From: Verrucomicrobiota bacterium
GTDB lineage: Bacteria > Verrucomicrobiota > Verrucomicrobiia > Limisphaerales > JACDHS01
Reading direction: 5' to 3'
NCBI GenBank assembly: GCA_013820875.1
Contig: JACDHS010000027.1
Location: forward strand, 1-44,899
DNA: 44,899 nucleotides
Position 1 is the stretch's first letter, and every line of letters begins with the position of its first letter. The notes beneath the pieces were generated by a model. That model was not told where the DNA came from and ran no database searches. It worked only from the letters and a program-made list of their open reading frames with translations. The translations under genes were made by a program, and so were the position numbers. Positions 1 through 44,899 of the stretch are shown piece by piece.

Positions 1-91
1 CCTGATATTAGGCGAATGACAGTCGAAAGCGGGAAAATCGGACACACCCGCCCCAAGTAAAACCAACCCTTTTCGCGGCCCTCGCTGAAAA

Positions 92-208
92 ACACGAGTT
101 TCCGGCCAGACACTAAACAGCGACGGCACCGAACTCTGGCGCCAGGAAGGTTTCGGCGGCGGCAGCCCAAAAGAGTTCATCGCCCGGATCGAAGAGAAAA
201 AGAAGTAG
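92..208 (+). pseudogene. Possible degraded C-terminal coding fragment (thioredoxin-like tail)
   Basis: The frame ending at the TAG at 206-208 reads SDGTELWRQEGF followed by a glycine-rich turn and a charged helix ending EEKKK. This resembles the last strand and helix of thioredoxin-fold proteins (DGxELxRxEG). A stop lies in the same frame at 86-88. A neighbouring frame (76-117) reads ALAEKHEF before its own stop, as if frameshifts had broken a gene. The fragment may also be chance coding-like sequence. Assignment to the thioredoxin fold is inference from a very short stretch. Confidence 0.2.
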
Positions 209-231
209 TTCCTTAGCGAGTCCACGGATTT

Positions 232-530
232 GAGGACTAAAAAAGCAATTCTTTGTGCTCCAAAATAATTTTGAGGACTAAAAAAGTAATTTTTTGCGCT
301 CCAAAATAGTTTTGAGGACTAAAAAAGTAATTCTTTGTGCTCCAAAATAATTTTGAGGACTAAAAAAGCAATTCTTTGTGCTCCAAAATAGTTTTGAGAA
401 CTAAAAAAGTAATTTTTTGCGCTCCAAAATAATTTTGAGGACTAAAAAAGCAATTCTTTGTGCTCCAAAATAATTTTGAGGACTGAAAAAGCAATTCTTT
501 GCGCTCCAAAATAATTTTGAAGATCTCCAT
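232..530. repeat. 41-bp tandem repeat array A1 (about 7 units)
   Basis: The word CCAAAATA recurs at 260, 301, 342, 383, 424, 465 and 506, an exact 41-bp spacing seven times. Each unit reads approximately CTCCAAAATAATTTTGAG, then GACTAAAAAAG, then a T-rich tract, and contains an imperfect palindrome around the AAAATAATTTT core. The array ends with a distinctive flank, GAAGATCTCCATCGCGTCC. A second array of the same family with a near-identical end flank lies at 33890-34172. A minus-strand open frame through it is not credible as a gene, because 41 is not a multiple of three and the sequence is low in complexity. Confidence 0.9.
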
Positions 531-779
531 CGCGTCCTTTTGTCACTCACTTCATGCTGGAACTCGCTCCAGTGAAATGGTTTACGACTTTCGACCCGAA
601 TCTCAACACGCATAGAAGCGTTTGCATCGTTGAATCTCTGTTGTTGCAACGAAGCGCTGGTGCAATTTCCTTCCGCTGGTCAAAAAGCAACAGGGCAAAA
701 ATCGCCAGCTAAAATCCGCTGACGGTAAAACCCCTTTGTTTTAACGTTTTCAGTTCTCGCCCCCCTACGGCAAACCGGC

Positions 780-795
780 TGGCATCTTCGCTGCT
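780..795 (+). promoter_or_regulatory. Sigma-54-like (-24/-12) promoter upstream of glnK
   Basis: TGGCATCTTCGCTGCT matches the sigma-54 consensus TGGCAC-N5-TTGC(T) at all but two defined positions and keeps the invariant GG and GC with correct spacing. It lies 50 bp before the glnK start codon, which would give a leader of about 40 nt. Sigma-54 control of PII/Amt genes is well known in bacteria. Use of the site here is inferred; no enhancer-binding protein gene is in the window. There is no strong Shine-Dalgarno sequence before the ATG. Confidence 0.6.
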
Positions 796-827
796 AAAGG
801 CCTCTTGCGTTTTACCGACCAAGTTAA

Positions 828-1184
<357 letters not shown>

Positions 1185-1209
1185 CCCATAACTATCTCCC
1201 TCTCTTAAA

Positions 1210-2571
1210 ATGAAAAACCTAATTTTAATTTCAACTCTCCTTGCGACTTTACTCGGAACATTCGGCACCTTCGCTCAAGAAACGGCGGCGCCTTCCGAGA
1301 TCGCCGCAGCCGTTGAAGAAGCCTCCGAACTCGACACTGGCGACACCGCCTGGCTGCTCACAGCCACGGCACTCGTGTTGTTCATGACGCTGCCTGGGTT
1401 GGCCCTGTTCTACGGTGGATTGGTGCGCGCCAAAAATGTGCTCTCGATCCTGGTGCAATGTTTCGCGGTTGCGAGCGTGGTGACAGTGTTGTGGGTTCTC
1501 TACGGTTACTCCGTTGCCTTTAGTTCCGCCGGGATGGAAGAAGGTGTGGTTAACTTCCATTCCTTCTTTGGGGGATTGGATAAAGCATTCCTCAAGGGAG
1601 TAACGGTTGACTCTTTGACCGACACGATCCCCGAGATGGTGTTCATCACCTTCCAGATGACGTTCGCGATCATCACACCGGCCCTGATCGTCGGCGCGTT
1701 TGCCGAACGCATGAAATTCAGCGCCATGCTCCTGTTCAGCGTGGTGTGGTTTACTCTCTCTTACCTTCCGCTCTGCCATATGGCATGGGGCGGCGCCGGC
1801 GCCCTTTTTGATAACTGGGGTGTCATCGACTTTGCGGGCGGAACCGTTGTGCATATCAATGCCGGTGTTGCCGGATTAGTTGCGTGTATCATGGTCGGTA
1901 AACGCAAAGGCTACGGCGTCACAGCGCTTCCGCCCCATAATGTTCCCTACACCGTCATCGGCGCGGCCATGCTCTGGGTCGGTTGGTTCGGTTTTAACGC
2001 AGGCAGTGCCCTTGGAGCCAATGGCACCGCGGGAAGCGCCATGCTCGTCACCCAAATTGCCACTGGTGCGGCCGCCGCAGTCTGGATGTTTATTGAATGG
2101 ATCAAGAACGGAAAGCCGACGGCGGTTGGTCTGGCAACAGGCGCAGTCGCAGGCCTGGTCGCTATTACTCCTGCTTCCGGAAGTGCTGGACCAATGGGCG
2201 CCCTGCTAATCGGTTTCGCTTCATCGGTCATCTGCTACCTCGGTGCCACTAAACTGAAACATACGTTTGGTTACGATGACAGCCTCGACGTCTTCGGCGT
2301 GCATGGTATTGGCGGTATTGTCGGCGCGATCCTCACCGGCGTTTGCGCTGATACCGCTTTCGGTGGCGTCGGGCTGGCGGAAGGAATGACTATGGGGTCT
2401 CAAGTCCTGGCTCAAACCGGCAGCGTGCTGGTGACAGTTGCCTGGAGCGGTCTGGTAACGGCGATCACGTTGATGATCATCAAGTCGGTGATTGGCCTGC
2501 GTGTCACAGACGAAGTTCAGAACATGGGCCTCGATTTGGCCGAACATAACGAAGACGCCTACTCCCGTTAG
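1210..2571 (+). CDS. amtB: Ammonium transporter (Amt family)
   Basis: A 453-residue inner-membrane channel conducting ammonium/ammonia. The N-terminus has a signal-like hydrophobic stretch (about residues 3-22) and an acidic periplasmic segment, as in many Amt proteins with a cleaved leader. The multi-span core then begins around residue 45. Family motifs include LALFYGGLVRAKN, the FAGGTVVHINAGVAGLVA segment carrying a pore histidine, and DDSLDVFGVHGIGGIVGAI carrying the second pore histidine. The C-terminal tail (about residues 425-453) is cytoplasmic and would contact PII. It is cotranscribed with glnK, 25 nt upstream. An intrinsic terminator follows at 2600-2628. Confidence 0.97.
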   Translation: MKNLILISTLLATLLGTFGTFAQETAAPSEIAAAVEEASELDTGDTAWLLTATALVLFMTLPGLALFYGGLVRAKNVLSILVQCFAVASVVTVLWVLYGYSVAFSSAGMEEGVVNFHSFFGGLDKAFLKGVTVDSLTDTIPEMVFITFQMTFAIITPALIVGAFAERMKFSAMLLFSVVWFTLSYLPLCHMAWGGAGALFDNWGVIDFAGGTVVHINAGVAGLVACIMVGKRKGYGVTALPPHNVPYTVIGAAMLWVGWFGFNAGSALGANGTAGSAMLVTQIATGAAAAVWMFIEWIKNGKPTAVGLATGAVAGLVAITPASGSAGPMGALLIGFASSVICYLGATKLKHTFGYDDSLDVFGVHGIGGIVGAILTGVCADTAFGGVGLAEGMTMGSQVLAQTGSVLVTVAWSGLVTAITLMIIKSVIGLRVTDEVQNMGLDLAEHNEDAYSR

Positions 2572-2599
2572 TTCAATATTCCATCGATAAACACAAAAG

Positions 2600-2628
2600 C
2601 GCCGCATCCGAAAGGGTGCGGCGTTTTT
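2600..2628 (+). terminator. Intrinsic terminator of glnK-amtB
   Basis: A 10-bp GC-rich stem (CGCCGCATCC / GGGTGCGGCG, one G-T wobble) closes a GAAA tetraloop and is followed by five T residues. It begins 28 nt after the amtB stop. Confidence 0.9.
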
Positions 2629-2632
2629 CTTA

Positions 2633-2766
2633 GAGCCTGTGTGAAAATAGGTGAGTTTTTAGATGGCAACACATCGATTAGTGCGTTGTCGGACGCTCGA
2701 ACAGTCGGCGGCAGGTTGCCGCCGACAACGGGCTGGTAGCCCGTTCCACCCATTTCAGACAGGCTC
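2633..2766. mobile_element. 134-bp MITE-like element with TTA target duplication
   Basis: The left end GAGCCTGTGTGAAA and the inverted right end GAGCCTGTCTGAAA match at 13 of 14 positions. TTA flanks both sides (2630-2632 and 2767-2769). Inside are two palindromes: a 10-bp stem at 2704-2726 with a GGT loop, and an ACGGGCT/AGCCCGT stem just after it, also with a GGT loop. There is no coding capacity. Ends of this type with a TNA target are known from IS5-superfamily elements (IS427/IS1031 types), so this is probably a non-autonomous derivative. The right TTA forms the stop codon of the minus-strand PP2C gene. Confidence 0.7.
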
Positions 2767-3609
2767 TTAGATCACCTGGATGACCAGCGCCGTTGTGTTG
2801 TCGCGGCAATTTCTCTCCAGCGCCTCATTGACCAGCAGTTGGGCAGGATTCGCCCTGGCCTTTGCAAAGGCTGGACTGCGCAGTAGATCGAGCAATTGTT
2901 GGTCGTAAATCTTTTCCACCAGGCCGTCCGTGCAGATCAGGAAAATATCACCCGGTTCATAACCGACGGCGCCGACCTGCGGATCAACGAATTGGTTGCC
3001 GCCGCCTAAAGCCTTTTGCAGGACATTCCGTCGCGGATGATCGCGGGCTTCGCGTTCATTAATCATGCCGTTGCGCAAAAGCCATGCGACATGTGTGTCG
3101 TCCTGGGTGATTTGTTTGATGCCACCTTCGTTTTTTGGAAGGTAATAGATTCGGCTGTCCCCGATGTGAGCGAAATACATCCAGCCGGGCGTAAACCACG
3201 CGAGACTCAAGGTGGCTTCCATGCCTTCGCATTCCTCATAGCTGCTGCCCAGATAGGCGAGCGCACGATGCGTTTGCGTGAACAATTCTGCGAGCACATC
3301 GGCGCATCCCGCTTCCAGGCCCCGCGCCGATTGATGAAAGGAACGCGGCAGGAGTTTCGTAATTTTTTCCACGGCGATCCGGCTGGCGTATTCACCGGAG
3401 AGCGCGCCGCCCATGCCATCGCTCACCGCAAAAACGTAATCGGCATTGGTTAACTCGGCTTCACCATGTTTTCCCAGGTGATGAACTTCCCTCGCATCAA
3501 ATTGAAGACCCAGAAAGGCATCTTCATTGTTCGGCCGGATCTTGCCACGGTCGGTGCAACCAAACCATTTTATCTTCGTGGTTGTGATTTGGCGGGAGTT
3601 TTTTTCCAT
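2767..3609 (-). CDS. PP2C-family serine/threonine protein phosphatase
   Basis: A 280-residue cytosolic metal-dependent phosphatase with the complete PP2C motif set. The N-terminus has GCTDRGKIRPNNEDAF (metal and phosphate-binding region). SDGMGGALSGEYAS lies near residue 65, AHIGDSRIYYL in the middle, DDTHVAWLLRNGMI before the flap region, and CTDGLVEKI and CRDNTTALV near the end carry metal-binding aspartates. There is no transmembrane segment. The start lies 18 nt after the stop of the mini-kinase gene upstream on the same strand, suggesting an opposing kinase/phosphatase pair. Its TAA stop coincides with the right target-site duplication of the adjoining MITE-like element. Confidence 0.93.
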   Translation of the reverse strand: MEKNSRQITTTKIKWFGCTDRGKIRPNNEDAFLGLQFDAREVHHLGKHGEAELTNADYVFAVSDGMGGALSGEYASRIAVEKITKLLPRSFHQSARGLEAGCADVLAELFTQTHRALAYLGSSYEECEGMEATLSLAWFTPGWMYFAHIGDSRIYYLPKNEGGIKQITQDDTHVAWLLRNGMINEREARDHPRRNVLQKALGGGNQFVDPQVGAVGYEPGDIFLICTDGLVEKIYDQQLLDLLRSPAFAKARANPAQLLVNEALERNCRDNTTALVIQVI

Positions 3610-3627
3610 GGCTGACGTCTGACTATT

Positions 3628-4026
3628 CTAAGCGGGATTGGAAGGATTCTGGTCGGGAAGAATCGTGGCGAATTCAAAATCGATAATACAGAAACGCCCG
3701 TCGCTGTGGCGATAGGTCACGTTCCGCATTTCCGGGTCATCGTGCCGGACACCATATTGCTCCAACTCAGCGAATAACTGCAGTGTGCGCTCCGCGTCCA
3801 GGTGCTCCACGCGACTGCCACAATTCGTTGTGATGGTGCGAAGTTTTGCGGAGTCAGCGTCGAGCAACTTGGGCACGAACTCGCATTTTCGCTCCTCAAG
3901 ATACTTCAAGATGCGCACTTCATTTTCGAATCGTTCCTGCGCCTTGGGTCCATGGTAGACCTTAAACACCCGGCCATCGAAAGTCAGGTTCACCGTAGAT
4001 CTGAGTGTGTCTTTTACTTGCAACAT
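3628..4026 (-). CDS. Mini protein-kinase-like protein
   Basis: A 132-residue protein with the core catalytic residues of the protein-kinase-like fold in a very small frame. Lys22 (VFKVY) is the candidate ATP-binding lysine and Glu36 (FENEVRIL) its partner. HDDPEMRN gives catalytic Asp97 and Asn102 with the canonical D-x4-N spacing. IIDFE replaces DFG, with Asp116 as metal ligand. Typical kinases need about 250 residues; there is no glycine-rich loop of normal form and almost nothing after the DFE motif. It may be related to RIO/Kdo/aminoglycoside-type kinases rather than Hanks-type. It is cotranscribed with the PP2C gene 18 nt downstream. The substrate is unknown. Confidence 0.7.
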   Translation of the reverse strand: MLQVKDTLRSTVNLTFDGRVFKVYHGPKAQERFENEVRILKYLEERKCEFVPKLLDADSAKLRTITTNCGSRVEHLDAERTLQLFAELEQYGVRHDDPEMRNVTYRHSDGRFCIIDFEFATILPDQNPSNPA

Positions 4027-4335
4027 GAGCGAATGCCTCTATCCCGATCGCGCTACCCTGTCAGTATGCGTTACCGCTCGCGGTCTGAAAAGGTTCTTCC
4101 TTGCACTCGTCAGGATGGATGAACAAAAGATTTCATGATGGCTAAAAAACAACACTCGGATGGCGTTTTTTATCCCAAACGAATTTCAACATTTTGGAAA
4201 ACGGGAAAATACCTGCGAAAAACTTCAATCTTGGAAACCGACCACTGAGTCGGCAGGGTATCTGCTTATTGTCGCTCGGTTCGACCACGCGCAGCGTGGA
4301 ACACATCCCAATAAGACTAAAAGTTAGCACAATCC
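4027..4335. other. Intergenic region with divergent promoters
   Basis: This 309-nt spacer separates the minus-strand kinase/phosphatase genes from glnII. The only recognisable element is the sigma-54-like site at 4251-4266. No convincing small gene is seen; open frames here lack start signals and family resemblance. Confidence 0.5.
4251..4266 (+). promoter_or_regulatory. Sigma-54-like (-24/-12) promoter upstream of glnII
   Basis: CGGCAGGGTATCTGCT keeps the GG and GC dinucleotides of a -24/-12 promoter with exact spacing and the GGCA and TGCT cores. It departs from consensus at three less conserved positions. It lies 70 bp before the glnII start codon. Its -12 half (CTGCT) is identical to that of the glnK site, supporting coordinated nitrogen control. 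This is a sequence-based inference. Confidence 0.5.
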
Positions 4336-5388
4336 ATGAAATACAAACTCGAATACATCTGGTTGGACGGTTATGAACCGGTTCCCAACCTGCGCGGTAA
4401 AACCCAGGTCAAAGAATTTAAAAGCTTCCCCAAATTGTCAGAACTCCCAATGTGGGGTTTTGACGGCAGCTCCACTCGACAGGCGGAAGGCCGCAGTTCC
4501 GATTGCATGCTGAAACCGGTGGCATGTTATCCTGATCCGGCGCGTGAAAACGGCGTACTCGTGATGTCCGAAGTCATGATGCCCGATGGCAAAACGCCGC
4601 ACCCAAGCAATTCGCGCGCTACCGTCCTGGACGATCCAGATGCGTGGTTCGGCTTTGAACAGGAATATTTTCTCTATAAAGACGGTGTTCCACTCGGATT
4701 CCCTACAGGCGGTGGTTTTCCTCCTCCACAAGGTGAATACTACACAGGGGTCGGTTACAAAAACATCGGCAACATTGCCCGTGAAATCGTTGAAGAACAC
4801 CTGGACCTCTGCCTCGAAGCAGGCATCAATCACGAAGGTATCAACGCCGAAGTGGCTAAAGGCCAATGGGAATTCCAAATTTTCGGCAAAGGATCGAAAA
4901 GCGCCGCGGATCAGGTTTGGATCGCCCGCTACCTTCTCAGCCGCCTTTGCGAAAGCTACGGCGTGGATGTGAACTGGCATTGCAAGCCGCTCGGCAAAGA
5001 TGTGGATTGGAACGGCTCCGGCATGCACGCGAACTTCTCCACGAAATATCTACGTGAAGTCGGTGGTCAGGACTATTTCGAAGCTCTCATGTGCGCTTTC
5101 GACAAATACAAGAACGAGCACGTTGCTGTTTATGGTCCGGATAACCATCTCCGCTTGACCGGTCTGCATGAAACGCAATCGATCGACAAATTTAATTACG
5201 GCATCGCTAATCGCGGAGCCTCGATCCGCGTTCCGCACAGCTTTGCGAACAACGGTTACAAAGGTTATTTGGAAGATCGCCGTCCCAACTCCCAGGGCGA
5301 TCCATACAAAATCGCCAGCCGCATCCTTCAAACGATCGCCACCGTGCCGATCAAGAAGAACGGCAAAGCCAGTGCCAAACTGAAGTAA
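4336..5388 (+). CDS. glnII: Glutamine synthetase type II (eukaryotic-like)
   Basis: A 350-residue ATP-dependent ligase making glutamine from glutamate and ammonia in the cytosol. The length and motifs fit the GSII class, not GSI: LEYIWLDGYEP at the N-terminus and WGFDGSSTRQAEGRSSDCMLKP near residues 36-57. FGFEQEYFL carries metal-binding glutamates, and the ATP-site segment reads NGSGMHANFSTK. PNSQGDPYKIASRI marks the C-terminus. GSII occurs in rhizobia, actinomycetes and some Verrucomicrobiota, usually beside a GSI. Here GSI follows on the same strand. A candidate sigma-54 promoter lies upstream and a strong intrinsic terminator downstream, so it is probably a separate transcription unit. 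Confidence 0.96.
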   Translation: MKYKLEYIWLDGYEPVPNLRGKTQVKEFKSFPKLSELPMWGFDGSSTRQAEGRSSDCMLKPVACYPDPARENGVLVMSEVMMPDGKTPHPSNSRATVLDDPDAWFGFEQEYFLYKDGVPLGFPTGGGFPPPQGEYYTGVGYKNIGNIAREIVEEHLDLCLEAGINHEGINAEVAKGQWEFQIFGKGSKSAADQVWIARYLLSRLCESYGVDVNWHCKPLGKDVDWNGSGMHANFSTKYLREVGGQDYFEALMCAFDKYKNEHVAVYGPDNHLRLTGLHETQSIDKFNYGIANRGASIRVPHSFANNGYKGYLEDRRPNSQGDPYKIASRILQTIATVPIKKNGKASAKLK

Positions 5389-5411
5389 ACGACTCTGAGA
5401 ACCCTCAACGC

Positions 5412-5442
5412 AAAGGCGCAGCTCACAAGCTGCGCCTTTTTT
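5412..5442 (+). terminator. Intrinsic terminator of glnII
   Basis: A 12-bp stem (AAAGGCGCAGCT / AGCTGCGCCTTT) with a CACA loop is continued by a T run to 5442. It begins 23 nt after the glnII stop. Confidence 0.9.
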
Positions 5443-5592
5443 GCAACCCAGCGGAGTAATGGAGTAATGTTCCCGCCCCCCCATCACTCCATCACTCCCT
5501 CCCCCGCCACAAAACACTTGCAAGTCGCCCTATTCCGCGTTCCAGTTCAGAAGAGTTGCGCACCCGCTCAATTTAACAAAAGGAACAGCATT

Positions 5593-7035
5593 ATGGCGAA
5601 AAAAGAAAACGGCCCCGCAAAAGCAGCTACCCCCAAAAGCGCGATCGATATGGCGCGCAAAGCCGGCGCGAAGATGGTTGACGTTAAATTCGTTGACACT
5701 TTCGGCACCTGGCAACACTTCACAGTTCCGGTCAGCGAAGTGACCGAAGAAACCTTCGAAGAAGGCTTTGGCTTTGACGGTTCCTCCATCCGGGGATGGA
5801 AATCCATCGAAGCGTCGGACATGCTGGCCATGCCGGATCCGGCAACCGCTTTCATCGATCCGTTCATGCAGGTTCCAACGCTCTCGTTGACCTGCACAAT
5901 TGCCGAAACTCACACCAAAGAAGCTTACAGTCGCGATCCCCGCGGCATCGCTCAACGCGCTGAGAAATATCTAAAAAGCACAGGCGTGGCCGACACGGCT
6001 GTTTTTGGTCCTGAAGCTGAGTTCTTCATTTTCGACAACATTCAGTACGATTACAAATCGAACGGCAGCTTCCATTCCATCGATTCTGAAGAAGGCCCGT
6101 GGAACACCGGTCGCGATGAAATGCCGAATCTCGGTTACAAAATCCGCCACAAGGAAGGTTACTTCCCAGTCGGACCTGCTGACACCCAGCAGGATCTTCG
6201 CACCGAAATGGTGCTTGTGATGGAACAGCTCGGCATCCGAGTTGAACGCCAACATCACGAAGTCGCCACGGCTGGCCAGGCGGAAATCGATTTTCGTTTC
6301 GATACACTCGTCAAAACGGCTGACACCATGATGCTGTTCAAATATATCATCAAAAACGTCGCCCGTAGCCATGGCAAAACCGTGACCTTCATGCCCAAGC
6401 CGCTCTTCGGTGACAACGGCTCCGGCATGCATACCCATCAATCACTCTGGAACAAAGGCAAACCGCTCTTTGCCGGAAACGAATACGCCGGATTGAGCCA
6501 GATGGCATTGCATTACATCGGCGGCATCTTGAAGCACGCAAAAGCGCTCGCCGCATTGTGCAACCCAACAACCAATTCCTACAAACGTTTGGTCCCAGGT
6601 TACGAAGCGCCAGTGAATCTCGCTTACAGTTCCGGCAACCGTTCAGCAGCCGTTCGCATCCCGATGTTCAGCCAAAGCCCGAAAGCCAAGCGCATCGAGT
6701 ATCGTCCACCGGATCCATCCGCTAATCCATATCTTTGCTACACTGCCCTTCTCATGGCAGGTCTCGATGGTGTGCTCAACAAGATCGATCCAGGCGAACC
6801 GATGGACAAAAACCTTTACGAGCTGCCGCCCGAAGAAATCGCCAAGGTGCCACAAATGCCCGGTAGCCTGGATGAAGCACTCAATTGCATGGAGAAAGAT
6901 CATGACTTCCTGCTCAAGGGTGACGTCTTCACCCGTGACTTCCTTGAAATGTGGGTGACCCAGAAGCGCAAGGAAACCGATGCCATCCGCCTGCGCCCGC
7001 ATCCCTACGAATTCTCGATGTATTACGATTGCTAA
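5593..7035 (+). CDS. glnA: Glutamine synthetase type I
   Basis: A 480-residue dodecameric GSI subunit. The start at 5593 is preferred over an in-frame ATG at 5467. An AAAGGAA Shine-Dalgarno-like run precedes 5593, and the extra 42 residues (rich in PHHSITP) look non-coding. Motifs include [10 protein letters not shown] near residue 57, [10 protein letters not shown], the ATP-site [12 protein letters not shown], the glutamate flap [17 protein letters not shown], and [14 protein letters not shown]. The adenylylation-loop sequence [10 protein letters not shown] keeps the tyrosine that is adenylylated in enteric GlnA. No adenylyltransferase gene is in the window. It has its own terminator and is separated from glnII by a terminator, so it may have its own promoter; none was recognised. 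Confidence 0.97.
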
Positions 7036-7063
7036 ACTACTGATCGGCAGTATCCAAAAAGCG

Positions 7064-7095
7064 AAAACGGCGCGGAGTAATCCGCGCCGTTTTTT
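7064..7095 (+). terminator. Intrinsic terminator of glnA
   Basis: The stem ACGGCGCGGA / TCCGCGCCGT with a GTAA loop, extended by flanking A and T residues, is followed by TTTTT. It begins 28 nt after the glnA stop. Confidence 0.9.
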
Positions 7096-7372
7096 ATATC
7101 TTCGTGGCCACCGGCAAAAGATGGAGCCTTCGCGGTTCCCCCTGGGCTGAAAGAAAACGTTTTAACTACTTTCCTACCGGCTCAAGAATGGCATCCAGCG
7201 AGATCAATTTCTCCATCACATCCTGTGGACAGCTTTTGTTTCCCCTCCGAAAGTTGCCAAAAAGGGGTGAATCGTTCCCTTGAAAAGCTTCGGTTCGATA
7301 ATAGATTGATCTTCTCTGATGGGCAAAACGTTTGACTTGAAGGATTTGATAAAGATAATCGCAACATAAATT

Positions 7373-7900
7373 ATGGCCAGACTCGTTATTCTCAGTGAAG
7401 GGCTGACAGGTCGTTCACATGAATTAAAGGTGGAAAAAACCACCGTCGGCCGTGTTGAAGACAACGCGTTCCAGATTCCTGAACCATCCGTCTCCAGTCA
7501 CCATTGCGAAATCATTCAGCGTGGACCGGATTTTTATGTCCACGACCTGAACTCCACCAACGGCACGTTTGTTAATGGCCAACAGGTCACGAACGAAGCT
7601 TTACTCAGGCCCGGAGGGGTTTTCCGACTCGGAACAGTGGACGTGCGTTTCGAAGTGCCTGGAGCACCGACGGCGCCTACTCCCAAAAAACTTCCCGATC
7701 ATACCACGGCAATCCCGCAAGGGGTGAAGTTGAACGAACTCGATCAAGCCGGCAAAACGGTCACTTTCGACAAGGATTCTCCTTTCGCGAAGAAAAGCGA
7801 CAAAGGCACGAAGCTGTTCATCGTGGTTGCGATTGCGGCTGGTGTGCTAATCCTTGGCGCGATCATTTTTCTGATCGCGACGTTCGGTAAAGGCGAGTGA
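7373..7900 (+). CDS. FHA-domain protein with C-terminal membrane anchor
   Basis: A 175-residue protein. Residues 1-95 form a forkhead-associated (phosphothreonine-binding) domain. It has the conserved GR in TTVGRVEDNAFQIPE, the SSHHCEI stretch and the HDLNSTNGTFVNGQQV signature. A linker of about 50 residues rich in Pro, Thr and Lys follows. A single transmembrane helix (about residues 146-170, FIVVAIAAGVLILGAIIFLI) ends almost at the C-terminus, so the FHA domain should face the cytoplasm. FHA proteins read kinase signals; the nearest kinase-like gene is the mini-kinase at 3628-4026, and any link to it is speculation. No strong ribosome-binding site is visible. Confidence 0.9.
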   Translation: MARLVILSEGLTGRSHELKVEKTTVGRVEDNAFQIPEPSVSSHHCEIIQRGPDFYVHDLNSTNGTFVNGQQVTNEALLRPGGVFRLGTVDVRFEVPGAPTAPTPKKLPDHTTAIPQGVKLNELDQAGKTVTFDKDSPFAKKSDKGTKLFIVVAIAAGVLILGAIIFLIATFGKGE

Positions 7901-7904
7901 TCTG

Positions 7905-7996
7905 CTGCCGGCGTCTCGCCGGCAGAAATAAACCCACCTTTTACAGGACTGCTACGAACATCCAACGTTTTCTGTCTGCCAGCGAGACGCTGGCAG
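7905..7996. repeat. REP/BIME-like pair of inverted palindromes
   Basis: Two 21-bp palindromes sit at 7905-7925 and 7976-7996. Each has a 9-bp stem and a 3-nt loop: CTGCCGGCG-TCT-CGCCGGCAG and CTGCCAGCG-AGA-CGCTGGCAG. The second is the reverse complement of the first except for one base-pair swap that keeps pairing (a compensatory G-C to A-T change). They fill the space between the convergent FHA and hemB genes and could act as a bidirectional terminator, though there is no T run. Confidence 0.65.
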
Positions 7997-8092
7997 CACG
8001 TTACCTGGGTTTCGTCACGTTCGCGGCGCTCCAATTGGCAATTTTCAATTTGCCATTCCCCGCAAACCTTTCCTCATAAGCTCGTTTAACAT

Positions 8093-9094
8093 CTATTCCT
8101 CGCGAAGCCACTCGGCGACCTGCATCGCCGAATAGGTAATTAAAATATCTGCTCCGGCGCGGCGCATCGCCAATAAGCTTTCCATCGTGACAGCTTTTTC
8201 ATCAATCCAACCATTCGCGGCGGCCGCTTTGATCATCGAATACTCCGCACTCACCGCATAAGCAGCGGTGGGATAACCAAACTCGTTTTTCACACGATAG
8301 ATAATATCCAGGTAAGCCAGCGCAGGTTTGACCATCACGATGTCGGCGCCTTCCTGGATGTCCAACGCCACCTCGCGCATTGCTTCAGCGGAATTCGCAG
8401 CGTTCATTTGATAGCTGCGACGATCTCCAAACTGCGGAGTGGATTCGGCGGCTTCGCGGAACGGCCCGTAATAACCTGAGGAAAACTTCGCGGCATAAGA
8501 CATGATCGGGATGTCGGAGAAAGCATCTTTATCCAGCGCCTCGCGGATCGCCCGGACGCGCCCATCCATCATGTCGCTCGGCGCAATGATATCCGCGCCC
8601 GCCTCAGCATGGCTCGTCGCGGTGCGGGCGAGAAGTTTCAGAGTAGGATCATTTAATACTTGCCCATGTTTCTCATGCACAATGCCGCAGTGGCCATGGC
8701 TCATGTATTCGCAGAGACAAACATCGGTGACGACCAACATCTCCGGAAAATTCTTTTTCAACAGGCGCACCGCTTTTTGCACAATGCCATTGGCGGCGTA
8801 GGCCCCGGAGGCTTTCGTGTCTTTCTTTTCAGGAATGCCAAACAACAGAACGGCTGGCACACCGAGTTTGTATGCCCGTTCGGCTTCCTTGACCAGTTCA
8901 TCCAATGACAACTGGAAAACACCCGGCATGGAACTGATCGGCTGGCGAACTTTGTTTCCAAAGCGGACAAAGAGCGGCAACACCAGTTGATCAACGCTCA
9001 ATCGGGTCTCCTGAACCAGCCGCCGCAAAGCAGGCGAACGACGCAACCGACGCGGCCGATAACTTGGAAACTGACCAGAAAGATTCGAACTCAT
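8093..9094 (-). CDS. hemB: Delta-aminolevulinic acid dehydratase (porphobilinogen synthase)
   Basis: A 333-residue enzyme condensing two 5-aminolevulinate molecules to porphobilinogen for heme and corrinoid synthesis. The start at 9094 (MSSNLSGQFPSYRPRRLRR) is chosen because homologues begin with such an arginine-rich segment. The 66-residue upstream extension is translated from the 42-bp repeat array. The cysteine-rich metal site VVTDVCLCEYMSHGHCG marks the zinc-dependent class. SPSDMMDGRVRAIREALD, the Schiff-base lysine regions SYAAKFSSGYYGPFREA and VMVKPALAYLDII, and YAVSAEYSMIKAA are all intact. It is convergent with the FHA gene. No other heme gene is adjacent. Confidence 0.96.
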   Translation of the reverse strand: MSSNLSGQFPSYRPRRLRRSPALRRLVQETRLSVDQLVLPLFVRFGNKVRQPISSMPGVFQLSLDELVKEAERAYKLGVPAVLLFGIPEKKDTKASGAYAANGIVQKAVRLLKKNFPEMLVVTDVCLCEYMSHGHCGIVHEKHGQVLNDPTLKLLARTATSHAEAGADIIAPSDMMDGRVRAIREALDKDAFSDIPIMSYAAKFSSGYYGPFREAAESTPQFGDRRSYQMNAANSAEAMREVALDIQEGADIVMVKPALAYLDIIYRVKNEFGYPTAAYAVSAEYSMIKAAAANGWIDEKAVTMESLLAMRRAGADILITYSAMQVAEWLREE

Positions 9095-9202
9095 GGGCGG
9101 GAACTTAACCGCCCCGCCCTGCGCACTCAAAGATTTTTCCATTGGACTGCAAAAGGGGGCGCGATTAAAAGCGGGTGAGATTGGCGTAGGAAACGAAGCG
9201 CG

Positions 9203-9399
9203 GCGCACGACAGCCTGTCCAAGACCAATATTCGCCGTAAATCGCCTCACGTCAGCCTGACGTAGACCGATGTACGCCGTAAATCGCCTCACGTCAGCCT
9301 GACCTGGACCGATGTACGCCGTAAATCACCTCACGTCAGCCTGACGTGGACCGATGTACGGCGTAAAACGTCTCACGACAGCTTGTCGCGAGGCGTTTT
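9203..9399. repeat. 42-bp tandem repeat array B1 (about 5 units)
   Basis: Units start at 9203, 9245, 9287, 9329 and 9371, an exact 42-bp spacing. The unit core is GCCGTAAATCGCCTCACGTCA followed by GCCTGACGTAGACCGATGTAC, shown here in two halves. Each unit contains the palindrome ACGTCAG-C-CTGACGT. The last unit changes to AAAACGTCTC and closes a long hairpin (9365-9399). An array of the same family with 8 units lies at 42778-43108. Because 42 is a multiple of three, the frame upstream of hemB stays open through it as 14-residue repeats; this is not taken as coding. The rest of the 9095-9441 spacer holds nothing recognised. Confidence 0.9.
9365..9399 (-). terminator. Terminal hairpin of array B1, possible terminator
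   Basis: AAAACGTCTCACGACA pairs with TGTCGCGAGGCGTTTT with two G-T wobbles. On the minus strand the stem ends in TTTT, 43 nt after the stop of the metallo-hydrolase gene, so it could stop that transcript. Confidence 0.55.
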
Positions 9400-9441
9400 C
9401 CCGGAAAAATCGTTCCGGAACATCGAATCCGCCAAGCTCGG

Positions 9442-10419
9442 TTAGACCGTATCTTTTGCAACCAGGATGGGGCTGTTTTCGGGCTTTTCGAACACGACCG
9501 GAATTCCCTCCTCCAACATCTTAAGGTGTTGGTTCAAGTTATTCTCACTGCAAAGTTCCTTCAACCAGCGTGGAGGCTCGTCGAGTGCTTCGAAGGAAAG
9601 TTTGAACGCGCCGTAATGCATCGGGACCAGCCATTGCGCCCGCAAATCCTTGAACGCTTTTACCGCCTGATCCGGCCCCATGTGAACATGTCGAAATGAG
9701 TCCGGGTAATACGCCCCAATGGGCAGAAGAGCGATTTCCGGCGATAACTTTCGACCAATCTCTTTGAAAAAATGCGAGTAAGCGCTGTCGCCCACATGGT
9801 AAATCCGGCGACCTTGATGTTCTAAAATGAATCCTCCATAGCCACGGTGTTCGTCGGTGATGGTGCGCGCCCCCCAATGTTTCGATGGTGTGAGCGTCAC
9901 TTTCCAGTCGTTGTGCGAAAAGCTCTCCCACCATTGCAATTCAATGATGCGACCAAACCCGAGGTTTTTCGCCAACTCGCCCATTCCCCACGGCATCACC
10001 GCGATTTTTGGCGCCGGGACACTACGCAGGCTCGGCTTGTGGAAGTGGTCAAAGTGCGCGTGAGTCAGCAGCATGAGATCAATCGGCGGCAAATCTTGCG
10101 CCTGCAGACCAGCTCGCTTGATCCGTTTCAGCAGGAAAAGCCAATTGGCGAAGTTCGGATCCACCAGCACGTTCAAATCATTGAACTGCATGAGAAATGA
10201 AGCGTGACCAATCCAAGTCAAGGCAACCTGTCCCTCCGTGAGCGTGGGGAACTTCGGTTTCACATGCTCACCGATGCGCGGCATCAGCCACGCCTTCCAA
10301 ATCATCTCGTGAAAAAATGTGCGGGGATTGAAATGCTTGCTCGGCGTCAGATCTTTGAAAGATCGTATTTGTTTCTTTGGCGGAACTGGTGGACGCCGTC
10401 CCTTCCTCTCAGTCATCAC
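9442..10419 (-). CDS. MBL-fold metallo-hydrolase (UlaG/NAPE-PLD-like)
   Basis: A 325-residue cytosolic metallo-beta-lactamase-fold protein. The zinc-binding signature LLTHAHFDHFHKP (HxHxDH) lies near residue 115. It is preceded by the LTWIGHASFLMQFNDLNVLVDPNF segment typical of the UlaG / N-acyl-phosphatidylethanolamine phospholipase D-like branch. Further metal ligands are likely in VGDSAYSHF and VPMHYGAFKL. The first about 45 residues are basic and not conserved in the fold; a later start is possible but none is clearly better. The substrate cannot be inferred. It is divergent from the carbonic-anhydrase-like gene. Confidence 0.88.
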   Translation of the reverse strand: MMTERKGRRPPVPPKKQIRSFKDLTPSKHFNPRTFFHEMIWKAWLMPRIGEHVKPKFPTLTEGQVALTWIGHASFLMQFNDLNVLVDPNFANWLFLLKRIKRAGLQAQDLPPIDLMLLTHAHFDHFHKPSLRSVPAPKIAVMPWGMGELAKNLGFGRIIELQWWESFSHNDWKVTLTPSKHWGARTITDEHRGYGGFILEHQGRRIYHVGDSAYSHFFKEIGRKLSPEIALLPIGAYYPDSFRHVHMGPDQAVKAFKDLRAQWLVPMHYGAFKLSFEALDEPPRWLKELCSENNLNQHLKMLEEGIPVVFEKPENSPILVAKDTV

Positions 10420-10540
10420 ACACTGATAGCCTGAAACTCCCGTAAACTCAATCCGGTCTTTCCCTTAGCAGGATCACGCAAGTGTTGGGGGCGGCAAATA
10501 TCTTATGTTCAGAGCGCTCCGATCATGTTTCATTTTCTGC

Positions 10541-11089
10541 ATGAGCAAACTCGCACAGCAGCTCGATACTTTTCTGCGCAAGAAACCGACACTTGGTAAG
10601 AATGTTTATATCGCCAAAGGAGCGGTCGTTCTGGGTGATGTCACGCTCGGCGACAATTCCAGCGTTTGGTACAACGCCGTCGTTCGCGGCGACATCAACA
10701 AGATTGTCATCGGACATTCGACGAACATCCAGGATAACGCCGTTTTGCACCTCGCCGATGATTTCCCCTGTATTCTCGGCGATTACGTCACAGTGGGCCA
10801 CTCCGCGATCGTGCATGCCTGCACAGTGGGGGATGAATGCCTGGTCGGTATGGGTGCAATCATCCTGGATGGCGCTGAGATCGGCGATCAATGTTTGATC
10901 GGCGCAAAAGCTTTGGTGGTCAGCGGGATGAAAGTTCCACCCGGATCGCTGGTGCTCGGCTCCCCTGCCCGCGTCATAAAGCAACTCTCGCCGGAAGAAC
11001 GGGCGAACTTGAAGTTTTGGGCGACCAAGTACGTGGACAACGCGGCTTATTGTTTGCAGAACAATATTAATGTGGGAATGCCATGCTGA
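10541..11089 (+). CDS. Gamma-carbonic-anhydrase-like hexapeptide-repeat protein
   Basis: A 182-residue left-handed beta-helix protein of the gamma-CA/YrdA/PaaY group. Hexapeptide repeats run from about residue 15 to 140 (for example VVLGDVTLGDNSSVWYNAVVRGD). Zinc-ligand histidines fit the family positions in AVLHLADD and in GHSAIVHACTVGD. The C-terminal helix is AYCLQNNINVG. The ATG at 10541 gives the usual family length; an in-frame ATG at 10505 would add 12 hydrophobic residues and cannot be excluded. Enzymatic activity is not certain for this family. Confidence 0.9.
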   Translation: MSKLAQQLDTFLRKKPTLGKNVYIAKGAVVLGDVTLGDNSSVWYNAVVRGDINKIVIGHSTNIQDNAVLHLADDFPCILGDYVTVGHSAIVHACTVGDECLVGMGAIILDGAEIGDQCLIGAKALVVSGMKVPPGSLVLGSPARVIKQLSPEERANLKFWATKYVDNAAYCLQNNINVGMPC

Positions 11090-11186
11090 CGTCACGCGGC
11101 AGCGAATAATGAAGTTTAGCTTTCGGATTTCCAAAGCCGTTTAAACCATCGCACGCGCTGCGGCTGATGCTGCGCAGCCGCGCTCC

Positions 11187-11215
11187 AATAAAAAAGGCGC
11201 AGTTGCCTGCGCCTT
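11187..11215 (-). terminator. Intrinsic terminator of the gltA-sucCD run
   Basis: The 8-bp stem AAGGCGCA / TGCGCCTT has a 6-nt loop. On the minus strand it is followed by a run of T residues (the A run at 11187-11195). It lies 26 nt after the sucD stop. Confidence 0.85.
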
Positions 11216-11240
11216 CGAGAATAATTTTGGGTGAATTGGC

Positions 11241-12140
11241 TTACATCATTTTCAACAATGTATCAGCCATTTCGCTCGGAGTTACGGCGACACCGATGCC
11301 AGCTGCTTTGAAAGCTTCGATCTTTGCAGCGGCGGTTCCCATTCCCCCGCTGACGATTGCGCCGGCGTGACCCATGCGGCGTCCTGGAGGAGCGGTTGCT
11401 CCTGCGATGAAACCGGCGACCGGCTTTTTGCAATTCTTCTTAATCCATTCGGCAGCTTCTTCTTCAGCGCTTCCGCCGATTTCGCCGATCATGATGATGC
11501 CGTGTGTTTCAGGATCGTCATTGAACATCTTAATGACGTCCAAATGTGAGGTGCCGTTGACCGGATCGCCACCGATCCCAACGCAGGTGGATTGACCAAC
11601 ACCGCGGCAAGTGAGTTGCCAAACTGCTTCGTAGGTCAATGTGCCGCTGCGTGAAACGACTCCGATGTTGCCCTTCTTGTGAATGTAACCGGGAGCGATA
11701 CCGATACGGCAACCGCCATGGGAATCCTTCCCTTCACCCGGTGTGACAATGCCAGGGCAATTCGGCCCGATGAGACGCGTCTTCTTCCCTTCCATCGCGC
11801 GCCTGGCTTTCACCATGTCGTTGACCGGAATACCTTCGGTAATTGCGACAACCAGATCGAGTCCGGCATCCACTCCTTCGAGAATGGCATCCGCAGCAAA
11901 TGGCGGCGGAACGAAGACTGCCGAAGCAGTCGCACCGGTTTGCTTCATGGCTTCAGCGACGGTATCGAAGATGGGAACTTTTTTCCCAGCGTGTTCGAAG
12001 AACTGCCCCCCTTTGCCGGGCGTAACGCCTGCGACAATCAAGGTGCCGTATTCGATCGAGAGTTGCGTGTGACGAGCGCCAAAGCTGCCTGTAATGCCTT
12101 GGACGAGAACTTTGGTTTGTGGAGTAACGAGGATGGCCAT
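11241..12140 (-). CDS. sucD: Succinyl-CoA ligase, alpha subunit
   Basis: A 299-residue subunit that binds CoA and carries the phosphorylated histidine. The N-terminal CoA-binding Rossmann domain starts [37 protein letters not shown] and the phosphohistidine loop [18 protein letters not shown] (about residues 232-250) are intact. It forms the ADP- or GDP-forming succinyl-CoA synthetase with SucC in the TCA cycle. Unusually, it does not directly follow sucC: about 700 bp containing a small gene and a nucleotidyltransferase gene intervene. A terminator follows. Confidence 0.97.
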
Positions 12141-12156
12141 ATTTAAAAATTGCTAG

Positions 12157-12633
12157 TTAGCTTTTAATTTGTGCTTTGATAACTTTCAAATGTTTTACGG
12201 TGATGATGTCGTGGTCGCGGTTCATTGCTTCTTTAGCTCGAATAAGTGCGTCAATGGCGAGGATACGGCATTTGCCGAACGGCAAGGTGACTTCAATACT
12301 GTCTTTTAGAACTTTCTCAAAACCACCCACGCCTAAAATCTCTCCGAGACAATCCACGATGCCCAAATCCGTCTTCACATAGAGATTCTTCAAAGTCACA
12401 CATTGCTCGGGAGTCAATTGCAGTGGCAAATCGGGCCTGAGACGATGAACTGGATGCAAATCTTTGAATGCTTCTTGAATTCGCATCAAGTTGGCCTCGG
12501 AAAATCGACAGCAAATATCGACATCGCGAGTCACCAAAGTAACCCCATGCGAAACAGCGGCAAACCCACCCACCAAAACGAATTCCACTTCCGCCAGAAT
12601 CAGACGTCGTAGTAATTCGCTAAGATTTTGCAT
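12157..12633 (-). CDS. Minimal nucleotidyltransferase
   Basis: A 158-residue protein with a Pol-beta-type nucleotidyltransferase motif. FVLVGGFAAVSHGVTLVTRDVDI supplies the GG and the D-x-D metal pair, and LGIVDCLG is a likely third acidic site. Such small enzymes include toxin-type and DUF6036-type nucleotidyltransferases. The start at 12633 is chosen because it overlaps the preceding small gene by 14 nt, typical of coupled gene pairs; an in-frame ATG at 12669 would add 12 residues. No HEPN partner is present. It sits between sucC and sucD, and a role in the TCA cycle is unlikely. Toxin-antitoxin function is a hypothesis. Confidence 0.75.
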   Translation of the reverse strand: MQNLSELLRRLILAEVEFVLVGGFAAVSHGVTLVTRDVDICCRFSEANLMRIQEAFKDLHPVHRLRPDLPLQLTPEQCVTLKNLYVKTDLGIVDCLGEILGVGGFEKVLKDSIEVTLPFGKCRILAIDALIRAKEAMNRDHDIITVKHLKVIKAQIKS

Positions 12634-12838
12634 TGTGTTGCAACATTGCAGACCGCAAAGACTCGGCAAAATTCAGTGCATCGTCGTTGGCAAGCATCCG
12701 CTCCCAAGGTGTCTTTGAGAGACTGTCCTCAAGTAAGGACATATCGATGCCACTGAACTCCGCCTTTGATTCGCCAGAGCCAATGGAAAATGACACTTCC
12801 TTCGAGGTCTTTTCTTCACCTGATGCAAAGTCGGACAT
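12620..12838 (-). CDS. Small acidic protein, possible partner of the nucleotidyltransferase
   Basis: A 72-residue protein of unknown function. The N-terminal half is Ser/Glu-rich and probably disordered. The C-terminal half contains the helix-like stretch SKTPWERMLANDDALNFAE followed by SLRSAM. It starts 12 nt after the sucC stop and overlaps the nucleotidyltransferase start by 14 nt, so the two are probably translated together. Size, acidity and position upstream are as expected for an antitoxin or substrate-like partner. No DNA-binding fold is recognised. Confidence 0.65.
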   Translation of the reverse strand: MSDFASGEEKTSKEVSFSIGSGESKAEFSGIDMSLLEDSLSKTPWERMLANDDALNFAESLRSAMLQHNAKS

Positions 12839-12849
12839 CTTGCTCTTGT

Positions 12850-14055
12850 TTAAACCCCAACCGCCTTCACAACCTTCTGCGCGGCATCCGCCATCGTATC
12901 GCCGGTGATGAGGCTCAAGCCGGATTCAGCCAGCGTCTTCTTGCCGGCATCCACGTTGTTGCCTTCAAGGCGAACCACGAGCGGAAGCTTCAAGCCCGTT
13001 TCTTTCACCGCCGCAACGATCCCGGTGGCGATCACATCGCAATCCATGATACCGCCGAAAATGTTCACCAGGATGCCCTTCACACTTGGGTCGCTCAGGA
13101 TGATTTTGAAGGCGGCAGTCACCTGGTCTTTGCTGGCCCCACCCCCGACATCGAGGAAGTTAGCCGGGTTACCGCCGAAATGCTGGATGATATCCATGGT
13201 GGACATGGCGAGGCCCGCGCCATTTACGAGGCAGGCGATTGAACCATCGAGCTTGATGTAGTTCAAACCGTGCTTGCTCGCTTCAATTTCCAAAGGCGCT
13301 TCTTCCGCGAGATCGCGCATCTCCTGGATGTTCTTGTGACGGTAAAGAGCGTTGTCATCCATGCTGACTTTGGCGTCCACGGCGGAAAGCGTTTCTTTGC
13401 CATCACTGCCTACGATGATACAGAGCGGATTGATTTCCACCATGGCGGCATCGCATTCCCACCAGGTTTTATAAACGCCGAGCAACAATTTTGCAGCGGA
13501 ACCGATCAGATCACCTTTCAACCCGAGGGCGCCAGCAAGTTTGCGCGCCTGATACGGCATCATGCCGACAGCCGGATCAATGGTTTCTTTGACAATCTTC
13601 TCCGGGCTTTTTTCCGCCACTTCTTCGATGTCCACACCGCCTTCGGTGCTAACCATCATGATCGGACGGGACGAAGCACGATCAAGCAGCACCGCGCAGT
13701 AGAATTCTTTTTTGATTTCCGGTGCGCCAGCGACGAGCAGTTTGGAAACGAGGCGCCCTTCCGGGCCGGTTTGCTTTGTGACCAGCACATTGCCGAGCAT
13801 GGCCTTGGCTTTTTCGTAAACGTCATCAGCCGTTTTGCACAGCTTGACGCCGCCCTGGAACCCGCTTTTGAAAGTTCCTTTGCCGCGTCCACCGGCGTGG
13901 ATTTGCGATTTTACGACAACGAGCGTTTCACCTTTGGCAAAAAGGCCTTCCGCAATCTTTTTGGCAGCTTCAGGAGTATCACAGACTTCGCCCGGCGGCA
14001 CTGAGACGCCGTATTGAGCGAGGAGTTGTTTGGCTTGGTATTCGTGGATGTTCAT
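12850..14055 (-). CDS. sucC: Succinyl-CoA ligase, beta subunit
   Basis: A 401-residue ATP-grasp subunit of succinyl-CoA synthetase. It opens with the canonical [37 protein letters not shown] lies in the nucleotide-binding domain, and VEINPLCII and [18 protein letters not shown] mark the C-terminal domain. [16 protein letters not shown] matches the alpha-contacting region. The start codon overlaps the stop of the upstream four-helix-bundle gene as ATGA, so translation may be coupled to that inserted gene. Confidence 0.97.
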
Positions 14056-14492
14056 CTTTGTAAAGTTTCGGGTTTGATGTTTGAGGTTTGAGGTTGTGCG
14101 CCGCGTTTGAACTTGTTTCCGCGAATTGAGCTTTCACGCAAGTATTTCATGAATCCGGCAATCAAACGACTTACAGCCCGCGCCTCGTTGTATAATTTAT
14201 CGAAATCCTGTTGAGAAATGTAATCCTCGTCCAAGGCTACATACAGTTGATCACAGACTTCACCACAGGAGCCTTTTGCATGGCTCAAAAGCTGGATGAA
14301 TTCATTGTTTCCTTCCCGTTCGAAACCCTCCGCGATATTTGAAGTAACGGAGACTGCCGCCCGACGAATTTGATCCTTTAGTCCGTAATCTCTTGCAAAC
14401 TCGCCTCGTTTGGAATGTGCGTAAATTCCACGACGCAACTCACGGCCTTTTTTCCAAGCCTCAATATCTTCGAAACGGGTGATTGTAGCCAT
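14052..14492 (-). CDS. Four-helix-bundle protein (23S rRNA IVS-encoded family)
   Basis: A 146-residue protein. [21 protein letters not shown] at the start and [22 protein letters not shown] in the middle are hallmarks of the S23/IVS family, first known from insertions in 23S rRNA genes. It folds as a four-helix bundle; its function is unknown. The start at 14492 matches family members; an upstream ATG at 14516 adds 8 residues. The last about 20 residues are read from low-complexity sequence ([12 protein letters not shown]) that belongs to a flanking repeat. The gene sits between gltA and sucC inside 26-bp imperfect inverted repeats, and its stop overlaps the sucC start. Confidence 0.88.
14070..14095. 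repeat. Left arm of inverted repeat flanking the IVS-type gene
   Basis: GGGTTTGATGTTTGAGGTTT continues to 14095 and matches the reverse complement of 14509-14534 at 22 of 26 positions. It lies within the 3' coding end of the four-helix-bundle gene. Confidence 0.6.
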
Positions 14493-14508
14493 AGGGCGGG
14501 AAACCAAA

Positions 14509-14534
14509 AACTTCAAACCTCAAACTGGAAACCC
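14509..14534. repeat. Right arm of inverted repeat flanking the IVS-type gene
   Basis: AACTTCAAACCTCAAACTGG continues to 14534, complementary to 14070-14095. It lies between the gltA stop and the four-helix-bundle gene start. Transcribed across both genes, the two arms could pair and loop out the insert. Confidence 0.6.
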
Positions 14535-14536
14535 AA

Positions 14537-15664
14537 TTACCGCTCTTGTAACGGCGTGACCTTTAGCCCGACTGGCCCGATGTATTCGCTCTGCGGGCGG
14601 ATGAGGCGGTTATCGGAAAGCTGTTCAAGTATATGCGCTGTCCAACCGGAGGTGCGGGCAATCGCAAAAATCGGCGTGAACAGATCCGTCGGAATTCCAA
14701 GGGAGTAATAAACGGTCGCAGAATAGAAATCCACATTCGCATTCAGGTTCTTTTCCTTGAGCATGATTTCGGCAATCCGCTCGCTCATCTGGATCCACTT
14801 CGGATCACCGAGTTTTGCGCTCAGGATTTGCGCCATGCGCTTTAAGTGCGGTGCGCGAGGATCCAATACTTTGTAAACACGATGACCAATGCCCATGATC
14901 TTCTTCTTCTGGGCCAGGCAATCTGCAACGTAGGCATCCACTTTATCCAGCGAATCAATTTCCTTGAGCATCTTGATCACGCCTTCATTCGCGCCGCCAT
15001 GAAGAGGTCCCTTCAATGTGCCGATGGCGCTGGTGATGGCGGAATACATGTCGCTCAAAGTCGCAATCGTGACGCGCGCAGAAAACGTTGAGGCATTCAT
15101 GCCATGATCCGCATGCAGCACGTAGCACATATCCATTGTGCTTACCTTTTCCTCGGACGGCTTCTCGCCATCAATCATATAGAGGAAATTGGCTGCTTCT
15201 CCGAGGGTCGCGTCTGGATGAACCAATTCTTTGCCCTGACGCGCGCGATGAAAATACGCAGTGATGATCGGGATCTCCGCAATGAGCTTGATCGCCTTTT
15301 CGCGGTTTGCATCCATGCTGTCATCATCGGCATCAGGATCGTAACAACCCAGCGCGGAGATGCCGGTGCGAATCGCGTGCATCGGCGGGGTATCTTTCGG
15401 CAGCCCCTGGATCATGTTGATGACGCCTTGAGGCAGATCGCGATGGCCTGCCAGCACCGACTTCAGTTCCTGCAATTCCGTTTGGTTCGGCAGATGCCCA
15501 TAGTGCAGGAGGAAAACCACTTCTTCGTAAGAAACTTTGCCCGCCAGTTCGTTAATGTCGTAGCCGCAGTAGATCAATTGACCAATATCACCGCGGACGT
15601 CGCTCAGTGTTGTTTTTGCTGCAACAACACCTTCCAAACCTTTTGCTGCCGTAGAAGAACTCAT
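14537..15664 (-). CDS. gltA: Citrate synthase
   Basis: A 375-residue enzyme joining acetyl-CoA and oxaloacetate, the TCA entry step. The length and motifs fit the short dimeric (type I-like) bacterial forms rather than the longer hexameric GltA. Active-site regions are present: HADHGMNASTFSARV with a catalytic histidine, GPLHGGANEGVIKML, and GIGHRVYKVLDPRAPHLKRM with the second histidine. An aspartate lies in NANVDFYSATVYYSLGIP. It is the first gene of the minus-strand run leading to sucC and sucD. Confidence 0.96.
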   Translation of the reverse strand: MSSSTAAKGLEGVVAAKTTLSDVRGDIGQLIYCGYDINELAGKVSYEEVVFLLHYGHLPNQTELQELKSVLAGHRDLPQGVINMIQGLPKDTPPMHAIRTGISALGCYDPDADDDSMDANREKAIKLIAEIPIITAYFHRARQGKELVHPDATLGEAANFLYMIDGEKPSEEKVSTMDMCYVLHADHGMNASTFSARVTIATLSDMYSAITSAIGTLKGPLHGGANEGVIKMLKEIDSLDKVDAYVADCLAQKKKIMGIGHRVYKVLDPRAPHLKRMAQILSAKLGDPKWIQMSERIAEIMLKEKNLNANVDFYSATVYYSLGIPTDLFTPIFAIARTSGWTAHILEQLSDNRLIRPQSEYIGPVGLKVTPLQER

Positions 15665-15845
15665 TTATAAGAAGGAATAGTTTAAACTAAAAAAACCGAG
15701 TGCCAATCTAGGTAACGCAGAAATACGCGTCAACGGTTTTCCCCGAAAACTCACGTTATGTGTGCAAAATAGCAAAATTTGTTTGCCGCCTGAGGCTGGT
15801 TTACCTTGAATTCACTCGACCGACTCATGCAAATTCTTTTTTCTA

Positions 15846-16835
15846 ATGAGGTGGATTTCAGCGCTAATCGTTTTCTTCTTTGTCCTGACGACTGCATTGG
15901 CGCAACCCTCCCTTAAAAATGTTGAGCGAATCACTATTTCGGGAACCGAATACGTCAGAATCAAAGACTGGGCGCCGGCAGCGGGATTAACCGTGAGCTG
16001 GATCAAGCGAGACGAGCAACTGCTCATGACGAATCGCTGGTGCAAAATTGAGCTGAAAGTGAAATCGATCATGTCGCGATTCAACGGGCTTGACGTCCGG
16101 CTGTCACTCCCGGTGATTTCACGAGGCGGCGGCATTTACATTTCACGCATTGATCTGGATAACACTCTGCATCCCCTGCTCTTCCCGCCGAAGAACGCCG
16201 CGAACAAAAAAATCAATGTGATCTGCATCGATCCGGGCCACGGGGGGAAAGACACCGGTAAAATCGATAAACTGCACCATGAAAAAAGATATACCCTGCT
16301 TCTCGCTGAAGAAATTGCACAGTTGCTGAAACAACACGGGCTGAAAGTAATCTTCACACGCAGCCGGGATGAAACTCTCGGACTTCCCGAGCGCACGGCA
16401 ATTGCCAATCGCCATGGGGCTGATCTCTTTCTCAGCCTCCATTTCAATGCCGCCAGCAGCCGCTCGGTACGTGGCGCAGAAATTTATGCAATGACCCCGG
16501 CTGGAGTGGAGTCGAGCAATTCCGGCCCAGGCAAATCCGGTACTGGGAACTATACCGGGAACCAAAACAATGAAAAAAACATGTTACTCGCCTACAATGT
16601 TCAGCGCGCCATGTTACGCGGCACCGGACTCGAGGACCGCGGAATCAAACGAGCGCGTTTTGAAGTCTTGCGCTCTGCGAAGATGCCCGCTGTCCTGATC
16701 GAAGGCGGGTTTATGTCCAATCCAGACGAGGCCCGCAAAATCTACGATCCTGCTTTCCACAAAAAACTGGCCAAATCAATTGTAGATGGAGTTCTAGCCT
16801 ATCGGAACATCGTGGACGGCAACGCCGCCAGGTGA
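15846..16835 (+). CDS. N-acetylmuramoyl-L-alanine amidase (Amidase_3)
   Basis: A 329-residue exported peptidoglycan amidase. A signal peptide (residues 1-20) starts MRWISALIVFFFVLTTALAQ. Residues about 20-115 resemble a small N-terminal copper-amine-oxidase-like or AMIN-type wall-binding domain. The catalytic domain follows with zinc-site motifs CIDPGHGGKDTG, the glutamate of HHEKRYTLLLAEEIA, LFLSLHFNAA and VLIEGGFMSNPDEARKI. It should split septal peptidoglycan. It stands alone between a divergent gltA block and a PduO-type gene. Confidence 0.93.
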   Translation: MRWISALIVFFFVLTTALAQPSLKNVERITISGTEYVRIKDWAPAAGLTVSWIKRDEQLLMTNRWCKIELKVKSIMSRFNGLDVRLSLPVISRGGGIYISRIDLDNTLHPLLFPPKNAANKKINVICIDPGHGGKDTGKIDKLHHEKRYTLLLAEEIAQLLKQHGLKVIFTRSRDETLGLPERTAIANRHGADLFLSLHFNAASSRSVRGAEIYAMTPAGVESSNSGPGKSGTGNYTGNQNNEKNMLLAYNVQRAMLRGTGLEDRGIKRARFEVLRSAKMPAVLIEGGFMSNPDEARKIYDPAFHKKLAKSIVDGVLAYRNIVDGNAAR

Positions 16836-16929
16836 TTCTGGATTCTGGATTCTGGATTGAACGCTGGATACTGTTCCCTCCTGCCAACTAATCTTTGACC
16901 TCCAGCCAACCGTATCTACACTCGCGCGC

Positions 16930-17463
16930 ATGAGTATCGTTACAAAAAAGGGTGACACCGGCACGACTGGACTGATGTATAACCGGCGTGTCTCAAAGTG
17001 CCATCCGCGTGTTGAAGCCTATGGTACGGTGGATGAATTGAATGCCGCCCTGGGAATGGCGCGCGCAACCGCCCAAAACGACTTCCTCCGCGAGAACTTA
17101 CTCATCATCCAAAAAGATCTCGTCACAGTAATGGGCGAATTGGCTACCCAGGTGGAAGATCTGGAACGCTACGTAAAAGGGGGTTACTCAATCGTTACCA
17201 GCGAACTGACTGCCAAACTCGACAAATTAGTCCAGGAAGTTGAAAGCCAGAACATCTCGTTCAAAGGCTGGGCCACACCGGGTGCCACTCTCAATTCCGG
17301 AGCATTGGATGTAGCGCGCACGGTTTGTCGGCGCGCCGAACGCCACACCTGCGCGCTCCAGGAAAGTCAGCAGCTTAACAACCCTGAGATTATCATTTAC
17401 CTGAATCGCCTCAGCGACACCTTATGGCTCCTCGCCCGCTGGGTTGAAACTGTTCAGCAATAA
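16930..17463 (+). CDS. Cob(I)alamin adenosyltransferase, PduO type
   Basis: A 177-residue trimeric enzyme that transfers adenosyl from ATP to cob(I)alamin, making coenzyme B12. The N-terminus has VTKKGDTGTTGLMYNRRVSK followed by VEAYGTVDELNAALGMARA, the ATP-binding signature. RTVCRRAERHTC carries the conserved arginines, and LNRLSDTLWLLARW is the final helix. The gene follows the amidase by 94 nt, which includes a short direct repeat of GATTCTG. No cobalamin riboswitch is visible and no other B12 gene is in the window. Confidence 0.93.
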   Translation: MSIVTKKGDTGTTGLMYNRRVSKCHPRVEAYGTVDELNAALGMARATAQNDFLRENLLIIQKDLVTVMGELATQVEDLERYVKGGYSIVTSELTAKLDKLVQEVESQNISFKGWATPGATLNSGALDVARTVCRRAERHTCALQESQQLNNPEIIIYLNRLSDTLWLLARWVETVQQ

Positions 17464-17500
17464 TGTGCTGCTGGCAGTTCGCCACAGCAACCGGGCGATA

Positions 17501-18778
17501 TCAATTCCGTGAATCACCGCTCCGACGATCACTTCCGCGATCTCCACGGTCGCGACTCCATGGATTTTCGATCGGCTCCCCATTGAGCAGTTTATTGAGA
17601 TTCGCTTCGGTTGAATTAAGCGTCTGGGTGAGCCGTTCGTCCTCTGAAACCTGATTTTTCAAATTTTGAACCACCCCAATCCGGGCGCGAATCACATTCG
17701 GATCTGTCGGACTTTCCATACCACCGAAACCACCAACCAACCGCATCACGGCAAAGGATTTCATGCGCGAATCCATATCCGGACTGGTGACAATCTCTGT
17801 AAGAAACTGATTCGCCTGCGGATTGTTACCCGCATAATCCAGAATCCGATTTCCAAGAGACATCCGGTCCCAGTTATTTGAAACCGCGCTATTCTTGTAG
17901 AGATCATAGAAAGTGGACACCACCTGTTCCCCTTGCGCCTTCGTCAAGTACTGTTGGGCATTACGATTCAACCGTCCGTCTGCGCCAAGCAACATCATCT
18001 TGGCATCCGCCAGGAATGAAGTATCGCCATACATGTCGAGGACACCGTAAAGATAGCTTTCGGCCTGTTCATCGAGCCGATTCGGATGATCCATTGCCAG
18101 CGGGTTGCGCAGCAGATCGGTCGCGGCAGCAATGGCTATTTCACGATATTTTCCGGGAGCCATCTCCTCCAGTATGCGCGCAAGGTAGGCGACCTCCACC
18201 GCACGACCGGTGCTCGCGAGCGTTTCAGCCAAAGTTTCTTCCGCAGCCGGGCTTCCAATATCTTTCAATACATCAAACAAGCCAATGCGCAGGGAAGGGG
18301 GCAACGTAAATTCTGTCGGGGGAGCGGAACGCCCTCCTGTCCAACGGCTCCGATCATCTCCGTCTGAACGGCTACTGCGCTCAGAGCCATAATCCAAATC
18401 CGTATTTTGAGCGAGAAACGCACGAATTGCTGGAACCGACTGCTCGCTCAACTCGGAAAGGTCTTCGAGTTCATGGATGATCTTACGAATGGTAGCAACG
18501 CGTGCGGCACCGGACGGACGTAATTCCATCAGGCGATCCAGAATTTCCTTGGGCGTGCGTCGGGCATTAACGAGCACTTCCTTTGTGACTCGTTCAACCA
18601 TTGGCTGTTTGCTTCGCTCCAACGCGAGGTCCGATTCAAGCCCTTTCACCCTGGATTGGAGCTCCTGCTCCAATTGGGCATGCTCCCGCTTAAGCACTTC
18701 GTTTTGTTTCGCTGAAATGTAATAGGCCATGCCAAAACCGAGGCCGCATGCCACCAAGATAGAAAGGACAGTTTTCAT
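17501..18778 (-). CDS. Membrane-anchored helical protein of unknown function
   Basis: A 425-residue protein not assigned to a family. A short N-terminal transmembrane segment (about residues 4-22) is followed by a coiled coil (about 25-60). A basic and serine/arginine-rich linker near residues 135-160 comes next. The long helical region that follows resembles alpha-solenoid repeats (LEEMAPGKYREIAIAAATDLL and similar). The tail is charged and disordered (SRDRGDRGSDRRSGDSRN). The protein is probably extracytoplasmic. It is convergent with the PduO-type gene. Confidence 0.7.
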   Translation of the reverse strand: MKTVLSILVACGLGFGMAYYISAKQNEVLKREHAQLEQELQSRVKGLESDLALERSKQPMVERVTKEVLVNARRTPKEILDRLMELRPSGAARVATIRKIIHELEDLSELSEQSVPAIRAFLAQNTDLDYGSERSSRSDGDDRSRWTGGRSAPPTEFTLPPSLRIGLFDVLKDIGSPAAEETLAETLASTGRAVEVAYLARILEEMAPGKYREIAIAAATDLLRNPLAMDHPNRLDEQAESYLYGVLDMYGDTSFLADAKMMLLGADGRLNRNAQQYLTKAQGEQVVSTFYDLYKNSAVSNNWDRMSLGNRILDYAGNNPQANQFLTEIVTSPDMDSRMKSFAVMRLVGGFGGMESPTDPNVIRARIGVVQNLKNQVSEDERLTQTLNSTEANLNKLLNGEPIENPWSRDRGDRGSDRRSGDSRN

Positions 18779-18892
18779 GATTACTCAATGCAGAGGAACA
18801 AAACCTCCACTATTCTGACGAAAAGCTCTCCCAAGTGTTACAAAAAAGCTAGGGTGGGTTTATTCCCTCTCCGTCTCGCGCCAGGAAATGGC

Positions 18893-19220
18893 CACTCGGT
18901 CGAACCTGCAGACACACCTTCCAACGTTGGAAGGTCACTCGGTCGAACCCGCAGACACACCTTCCAACGTTGGAAGGTCACTCGGTCGAACCCGCAGACA
19001 CACCTTCCAACGTCGGAAGGTCACTCGGTCGGACCCGCAGACACACCTTCCAACGTCGGAAGGTCACTCGGTCGGACCCGCAGACACACCTTCCAACGTC
19101 GGAAGGTCACTCGGTCGAACCCGCAGACACACCTTCCAACGTCAGAAGGCCACTCGGTCGAATCCGCGGACACACCTTCCAACGTCGGAAGGTCACTCGG
19201 TCGGACCTGCAGATATGCCT
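18893..19220. repeat. 43-bp tandem repeat array C (8 units)
   Basis: CACTCGGTCG recurs at 18893, 18936, 18979, 19022, 19065, 19108, 19151 and 19194, exactly 43 bp apart. Each unit includes CCTTCCAACGTTGGAAGG, an 18-bp perfect palindrome in the first two units and a one-pair mismatch (CGTCGG) in the later ones. The eighth unit decays after CAGATATGCC. All three frames stay open because 43 is not a multiple of three and the repeat lacks stops, giving three overlapping shadow frames; none is taken as real. Units are contiguous with no spacers, so this is not a CRISPR array. Confidence 0.95.
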
Positions 19221-19585
19221 GCGCAGGGGGTGGTGCGAGCCGTAGGATTGATTCATTGTAAGTGGCTGATTTGTAGCTGTTTGGCCCTGGACTGAGTATA
19301 TATTACGGTTTCCAAGGTATCGTTCGGTGCAAAAGGCTTCTCGCCGGAAGACTTTCGTGGAAAACATCAGGAAAGCGGTTTTTGGAAAATAATGCCCGAA
19401 GGAACATCCTGTGGGGGCGGATTCGGGAAATCATGTGCAATCGATAACAGAAGAAGCACTACCGGACCGGGCACAAAAGCGCGAACATCCCCGGGAAAAC
19501 GAGGGAGAGAGTGGGATTACGGCCATTCTCCGCGAAAAAAACAAAAAAGATTGTTCATTTCCGGTGAAACTCATAGAAAGAGCCA
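19221..19585. other. Intergenic region after array C
   Basis: These 365 nt precede the zinc-ribbon gene. Short open frames occur but have no start signal, family likeness or good composition. A promoter for the downstream gene is probably here but none is clear. Confidence 0.4.
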
Positions 19586-19822
19586 GTGAAACCCTCCGGC
19601 AGATGCCCCAAGTGCGGTTCCCAGGATATTATTGCTGATGCCAAGGCGGTTGATCGAAATGACGCGGGTTGGAGCGACTCGACCATCGCCACTTATGCCA
19701 AACCAGATGCCTTGATCTTCAGAGAAAGGCAAACCACTGCGGTTTCCGCCTGGGTCTGCGCCGAGTGCGGTTTGGTAGAATATTACGCTGACGATCCCAA
19801 AGCCATCAAGTTGCCTGACTGA
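19586..19822 (+). CDS. Small zinc-ribbon protein
   Basis: A 78-residue protein starting at GTG, with a GAAAG Shine-Dalgarno-like run 6 nt upstream. It has two CxxC knuckles, GRCPKCGS near the N-terminus and WVCAECGLVEYY at about residue 55, as in zinc-ribbon proteins. About 45 residues separate the knuckles. Its role is unknown; such ribbons bind nucleic acid or act as accessory domains. The BNR-protein gene follows 17 nt downstream, so the two may be cotranscribed. Confidence 0.75.
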   Translation: MKPSGRCPKCGSQDIIADAKAVDRNDAGWSDSTIATYAKPDALIFRERQTTAVSAWVCAECGLVEYYADDPKAIKLPD

Positions 19823-19839
19823 ACTAAAATTTTACAACG

Positions 19840-21234
19840 ATGCGAAACAGCCTAATCATTTGCTTACTGTCCAGTGCCCTCGCCTTTTCCGTTTGCACGG
19901 ATGCCACGGCGAGAGAATTAAAGTTGAAGAAAACCGGCGAGTCAGTCGTTGACGCGGAGGCGCTTCATTTCACCGGCGGCACCTGGGGCAATTGCGTTAA
20001 TGGCCAGAGTTTCCAGCAAAATGCAGTGGAAACGTTCAACGGTTTTCAATACGCCACCTATTATGATGCAGCGCGCCGGTTGTGCGTCGCACGGCGTTCG
20101 CTGAAATCGTCGGAGTGGGAAGTGATTCGTTTCAACGATTATCATTTTAAAGGGAACAACACGCATAACGTCAGCGTGATCGGTATTTCACCGCGCAACG
20201 GCGCCATTCATCTCTCTTTCGACCATCACGGGCATCCCCTGCACTATCGCGTGTCGCGTCCGGGAGTGGCTTCGCGGCCAAAACAATTTGCGTGGACGGC
20301 AGATTTGTTTGGCGAAATCACCAGTGAACTTGAGCCGGAAAAGAAATTGTTGCGGGTGACTTACCCGCGATTTCTGCGGACGCCCAAAGGTGACTTGCAG
20401 TTCGGCTGCCGGATCGGTGGCAGTGGTAACGGCGATAAGTGCCTGGCGGATTATGATTCGAAGTCCGGTCAATGGAGCGGTTTCGGCGGGTATGCCGGCG
20501 GCAAAGGAACCTACGGGGCAGCATCCATCTCGCGGAACGCCTATCTGAACGGGCTGACTTACGATCGCAAAGGTCGCCTGCACGTGACCTGGTGCTGGCG
20601 TGAGACGGGCAATCCGATGACCAATCACGATCTGTATTACGCCTGGAGCAAGGATCTGGGGAAGACGTGGCTCAACAATGCCGGCCAGACGATCGGCGAA
20701 CGCGGGAAAGAATTGGTGACACTCGATTCGACCGGCGCGCGAGCCGTCGAGATTCCAATGAACCGCGGGTTGATGAACGCAATGACGCAGGCGACCGACA
20801 GCCGTAATCGCATTCATATCCTCACGTTTCATTTACCGGACAACATTCCCGAACAAACTGACTGGAATTCCACGCGACCCAAGACGCACTACTTCCATTA
20901 TTGGCGCGATGACAAAGGTGTGTGGCAACGGAATGAAATGAACTTCACGGGAAGCCGGCCGCAGCTTTGGTTCGATAAGAACGACAATGCCTATATTGTC
21001 TTCGTGGGAGACCGGTATAATCCATCGCCAAATCTTTCCATCGCCGCCGCAAGCGCAAAAAGCAAGTGGAACGATTGGAAGGTGATCCATGAACAAAGAG
21101 GGCCGTTCACCGGTCAACCACAGGTGGATCGTTACGCCGGGCCGAATGTCTTTTCCATCTACATCCAGGAAGAGCCGAAGAACACGGAAGTCGGGTTCAG
21201 TCCGCTCAAGGTAATCGATTTCAGGCCCGAATGA
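19840..21234 (+). CDS. Secreted BNR-repeat protein (BNR_4 type)
   Basis: A 464-residue exported protein with a signal peptide (residues about 1-24, ending DATARE). Repeated Asp-box/BNR-like strands (HLSFDHHGHPLHYRVS, HVTWCWRETGNP, YYAWSKDLGKTWLNN) suggest a beta-propeller. This resembles the BNR_4 group found in Bacteroidetes, Planctomycetes and Verrucomicrobia, some of which are polysaccharide lyases. WCWRE and conserved histidines may lie in the active cleft. The exact substrate is unknown. Nearby sulfatase and GH10 genes make a polysaccharide role plausible. Confidence 0.82.
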   Translation: MRNSLIICLLSSALAFSVCTDATARELKLKKTGESVVDAEALHFTGGTWGNCVNGQSFQQNAVETFNGFQYATYYDAARRLCVARRSLKSSEWEVIRFNDYHFKGNNTHNVSVIGISPRNGAIHLSFDHHGHPLHYRVSRPGVASRPKQFAWTADLFGEITSELEPEKKLLRVTYPRFLRTPKGDLQFGCRIGGSGNGDKCLADYDSKSGQWSGFGGYAGGKGTYGAASISRNAYLNGLTYDRKGRLHVTWCWRETGNPMTNHDLYYAWSKDLGKTWLNNAGQTIGERGKELVTLDSTGARAVEIPMNRGLMNAMTQATDSRNRIHILTFHLPDNIPEQTDWNSTRPKTHYFHYWRDDKGVWQRNEMNFTGSRPQLWFDKNDNAYIVFVGDRYNPSPNLSIAAASAKSKWNDWKVIHEQRGPFTGQPQVDRYAGPNVFSIYIQEEPKNTEVGFSPLKVIDFRPE

Positions 21235-21565
21235 GCGGGTAACACAGAGAAATGGGGAAGCTCGAATGACGAAGTCTGAATAGCGCGATCAGCCTTCGTT
21301 CATTCAAACATTCTTTCGTCATTCGGATTTAGTCATTCGTCATTCCACCCTCCCTCTTATGTTCAAGAATTCGGGGCCAAAACAAATATCAAAATAACCC
21401 TTGCTATACCGGAGAGGCGCAACGACAGTGGCAAAACATTAGAGCCGGTTAGAGTTAAGATTTGGTAGATCGTCAATTGGAGTTATTCAGTGTGATGGTT
21501 TGAAACCCGAGGGTCGGGAACACTTCTCTTCTTCAGCAGTCTTCTAGTTTAGAAAAATAATTAGT
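21235..21565. other. Intergenic region with GTCATTCG repeats, leader of the RRM gene
   Basis: A 331-nt spacer. Around 21265-21345 it holds several copies of GTCATTCG/CGAATGAC in both orientations, able to pair, as often seen in filler DNA of this type of genome. A leader of unknown length to the RRM gene follows; no gene is recognised. Confidence 0.45.
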
Positions 21566-21916
21566 ATGAGTAAGAAAATATTTGTTGGAAACCTTTCCTT
21601 CAACACCACTGAAAACGATCTGCAAGACGCTTTTGCAGCACACGGCACAGTTACAGAAACAAACCTGATGATGGACCGTATGACCGGTCGTCCTCGTGGT
21701 TTCGGATTCGTCACCATGTCCAGCAGCGATGAAGCGGATGCCGCTATCAATGCTTTGAACGGTGCGGATCTCGATGGTCGCGCATTGACCGTCAATGAAG
21801 CGCGTCCGCGCGAAGACCGTCCTCCGGGCGGCGGTGGCGGCGGTGGTGGTGGTTACCGCGGCGGTGGTGGTGGTGGTGGTGGCGATCGTGATCGCAGTTC
21901 TTCACGTCGCTATTAA
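21566..21916 (+). CDS. Glycine-rich RRM RNA-binding protein
   Basis: A 116-residue protein. One RNA recognition motif spans residues 1-80, with RNP2 KIFVGNLSF at residues 4-12 and RNP1 RGFGFVTM near residue 45. The tail of about 30 residues is almost all Gly with Arg, Tyr and Asp, ending [10 protein letters not shown]. The layout matches cyanobacterial Rbp and plant glycine-rich proteins, which bind RNA under cold stress. An intrinsic terminator follows at once, so it is a single-gene unit. Confidence 0.95.
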
Positions 21917-21936
21917 TTTATAGCGTCGCTTTCACG

Positions 21937-21968
21937 GGGAGGTTCCATTTGGAACCTCCCTTTTTTTT
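21937..21968 (+). terminator. Intrinsic terminator of the RRM gene
   Basis: A perfect 10-bp stem (GGGAGGTTCC / GGAACCTCCC) with an ATTT loop is followed by eight T residues, 21 nt after the stop codon. Confidence 0.95.
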
Positions 21969-22007
21969 GTTTGCGAAATAACTTTTATCCCAATCTTCTC
22001 CCCGCTG

Positions 22008-22592
22008 ATGATGACATTCTTTTTTTGGTGCTCCATTGGAGCTGCCGCCGCAGTGGTGTTTGCCTCTGTTTTCGAATGGACGCTGCATCGCTATATCATG
22101 CACAAACCGTTGGGTAAGTTTCGCTACCCCTTCGAAAGTCATGCATTGATTCATCACCGCATTTTTAAAGCCGACCATACTTATCACCTCGTGAAGGAGT
22201 CGGATAAGAAAACAATTCCAATGGCCTGGTGGCATGGACCTGTCCTCGTCGGCTGCTGTCAGTTGCCGTTTATCATCTTCGCAATTTTCTCACAGAAGTG
22301 GGGTGTCTTCTGCGGCGCAGCCGTGGCCTTTACCATCTATTTTTCCGCTTACGAATACCTCCATTGGTGCATGCATTTGCCACGGCAACGGCATGTGGAG
22401 CGTTCCGGCATTTTCTTTCGTCTGAATGGCCATCACCTGTTGCATCACCGTTACATGCACAAAAATTTCAACGTAGTGCTGCCATTGGCGGATCTCCTCT
22501 TCGGAACACTGATCCTGCGTTCCAAAGTGGCTTTCGCCCAGGCAAAGGGTGATGCGGTGCCAGATGTGCAACCGCGTAATTGCAACGCGTAA
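22008..22592 (+). CDS. Small membrane fatty-acid-hydroxylase/sterol-desaturase-like protein
   Basis: A 194-residue membrane protein with histidine clusters typical of di-iron membrane hydroxylases: HRYIMHK near residue 28, HALIHHRIFKADHTYH near residue 45, and NGHHLLHHRYMHKNFN near residue 145. Hydrophobic spans lie at about residues 2-25, 75-95 and 100-118. Its size is closer to bacterial carotene-hydroxylase-like members than to full-length sterol desaturases. The substrate is unknown. It is convergent with the sulfatase gene. Confidence 0.82.
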   Translation: MMTFFFWCSIGAAAAVVFASVFEWTLHRYIMHKPLGKFRYPFESHALIHHRIFKADHTYHLVKESDKKTIPMAWWHGPVLVGCCQLPFIIFAIFSQKWGVFCGAAVAFTIYFSAYEYLHWCMHLPRQRHVERSGIFFRLNGHHLLHHRYMHKNFNVVLPLADLLFGTLILRSKVAFAQAKGDAVPDVQPRNCNA

Positions 22593-22616
22593 ACTGTTGA
22601 GGGCCGTCCGACTGCT

Positions 22617-24125
22617 CTATAGATCCCCCTCAGGTGGGGGATCTTTTTTACCGGACACGGAGGCTTTCCCTTTGTTCCTGGCTGGCCTGCCTGGTGTTGC
22701 ATCCGGTTCTGCCCGTTCGGCGACAGGTTCAGCGTTGATTTTGGGGAGAAATTTACCGAGATTCTTTTTCACTTTGGCGAATTCTGACTTACTGGCTACG
22801 TTGATCCATTCGTTTACATCGGTTTTCTGGTTGTAGAGTTCCTCGGACCCATCGGCATAACGGATGTAACGCCAGTCTTCTGTGACGATGGCATGATTGT
22901 TTTGTAAGTAGGTCACGATTGCCGGTTGTTTCCACTTGGCTTTTGGATTGGCGAGCAGCGGCTTGATGCTGATGCCTTCAGCGTGTTTCGGCACGGGGGT
23001 TCCAGTCAACTCGCAGATGGTTGGATAAAGACTCGTAACATCCACAGCCCGATCGCACCTGGTGCCGGGCCTGGTAAGGCCGGGAGCGACCCAGATCATC
23101 GGAATGCGGGTGGATTGCCGCCACAACGCGGATTTGGCCCAATGCTCTTTCTCGCCGAGATGCCAATCATGGTCGCTGATGAAGATAACAATAGTGTTGT
23201 CACGTTCCTTGGATTTCTCCAGGGCATCAAGCAGACGGCCGATCTGCGCGTCCGCGTAGGAAACGGAGGCGAGATAGGCGCGGACACGGTCCTTCCAGAT
23301 GCCACCTTTTACGAGTGCGGCATGGACATTACGATTGGCGAAGCGCAGGCCAGCAGCGGGCACATCGTCCAGATCGTTGGTGAGGACTTGCGGAAGTTGC
23401 AGGGTTTCCAATGGGTAGAGATCGAAATACTTCTTTGGCACATCCCATGGGGTGTGCGGACGGTGGATGCCACAAACCATGAAGAAGGAGTTGTCGTTCT
23501 TGCGCGGTTCGTTCAACTGTTCGATGCACCAGGAAACGCTTTTGTAATCCACCAATTCGCTTTCATCCCGCTGTTCGTTGAATGGCTCGGCCGGTTTGCC
23601 TTCCGTGAACATGCGGTAACCGAACGGTCCCGGGCGACGGTTCGCCGGATGCCTTGGAAGAGTGTCGTCAGTGGAATAGTCCACCTTGTCCCAGTCTTCG
23701 CTGCGATATTGCTTGTAGTGATAAATCTTTCCTGCGCCGAGGGAGGTATAGCCGAACCGGCGGAGGTAATCGTTAATGAACACGCCACGCGGGATCTCGG
23801 GCATCACAAACTGATGATTGTGGTAAATGCCAGTAGTGGAAGGGCGTTGCCCACTCATAAACGAGGCGCGCGAAGGATTGCATACCGGCGCGGAGACCTG
23901 GGCATTCATAAACGTCATGCCGCGTGCCGCAAGTTTGTCCAGGTGCGGCGTTTGCACCTGAGGATGGCCTTTCATCGGCCCGATCCAGTCATTCAGGTCA
24001 TCAGCGATAATGAGCAAAACGTTGGGTTTGCTGGTTTCAGAGGCTGCTCTCGCAATCGAGGGCAGGCAGAGGCTGACGACAGGCAGGGTGAGTATGAGTA
24101 GAAGCTTTGTGCAGATCTTTTGCAT
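22617..24125 (-). CDS. Secreted sulfatase (iduronate-2-sulfatase-like)
   Basis: A 502-residue type I sulfatase. The start at 24125 gives a normal signal peptide (MQKICTKLLLILTLP, cleavage after SIARA). An upstream in-frame ATG at 24239 would place it behind a poor N-terminus. Metal ligands fall in LLIIADDLNDW. The active-site signature CNPSR (Cys82, to be converted to formylglycine) is followed by ASFMSGQRPSTTGIY. FISDHDWHLGEKEHWAK supplies further ligands. It is probably periplasmic or outer-membrane-linked and desulfates polysaccharide. The tail (about residues 475-502) is Pro/Lys-rich. No maturase gene is in view. Confidence 0.94.
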   Translation of the reverse strand: MQKICTKLLLILTLPVVSLCLPSIARAASETSKPNVLLIIADDLNDWIGPMKGHPQVQTPHLDKLAARGMTFMNAQVSAPVCNPSRASFMSGQRPSTTGIYHNHQFVMPEIPRGVFINDYLRRFGYTSLGAGKIYHYKQYRSEDWDKVDYSTDDTLPRHPANRRPGPFGYRMFTEGKPAEPFNEQRDESELVDYKSVSWCIEQLNEPRKNDNSFFMVCGIHRPHTPWDVPKKYFDLYPLETLQLPQVLTNDLDDVPAAGLRFANRNVHAALVKGGIWKDRVRAYLASVSYADAQIGRLLDALEKSKERDNTIVIFISDHDWHLGEKEHWAKSALWRQSTRIPMIWVAPGLTRPGTRCDRAVDVTSLYPTICELTGTPVPKHAEGISIKPLLANPKAKWKQPAIVTYLQNNHAIVTEDWRYIRYADGSEELYNQKTDVNEWINVASKSEFAKVKKNLGKFLPKINAEPVAERAEPDATPGRPARNKGKASVSGKKDPPPEGDL

Positions 24126-24311
24126 GTTATGTGATATACACAAAGAGCCAGCGAGCACGGCAATGGTTACAAAGGGTCCAGTGGCGCGGAACTGGAGGCG
24201 ACAAAAGGACGTTGCTGTGAAAGAGTTGTGATTTGTCACAAATTACCTCTTGCTTCCTAAAAACTCCCAACCTATATTTCGCGCTCTTTTCAGAAAAAGA
24301 AGACTTTATTT

Positions 24312-24527
24312 ATGCGACGACCAAAAGGTATTAAGACGAGAAAGGCAGTGGCCAAGCGTTTCAAGATCACTGCAACTGGAAAAATTTTGCGTTCCAGCGC
24401 TGGCAAACGCCATTTGCTGCAATCTAAAAACGCAAAACGCCGTCGCAAACTGGCGGGCACAACCCTTGTGCATGAACGAGATCAGTATAAGATCCTCCAG
24501 AACCTGCCGTTCAGCCATCGCGGTTAA
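24312..24527 (+). CDS. rpmI: Ribosomal protein bL35
   Basis: A 71-residue, strongly basic 50S protein. It shows the L35 pattern KGIKTRKAVAKRFKITATGKI, then RSSAGKRHLLQSKNAKRRRKL. Slightly longer than the usual 64-66 residues at the C-terminus. It heads an operon with rplT 29 nt downstream. infC, often upstream in other bacteria, is absent here. Confidence 0.95.
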   Translation: MRRPKGIKTRKAVAKRFKITATGKILRSSAGKRHLLQSKNAKRRRKLAGTTLVHERDQYKILQNLPFSHRG

Positions 24528-24556
24528 CCCTCTTCGAATTTCACTCAGCTAACACT

Positions 24557-24940
24557 ATGCGCGTAACAAATTCTCCAGCTTCCCGTAAACGCCGTATCCG
24601 GATGATCAAGGCCGCTAAAGGCTACCGGATGCGCCGCTCTAAACTCTACCGCTACGCTTCCGACGCGGTGGATCATGGTCTGCAATATGCCTATCGTGAT
24701 CGTCGCGTTAAAAAGCGCACGTTCCGCTACCTTTGGCAGGTACGTATCAATGCCGCTGCTCGCGCCGCTGGCATGACCTACAGCCGTTTCATCGAAGGTT
24801 TGAAAGCGGCAGGTTGCGGTCTGGATCGCAAGGTTCTGGCTGATCTCGCCGCAACTGACAGTGCTGCATTCACCAACCTCGTCGGCATTGCCCAACAGGG
24901 CCTGCTGAACAAGGCTGCTGAAAAAGCTGCCAAGTCTTAA
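24557..24940 (+). CDS. rplT: Ribosomal protein bL20
   Basis: A 127-residue 50S assembly protein. The motif set is typical: RRIRMIKAAKGYRMRRSKLYRYA, HGLQYAYRDRRVKKRTFRYLW, and QVRINAAARAAGMTYSRFIEGL. It is cotranscribed with rpmI. A strong hairpin follows at 24963-24988. Confidence 0.97.
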   Translation: MRVTNSPASRKRRIRMIKAAKGYRMRRSKLYRYASDAVDHGLQYAYRDRRVKKRTFRYLWQVRINAAARAAGMTYSRFIEGLKAAGCGLDRKVLADLAATDSAAFTNLVGIAQQGLLNKAAEKAAKS

Positions 24941-24962
24941 CTTTTTCCTGTGTTGTTGTTGG

Positions 24963-24996
24963 CAAGGCGTGAGGCAACTCACGCCTTGTCTATTTT
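24963..24996. terminator. Terminator after rplT, overlapping the ABC-F stop
   Basis: An 11-bp perfect stem (CAAGGCGTGAG / CTCACGCCTTG) with a GCAA loop is followed by TCTATTTTTT on the plus strand. It ends the rpmI-rplT unit. Its right half lies inside the 3' end of the convergent ABC-F gene, whose stop is at 24979. Confidence 0.88.
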
Positions 24997-26877
24997 TTCC
25001 AGTTCTTCCCACCGGGCGTAGAGCACTGCCATTTTACCCTTCGCCGCCTCCTGATCTGCATTCACCTGGGCATGTTGCTCATGTTTTTTGTAGAAGTCAG
25101 GTGATGTCAGCACCCCGTCAATCCGGGCCACTTCCTGTTCAGCTTCCATGATGGCGTCCTCCATTCCGGCCAGTTCCATTTGCTCTTTGTAGGTCAGCTT
25201 ACGCGTTTTGCCCGCAGATTTTTTCCCGTCGTCCCGGTTGCCTGAAGTTCCTTTCGCGGATAACTGCGAGGCGGAAGCTGCCTTGGCAGCAGCCTGTTTT
25301 TTCTCAAAGTAATAATCGTAGTTCCCAACGCTGTGGACAACCTTTCCTTCGCCTTCAAAGATGACCATCTGGTTGCAGACACGATTCAAGAAATAGCGAT
25401 CATGACTGACCACCAGCACGGAGCCCTGGAAAGAAATCAATGCTTCCTCCAGAACGCGGAGCGTGGCGAGATCAAGGTCATTCGTCGGTTCGTCGAGCAC
25501 GATGAAGTTGCCGCCGTTTTTCAAAATGCGTGCGAGGAGCAATCGGCTCCGCTCACCGCCGGAAAGGTGTCTTACCTGTGTGGTGATGCGATCGTCACTG
25601 AAGAGAAAACGTTTCAGGTAAGCTCGCACGGAAAGTTTGTGGTCGCCGAATTCCACCACGTCACTCCCCTGCCCTAACTCGTCATAAACCGATTTCTCGG
25701 GATCCAACTGCAAACGGCTTTGGTCCACGTAATTGAATTTCGTCAGTTCGCCAATTTTCACCGTGCCCATGCTCGGCTCCAACTGGCCGATCATAATTTT
25801 CAGCAATGTCGTTTTGCCAAGGCCGTTACGACCGGCAATGCCCACCTTGGTTCCCTTTTCGAATTTGAACGTGAGATTTTCAAAGAGGGTTCTGCCGCCG
25901 AGTTCCATGCCCACATCTTCCAAATCAACCACACGGTTCCCCAACGGTTGTGGCGGCGGAATAACCATATCCACAGCCATCTCCTTTACCGGTGGGCCCT
26001 GTGATTCTATTTCGAAAAAGCGGTCGAGCCGGATTTTGCTTTTCGTAGTCCGCGCTTTAGGCCCGCGGCGCACCCACTCAAGCTCCTTTCGGAGGAAACC
26101 CTGGCGCACATCTTCCTGTCGCTCTTCGGCAGATTGGCGTTCTGCCTTGGAAATCAAGTAATCGGTATAATTGCCTTCGTAGGAATAAATTTTTCCGTTG
26201 GCGACTTCGACAATGCTGGTGGTGATCCGATCCAGGAAATAGCGATCATGTGTCACAACCAGGAACGCGCCCCGGAAGCCAAGCAGATATTCGATCACCC
26301 ATTCAATTGCTTCGGGATCGAGATGATTGGTCGGCTCATCCATGATCAACAAGTCCGGTTTCGAAACGAGCGCTTTGGCCATCGCGATACGGCGCTTTTC
26401 GCCGCCGGACAGGTTGGTGATCATCAGATCGCCCTCTGGCGCGTTCAAATGGGATAATGCCTCTTTGATACGATAATCCAGATTCCAGCCGTCCAGCGCC
26501 TGAATGCGATGCTCCAGGTCGTCGGCACGAGTGGAATGTCCAGGGAGCGTTTCGTATTCAGCAATCAAATCCAGCAAATGCTGCGCGCCGCAGCGGACGT
26601 TCTCAAAAACAGTCTTTGATTCATCCAACGTGAAATCCTGCGAAAGGTAACCGATCACCAAATCGCGCGAACGAACGACCGCGCCGCTGTCCGCCTGCAT
26701 CAGCCCTGCGAGAATCTTCAGGAATGTCGATTTGCCCGTCCCGTTGCGTCCAACCATCCCGATACGATCACCTCCATGGATTGAGAGCGATGCTTTATCG
26801 AGGATGTTTTGCCTACCGAAATTGATGACAATCTCACTGGCTGAAATAAGGGTTGCTGCTGATTCTTGGCGACTCAC
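24979..26877 (-). CDS. ABC-F family ATPase (ribosome-associated, Uup/EttA-like)
   Basis: A 632-residue soluble protein with two ABC ATPase domains and no membrane spans. A GTG at 26877 is chosen as start: the longer upstream frame adds 120 poorly structured residues and overlaps the divergent GH10 gene. Domain 1 has Walker A GRNGTGKST, signature LSGGEKRR and Walker B LLIMDEPTNHLD. Domain 2 has Walker A GRNGLGKTT, signature LSGGERSR and FIVLDEPTNDLD. The inter-domain linker (about residues 225-300, RKELEWVRRGPKARTTKSK) matches the Uup type. The C-terminal about 80 residues form a charged coiled coil, as in Uup. It probably acts on translating ribosomes. Confidence 0.93.
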   Translation of the reverse strand: MSRQESAATLISASEIVINFGRQNILDKASLSIHGGDRIGMVGRNGTGKSTFLKILAGLMQADSGAVVRSRDLVIGYLSQDFTLDESKTVFENVRCGAQHLLDLIAEYETLPGHSTRADDLEHRIQALDGWNLDYRIKEALSHLNAPEGDLMITNLSGGEKRRIAMAKALVSKPDLLIMDEPTNHLDPEAIEWVIEYLLGFRGAFLVVTHDRYFLDRITTSIVEVANGKIYSYEGNYTDYLISKAERQSAEERQEDVRQGFLRKELEWVRRGPKARTTKSKIRLDRFFEIESQGPPVKEMAVDMVIPPPQPLGNRVVDLEDVGMELGGRTLFENLTFKFEKGTKVGIAGRNGLGKTTLLKIMIGQLEPSMGTVKIGELTKFNYVDQSRLQLDPEKSVYDELGQGSDVVEFGDHKLSVRAYLKRFLFSDDRITTQVRHLSGGERSRLLLARILKNGGNFIVLDEPTNDLDLATLRVLEEALISFQGSVLVVSHDRYFLNRVCNQMVIFEGEGKVVHSVGNYDYYFEKKQAAAKAASASQLSAKGTSGNRDDGKKSAGKTRKLTYKEQMELAGMEDAIMEAEQEVARIDGVLTSPDFYKKHEQHAQVNADQEAAKGKMAVLYARWEELEKIDKA

Positions 26878-26968
26878 GAGCGGAGAACCTGCATTAGTAT
26901 GCGAAGAATTCAAGCTTAGGCGGATTGAGTGCTCGCAATTTCTTTTCGAACTGCACAAAGTCAGACTC

Positions 26969-28597
26969 ATGGATCCCCGCCATGTTTCGCGTCGTAGATT
27001 TCTATGGCAATCCAGCGCGCTGACCGCCCTCGCTGCCACGCCTCTCAATGGATTAAGCCAAACTGCGGAAGACGCTCTCGGTGCAGAAGACGCAAAGCCG
27101 CCGACAACCACGGACAAGAACACGCAATATGTGAGAGTTCTATTGCGCGAAGCAGATGGCGCCCCGCTCGAAAAGGAACGTGTCACCACGTTGCACGCCC
27201 GCGATCTGCCGAATGATCCATTGCCCCAGACCATCATTGGTGCCGAAGGACGCGTCAGGATCGCTCTCGCGCAGGAAGCCTTGCAGGTGAGCGCACGCTT
27301 GAAGGTGCCCGGCTTTGGTGAAGTTTATTGCTATGCAGACAATGGCGGCAAAGGGTTTACCCAGGTGAAAAACGTCGAGTTCGTGGTGGATGCGGCGGAA
27401 ACACGTCTGCGTCGTGTCCGAGAGGCTGCACTCGAATTGAAAGGTCTCAGAATCACGGACGATGCGGTATTCCAAAAACATCTTGAGCAAGCTTCCCGAC
27501 CAATACCGACGACGACAGGCGCAGCACAAACTGCTGCCGCTTACGAAGCGTTGTCGCACGGACTTCATGCTGGCGAACAACTCACCATGCTCGCCGCTCA
27601 ACAGCGGATAGCGAAATTCAGCGTGCCCCGCAAAGATTTCCTTTTCGGCTGCCTGGGTTCGGGTTGGCAACGCGGCGGCGAATGGGAGAAACGATTTGTT
27701 GAAGCATTCAATTTTGCCACTGTCAGTTGGTACACGTGGAAGAATGAGCAACCACAAAGTGAACGAATCGATTACTGGCGCCAGGATCAATCGTTGCAGT
27801 GGGCCTTGGATCGCAAGATCGTGCCGAAAGGATTTGGCTACGTTTACATGAGCAACGGCGCAATGGCGGAATGGTTTCGCACCTGGACATGGGACCGTGT
27901 GCTGCCGGAATACAAACGCATCGTCGAAGAGACCACCCGCCGTTATCACGGTCGAATGCCTTACGTGGAGGTGATCAACGAAGCACACGACAAAGCCAAT
28001 ATCTTTCGTTTTTCACAGACCCAGGTTCTGGAACTGACCCGCGAAGCCTGCGATGCGGCCCGCCGCGGCTCCGCCACCATCAAACGCCAGATCAATCACT
28101 GCTGCATGTGGGCCGAGTATGCAAAGCGCCCCAACACCGATGGAACCCGGCGTTGGTCGCCTTTCCGTTATTTAACAGACTGCGTGAAATCGGGCGTCGA
28201 GTTCGAAACTATCGGACTGCAACTTTACTATCCGCAGCACGATTTGTTTGAAATCGAACGGATGCTCCATCGTTTCACTGCTTTTAAGCGGCCCATTCAC
28301 ATCACGGAGATCTCCTGCAATTCTGCCGAGGGTCTGGATCCCGCCAGCATGCGCCCGAACAGCCTGGTGCCACCATGGCATGGTCCATGGACGGAAACGC
28401 TCCAGGCAGACTGGATGGAGGCCATTTATACCCTTTGCTACAGCAAACCGGAGTTCCAGGCGATTGGCTGGTGGGATTTGTCTGATTCCGGCGGACATTT
28501 CTGGCCCCATGGCGGATTGCTGCGCGGCGATTTCACTCCCAAGGAGAGTTACCATCGTTTGTTGAAATTGCAGAAGCAATGGGGTGTGTCAAAGTAA
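26969..28597 (+). CDS. GH10-type xylanase-like glycoside hydrolase, Tat-exported
   Basis: A 542-residue secreted enzyme. The start at 26969 gives a Tat signal (VSRRRFLWQSSALTALAA); the longer upstream frame runs into the divergent ABC-F region. Residues about 50-160 form an N-terminal beta-rich domain of unknown type. The TIM-barrel that follows fits family GH10. The likely acid/base is Glu338 in VEVINEAHD and the nucleophile Glu447 in IHITEISCN. The WYTWKNEQP segment and the C-terminal GWWDLSDSGGHFWPHGG also fit. The acid/base motif departs from the usual WDVVNE, so substrate may differ from xylan. Polysaccharide-related genes are near. Confidence 0.86.
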   Translation: MDPRHVSRRRFLWQSSALTALAATPLNGLSQTAEDALGAEDAKPPTTTDKNTQYVRVLLREADGAPLEKERVTTLHARDLPNDPLPQTIIGAEGRVRIALAQEALQVSARLKVPGFGEVYCYADNGGKGFTQVKNVEFVVDAAETRLRRVREAALELKGLRITDDAVFQKHLEQASRPIPTTTGAAQTAAAYEALSHGLHAGEQLTMLAAQQRIAKFSVPRKDFLFGCLGSGWQRGGEWEKRFVEAFNFATVSWYTWKNEQPQSERIDYWRQDQSLQWALDRKIVPKGFGYVYMSNGAMAEWFRTWTWDRVLPEYKRIVEETTRRYHGRMPYVEVINEAHDKANIFRFSQTQVLELTREACDAARRGSATIKRQINHCCMWAEYAKRPNTDGTRRWSPFRYLTDCVKSGVEFETIGLQLYYPQHDLFEIERMLHRFTAFKRPIHITEISCNSAEGLDPASMRPNSLVPPWHGPWTETLQADWMEAIYTLCYSKPEFQAIGWWDLSDSGGHFWPHGGLLRGDFTPKESYHRLLKLQKQWGVSK

Positions 28598-28675
28598 GCA
28601 TAGCCAGCAGACCGAATTTCGTGACAGTATTCGACTGAATTCAAATTTTCCATTTAACGTCTAGAAGAGATCAGG

Positions 28676-30133
28676 ATGAATAATCATCAACCCAATTCTG
28701 AACATTTGGCACTGAATCGACGGCAGTTTTTAAGCCGTTGCGGAATGGGCATGGGCACGCTAGGCCTGGCAGGTTTATTCGACAGCATCGGAGGCCTGAG
28801 TTCATCCGCCCATGCAGCCGTTTCAGAACTTTCACCAGTCGCTCCCAAAGCCCCTCATTTCGCAGGCAAAGCAAAGCGAGTCATTCATATATTCGCGAAT
28901 GGCGGTCCATCACACATTGACACCTTCGATCCCAAACCAGCGTTGGAACGTTACGCCGGCCAGATGTTGCCGATTGCGAACCTGAAGACCGAACGCAAGA
29001 CTGGCGCTTCATTTCCTTCCCCTTTCAAATTTCATAAACGCGGCCAAAGCGGTATCGAAGTCAGCGAACTCTTCAATTCTGTCGCAGAAAGCATCGATGA
29101 CATTTGCGTGATTCGTTCGATGCATGCAGATGTCCCGAATCACGAACCGTCTTTGATGTTGATGAATTGTGGCGAAGCGCGCTTGCCTCGTCCGGCGCTC
29201 GGTTCGTGGGTGACTTACGGACTCGGCAGTGAGAATCAAAACCTCCCTGGGTTCATCTCCATGTGTCCGTTCGGTTACCCGATCCAGGAATCGCAAAACT
29301 GGCAGTCCGGATTTCTGCCCGGTATTTTCCAGGGCACCTACATTGATACGCAGCACACGCGCATTGAGAAGTTAATCGAAAATATTCAGAACAATTTCAC
29401 ATCGCAGAAGGAACAACGCTCCCAACTTGACCTGCTGAAACAGTTGAATGAACGGCATGCCAAAGCTCGGCAGCAGGATCCGCAATTGGAAGCGCGCATT
29501 CAATCCTTCGAACTCGCCTATCGCATGCAGATGGATGCGACCGACGCCTTCGATATCTCGCAGGAACCCGAGCACATCCACAAAATGTACGGCGATGGCG
29601 TCCATGGCCGACAACTTCTGATCGCTCGTCGTTTGATCGAACGGGGCTCTCGTTTTATCCAGGTCTGGCATGGCGCGGGCCAACCCTGGGATAGTCACGA
29701 TGATTTGTTTGAACAGCACACGAATCTTTGTCGCGAGGCAGATCAGCCGATTGGCGCCTTGCTGAAAGATTTAAAACAGCGCGGAATGCTCGAAGATACC
29801 CTTGTAATCTGGGGTGGTGAATTTGGCAGGACGCCAACCGTTGAGTTACCGACACCCGGCGCCAACGCGGGAAAAATCAACGGGCGCGACCACAACAATC
29901 ACGGCTTCACCATGTGGATGGCTGGCGGCGGGGTGAAGGGCGGTCATATCCACGGTGCCACCGATGAATTCGGGTTCGCTGCCACGGAAAAGAAAGTTCA
30001 CGTTCACGATCTCCACGCAACGATTCTCCACCTGCTCGGTTTCAACCACGAAAAACTAACCTTCCGCCATGCGGGAAGAGATTTCCGTCTGACGGATGTG
30101 CATGGGAATGTGGTGAGGGAAATTCTCGCGTGA
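28676..30133 (+). CDS. DUF1501 protein (secreted, Tat signal)
   Basis: A 485-residue protein with a twin-arginine leader (NRRQFLSRCGMGMGTLGLAGL). It has the DUF1501 hallmarks: FANGGPSHIDTFDPKPAL near residue 75, HGAGQPWDSHDDL, VIWGGEFGRTPTVE and NGRDHNNHGFTMWMAGGG. The fold is related to alkaline phosphatases and sulfatases, with metal-binding Asp and His residues; activity is unknown. In Planctomycetes and Verrucomicrobia these genes usually pair with a DUF1549/DUF1553 cytochrome-like gene. None is adjacent here. It lies 79 nt after the GH10 gene on the same strand. Confidence 0.93.
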   Translation: MNNHQPNSEHLALNRRQFLSRCGMGMGTLGLAGLFDSIGGLSSSAHAAVSELSPVAPKAPHFAGKAKRVIHIFANGGPSHIDTFDPKPALERYAGQMLPIANLKTERKTGASFPSPFKFHKRGQSGIEVSELFNSVAESIDDICVIRSMHADVPNHEPSLMLMNCGEARLPRPALGSWVTYGLGSENQNLPGFISMCPFGYPIQESQNWQSGFLPGIFQGTYIDTQHTRIEKLIENIQNNFTSQKEQRSQLDLLKQLNERHAKARQQDPQLEARIQSFELAYRMQMDATDAFDISQEPEHIHKMYGDGVHGRQLLIARRLIERGSRFIQVWHGAGQPWDSHDDLFEQHTNLCREADQPIGALLKDLKQRGMLEDTLVIWGGEFGRTPTVELPTPGANAGKINGRDHNNHGFTMWMAGGGVKGGHIHGATDEFGFAATEKKVHVHDLHATILHLLGFNHEKLTFRHAGRDFRLTDVHGNVVREILA

Positions 30134-30437
30134 GGAATTGTTAACCTAAATCCGGCAGTTACTTAACCGCTAATCTGCGCTAACCAACGCTAATCCAAGA
30201 ATTTGCGGGGAAAACAGCCTGGCAAATAAACCACTTACCGGGTGAAGTCTTTGTCTCACGTAACCGCTTCTCCATTAGCGACTATTAGCGCAGATTAGCG
30301 GTTAAACTGCGGTTTTTAGGGTTAACGGAGGCGCGGCGTAACCGCGAGGTGGTTCGTCCTATCCAGAGTTCTGGTCTGTGCAAAGCATCAGCGGTCAATC
30401 CTTCGACACATCCGCGCACCGGCCAGAAAAGCTTTTG
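30134..30437. other. Intergenic region with a 21-bp inverted repeat
   Basis: A 304-nt spacer between the convergent DUF1501 and jag genes. It carries TTAACCGCTAATCTGCGCTA(A) at 30163-30183 and its exact reverse complement at 30285-30305. No gene is seen. Confidence 0.7.
30151..30199. repeat. Dispersed 49-bp repeat, copy 1
   Basis: This 49-bp stretch, starting TCCGGCAGTTACTTAACCGC, recurs at 34181-34229 with only two differences. Its 21-bp core is also inverted at 30285-30305. Confidence 0.85.
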
Positions 30438-30884
30438 TTACTTCGGCCTTAGCAGAATCGCCTTCTTGGTCGTGCCTTCGACTTCGACACTTTGCGTAAC
30501 GATATCCGGATCATCCTTCAGCGCCTGATGCACCACACGGCGATCGAAGGCGTTAAGCGGTTCCAGCTCAACAATATCTCCCCAACGACGCACCTTCTCT
30601 GCCGCTTCCTGTGCTTTCTTGATCAGCGCATCACGGGCCTGGGTGCGATAGCCACCCACATCCACGGTGACCTTCGGCGATTCCGGATCTTCCTTATGCA
30701 CCAACCTGTTCGTCAGATACTGCATGTCTGCCAGCGTCTGACCCTGCCGCCCTATCAAACGGCCGGGATCATCTGTTTTCACATCGAGAAACAAACCGTC
30801 TTCCGTCGGGACCTCTTCCACCGTGGCGTCAAAGCCGAGCGTTTTGAGCAGTGTTTCGAGCGTTACCTTGGGTTGTGCAGCCAT
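30438..30884 (-). CDS. jag: KH-R3H RNA-binding protein Jag/KhpB
   Basis: A 148-residue cytosolic RNA-binding protein. The KH domain has the GxxG loop in GRLIGRQGQTLADMQYL (about residues 41-57), and the R3H domain has FDRRVVHQAL (about residue 114). The Jag_N domain found in Firmicute KhpB is missing or reduced to about 25 residues. It follows yidC by 3 nt in the conserved rpmH-rnpA-yidD-yidC-jag order, linking it to envelope growth control. Confidence 0.92.
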   Translation of the reverse strand: MAAQPKVTLETLLKTLGFDATVEEVPTEDGLFLDVKTDDPGRLIGRQGQTLADMQYLTNRLVHKEDPESPKVTVDVGGYRTQARDALIKKAQEAAEKVRRWGDIVELEPLNAFDRRVVHQALKDDPDIVTQSVEVEGTTKKAILLRPK

Positions 30885-30887
30885 AAG

Positions 30888-32654
30888 CTATTTCTTTTTT
30901 TTCTTTTGTCCGGACCAAACAAATTTTGTCGGTCTCGATTTCGGTGTCGTTGTCTTAGTGACATCCACCGCTTTGGTCAGTTTCATTTGAAGAATCGTTA
31001 AAAGATTCTGAACCGTCCAGTAAAGAGTCAAACCAGCCGACATCTTATAAAGGAAGAACAAGATCATCAGCGGCATGTACTTCATGATCTTCTGCTGCGT
31101 TGGGTCCATGCCCGGAGCCATCGGAGTCGTGCGCGCCTGCCACAGCATCGTTACCCCCCAGATCACCGGGAGAGGATTGATCGGAAATCCAGCAATGTAA
31201 CCAATCGTATCGGCCTGGGACAAATCACAGGCCCAGAGGAAACTGACATCGCGCAATTCAATCGCGCTTCGGAGCATCTGGTAAAACCCGATGAAAATTG
31301 GAATTTGAATGACCATCGGCAAGCAGCCACCCAGCGGACTAACCTTATGCTCCTTCATGAACTCCATGAGTTTCATGTTCATCTTGCGCGGATCTTCCTT
31401 GTATTTCTCCTGGAGCGCCTTCATTTGCGGCTGCAACAACTGCATCCGCTTCATCGACTTCGTGCTCGCATTGGTGAGCGGCCAGAAAATCAGCTTGATT
31501 AAAATGGTGATCAGGATGATCGCAATTCCGTAGCTCACACCCCATGAATGAAACTTGTTCATCGTGAGCAACAGCCCCTGGGCGACCCATTTGAAAAATC
31601 CGAAATCCATGACCGCATCGAGATTGTTGCCAAAACGCGCGCCAAGCCGGGCCAGTAGATTATATTCTTTGGGGCCTGCGTAAATCTGGAAAGAATTCTC
31701 CAACGCATCGCCCGCATTCAAAACCGCTGCCGGATAAATCAACGTCGTTTCCAACCCATTCGTGATCGCTTTATAATTGCTCGCAACCATTTCCTGGCCA
31801 TGCGCCAACTCCACCCGGCGGGAGATGATCTGGTTGGCAGGCTGGCTTGGAACAGTGGCAATCGTGAAGAACCGGTTATGCACCGCACCCCAGACAACAT
31901 TACTGGCACCCGCCGGCGACACATACTCGGTGCGCCCCGATCCACCACCGCAACCGAAGCCGGTGCCAAAGGCGGAATTAACATGCTCTGCATCAGAGCC
32001 GTCGTACCAGAAAACACCCATTTCCATTCCCTGATCATGGGCACTCATCGGGGTCGAAGTGCCGACCACCAATTCGCGTGACGAAAGTTGCAGCGGTTCT
32101 TTGGAGCGATTTTCGATCCGGACATTCGCCTTCACGAGATAATTAGTGGAAAGCTCGAAGGTCTTGATGATCTGCAACCCGTTCCCGAGAGGCCTTTCGG
32201 CGCGCACCCCAGTACCGGTTTTGGTCAGGTTATAAACTTCTTTACCAGTCAATCCGCTGCCCATCATCGCCAACACCGGCACACGAGCGCCTGTATTCAA
32301 AGTCGCAGGCTGACGTTCCGCGGGCACTTTACGACCGCATTCGATATCAGCGCGATACCCCTGCAGCTCAATCAATTTCAGTCCACCGCCATGAGAAGTG
32401 AAGACGTAGCGACCATTCTCGTTGGTGAGAGTGATCGTTTCTTCCGGCGCATCTTCACTCTTTAACGGCGTGGCGATGCTGACTTCTGCCCCCGGTTCCG
32501 TGGGCCGAGTTTTGAAACTAATATCGTTCGTCGCCGTGCTCACCAGGTCCGTGTCCGGCTTTGGTGGTGGCGGATAAAAATGATTGATGAGCTTCGGCCA
32601 GAAGAGAATGAGGGCAAACGAAGCAACGAGAACAATAATGGCTTTACGATCCAT
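30888..32654 (-). CDS. yidC: Membrane protein insertase YidC
   Basis: A 588-residue Oxa1/YidC insertase of the long Gram-negative type. An N-terminal transmembrane helix (about residues 6-26) precedes a large periplasmic domain (about 60-360). The conserved insertase core follows with five spans starting near WGVSYGIAIILITILIKLIFWP. The hydrophilic-groove arginine fits SFYQMLRSAIEL-type sequence (here GFYQMLRSAIEL). The tail is basic (SGQKKKKK), as in ribosome-binding YidC forms. It works with YidD, encoded 4 nt upstream. Confidence 0.97.
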   Translation of the reverse strand: MDRKAIIVLVASFALILFWPKLINHFYPPPPKPDTDLVSTATNDISFKTRPTEPGAEVSIATPLKSEDAPEETITLTNENGRYVFTSHGGGLKLIELQGYRADIECGRKVPAERQPATLNTGARVPVLAMMGSGLTGKEVYNLTKTGTGVRAERPLGNGLQIIKTFELSTNYLVKANVRIENRSKEPLQLSSRELVVGTSTPMSAHDQGMEMGVFWYDGSDAEHVNSAFGTGFGCGGGSGRTEYVSPAGASNVVWGAVHNRFFTIATVPSQPANQIISRRVELAHGQEMVASNYKAITNGLETTLIYPAAVLNAGDALENSFQIYAGPKEYNLLARLGARFGNNLDAVMDFGFFKWVAQGLLLTMNKFHSWGVSYGIAIILITILIKLIFWPLTNASTKSMKRMQLLQPQMKALQEKYKEDPRKMNMKLMEFMKEHKVSPLGGCLPMVIQIPIFIGFYQMLRSAIELRDVSFLWACDLSQADTIGYIAGFPINPLPVIWGVTMLWQARTTPMAPGMDPTQQKIMKYMPLMILFFLYKMSAGLTLYWTVQNLLTILQMKLTKAVDVTKTTTPKSRPTKFVWSGQKKKKK

Positions 32655-32658
32655 GAAA

Positions 32659-32925
32659 TTAAATTGAGCGGGAAATTGAGTTCAAATTGGGAGGAACAGG
32701 ATCATGCCCGCATCCGCCGAAGGGATGACAACGGCATATCCTCTTGATTGCAAGCCAGGTTCCGGAGATTGGCCCGTGCGTTTTAAGAGCCTCGATTGCG
32801 AACTGAGAACAACTGGGAGTGTAACGGCAACCACTCATCGGCCCGAAGAAAGCGACCAGCAACGGGGAGACCGTCCGCTGATAAATTCGGATGACGAAAA
32901 TTAAAATGTCCCTGAGAAAGTTCAC
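32659..32925 (-). CDS. yidD: Membrane protein insertion efficiency factor YidD
   Basis: An 88-residue membrane-associated protein with the family core [20 protein letters not shown], then [20 protein letters not shown]. An amphipathic N-terminus (residues 1-25) precedes it. It overlaps the rnpA stop by ATGA and precedes yidC by 4 nt. Confidence 0.95.
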
Positions 32926-33296
32926 TTGGGCTTCTTGAGCAACCGCGCACGTCGCATTGCTTCCAGGAAATCTACTTCCACGCCCGCCAGTTTTTTGCCG
33001 ACAATGGAATTCCGCGCGATCAATACCAAATCAATTGGTCTCTCAAAATCGTGCTGATGCAACCGGAAAGTTTCACGCAAAAGACGCCTTGCTCTCGCCC
33101 GGGCCACCGCTCCGCCGATCTTGCGCGATGTAATCAACCCCACGCGCGAAGGAGAATCCGAGGAAAGCGGAACCCAATTTGCAATCAGGCAACCAACCAC
33201 GACCCGCTGTCCCTCAGCGCGCGCCCGCGCGAAATCACGTCCTAATTTGATCCGACGCGACTGCGTCAGGCGCAACCGACCCGATTCCTCGGGCAT
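32922..33296 (-). CDS. rnpA: Ribonuclease P protein component
   Basis: A 124-residue basic protein that assists the RNase P RNA in tRNA 5' maturation. [20 protein letters not shown] is followed by LRETFRLH, the family's RNR-like motif, here [14 protein letters not shown] and the C-terminal LARLLKKPK-type tail fit. It is 1 nt after rpmH and overlaps yidD by 4 nt, the conserved order. The RNase P RNA gene was not found in this window. Confidence 0.93.
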
Positions 33297-33297
33297 G

Positions 33298-33435
33298 TTA
33301 AGCCTGCACCATCCGCTTGCGGCCGATGCGGCGGCGGTTCGACAAAATGGCTTTACCGGCTTTGGTGGAGTTACGCTTACGAAAACCGTGTTGGCGCTTG
33401 CGTCGAATCTTCGATGGTTGATAGGTGCGTTTCAT
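33298..33435 (-). CDS. rpmH: Ribosomal protein bL34
   Basis: A 45-residue gene encoding [20 protein letters not shown] and then [20 protein letters not shown], ending RMVQA. This is the canonical bL34 sequence. It heads the rpmH-rnpA-yidD-yidC-jag run. In many bacteria dnaA and the origin lie upstream of rpmH, but here a repeat-rich spacer and unrelated genes follow instead. Confidence 0.98.
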
Positions 33436-33616
33436 TTTCTGCTTCTTCTTTAAATTCGCGAAATACCCGCGATTTCGAAGTTCGAGAAGATAACGGGCGA
33501 AGTTCGAGTGTCAATTGCCACTTTTGGTTCTTTGCAGGTAATTTTTTACCTGAGCGAGAGCTATTCAGTACAAAAACGGCAAACGGACACAGCGCGGCGA
33601 AGCCGCAATCAAGGTA

Positions 33617-33637
33617 GGACAGGCATCTTGCCTGTCC
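33617..33637. repeat. Palindrome with TCT loop
   Basis: GGACAGGCA-TCT-TGCCTGTCC forms a 9-bp stem with a 3-nt loop. The geometry is the same as the palindrome pair at 7905-7996, but the stem sequence differs. Confidence 0.75.
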
Positions 33638-33889
33638 CGGGTGCAGGTGGGCAAGTGGGTAAGTGGACAAGGACTCGCCGCCAAGAGAGAACGTTTATGG
33701 TTCACCCGCTAAATGAAAGAAAAAGTGCGTCCTTTTCAGTCATAAACGCCTTCTTTTACGTTTTTTTGCAGCATTCCAAATGCGGTTTTTTTAAGGAAAG
33801 GCTGGCCCTTGTTTTCCACTAGCCCGAATGCCTCCTTGGTTGGGAACGTTTTGGGCACGAACAGCCCCGACGTCAGCTTTTTTCGCTCT

Positions 33890-34172
33890 CCAAAATAATT
33901 TGGAGCCCTAAAAAAGGAAATTCTGGCGCTCCAAAATAATTTGGAGCCCTGAAAAAGGAAATTCTAACGCTCCAAAATAATTTGGAGCCCTAAAAAAGGA
34001 AATTCTAGCGCTCCAAAATAGTTTGGAACTCTGAAAAAGGAAATTCTAGCGCTCCAAAATAATTTGGAGCCCTGAAAAAGGAAATTCTGGCGCTCCAAAA
34101 TAGTTTGGAGGACTAAAAAAGTAATTTTCTGTGCTCCAAAATAATTTGGAAGACCTCCATCGCGTCCATTTA
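33890..34172. repeat. 41-bp tandem repeat array A2 (7 units)
   Basis: CCAAAATA recurs at 33890, 33931, 33972, 34013, 34054, 34095 and 34136, exactly 41 bp apart, seven copies as in array A1. Most units contain GCTCCAAA-ATAA-TTTGGAGC, a perfect 8-bp stem. The last unit drifts toward the A1 sequence (GACTAAAAAAGTAATTTTC). The end flank GAAGACCTCCATCGCGTCC matches that of A1. A copy of the dispersed 49-bp repeat follows. Confidence 0.92.
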
Positions 34173-34180
34173 TCCCTAAA

Positions 34181-34229
34181 TTCGGCAGTTACTTAACCGC
34201 TAATCTGCGCTAACCATCGCTAATCCAAG
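34181..34229. repeat. Dispersed 49-bp repeat, copy 2
   Basis: It matches 30151-30199 at 47 of 49 positions in the same orientation. It lies directly after array A2. Confidence 0.85.
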
Positions 34230-34313
34230 GGTTTGCAAACAAAAATCCCTGCGATTCATGTCAAAAGATCCGTGTTTATCCGATGCGCGCCCTGTGGTTA
34301 ACCGAGTTTAACT

Positions 34314-34781
34314 TCAAACTATCTCGAAGATGGCTTCGATTTCGACGGCGATGTTGCCCGGTAGCGAATTCGCCCCGGCGGCGCTGCGGGCGCCGACGCC
34401 ATTCTCGGGGCCAAACACCTGGACAAATAATTCACTGCAACCGTTGATCACGGCGGGGTGTTGCTGAAATGTGGTGGTGCAATTGACCAGGCCGAGAAGT
34501 TTGACCACGCGTTTGATGCGGTCAAGGCTGCCAAATTCGTTTCGCAATGTGGCGATGATCGCCAATCCAGAGTGGCGCGCCGCGAGTTTGCCGCTTTCAA
34601 GGTCGAGATCCGCGCCGATGCAACCGGTGACGCGGGAACCGTCCGGGCGCAGGGGCGCGTGTCCGGAGATGTACACGATATTCCCAACGATCATGGCCGG
34701 ACGATAAAGGCCGGCCGGTTTCGGGGTCGGTGGCAATTGCAAGTTCAGCCCTGCCAGCCTGCTTTCGTTGGTGTCGCTCAT
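34314..34781 (-). CDS. RidA/YjgF-family protein
   Basis: A 155-residue Rid-superfamily protein of the longer YjgH/YjgF-like subgroup. The strand IVYISGHAPLRPDG, the helix LAIIATLRNEFGSLDRIKRVVKLLG and the end PGNIAVEIEAIFEIV are typical. RidA proteins hydrolyse reactive enamine/imine intermediates. In this subgroup the function is uncertain. The catalytic arginine region near GARSAAGANSLPG matches family form (VGARSAVG). It overlaps the end of the glycosidase-like gene by ATGA. Confidence 0.88.
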   Translation of the reverse strand: MSDTNESRLAGLNLQLPPTPKPAGLYRPAMIVGNIVYISGHAPLRPDGSRVTGCIGADLDLESGKLAARHSGLAIIATLRNEFGSLDRIKRVVKLLGLVNCTTTFQQHPAVINGCSELFVQVFGPENGVGARSAAGANSLPGNIAVEIEAIFEIV

Positions 34782-35959
34782 TTGCTGCGTTTGCCGGTTC
34801 CAATTGCCTGCTGAGATTCCGGGCGGCGGACCACGAAGAGTGAATTGGCATTGGGCCGTTCGCGATGCTCGGAAGGAATGTTCATAATTTTGCCTTCGAT
34901 CCAGATCATGGCCGAGGCGCCGCCATCAATGTTCATGGCTTCAACACATTTCCAACTCGCCATCTCGCGGGCCAGCTCGCGGTAAGTCATCCCATCGGAA
35001 ATACCGGGGCATCTGCCGTCCACGGCTACAAAAAAATAATATTTCTCATTCCAACCCAGCGCCGCGCGCGGATGCCGCTCCTGGTCTTTTGCAATCCTGG
35101 CAACTTTCTTGTCCTGCACGAGAACGGGTCCGCCGCCAACAGCGATGGATGGATTGCCCAGGTCAGGCGTTGTCGCAGTTGAGACTTTCAGCATCATGCC
35201 CGGTTTAAGTTTGGGCAACTGGGCCATCGCTTCGGGGCCGACAGAGAGGATGATCGACTCTTTGTTCAGCGGTGTGTTGGGTCCGCGTATCTCGCGAATC
35301 CGCATATTGCTTTCTTCGCCGACCCGCAACTGGGTGGAACGATCCTTCTTTTCGAGAACGAGTTCGACGCCGTTGGTGGTTCTCGTGGTAAGTCCGGCAA
35401 AGTGCGTATAAAGAACCAGCCCTTCATCACTGCGTTCTTCGTTCAGGCCGACTGGCGTTGTGCTTTTATCCGGCCAGGTGATCTGAAACTGTGACGAAAC
35501 AAACGTGATTCGCGGTTGGTTGTCCTTATCGATCCAGAAGGCGGCGGCATCACGGATATTTTGTCCGGGGGCGAAACGATTCGGGGCACTGACCAGTTCT
35601 CCATCCATGATGTGCATGCCATGCGGGTCGCCTTGATACGGTCCGATCTGCCATTTAAAAAAATCGCCGTTAATTCCACCGATCACTTTCCCAAGATGTT
35701 CCGGAATAAATTGCACCTGGTCGCTGAGCCGGGTTAACCCAATGTATTTTCCACCCGGCAGGGTCGTTACGATCTGGAGGTCGGAATGGTGCCGATCAAT
35801 GCGCAAAAGATGCACTGACCATGGTATCTCAGGCACTGACTTGTGCAGGTAGGTGATGCCGGGGGAAATTTCCTGCTCGGTGATTCTGGCGTTCTGTGCA
35901 AACGCCAAATTAACGACACCGAGCAGGAGAAATGCAAAGCCGAAACGACGGATCGGCAT
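34778..35959 (-). CDS. Secreted phosphodiester glycosidase (NAGPA/DUF2233-like)
   Basis: A 393-residue exported protein with a signal peptide (MPIRRFGFAFLLLGVVNLAFAQ). The NAGPA-type domain (PF09992 family) shows IGGINGDFFKWQ, VGGGPVLVQD, ALGWNEKYYFFVAVDGR and AMNIDGGASAMIWI. Family members remove N-acetylglucosamine or related sugars from phosphodiesters; the bacterial substrate is unknown. It is the upstream gene of a two-gene unit with the RidA-like gene, with a 4-nt overlap. Confidence 0.9.
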   Translation of the reverse strand: MPIRRFGFAFLLLGVVNLAFAQNARITEQEISPGITYLHKSVPEIPWSVHLLRIDRHHSDLQIVTTLPGGKYIGLTRLSDQVQFIPEHLGKVIGGINGDFFKWQIGPYQGDPHGMHIMDGELVSAPNRFAPGQNIRDAAAFWIDKDNQPRITFVSSQFQITWPDKSTTPVGLNEERSDEGLVLYTHFAGLTTRTTNGVELVLEKKDRSTQLRVGEESNMRIREIRGPNTPLNKESIILSVGPEAMAQLPKLKPGMMLKVSTATTPDLGNPSIAVGGGPVLVQDKKVARIAKDQERHPRAALGWNEKYYFFVAVDGRCPGISDGMTYRELAREMASWKCVEAMNIDGGASAMIWIEGKIMNIPSEHRERPNANSLFVVRRPESQQAIGTGKRSK

Positions 35960-35971
35960 ATAACAGAGAAA

Positions 35972-36274
35972 TTAAATTTCGAAATCGACTACAGCAATGT
36001 CGTCGATCAGCGGAAGGAACTTCGCTTTAAATTGTTCGTGGTCAGCGTGTGCGAGGTAACCATCGCGAGCTGCGGCATCGTGGAAGGTTACGATGAAACC
36101 ATGTGTGAAACCCTTGTTCAAGGTTTCCGGGCTGGAGTTCGGGCCAGAGACGTAATCTTCGACGCCCTCAATGTTTTCAGTGACTTCGAGGAGTGCCTCA
36201 AAGATTTCATCGATCTGCTCTTCGCTTGTTCCATCTTTAAATTTAACGAGAGCAATGTGTTTAACTTTCGACAT
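35972..36274 (-). CDS. Dabb (stress-responsive alpha/beta barrel) protein
   Basis: A 100-residue ferredoxin-fold dimeric protein: VKHIALVKFKDGTSEEQIDE at the start, KGFTHGFIVTFHDAAARDGY in the middle, and HADHEQFKAKFLPLIDDIAV at the end. The start at 36274 matches family length; the 34-residue upstream extension lacks similarity. Its function is unknown; related proteins occur in stress and polyketide contexts. It follows the agmatine deiminase gene by 53 nt. Confidence 0.9.
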   Translation of the reverse strand: MSKVKHIALVKFKDGTSEEQIDEIFEALLEVTENIEGVEDYVSGPNSSPETLNKGFTHGFIVTFHDAAARDGYLAHADHEQFKAKFLPLIDDIAVVDFEI

Positions 36275-36327
36275 GGCGAGACAGTAAATTTTCGATGCAG
36301 CAATGTCCAAATAAGTTTTGGAAGAAG

Positions 36328-37431
36328 TTACACCGGTTCCTGTTGGCTGATACAATGGAAAGAACCGAGTCCCCAAATCAATTCCGTGGAATCAATGCCA
36401 ATGACGCGATGGTTCGGAAATTCTTTCTGCAAGATGTCCGTCGCCAACTTGTCGTGCTTCGGATGGCGATAGGTGGGAAGCAGAACAATTTCATTCGCAA
36501 TGTAGAAATTTGCGTAGCTCCCCGGCAAGCGTTGACCTTCGTGCTCAATCAAACCGCACGTTGGAATTTCCACGATGCGCAACCGGTTGCCATCCTGATC
36601 TTTTAATGTGCGGAGACGTTTCAGGTTCTCCTGCAGTATCTCGTAATTTTCGTCCGCAGGATCTTTTTCAACGATCGTAACGACTGTCGTTGGGTTCACA
36701 AAGCGGGTGAGGTCATCTATATGGCCGTCGGTGTCGTCGCCAATGATGCCGTCGCCCAGCCAAAGGACATTGGTGCAACCGAGATAATCGCAAAGATACT
36801 TTTCAATCTCCGTTTTGGAGAGATGCGGATTACGATTCGGATTCAGCAGACAAGCTTCAGTCGTGAGAACGGTGCCGCGACCATTCACTTCGATGGACCC
36901 GCCTTCCATCACGATGTTGGGAGAAAACAGCGGCAAGCCTCGCAATTTGGCGACGTGTTGAGGAACGGCATCGTCGAGATCGTAGGGAGGATACTTTCCG
37001 CCCCAGGCGTTGTAATCCCAGTCAACGATGGCGCGCGGTGGCGATGCGTCGCCTTGAGGAGCGGGGCGGGACGCCTCTTCTACTTTGTCGCGCACGAGAA
37101 AAATTGGGCCATGATCGCGGCACCACGGTTCGTAGGCGGGAAAATGATGGAAGTGAACGCGTTCGAGCGGCACTTTTTCATTTTTCAAAAGGCCGCGAAC
37201 CCACTCTTCCATTTCGGCATTCCAGACGTTGATGTTGACCTCTTCGACTTTGATGAGTTCGCGGATCAACGCGCCATAGACCGGCGGAACACTTTCATAT
37301 TTGCCGGGAAAACTGATCCCTTCCGGGCGCGGCCAGGTGAACCAGGTGGAAACATGCGGTTCCCATTCGGCAGGCATGCGGTAACCGAGTTGTTTCGGAG
37401 TTGCGACTTCAGTGTTGAGTGTCGAGTTCAA
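36328..37431 (-). CDS. aguA: Agmatine deiminase
   Basis: A 367-residue guanidino-modifying enzyme converting agmatine to N-carbamoylputrescine, a route to putrescine. GYRMPAEWEPHVSTWFTWPR, WCRDHGPIFLV, VMEGGSIEVNGRGTVLTTEA and GDDTDGHIDDLTRF carry the substrate and catalytic residues. The catalytic cysteine lies in GSFHCISQQEPV at the end. A start at the internal Met of MPAEWEPH is possible but GYRMPAEW is usually included. No N-carbamoylputrescine amidohydrolase gene is adjacent. Confidence 0.95.
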   Translation of the reverse strand: MNSTLNTEVATPKQLGYRMPAEWEPHVSTWFTWPRPEGISFPGKYESVPPVYGALIRELIKVEEVNINVWNAEMEEWVRGLLKNEKVPLERVHFHHFPAYEPWCRDHGPIFLVRDKVEEASRPAPQGDASPPRAIVDWDYNAWGGKYPPYDLDDAVPQHVAKLRGLPLFSPNIVMEGGSIEVNGRGTVLTTEACLLNPNRNPHLSKTEIEKYLCDYLGCTNVLWLGDGIIGDDTDGHIDDLTRFVNPTTVVTIVEKDPADENYEILQENLKRLRTLKDQDGNRLRIVEIPTCGLIEHEGQRLPGSYANFYIANEIVLLPTYRHPKHDKLATDILQKEFPNHRVIGIDSTELIWGLGSFHCISQQEPV

Positions 37432-37590
37432 GATAGGAACGGATTAGCACGGATGAACAGAGATGCAATTTTTATCTGAATCGCACAGCCACCCTGGCTG
37501 CCCCCGGCGGAGGCGGGGAAAACATCATACTCGTGTCATTTGCTCACGCAAAAACTCGGCAGGCAGGTTGCCCGTTTCACCCACGGCCGA

Positions 37591-38535
37591 TTACGGCAAC
37601 TTCTCTCCGCGGGCGGCGTTGAGAAGGCGATACCATTCATCCCGGGTGAGTTCGATTTCAGTGGCGCCGACGGCATCCCGGATTCGCTGCGGATCAGTGG
37701 AACCGACGATGGGTATAATGTTCGCCGGATGTTTCAATAACCAGGCAAGCGCAATGTTACTTCGACTGACCCCGCGCGCTTCGGCGATGGCGTGAACCGT
37801 TTCCTGCAAGTGCGCCGAGACGGTGTGCCTCGGGCCCATGCCGTCAATTTTCTCCGGCGTCCCCAGCACACCGCCACCCAGCGGACTCCAGGCGAGCGGC
37901 GTCATTCTTTCGGCCAGACATTGGTCCAGCGTGCCATCTTCAAAAGAGTCCAACCTCGCAAGACTGATCTCCATCTGATGCACGAGGAGCGGCATATGGC
38001 AGAATTTTTGCAGCATCGTGACCTGCGACGGGCGGAAATTGCTGACACCAAATTCCTGCACCTTGCCGGCACGCATCAATTTATCGAACGCTTCAGCAAC
38101 TTCCTCCGGGTTGCAGAGGTAATCCGGGCGATGCAATTGGAAGAGATCAATGGTCTCCACACCGAGGCGTTGCAACGAACCTTCACAGGAATGGATGATG
38201 TGCTCGGCTGAAAAATCATAGCGATGCGGCGAATCCGACCATGGCTCCCCCGCTTTGCGAATGCCGCACTTGGTGGCGATGGTGATCCGCTCACGCATTT
38301 CGGAATTCTCTTTCAGCGCATGGCAAAAGAGGGTTTCGGCAAGGCCAAGCCCATAAATGTCCGCGTGATCAAACAAGGTATAACCAGCCTCGTAAGCAGC
38401 CTGAATGGCTTTCTTGCCCTCAGCCATTGTGTCCGTGGTGAGTTCAGATGGCTGCCCGCTTCCCGCAACGCGCCAGGAACCATAGGCGAGGCGGCTGCTG
38501 TACAGGGAACTGCGACCAAGCGAAACGGTTTGCAT
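37591..38535 (-). CDS. Aldo/keto reductase
   Basis: A 314-residue NAD(P)H-dependent TIM-barrel oxidoreductase. The catalytic tetrad can be placed: Asp/Tyr in FDHADIYGLG, Lys in TIATKCGIR and His in DLFQLHRPDYL. The cofactor-binding end is IIPIVGSTDPQRIRDAV. It most resembles the YdhF-type branch. The substrate is unknown. It lies convergently upstream of nothing related and is divergent from lnt. Confidence 0.92.
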   Translation of the reverse strand: MQTVSLGRSSLYSSRLAYGSWRVAGSGQPSELTTDTMAEGKKAIQAAYEAGYTLFDHADIYGLGLAETLFCHALKENSEMRERITIATKCGIRKAGEPWSDSPHRYDFSAEHIIHSCEGSLQRLGVETIDLFQLHRPDYLCNPEEVAEAFDKLMRAGKVQEFGVSNFRPSQVTMLQKFCHMPLLVHQMEISLARLDSFEDGTLDQCLAERMTPLAWSPLGGGVLGTPEKIDGMGPRHTVSAHLQETVHAIAEARGVSRSNIALAWLLKHPANIIPIVGSTDPQRIRDAVGATEIELTRDEWYRLLNAARGEKLP

Positions 38536-38596
38536 AAGCTGAATTTAATGCAATTTACAATTTCAGAAAAGCAGGAAAGTCCTGACTTCCGGGTGA

Positions 38597-40243
38597 ATGA
38601 AAATTGCGGCACTCTGCGCTCGCTTGGATAAACTAAAGCTCAGTTCCTTTCTACGGAGTCGCTACCTCCTGGCAGTGATCGCCGGGATCATTTACACTGC
38701 GGCATTCCCGAAAATTGGCATTGCCGGGCTGGCATGGGTTGCGCCGGGGCTGATTTTGTTTGCGGCCCGCGGAACCAGCGGCAGACAAGCATTCAAAATC
38801 GGGTGGTTAGCAGGGTTTTCGGGCTGGATGGTGATGCTTTACTGGCTGCTCTTTATTCCGTATCGCTGGATGGGAATACCTTTTGGACCTGCCCTGGGCT
38901 GGGTGGTGCTCAGTGCCTTCCTGGGACTCTATACTGGAATCTGGGTTTTGCTTTGCCAGAGAATTCAAAGTTTAAGGTTCAATGTTCAAGGTTCCACCTG
39001 GTTGCAGCGCGCCTCCTGGGCTTTGCTGTGCGCGATTCTCTGGGTGACCATGGAAATGATCCAGGCACGATTCCTTTCAGGTTTTCCATGGATGCTGCTG
39101 GGAACTTCACAACATAAAATGACGCCGTTGATTCAGATTGCCTCGGTCACGGGAGTTTATGGTGTGGGATTTGTGATCGTCTGGTTTTCCGTTTCGTTGT
39201 TGAACGCAATCAATGTGCTGATCAATAAACCCACCTCGTACCGCAGTTTGATGGCGGAAGTTTTCTTGCCGCTGCTCGTTGTCGTTTCTTTGGTTACGTG
39301 GGGATTTTCGCGAATCACGCGATCGATCACTGCAGACGGTTCTGTCCCACGGACAATCCGTATCGCACTCGTTCAACCCAGCATCCCGCAGGAAGTTATT
39401 TGGGATGAGGGCGCCATCCCGGAGCGGTTCGAACAATTAATGCGCGTCTCGGAAGCGGCATTGATAGAAAAACCGGACCTGCTCGTCTGGCCGGAAGCAG
39501 CGATGCCTGGGTTTTCTGTCGAACATTTCACCGCGATCACCAACATGATCGTCCAAAATAAAGTTTGGATGATCCTGGGCGCGGATGATGCCGAGAGGAA
39601 ATTGGAAGGAGGCCTCGATGACCTCGATTTTTTCAATGCCAGCTTCCTGTTCAACCCGGAAGGAGATTACGTGGCAAGCTATCGGAAACTGCGCCTCGTG
39701 ATGTTTGGCGAGTATGTCCCGTTCACACGATGGTTGCCATTCCTGAGATGGTTTACACCAGTGCAAGGCGGCTTCACCCCCGGCAAAGGTCCAGTGCAAT
39801 TCCAGATGAGCGAACTCGGCGCGCAAACCACGGTTTTGATCTGTTTCGAAGATGTGTTTCCGCATCACACACGTCGTTATGTGGAGGGTGATAGCGATTT
39901 TCTCCTGAACCTCACGAACGATGGTTGGTTCGGCCGCAGTGCCGCACAATGGCAGCATGCAATGACCGCTTTGTTTCGCGCCGTTGAGAACGGCACCCCA
40001 CTGGTCCGATGTACGAACAATGGTTTGACCTGTTGGATTGACGAGTTCGGGCGGCTCCGTGAGTTCCTCGGCCAGAAAACTGGAGATGTTTATTCAGCAG
40101 GTTATTTGATCTGCAAAGTACCAGCGGGAAAAAAATATGAGCGAACCTTTTACAATCGTCATGGTGATTGGTTTGGCTGGGCCTGTGTCGCAACTGGATT
40201 GCTCACGTTCACACCGCTTCTCGTGCGGCGCCGGAAGCCGTAG
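38597..40243 (+). CDS. lnt: Apolipoprotein N-acyltransferase
   Basis: A 548-residue inner-membrane enzyme that adds the third acyl chain to lipoproteins. About seven transmembrane spans fill residues 20-240 and the terminus (about 525-540). The periplasmic nitrilase domain has the catalytic triad Glu300 (VWPEAAMPGF), Lys364 (SYRKLRLVMFGEYVP) and Cys416 (LICFEDVFP). NDGWFGRSAAQWQH and VRCTNNGLTCWID are typical. It indicates an outer membrane lipoprotein pathway. It is convergent with the cyclase gene, with only 16 nt between stops. Confidence 0.96.
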   Translation: MKIAALCARLDKLKLSSFLRSRYLLAVIAGIIYTAAFPKIGIAGLAWVAPGLILFAARGTSGRQAFKIGWLAGFSGWMVMLYWLLFIPYRWMGIPFGPALGWVVLSAFLGLYTGIWVLLCQRIQSLRFNVQGSTWLQRASWALLCAILWVTMEMIQARFLSGFPWMLLGTSQHKMTPLIQIASVTGVYGVGFVIVWFSVSLLNAINVLINKPTSYRSLMAEVFLPLLVVVSLVTWGFSRITRSITADGSVPRTIRIALVQPSIPQEVIWDEGAIPERFEQLMRVSEAALIEKPDLLVWPEAAMPGFSVEHFTAITNMIVQNKVWMILGADDAERKLEGGLDDLDFFNASFLFNPEGDYVASYRKLRLVMFGEYVPFTRWLPFLRWFTPVQGGFTPGKGPVQFQMSELGAQTTVLICFEDVFPHHTRRYVEGDSDFLLNLTNDGWFGRSAAQWQHAMTALFRAVENGTPLVRCTNNGLTCWIDEFGRLREFLGQKTGDVYSAGYLICKVPAGKKYERTFYNRHGDWFGWACVATGLLTFTPLLVRRRKP

Positions 40244-40259
40244 CCTTTGAAAACGGGAG

Positions 40260-42548
40260 TTACCCAACCCGGCGAACGAGGAACACTGGAATCGCGCCGT
40301 ACTTTTTGGCGAGTTGCTTCTGACCGACGTAATCGCAAACAAATTCCCGAACACTATCCGTCTCAGCTAAAGCAGCAAACGCCTGGCTCGCATAAATCTG
40401 ACCTTCTTCCGCAATCGGTTCAATGCGCGCGGTGCGATTCACATGCGATCCCATGAAAGTGAGCCGTTGCAGGACGGGATCCATGCATGGGTAAACCGGC
40501 CCGGCGTGGAGTCCTATGCGGATGTTCAAATCGTCTGGCAGACCAAATTGGGTCCAATCCGTTTGACGGATCATATCACGCAGTTTCAATGCAAAAACCC
40601 CAGCATCAGACACATGATCAAACACGCAATGAATCGCATCGCCCCAGGTATTGCGCACCACGGGCGGCTTGGGACTGGAATCCATCAGCGCTGCAACCCG
40701 TTTGACGAAATGATGGACGAAATCCGGGATCTGAAGTTCCGCCAGCCTGGTATAGCCTTTGATGTCGGCGAAGAGCATGGCTTTAATCTCCTGCGGCTCG
40801 ATTTCTTCGCATACCCGGCGGATTTCTTCTGGGCTGGTATTTTCTTCCTGAACGGGCGCCTCCGGCAGGATCGACAGCTCTTCAGTTAAAATTTTATCAA
40901 GGAAGATGACCTCGACTTTCGTCCGGCGATTCTCCCAGAATTCAACAAAGCTTTGCGTTCCGCCGCGACCATCTCCCAGCCTTCCATCCCAGGCGGCCAG
41001 CGGCATCACGTCAATGCCGAGGAAACGTCCTTTCAACAGCGCCAAACCCATCAGCGTTTGATTGCAATACTCGTAGGCAGCGGGGTCGTTGGCCGTTCCC
41101 ATCTCATTCAAAATAGTGACCGTCGCAGCATTCTCCAGGATACGTTCAAAGCGTTCGCCATAATTTGCCCCCGGAATAATATCCACGCTGGAAGCTCTGA
41201 AATCTTCCTTCCTGAAAGGAAGAACAATATTGATTTCACCGCCGCGTTCGAGGATCGACTCGGCAAAGAGCATGTCAGCACCGCAAGCGAGAGAGGAGAA
41301 TCCGACCTGCGCTTCCATTTGGGCGAGCCGACAGCCGATTTCCTCCCGAACACGTTGCTCCAATGTATGAGGGAAGCGTGGGTGTTTGCGATCCAGCTTG
41401 TCGAACATGTGGCCGGAACAAACGACGATGCGCGGCAGCTTAAAACAGTAATCTAACAGGTTGAGCGGATTTCCGAGCTGTTCCAGCAGCAAGCGAGCCT
41501 GGGACCGGGTGCGGTTCAAGACCACCCAGCTTTGTCCGCCAAATTCAGAAGCGTCCTTATAGTATTGCTCGGCCATCAACCAGTTACCCTGGATCAAGGC
41601 CGATTCCGCGAGAGTCGCTTGCAACCAATAACGCTCGTCCGATTCCGCATCAATCGCTTCGAGACTCGCGCGGCAAAGCACAGCAACTTCCTTCGCAATC
41701 TGGTAGGCGATTCCCTTCTGGCCATCGAGCAATGCCATTGCGGCAGCGTTGATGCCTGAATAATAGCCGCGGTTGCGGCGATACGCTTCAGAGTAAAGTT
41801 CGACGCTCAGCTTGAGATGAAGCTGTTTTTCCTTTTGATCAGTTGAAAGCAGCCAGAAATCCTTGTGCGTGCGAGCCAGGATACCGAGTGTTTCTTCATC
41901 CTGATGCCCGGAGGAGCGGAGTTCTTCCAGGATGCCAGCGGCCCGTTCCGTTGCGCCGGTGCGTGCCAGCGCAAGGGCCTGCAACTGAATCAGGCGCAGG
42001 TCGTTCTTGAACGTCGTCAGGCCTTCTTCAGCAATGTCGAAAGCAAGAAAGGATTCCCCCAGGCGCAATGCTGCATCCACCGCCCGCCGGTAAACCTCCA
42101 CGTTCCTCAACCACACAACCGGACTGCGTTCCTCCCAAAGCTTTCGCAACTCGGCCACGCTGAGCTTGGTTTTCTTGAATTGTGCGACAATCTTCCGGTT
42201 TCTCTCTTCCGGACCACCACGAAGAATAGTTGTGTCCGTGCTGCTGAGATTCCCGCCCTGCTTTGAAAGAAGCATTTTGATCGTCTCCAGCGCGGCAGAA
42301 CGATTAAATTCCTTTTCCTGCTCCGGCAAATCTTTATAGGGAATCAAACCGGGATGCTCTTTTTTTAGGTCATCCCGGGTCGGACCATATTTCCACCCTT
42401 GAGAAATTCGTTGCTGCGCCCAGTGATCATGCGCGTTTTTGGCGAGCAGATCGGTGAGATTCAAAATGTCATCCGTCAGCTTGATCTCTGAGGTATCAAG
42501 CGGCGAAGGCACGTATCCCTTATCGCTGTTGTCCAAGAAAACACTCAT
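40260..42548 (-). CDS. RyR-TPR-SLOG-like class III nucleotide cyclase
   Basis: A 762-residue soluble multi-domain protein. Residues about 25-98 form a RyR-type domain (HDHWAQQRISQGWKYGP, then HPGLIPYKDLPEQEKEFNR). Residues about 150-370 are helical, TPR-like repeats. Residues about 380-540 look like a Rossmann/SLOG-type ligand-binding domain (IVVCSGHMFD, SSLACGADMLFAES, EINIVLPF). Residues about 585-760 form a class III nucleotide cyclase with metal aspartates Asp595 (LFADIKGYT) and Asp637 (TWGDAI) and transition-state Asn704 and Arg708 (GSHVNRTAR). The usual substrate-selecting Lys and Asp/Thr positions read Asn633 and Thr697, so ATP or GTP preference cannot be called. No membrane span. No effector gene is adjacent. 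Confidence 0.85.
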   Translation of the reverse strand: MSVFLDNSDKGYVPSPLDTSEIKLTDDILNLTDLLAKNAHDHWAQQRISQGWKYGPTRDDLKKEHPGLIPYKDLPEQEKEFNRSAALETIKMLLSKQGGNLSSTDTTILRGGPEERNRKIVAQFKKTKLSVAELRKLWEERSPVVWLRNVEVYRRAVDAALRLGESFLAFDIAEEGLTTFKNDLRLIQLQALALARTGATERAAGILEELRSSGHQDEETLGILARTHKDFWLLSTDQKEKQLHLKLSVELYSEAYRRNRGYYSGINAAAMALLDGQKGIAYQIAKEVAVLCRASLEAIDAESDERYWLQATLAESALIQGNWLMAEQYYKDASEFGGQSWVVLNRTRSQARLLLEQLGNPLNLLDYCFKLPRIVVCSGHMFDKLDRKHPRFPHTLEQRVREEIGCRLAQMEAQVGFSSLACGADMLFAESILERGGEINIVLPFRKEDFRASSVDIIPGANYGERFERILENAATVTILNEMGTANDPAAYEYCNQTLMGLALLKGRFLGIDVMPLAAWDGRLGDGRGGTQSFVEFWENRRTKVEVIFLDKILTEELSILPEAPVQEENTSPEEIRRVCEEIEPQEIKAMLFADIKGYTRLAELQIPDFVHHFVKRVAALMDSSPKPPVVRNTWGDAIHCVFDHVSDAGVFALKLRDMIRQTDWTQFGLPDDLNIRIGLHAGPVYPCMDPVLQRLTFMGSHVNRTARIEPIAEEGQIYASQAFAALAETDSVREFVCDYVGQKQLAKKYGAIPVFLVRRVG

Positions 42549-42777
42549 TTTCCAAAATGCAAAATCAAACCGTAGATGCCGCTTGTAGCATATACCGGCC
42601 CAATTTAAGAGTAAAAAGGATTGCCGTAGAACTGCAGACGAGCCATCTCCGATATTATTGCATTGTTGCGACTGGAAGAAAGGTTGGAGAAACGCAGAAA
42701 TTGTCGGATTTCAGTTCGGTCTCACCACTTGCGATGAACCATTGGAGGTAAGAACGAGCAAATTGCCGATGTTCCCC

Positions 42778-43108
42778 GTAAAACGTCTCTCGACAGCCTG
42801 TCGAAGACCGATGTATGCCGTAAATCGTCTCACGTCAGCCTGACGTAGCCCGATGTACGCCGTAAATCGCCTCACGTCAGCCTGACGTAGCCCGATGTAC
42901 GCCGTAAATCGCCTCACGTCAGCCTGACGTAGCCCGATGTACGCCGTAAATCACCTCACGTCAGCCTGACGTAGCCCGATGTACGCCGTAAATCGCCTCA
43001 CGTCAGCCTGACGTAGCCCGATGTACGCCGTAAATCGCCTCACGACAGCCTGTCGTAGCCCGATGTACGCCGTAAAACGCCTCACGTCAGCCTGTTGTGA
43101 GGCGTTTT
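42778..43108. repeat. 42-bp tandem repeat array B2 (8 units)
   Basis: Units start at 42785, 42827, 42869, 42911, 42953, 42995, 43037 and 43079, all 42 bp apart. The core matches array B1 (GCCGTAAATCGCCTCACGTC), with AGCCTGACGTAGCCCGATGT in most units. The palindrome ACGTCAG-C-CTGACGT is present in the inner units. In units with CGACAGCCTGTCG both arms have changed together, keeping the pairing. The array begins and ends with GTAAAACG; the last unit closes the hairpin 43074-43108 (AAAACGCCTCAC paired with GTGAGGCGTTTT). The rest of 42549-43196 holds no recognised gene. Confidence 0.92.
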
Positions 43109-43196
43109 CCGCAGTACTTTTTCACCATTGACCGCCGCCTTCCATGATTTTCGCAAATTGCGGTTGGCACGGACTCTGGTTATACTCCGGGAACTG

Positions 43197-44708
43197 ATGC
43201 GATTTCATTTCCTGAGATATTTATCTCTACTGCTTTTCCTTTTCGTAACTGCTGCGTCGGCCCAAACAGCCGAAAGACGCGTTCTATTTATCGTCGAAAC
43301 TTCCAAAGAGACGAAATCTCTTGCCGAAGCGGAAAGGAAACTGGTCGGCGCACTAGTCGATACCGGCCTGGGCGGGTTGCTGGAAGCCAATGACAGTTTT
43401 GGGGTTTGGACTTTCAATGAAACATTGCACGTGGGCAAATTCCCAATGCAACGCTGGACACCTGACGGGAGAAAACTGCTTGTCCAACGTGTCCATGACT
43501 TCCTCAAGGCACAACCATATGAAAAATCTCCACGCATCGAGACCGTTTGGCGTCCATTACAAACGGTTATCCGCAATTCCCCTGCAATCATGGTTGTGCT
43601 TGTCACCTCGGGCAAACACGCGATCAGCGGCACTCCTTTTGATGACGAAATCAATAGCCACCTGAAGAGTGCTTATCGCGATTATCAAAAGAAGAAAACA
43701 CCAGCAGTCGTCGTGCTCTCGGCAACCTCCGGAGAGATTCTGCGGTATTCCGTGAACCCGGCGATCGGCGATGTCAGAATCCCAATCCTGACCGTTCCTA
43801 TCGTGCCGGTGAAGATCGCGCAACCTGCGCCGACGCCGAAAACGAATGCGCCTCCGTCCAAGCCGAAAGTCGCTGCGCCTGCACCAAAGGCCGATACGGA
43901 CGCAGCGTTCGTGATTACGAAGGAAGGGCTCAAAAACGTCTCACGACTGGAAGCTGACCGAATCTCCACTGACAACTTCGAGCGCAATCCGGTTCCGGAG
44001 ATTGAGCAACTTTCACAAATCCCGCCTGTCCCGCAAAACAAAGGGCCCATTATCCTGAAACATGAAGTGGAAGTAATTACCCACACGATCGCAATCGAAC
44101 CCCCTTCAGCGAAACTGAACGCAGATATTCAGGTGCCACAGGAAAAAACGACCAGGACCGACGTCATATCACCAATTGCAGTCTCTGCACCTAAACCTGC
44201 AGTAACCCAGGCGCTCGAACCGGTGCAACCGACGCCAGCAGTGGCTCATGTGGAGCCGCAACTGAACCTTGTCCCAGAAGCTCCCAAACCGATTCCTTCG
44301 GAGAAGCCGGTTCCCCCGGTGGCTGCCGCTCCCGTGGAATTAGCGCAAAAGGTGGAGCCAATCACACCTATTGCACCCAAACCAGCATTCGTCGCCCCCG
44401 TTGCGCCGGCGCCCGCAGACGCGCCAAGCACTTTCACCGAGAGAGCAGAACCTGTGTCAGCGCCGCCACCTGTTTCCATTCCCACGGAAGCCACAGAAAG
44501 CGTTGCGTTTGCCGGGATGATTGAGCCTCACCCGCTGGTCGCTCAAACGAGTCCGCAACCGGCGCGTTCCCCGGCTTTCCTGATGGGCGCGGCAGCACTG
44601 ATTTTAGTGGCAATCTTTCTCGCCTTCCTGGTTGGCCGGCAAACCGGCAAACGTCCGCAGCAAAGCCTGGTGAGCGATTGGGCAGAACGCGATCGGGCGA
44701 AGAAATAG
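43197..44708 (+). CDS. VWA-like extracytoplasmic protein with Pro-rich region and C-terminal anchor
   Basis: A 503-residue protein of unknown function. The start at 43197 gives a signal peptide (FHFLRYLSLLLFLFVTAASAQ); an upstream ATG at 43128 adds 23 residues and is less likely. Residues about 25-205 resemble a von Willebrand A domain: RRVLFIVETSKETK at the first strand, SFGVWTFNETLHV next, and PAIMVVLVTSGKHA later. The MIDAS motif DxSxS is replaced by ETSKE. A long Pro/Ala/Glu-rich stretch follows (about 225-455). A transmembrane helix (about 462-482) and a basic cytoplasmic tail complete it. It is probably a periplasm-spanning anchored protein. Confidence 0.7.
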   Translation: MRFHFLRYLSLLLFLFVTAASAQTAERRVLFIVETSKETKSLAEAERKLVGALVDTGLGGLLEANDSFGVWTFNETLHVGKFPMQRWTPDGRKLLVQRVHDFLKAQPYEKSPRIETVWRPLQTVIRNSPAIMVVLVTSGKHAISGTPFDDEINSHLKSAYRDYQKKKTPAVVVLSATSGEILRYSVNPAIGDVRIPILTVPIVPVKIAQPAPTPKTNAPPSKPKVAAPAPKADTDAAFVITKEGLKNVSRLEADRISTDNFERNPVPEIEQLSQIPPVPQNKGPIILKHEVEVITHTIAIEPPSAKLNADIQVPQEKTTRTDVISPIAVSAPKPAVTQALEPVQPTPAVAHVEPQLNLVPEAPKPIPSEKPVPPVAAAPVELAQKVEPITPIAPKPAFVAPVAPAPADAPSTFTERAEPVSAPPPVSIPTEATESVAFAGMIEPHPLVAQTSPQPARSPAFLMGAAALILVAIFLAFLVGRQTGKRPQQSLVSDWAERDRAKK

Positions 44709-44775
44709 TTTCATGGGATAAATCGTTGAATAGTGACATGGTTCAGACCCCCAGGTCGGAGCCTGGCACGAACTA

Positions 44776-44899
44776 GTGTAGTGTCCTGTAAATCATTTAC
44801 ATAATTGTAAAAACTGCCAAACTCGGGCTATGGCTCGCAACGCTCCTGCTGTTGAACTCACCCAAACACAACGATCTGAACTGCAACGTTTGATTCGCG
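44776..44899 (+). mobile_element. Left end of an IS630-type element (cut by window edge)
   Basis: The sequence from about 44776 (GTGTAGTGTCCTGTAAATC) looks like a terminal region, and a transposase frame begins at 44830. TA dinucleotides at 44774-44775 and 44779-44780 are possible target duplications. The exact end cannot be fixed without the right end. Confidence 0.55.
44830..44899 (+). CDS. IS630-family transposase, N-terminal fragment
   Basis: The first 23 codons read MARNAPAVELTQTQRSELQR, then LIR, up to the window edge. This is the start of the helix-turn-helix domain found in IS630-type transposases (MAR-x-AP-x3-LT-x-x-QR-x-EL-x-RL). The gene continues beyond the window, so the catalytic DDE domain and integrity cannot be judged. 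Confidence 0.7.
   Translation, partial: MARNAPAVELTQTQRSELQRLIR

Follow-up and report, generated by a model that had tools for sequence, protein, structure and literature searches.

An S23-family gene between gltA and sucC boxed by inverted heptad arrays, a layout usual for S23 genes

The S23 gene that separates gltA from sucC in a Verrucomicrobiota bacterium of the order Limisphaerales is boxed by mutually inverted arrays of a 7-nt unit. Most of the S23 genes examined are boxed by inverted arms in this way, and both the wording and the length of the repeat unit follow the S23 protein clade, also between non-syntenic loci of different genomes. On balance, we think it probable that the gene and its cognate inverted arrays form a free-standing cassette that works like a REP/RAYT unit, of which the intervening sequences (IVSs) of rRNA would be a special case. 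The S23 family, rRNA IVSs and the heptamers of the Coxiella IVS were already known, IVSs for over 25 years (PMC4990558; this and the other papers cited are drawn on through excerpts). Searches of open-licence PubMed Central papers turned up neither boxed free-standing S23 genes nor repeat units matched to protein clades.

The window, meaning the whole stretch of 44,899 nt that was analysed (contig JACDHS010000027.1), carries gltA, the S23 gene and sucC one after another on the minus strand. The features of the locus are as follows.

14537..15664, minus strand: gltA, citrate synthase (PF00285), a neighbour outside the cassette
14509..14534, no strand assigned: inverted heptad arm on the gltA side, 5' of the S23 gene
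14052..14492, minus strand: S23 / 23S-rRNA-intervening-sequence-protein gene (PF05635, TIGR02436), 146 aa, coordinates including the stop codon
14070..14095, no strand assigned: inverted heptad arm on the sucC side, 3' of the S23 gene and inside its 3' coding end
14052..14055, minus strand: ATGA overlap of the S23 stop with the sucC start
12850..14055, minus strand: sucC, succinyl-CoA ligase beta subunit (PF08442 and PF00549), a neighbour

The S23 gene starts with ATG at 14492 and stops at 14054-14052. Its product is matched by PF05635 (E 2.5e-33, 114.9 bits, cut-off 33.8) and by TIGR02436 (E 6.5e-31, 106.8 bits, cut-off 24), and an AlphaFold2 model predicts a four-helix bundle (mean pLDDT 89) whose best match in the PDB is 2GSC, from Xanthomonas. 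With profile scores above the curated cut-offs and a predicted four-helix bundle, the protein is a member of the S23 / 23S_rRNA_IVP family, and the agreement of profiles and model bears out the type of gene that a first-pass annotation had proposed here. A Xanthomonas member of the family forms pentamers. PF05635 was the sole match in a Pfam search of the protein, which returned no Y1 (HUH tyrosine) transposase or other transposase family, and we know of no catalytic domain in the S23 family. An Rfam search around the window gave nothing beyond one sub-threshold match. The ATGA stop/start overlap, also described in the first pass, is present in the window and is not general, since by reading of the sequences the S23 frame stops earlier in the two other genomes with an S23 gene at this site.

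The two arms are 26 nt long, lie 413 nt apart and are complementary at 22 of 26 positions (85%). Each is a short tandem array of a 7-nt unit, the one inverted relative to the other; at 14071-14095, TRF reports 3.6 copies of GGTTTGA with period 7. The flank-to-flank inverted score of 16.0 was matched by none of 5000 dinucleotide-preserving shuffles and equalled at none of 2095 other window positions of identical geometry, which confirms the claimed bounding of the gene by arms. The placement of the left arm within the 3' coding end of the S23 gene also stood, and this arm encodes the C-terminal tail of the protein or a portion of it. Other tandem repeats occur elsewhere in the window. Three short arrays of 7-nt (GATTCTG; TTCAAGG) and 8-nt units, at 16834-16858, 38964-38994 and 33639-33671, have no inverted partner and no S23 gene. 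Longer repeats have units of 41 bp (229-520 and 33888-34150, which may be one family), 42 bp (9206-9382 and 42766-43094, which look like one family) and 43 bp (18893-19213).

Comparison with relatives identifies the gene as an insertion into an otherwise adjacent pair, as a check of the gltA-sucC spacing had been meant to establish. Among 30 sucC loci of the order, gltA lies just upstream in 23. The spacer is bare (29-120 nt) in 17 of these 23, including the site in genome G021, whose sucC is 92% identical to that of the window. It is 371-384 nt long with other content in three, and is filled by an S23 gene in the remaining three (the window's own genome, one genome of the same family and one of another family). 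The 371-384-nt spacers (L154, L156 and L173, in G027, G030 and G028) appear by eye to hold a small opposite-strand gene, alike in all three. Identity to the window's protein is 61-69% for the S23 products of the other two genomes, against 79-91% for sucC. In the tree, the two gltA-sucC S23 genes that have a full row are joined in a single starred branch (100/96); the third is represented by two overlapping matches in different frames and looks frameshifted in its assembly. Arm wording differs between the three loci, being of GTTTGAG type in the window, GTTCAAA type in the same-family genome and GTTTGGG type in the third, and the arms still match within each locus.

To assess how general the boxed layout is, the upstream flank of each S23 gene was locally aligned with the reverse complement of its downstream flank. 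The 39 genomes of the order hold at least about 150 PF05635 matches; 135 were taken into the flank test, and removal of 6 without enough flank left 129 loci. The threshold was set at 15.5, where a null of flanks taken from mismatched loci has its 99th percentile; inverted arms were found at 90 of these 129 loci among the matches listed, and 39 fell below; the median score was 18, compared with 8.5 in the mismatched-locus null. Among control genes, the threshold was reached by 2 of 262 in genomes with S23 and by none of 280 in genomes without it (2/542 in total), and both passes were longer repeats with no heptad structure. A broad set from a scan of named genomes yielded 80 S23 loci, 79 of them usable, from Planctomycetota, Bacteroidota, proteobacteria, Acidobacteria, Chloroflexota, Clostridia and others. 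In this set, a score of 17.5, the 99th percentile in its own null, was reached by 42/79 loci and missed by 37/79. Of 21 annotated S23 plasmid records, 8 were scored, with the 15.5 threshold borrowed from the order set: 7/8 reached it and the remaining one scored 15.0, the hosts being Nostoc, Calothrix, Stanieria, Geminocystis, Pseudanabaena and Riemerella. The best period was 7 in 56/90 and 51/54 loci, 8 in 23/90 and 2/54, and 6 in 6/90 and 0/54. The IVS-like layout claimed in the first pass is thus both real and general, and the Coxiella 23S IVS has itself been reported with heptamers beside the same gene (PMC4990558).

Two other accounts of where S23 genes reside were rejected. None of the 80 broad loci overlapped an rRNA family at the Rfam gathering score. 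A search of 50,697 phage records gave no S23 match, against 21 plasmid records, and phage was dropped as the vehicle of S23. Two loci carry in-frame stop codons within the S23 match (L223 2001-2312, Paceibacterota; L246 2001-2318, SAR324). A plasmid of Pseudanabaena galeata carries a boxed S23 gene (L354 1492-1851) between cas6 and cas4, which may be why PF05635 appears among the CRISPR-adaptation associations given in PMC10910872.

Repeat units are mostly 7 nt long (range 6-8 nt) and differ from locus to locus. The S23 loci of G005 and G036 share ATCGAA hexamers, those of G001 and G025 share a TTGGCTA unit, GTTGNATN-like octamers recur at S23 loci in three genomes, and the TGGAGTGA unit is found in the lpd-linked S23 clade and in one relative at another site. 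A Mantel test on pairs from different genomes with no detected synteny gave a rho of 0.18 in the order set, and 0 of 1000 permutations were as high. Under a stricter synteny filter, arms were shared in 27/59 pairs of close proteins versus 13/3320 distant pairs (0/500 permutations as high), and keeping a single G005 copy changed this little (24/56 close-protein pairs). In the broad set, arms were shared in 8/53 close-protein pairs compared with 48/1403 and 2/114 less close pairs; the protein-arm correlation there is weak (rho 0.11, 4/500 permutations as high). An orthologue comparison on whole flanks mixed in coding sequence and was replaced by one on the arms alone, in which the within-locus median was 0.68 and that of orthologue arms 0.40; this is suggestive only, the within-locus arms having been picked by the same alignment.

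The S23 protein is maintained under purifying selection, because pN/pS lies at 0.08-0.25 in 11 of 12 pairs; dS is mostly saturated, and a recent S23 pair in G005 gives 0.50. Same-site S23 genes cluster on the tree, with 12 label changes against 22.3 under shuffled labels, which indicates that most same-site insertions are old. For the most part, then, S23 loci are inherited in place; in the RND and tat site groups, clustering was no better than chance.

Heptad arrays also occur away from S23 genes. In the window's own genome, 18 hits of GTTTGAGGTTTGA fall at 6 loci, and the 38 other genomes have 0-3 hits each; genome pattern counts take overlapping hits, and loci are therefore fewer than hits. 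S23 is absent from five of the GTTTGAGGTTTGA loci, which consist of hairpins or paired arrays. At one of the five (L001, about 1480-1580, contig C5), the palindromic heptad sequence is inserted in frame into leuS, with the synthetase-core sequences YWM and VDLYVGG on either side. The suggestion that other IVS-type genes of the genome might carry the same arms failed, as the three other S23 genes over the cut-off lack GTTTGAGGTTTGA and each has a unit of its own. The worry that the arms are common filler was allayed in part: the 13-mer does occur at five other places of the genome without S23, but inverted flanking arms at this score are found in just 2/542 other genes.

In the 39 genomes, the density of heptads (RGTN4) rises with that of S23 genes (rho 0.41, p 0.01, phylogeny not corrected for), and the median density is 4.9 per Mb in 31 S23-bearing versus 0.66 in 8 S23-free genomes (p 0.003, phylogeny again uncorrected). 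A reversed-pattern control is poor for tandem arrays and was left out as a null. TGCGGAR arrays are commonest in the S23-free genome G022 (42 hits) and also numerous in S23-free G009; thus, S23 is not required for arrays to exist today. An inverted pair was present at 1 of 5 TGCGGAR loci examined in G022, and the dispersed arrays examined in G001, G025 and G022 are mostly single and unpaired. On these grounds, the idea that S23 strictly mobilises solo arrays in trans was rejected as a general account. Arrays in S23-free genomes, the existence of unpaired arrays and the inheritance of most S23 loci in place are what would be expected if S23 were an ordinary host gene and the heptads neutral slippage products at gene borders, paired inversely by chance or replication error. 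Such an origin is nonetheless very unlikely in our estimation, since the pairing is specific to S23 genes (90/129 versus 2/542) and the wording tracks the protein between unrelated loci.

Orientation relative to neighbouring genes bears on whether the arms act in RNA. Among arm-bearing S23 genes with co-directional neighbours, 64 lie in sense (++) and 9 in antisense (--) under naive gene calling; the same count for control genes gave 156 ++ versus 54 --, and the S23 sense bias stands moderately above this. A predominance of sense insertions would suit an RNA processing element, in which the arms pair in the mRNA and loop out the S23 gene, RNase III cuts, and the cassette survives by its removal from transcripts. 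The arms are indeed paired in the minimum-free-energy fold, and RNase III cuts the Coxiella IVS at the heptamers (PMC4990558). We consider this explanation unlikely, however: the excess of sense orientation over controls is moderate, the neighbours are not co-directional at 33 of 106 scored arm-bearing loci, and the fold betters its shuffles mildly (z-score -1.72; 6 of 100 do equally well). Arm mismatches number 118 of G.U type versus 167 of A.C type (two broad loci with scores over 100 left out of the count); this pattern is opposite to that expected, so that selection for an RNA stem on sense RNA is not supported and was rejected on this test. The first-pass suggestion of a mobile or RNA-loop-forming cassette therefore divides, the cassette holding up through multi-copy dispersal in G005 and arms that follow the protein, and the RNA loop losing ground on the G.U count and the fold z-score.

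Recent dispersal of multiple copies is seen in one genome, G005. An 80-nt stretch from the left end of its element is matched at 10 places in G005, nearly over its full length at 8, and two complete copies (647 and 704 bp) bear, beyond the arms, inverted ends about 30 bp in length. At the gltA-sucC site no target-site duplication was obvious, by reading, against the empty sites, and repeated outer ends were seen in G005 only. In L318 of G005 (contig C48, 1106-1492), the first part of an S23 frame is fused to another frame, which we take to be a C-terminal portion of a RAYT transposase. That the repeated element extends past the arms with outer ends of its own counts against the cassette model, and another mover may act there. 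The arrays of S23-free G022, the mostly unpaired dispersed arrays, the S23 loci below the arm threshold and the weak correlation in the broad set weigh against the model too. DNA transposition by the transposase of another element, with S23 as cargo or a MITE-like passenger, would accommodate the left ends at many loci, the two complete copies with ends outside the arms and the copy fused to a RAYT-like frame (a label given by reading). We rate it as quite unlikely, given that this evidence is confined to G005, that Y1 transposases do not vary in density with the heptads (rho 0.22, p 0.18, 39 genomes), and that no constant end sequence common to the S23 clades was seen. RAYT genes are moreover boxed by REP palindromes, not heptads (12/20 boxed in a similar test), and RAYT was rejected as the heptad mobiliser.

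The protein and its array as a matched pair are preferred over an RNA stem or a foreign transposase because hallmarks of the RAYT system recur. As reported for REP/RAYT units (PMC2817692), two copies of its own repeat, inverted to one another, enclose the gene, repeat copies are dispersed in the genome, and the gene evolves faster than its neighbours, as the S23 and sucC identities illustrate. Repeats also co-evolve with the gene, those of fixed-site orthologues changing yet remaining paired (PMC2817692). S23 differs in being a predicted four-helix bundle with no transposase match, in having tandem 6-8-nt units rather than short hairpins as repeats, and in a gene-repeat correlation with exceptions, such as TGCGGAR in G022.

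Likeness to 23S rRNA IVSs (Coxiella, Leptospira) lies in the protein family, in an S23 ORF between complementary arms and in tandem heptamers of period 7, reported in Coxiella as GACAGAT repeats beside the S23 gene in strain-dependent copy number (PMC4990558). The window's S23 gene, by contrast, lies in a protein operon and encodes a protein under purifying selection, whereas that of Coxiella has been described as decaying (PMC4990558). Because its location is not in rRNA, the window element is not classed as an rRNA IVS, and is instead allied to the IVS/S23 kind. Dispersed heptamers in print, GGGAATC in Xanthomonas (PMC4692102) and TAACTGA in Beggiatoaceae (PMC4679880), likewise form 7-nt tandem arrays, often as inverted pairs in Xanthomonas. 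The excerpts of these papers draw no link to S23, lacking the term 'four helix' in PMC4692102 and both 'S23' and 'four helix' in PMC4679880.

A further resemblance is structural. The S23 model aligns with Avd (4DWL; TM 0.82 normalised to target length, rmsd 2.0, 8% identity), matches the Avd chains of the DGR RNP structures 8UB7/8UBE, and would fit the PF05635-Avd homology stated in PMC10053308. The window's S23 gene differs from a diversity-generating retroelement in lacking an adjacent reverse transcriptase and template/variable repeats, the immediate neighbours being gltA and sucC. Avd works with a reverse transcriptase, and an Avd-like fold would make help from S23 to a polymerase or reverse transcriptase conceivable.

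In the cassette we propose, the S23 protein and the wording of its own array would be a matched pair, inherited as one unit, that mostly stays put and is now and then copied to a new site. The protein would bind its array and help to copy or maintain it. Retention mainly in the sense orientation would allow expression from host promoters, and 23S rRNA IVSs would represent this cassette after landing in rRNA. More tentatively, S23 genes and their cognate heptad arrays may constitute a distinct, bacteria-wide gene-plus-repeat class, in which a non-transposase, Avd-like ring protein specifically recognises, and either propagates or maintains, 6-8-nt tandem arrays, with rRNA IVSs as stray copies.

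S23 genes inside operons or CRISPR loci, such as the boxed gene between cas6 and cas4, may be passengers. An excess of 7-nt repeats in bacterial genomes has been noted in print without an agreed mechanism, as far as the excerpts of PMC4692102 and PMC4679880 go. The clade-matched pairing of S23 and heptads makes both this excess and the function of S23 testable and, if true, the S23-array class would explain a good part of the bacterial heptamer excess.
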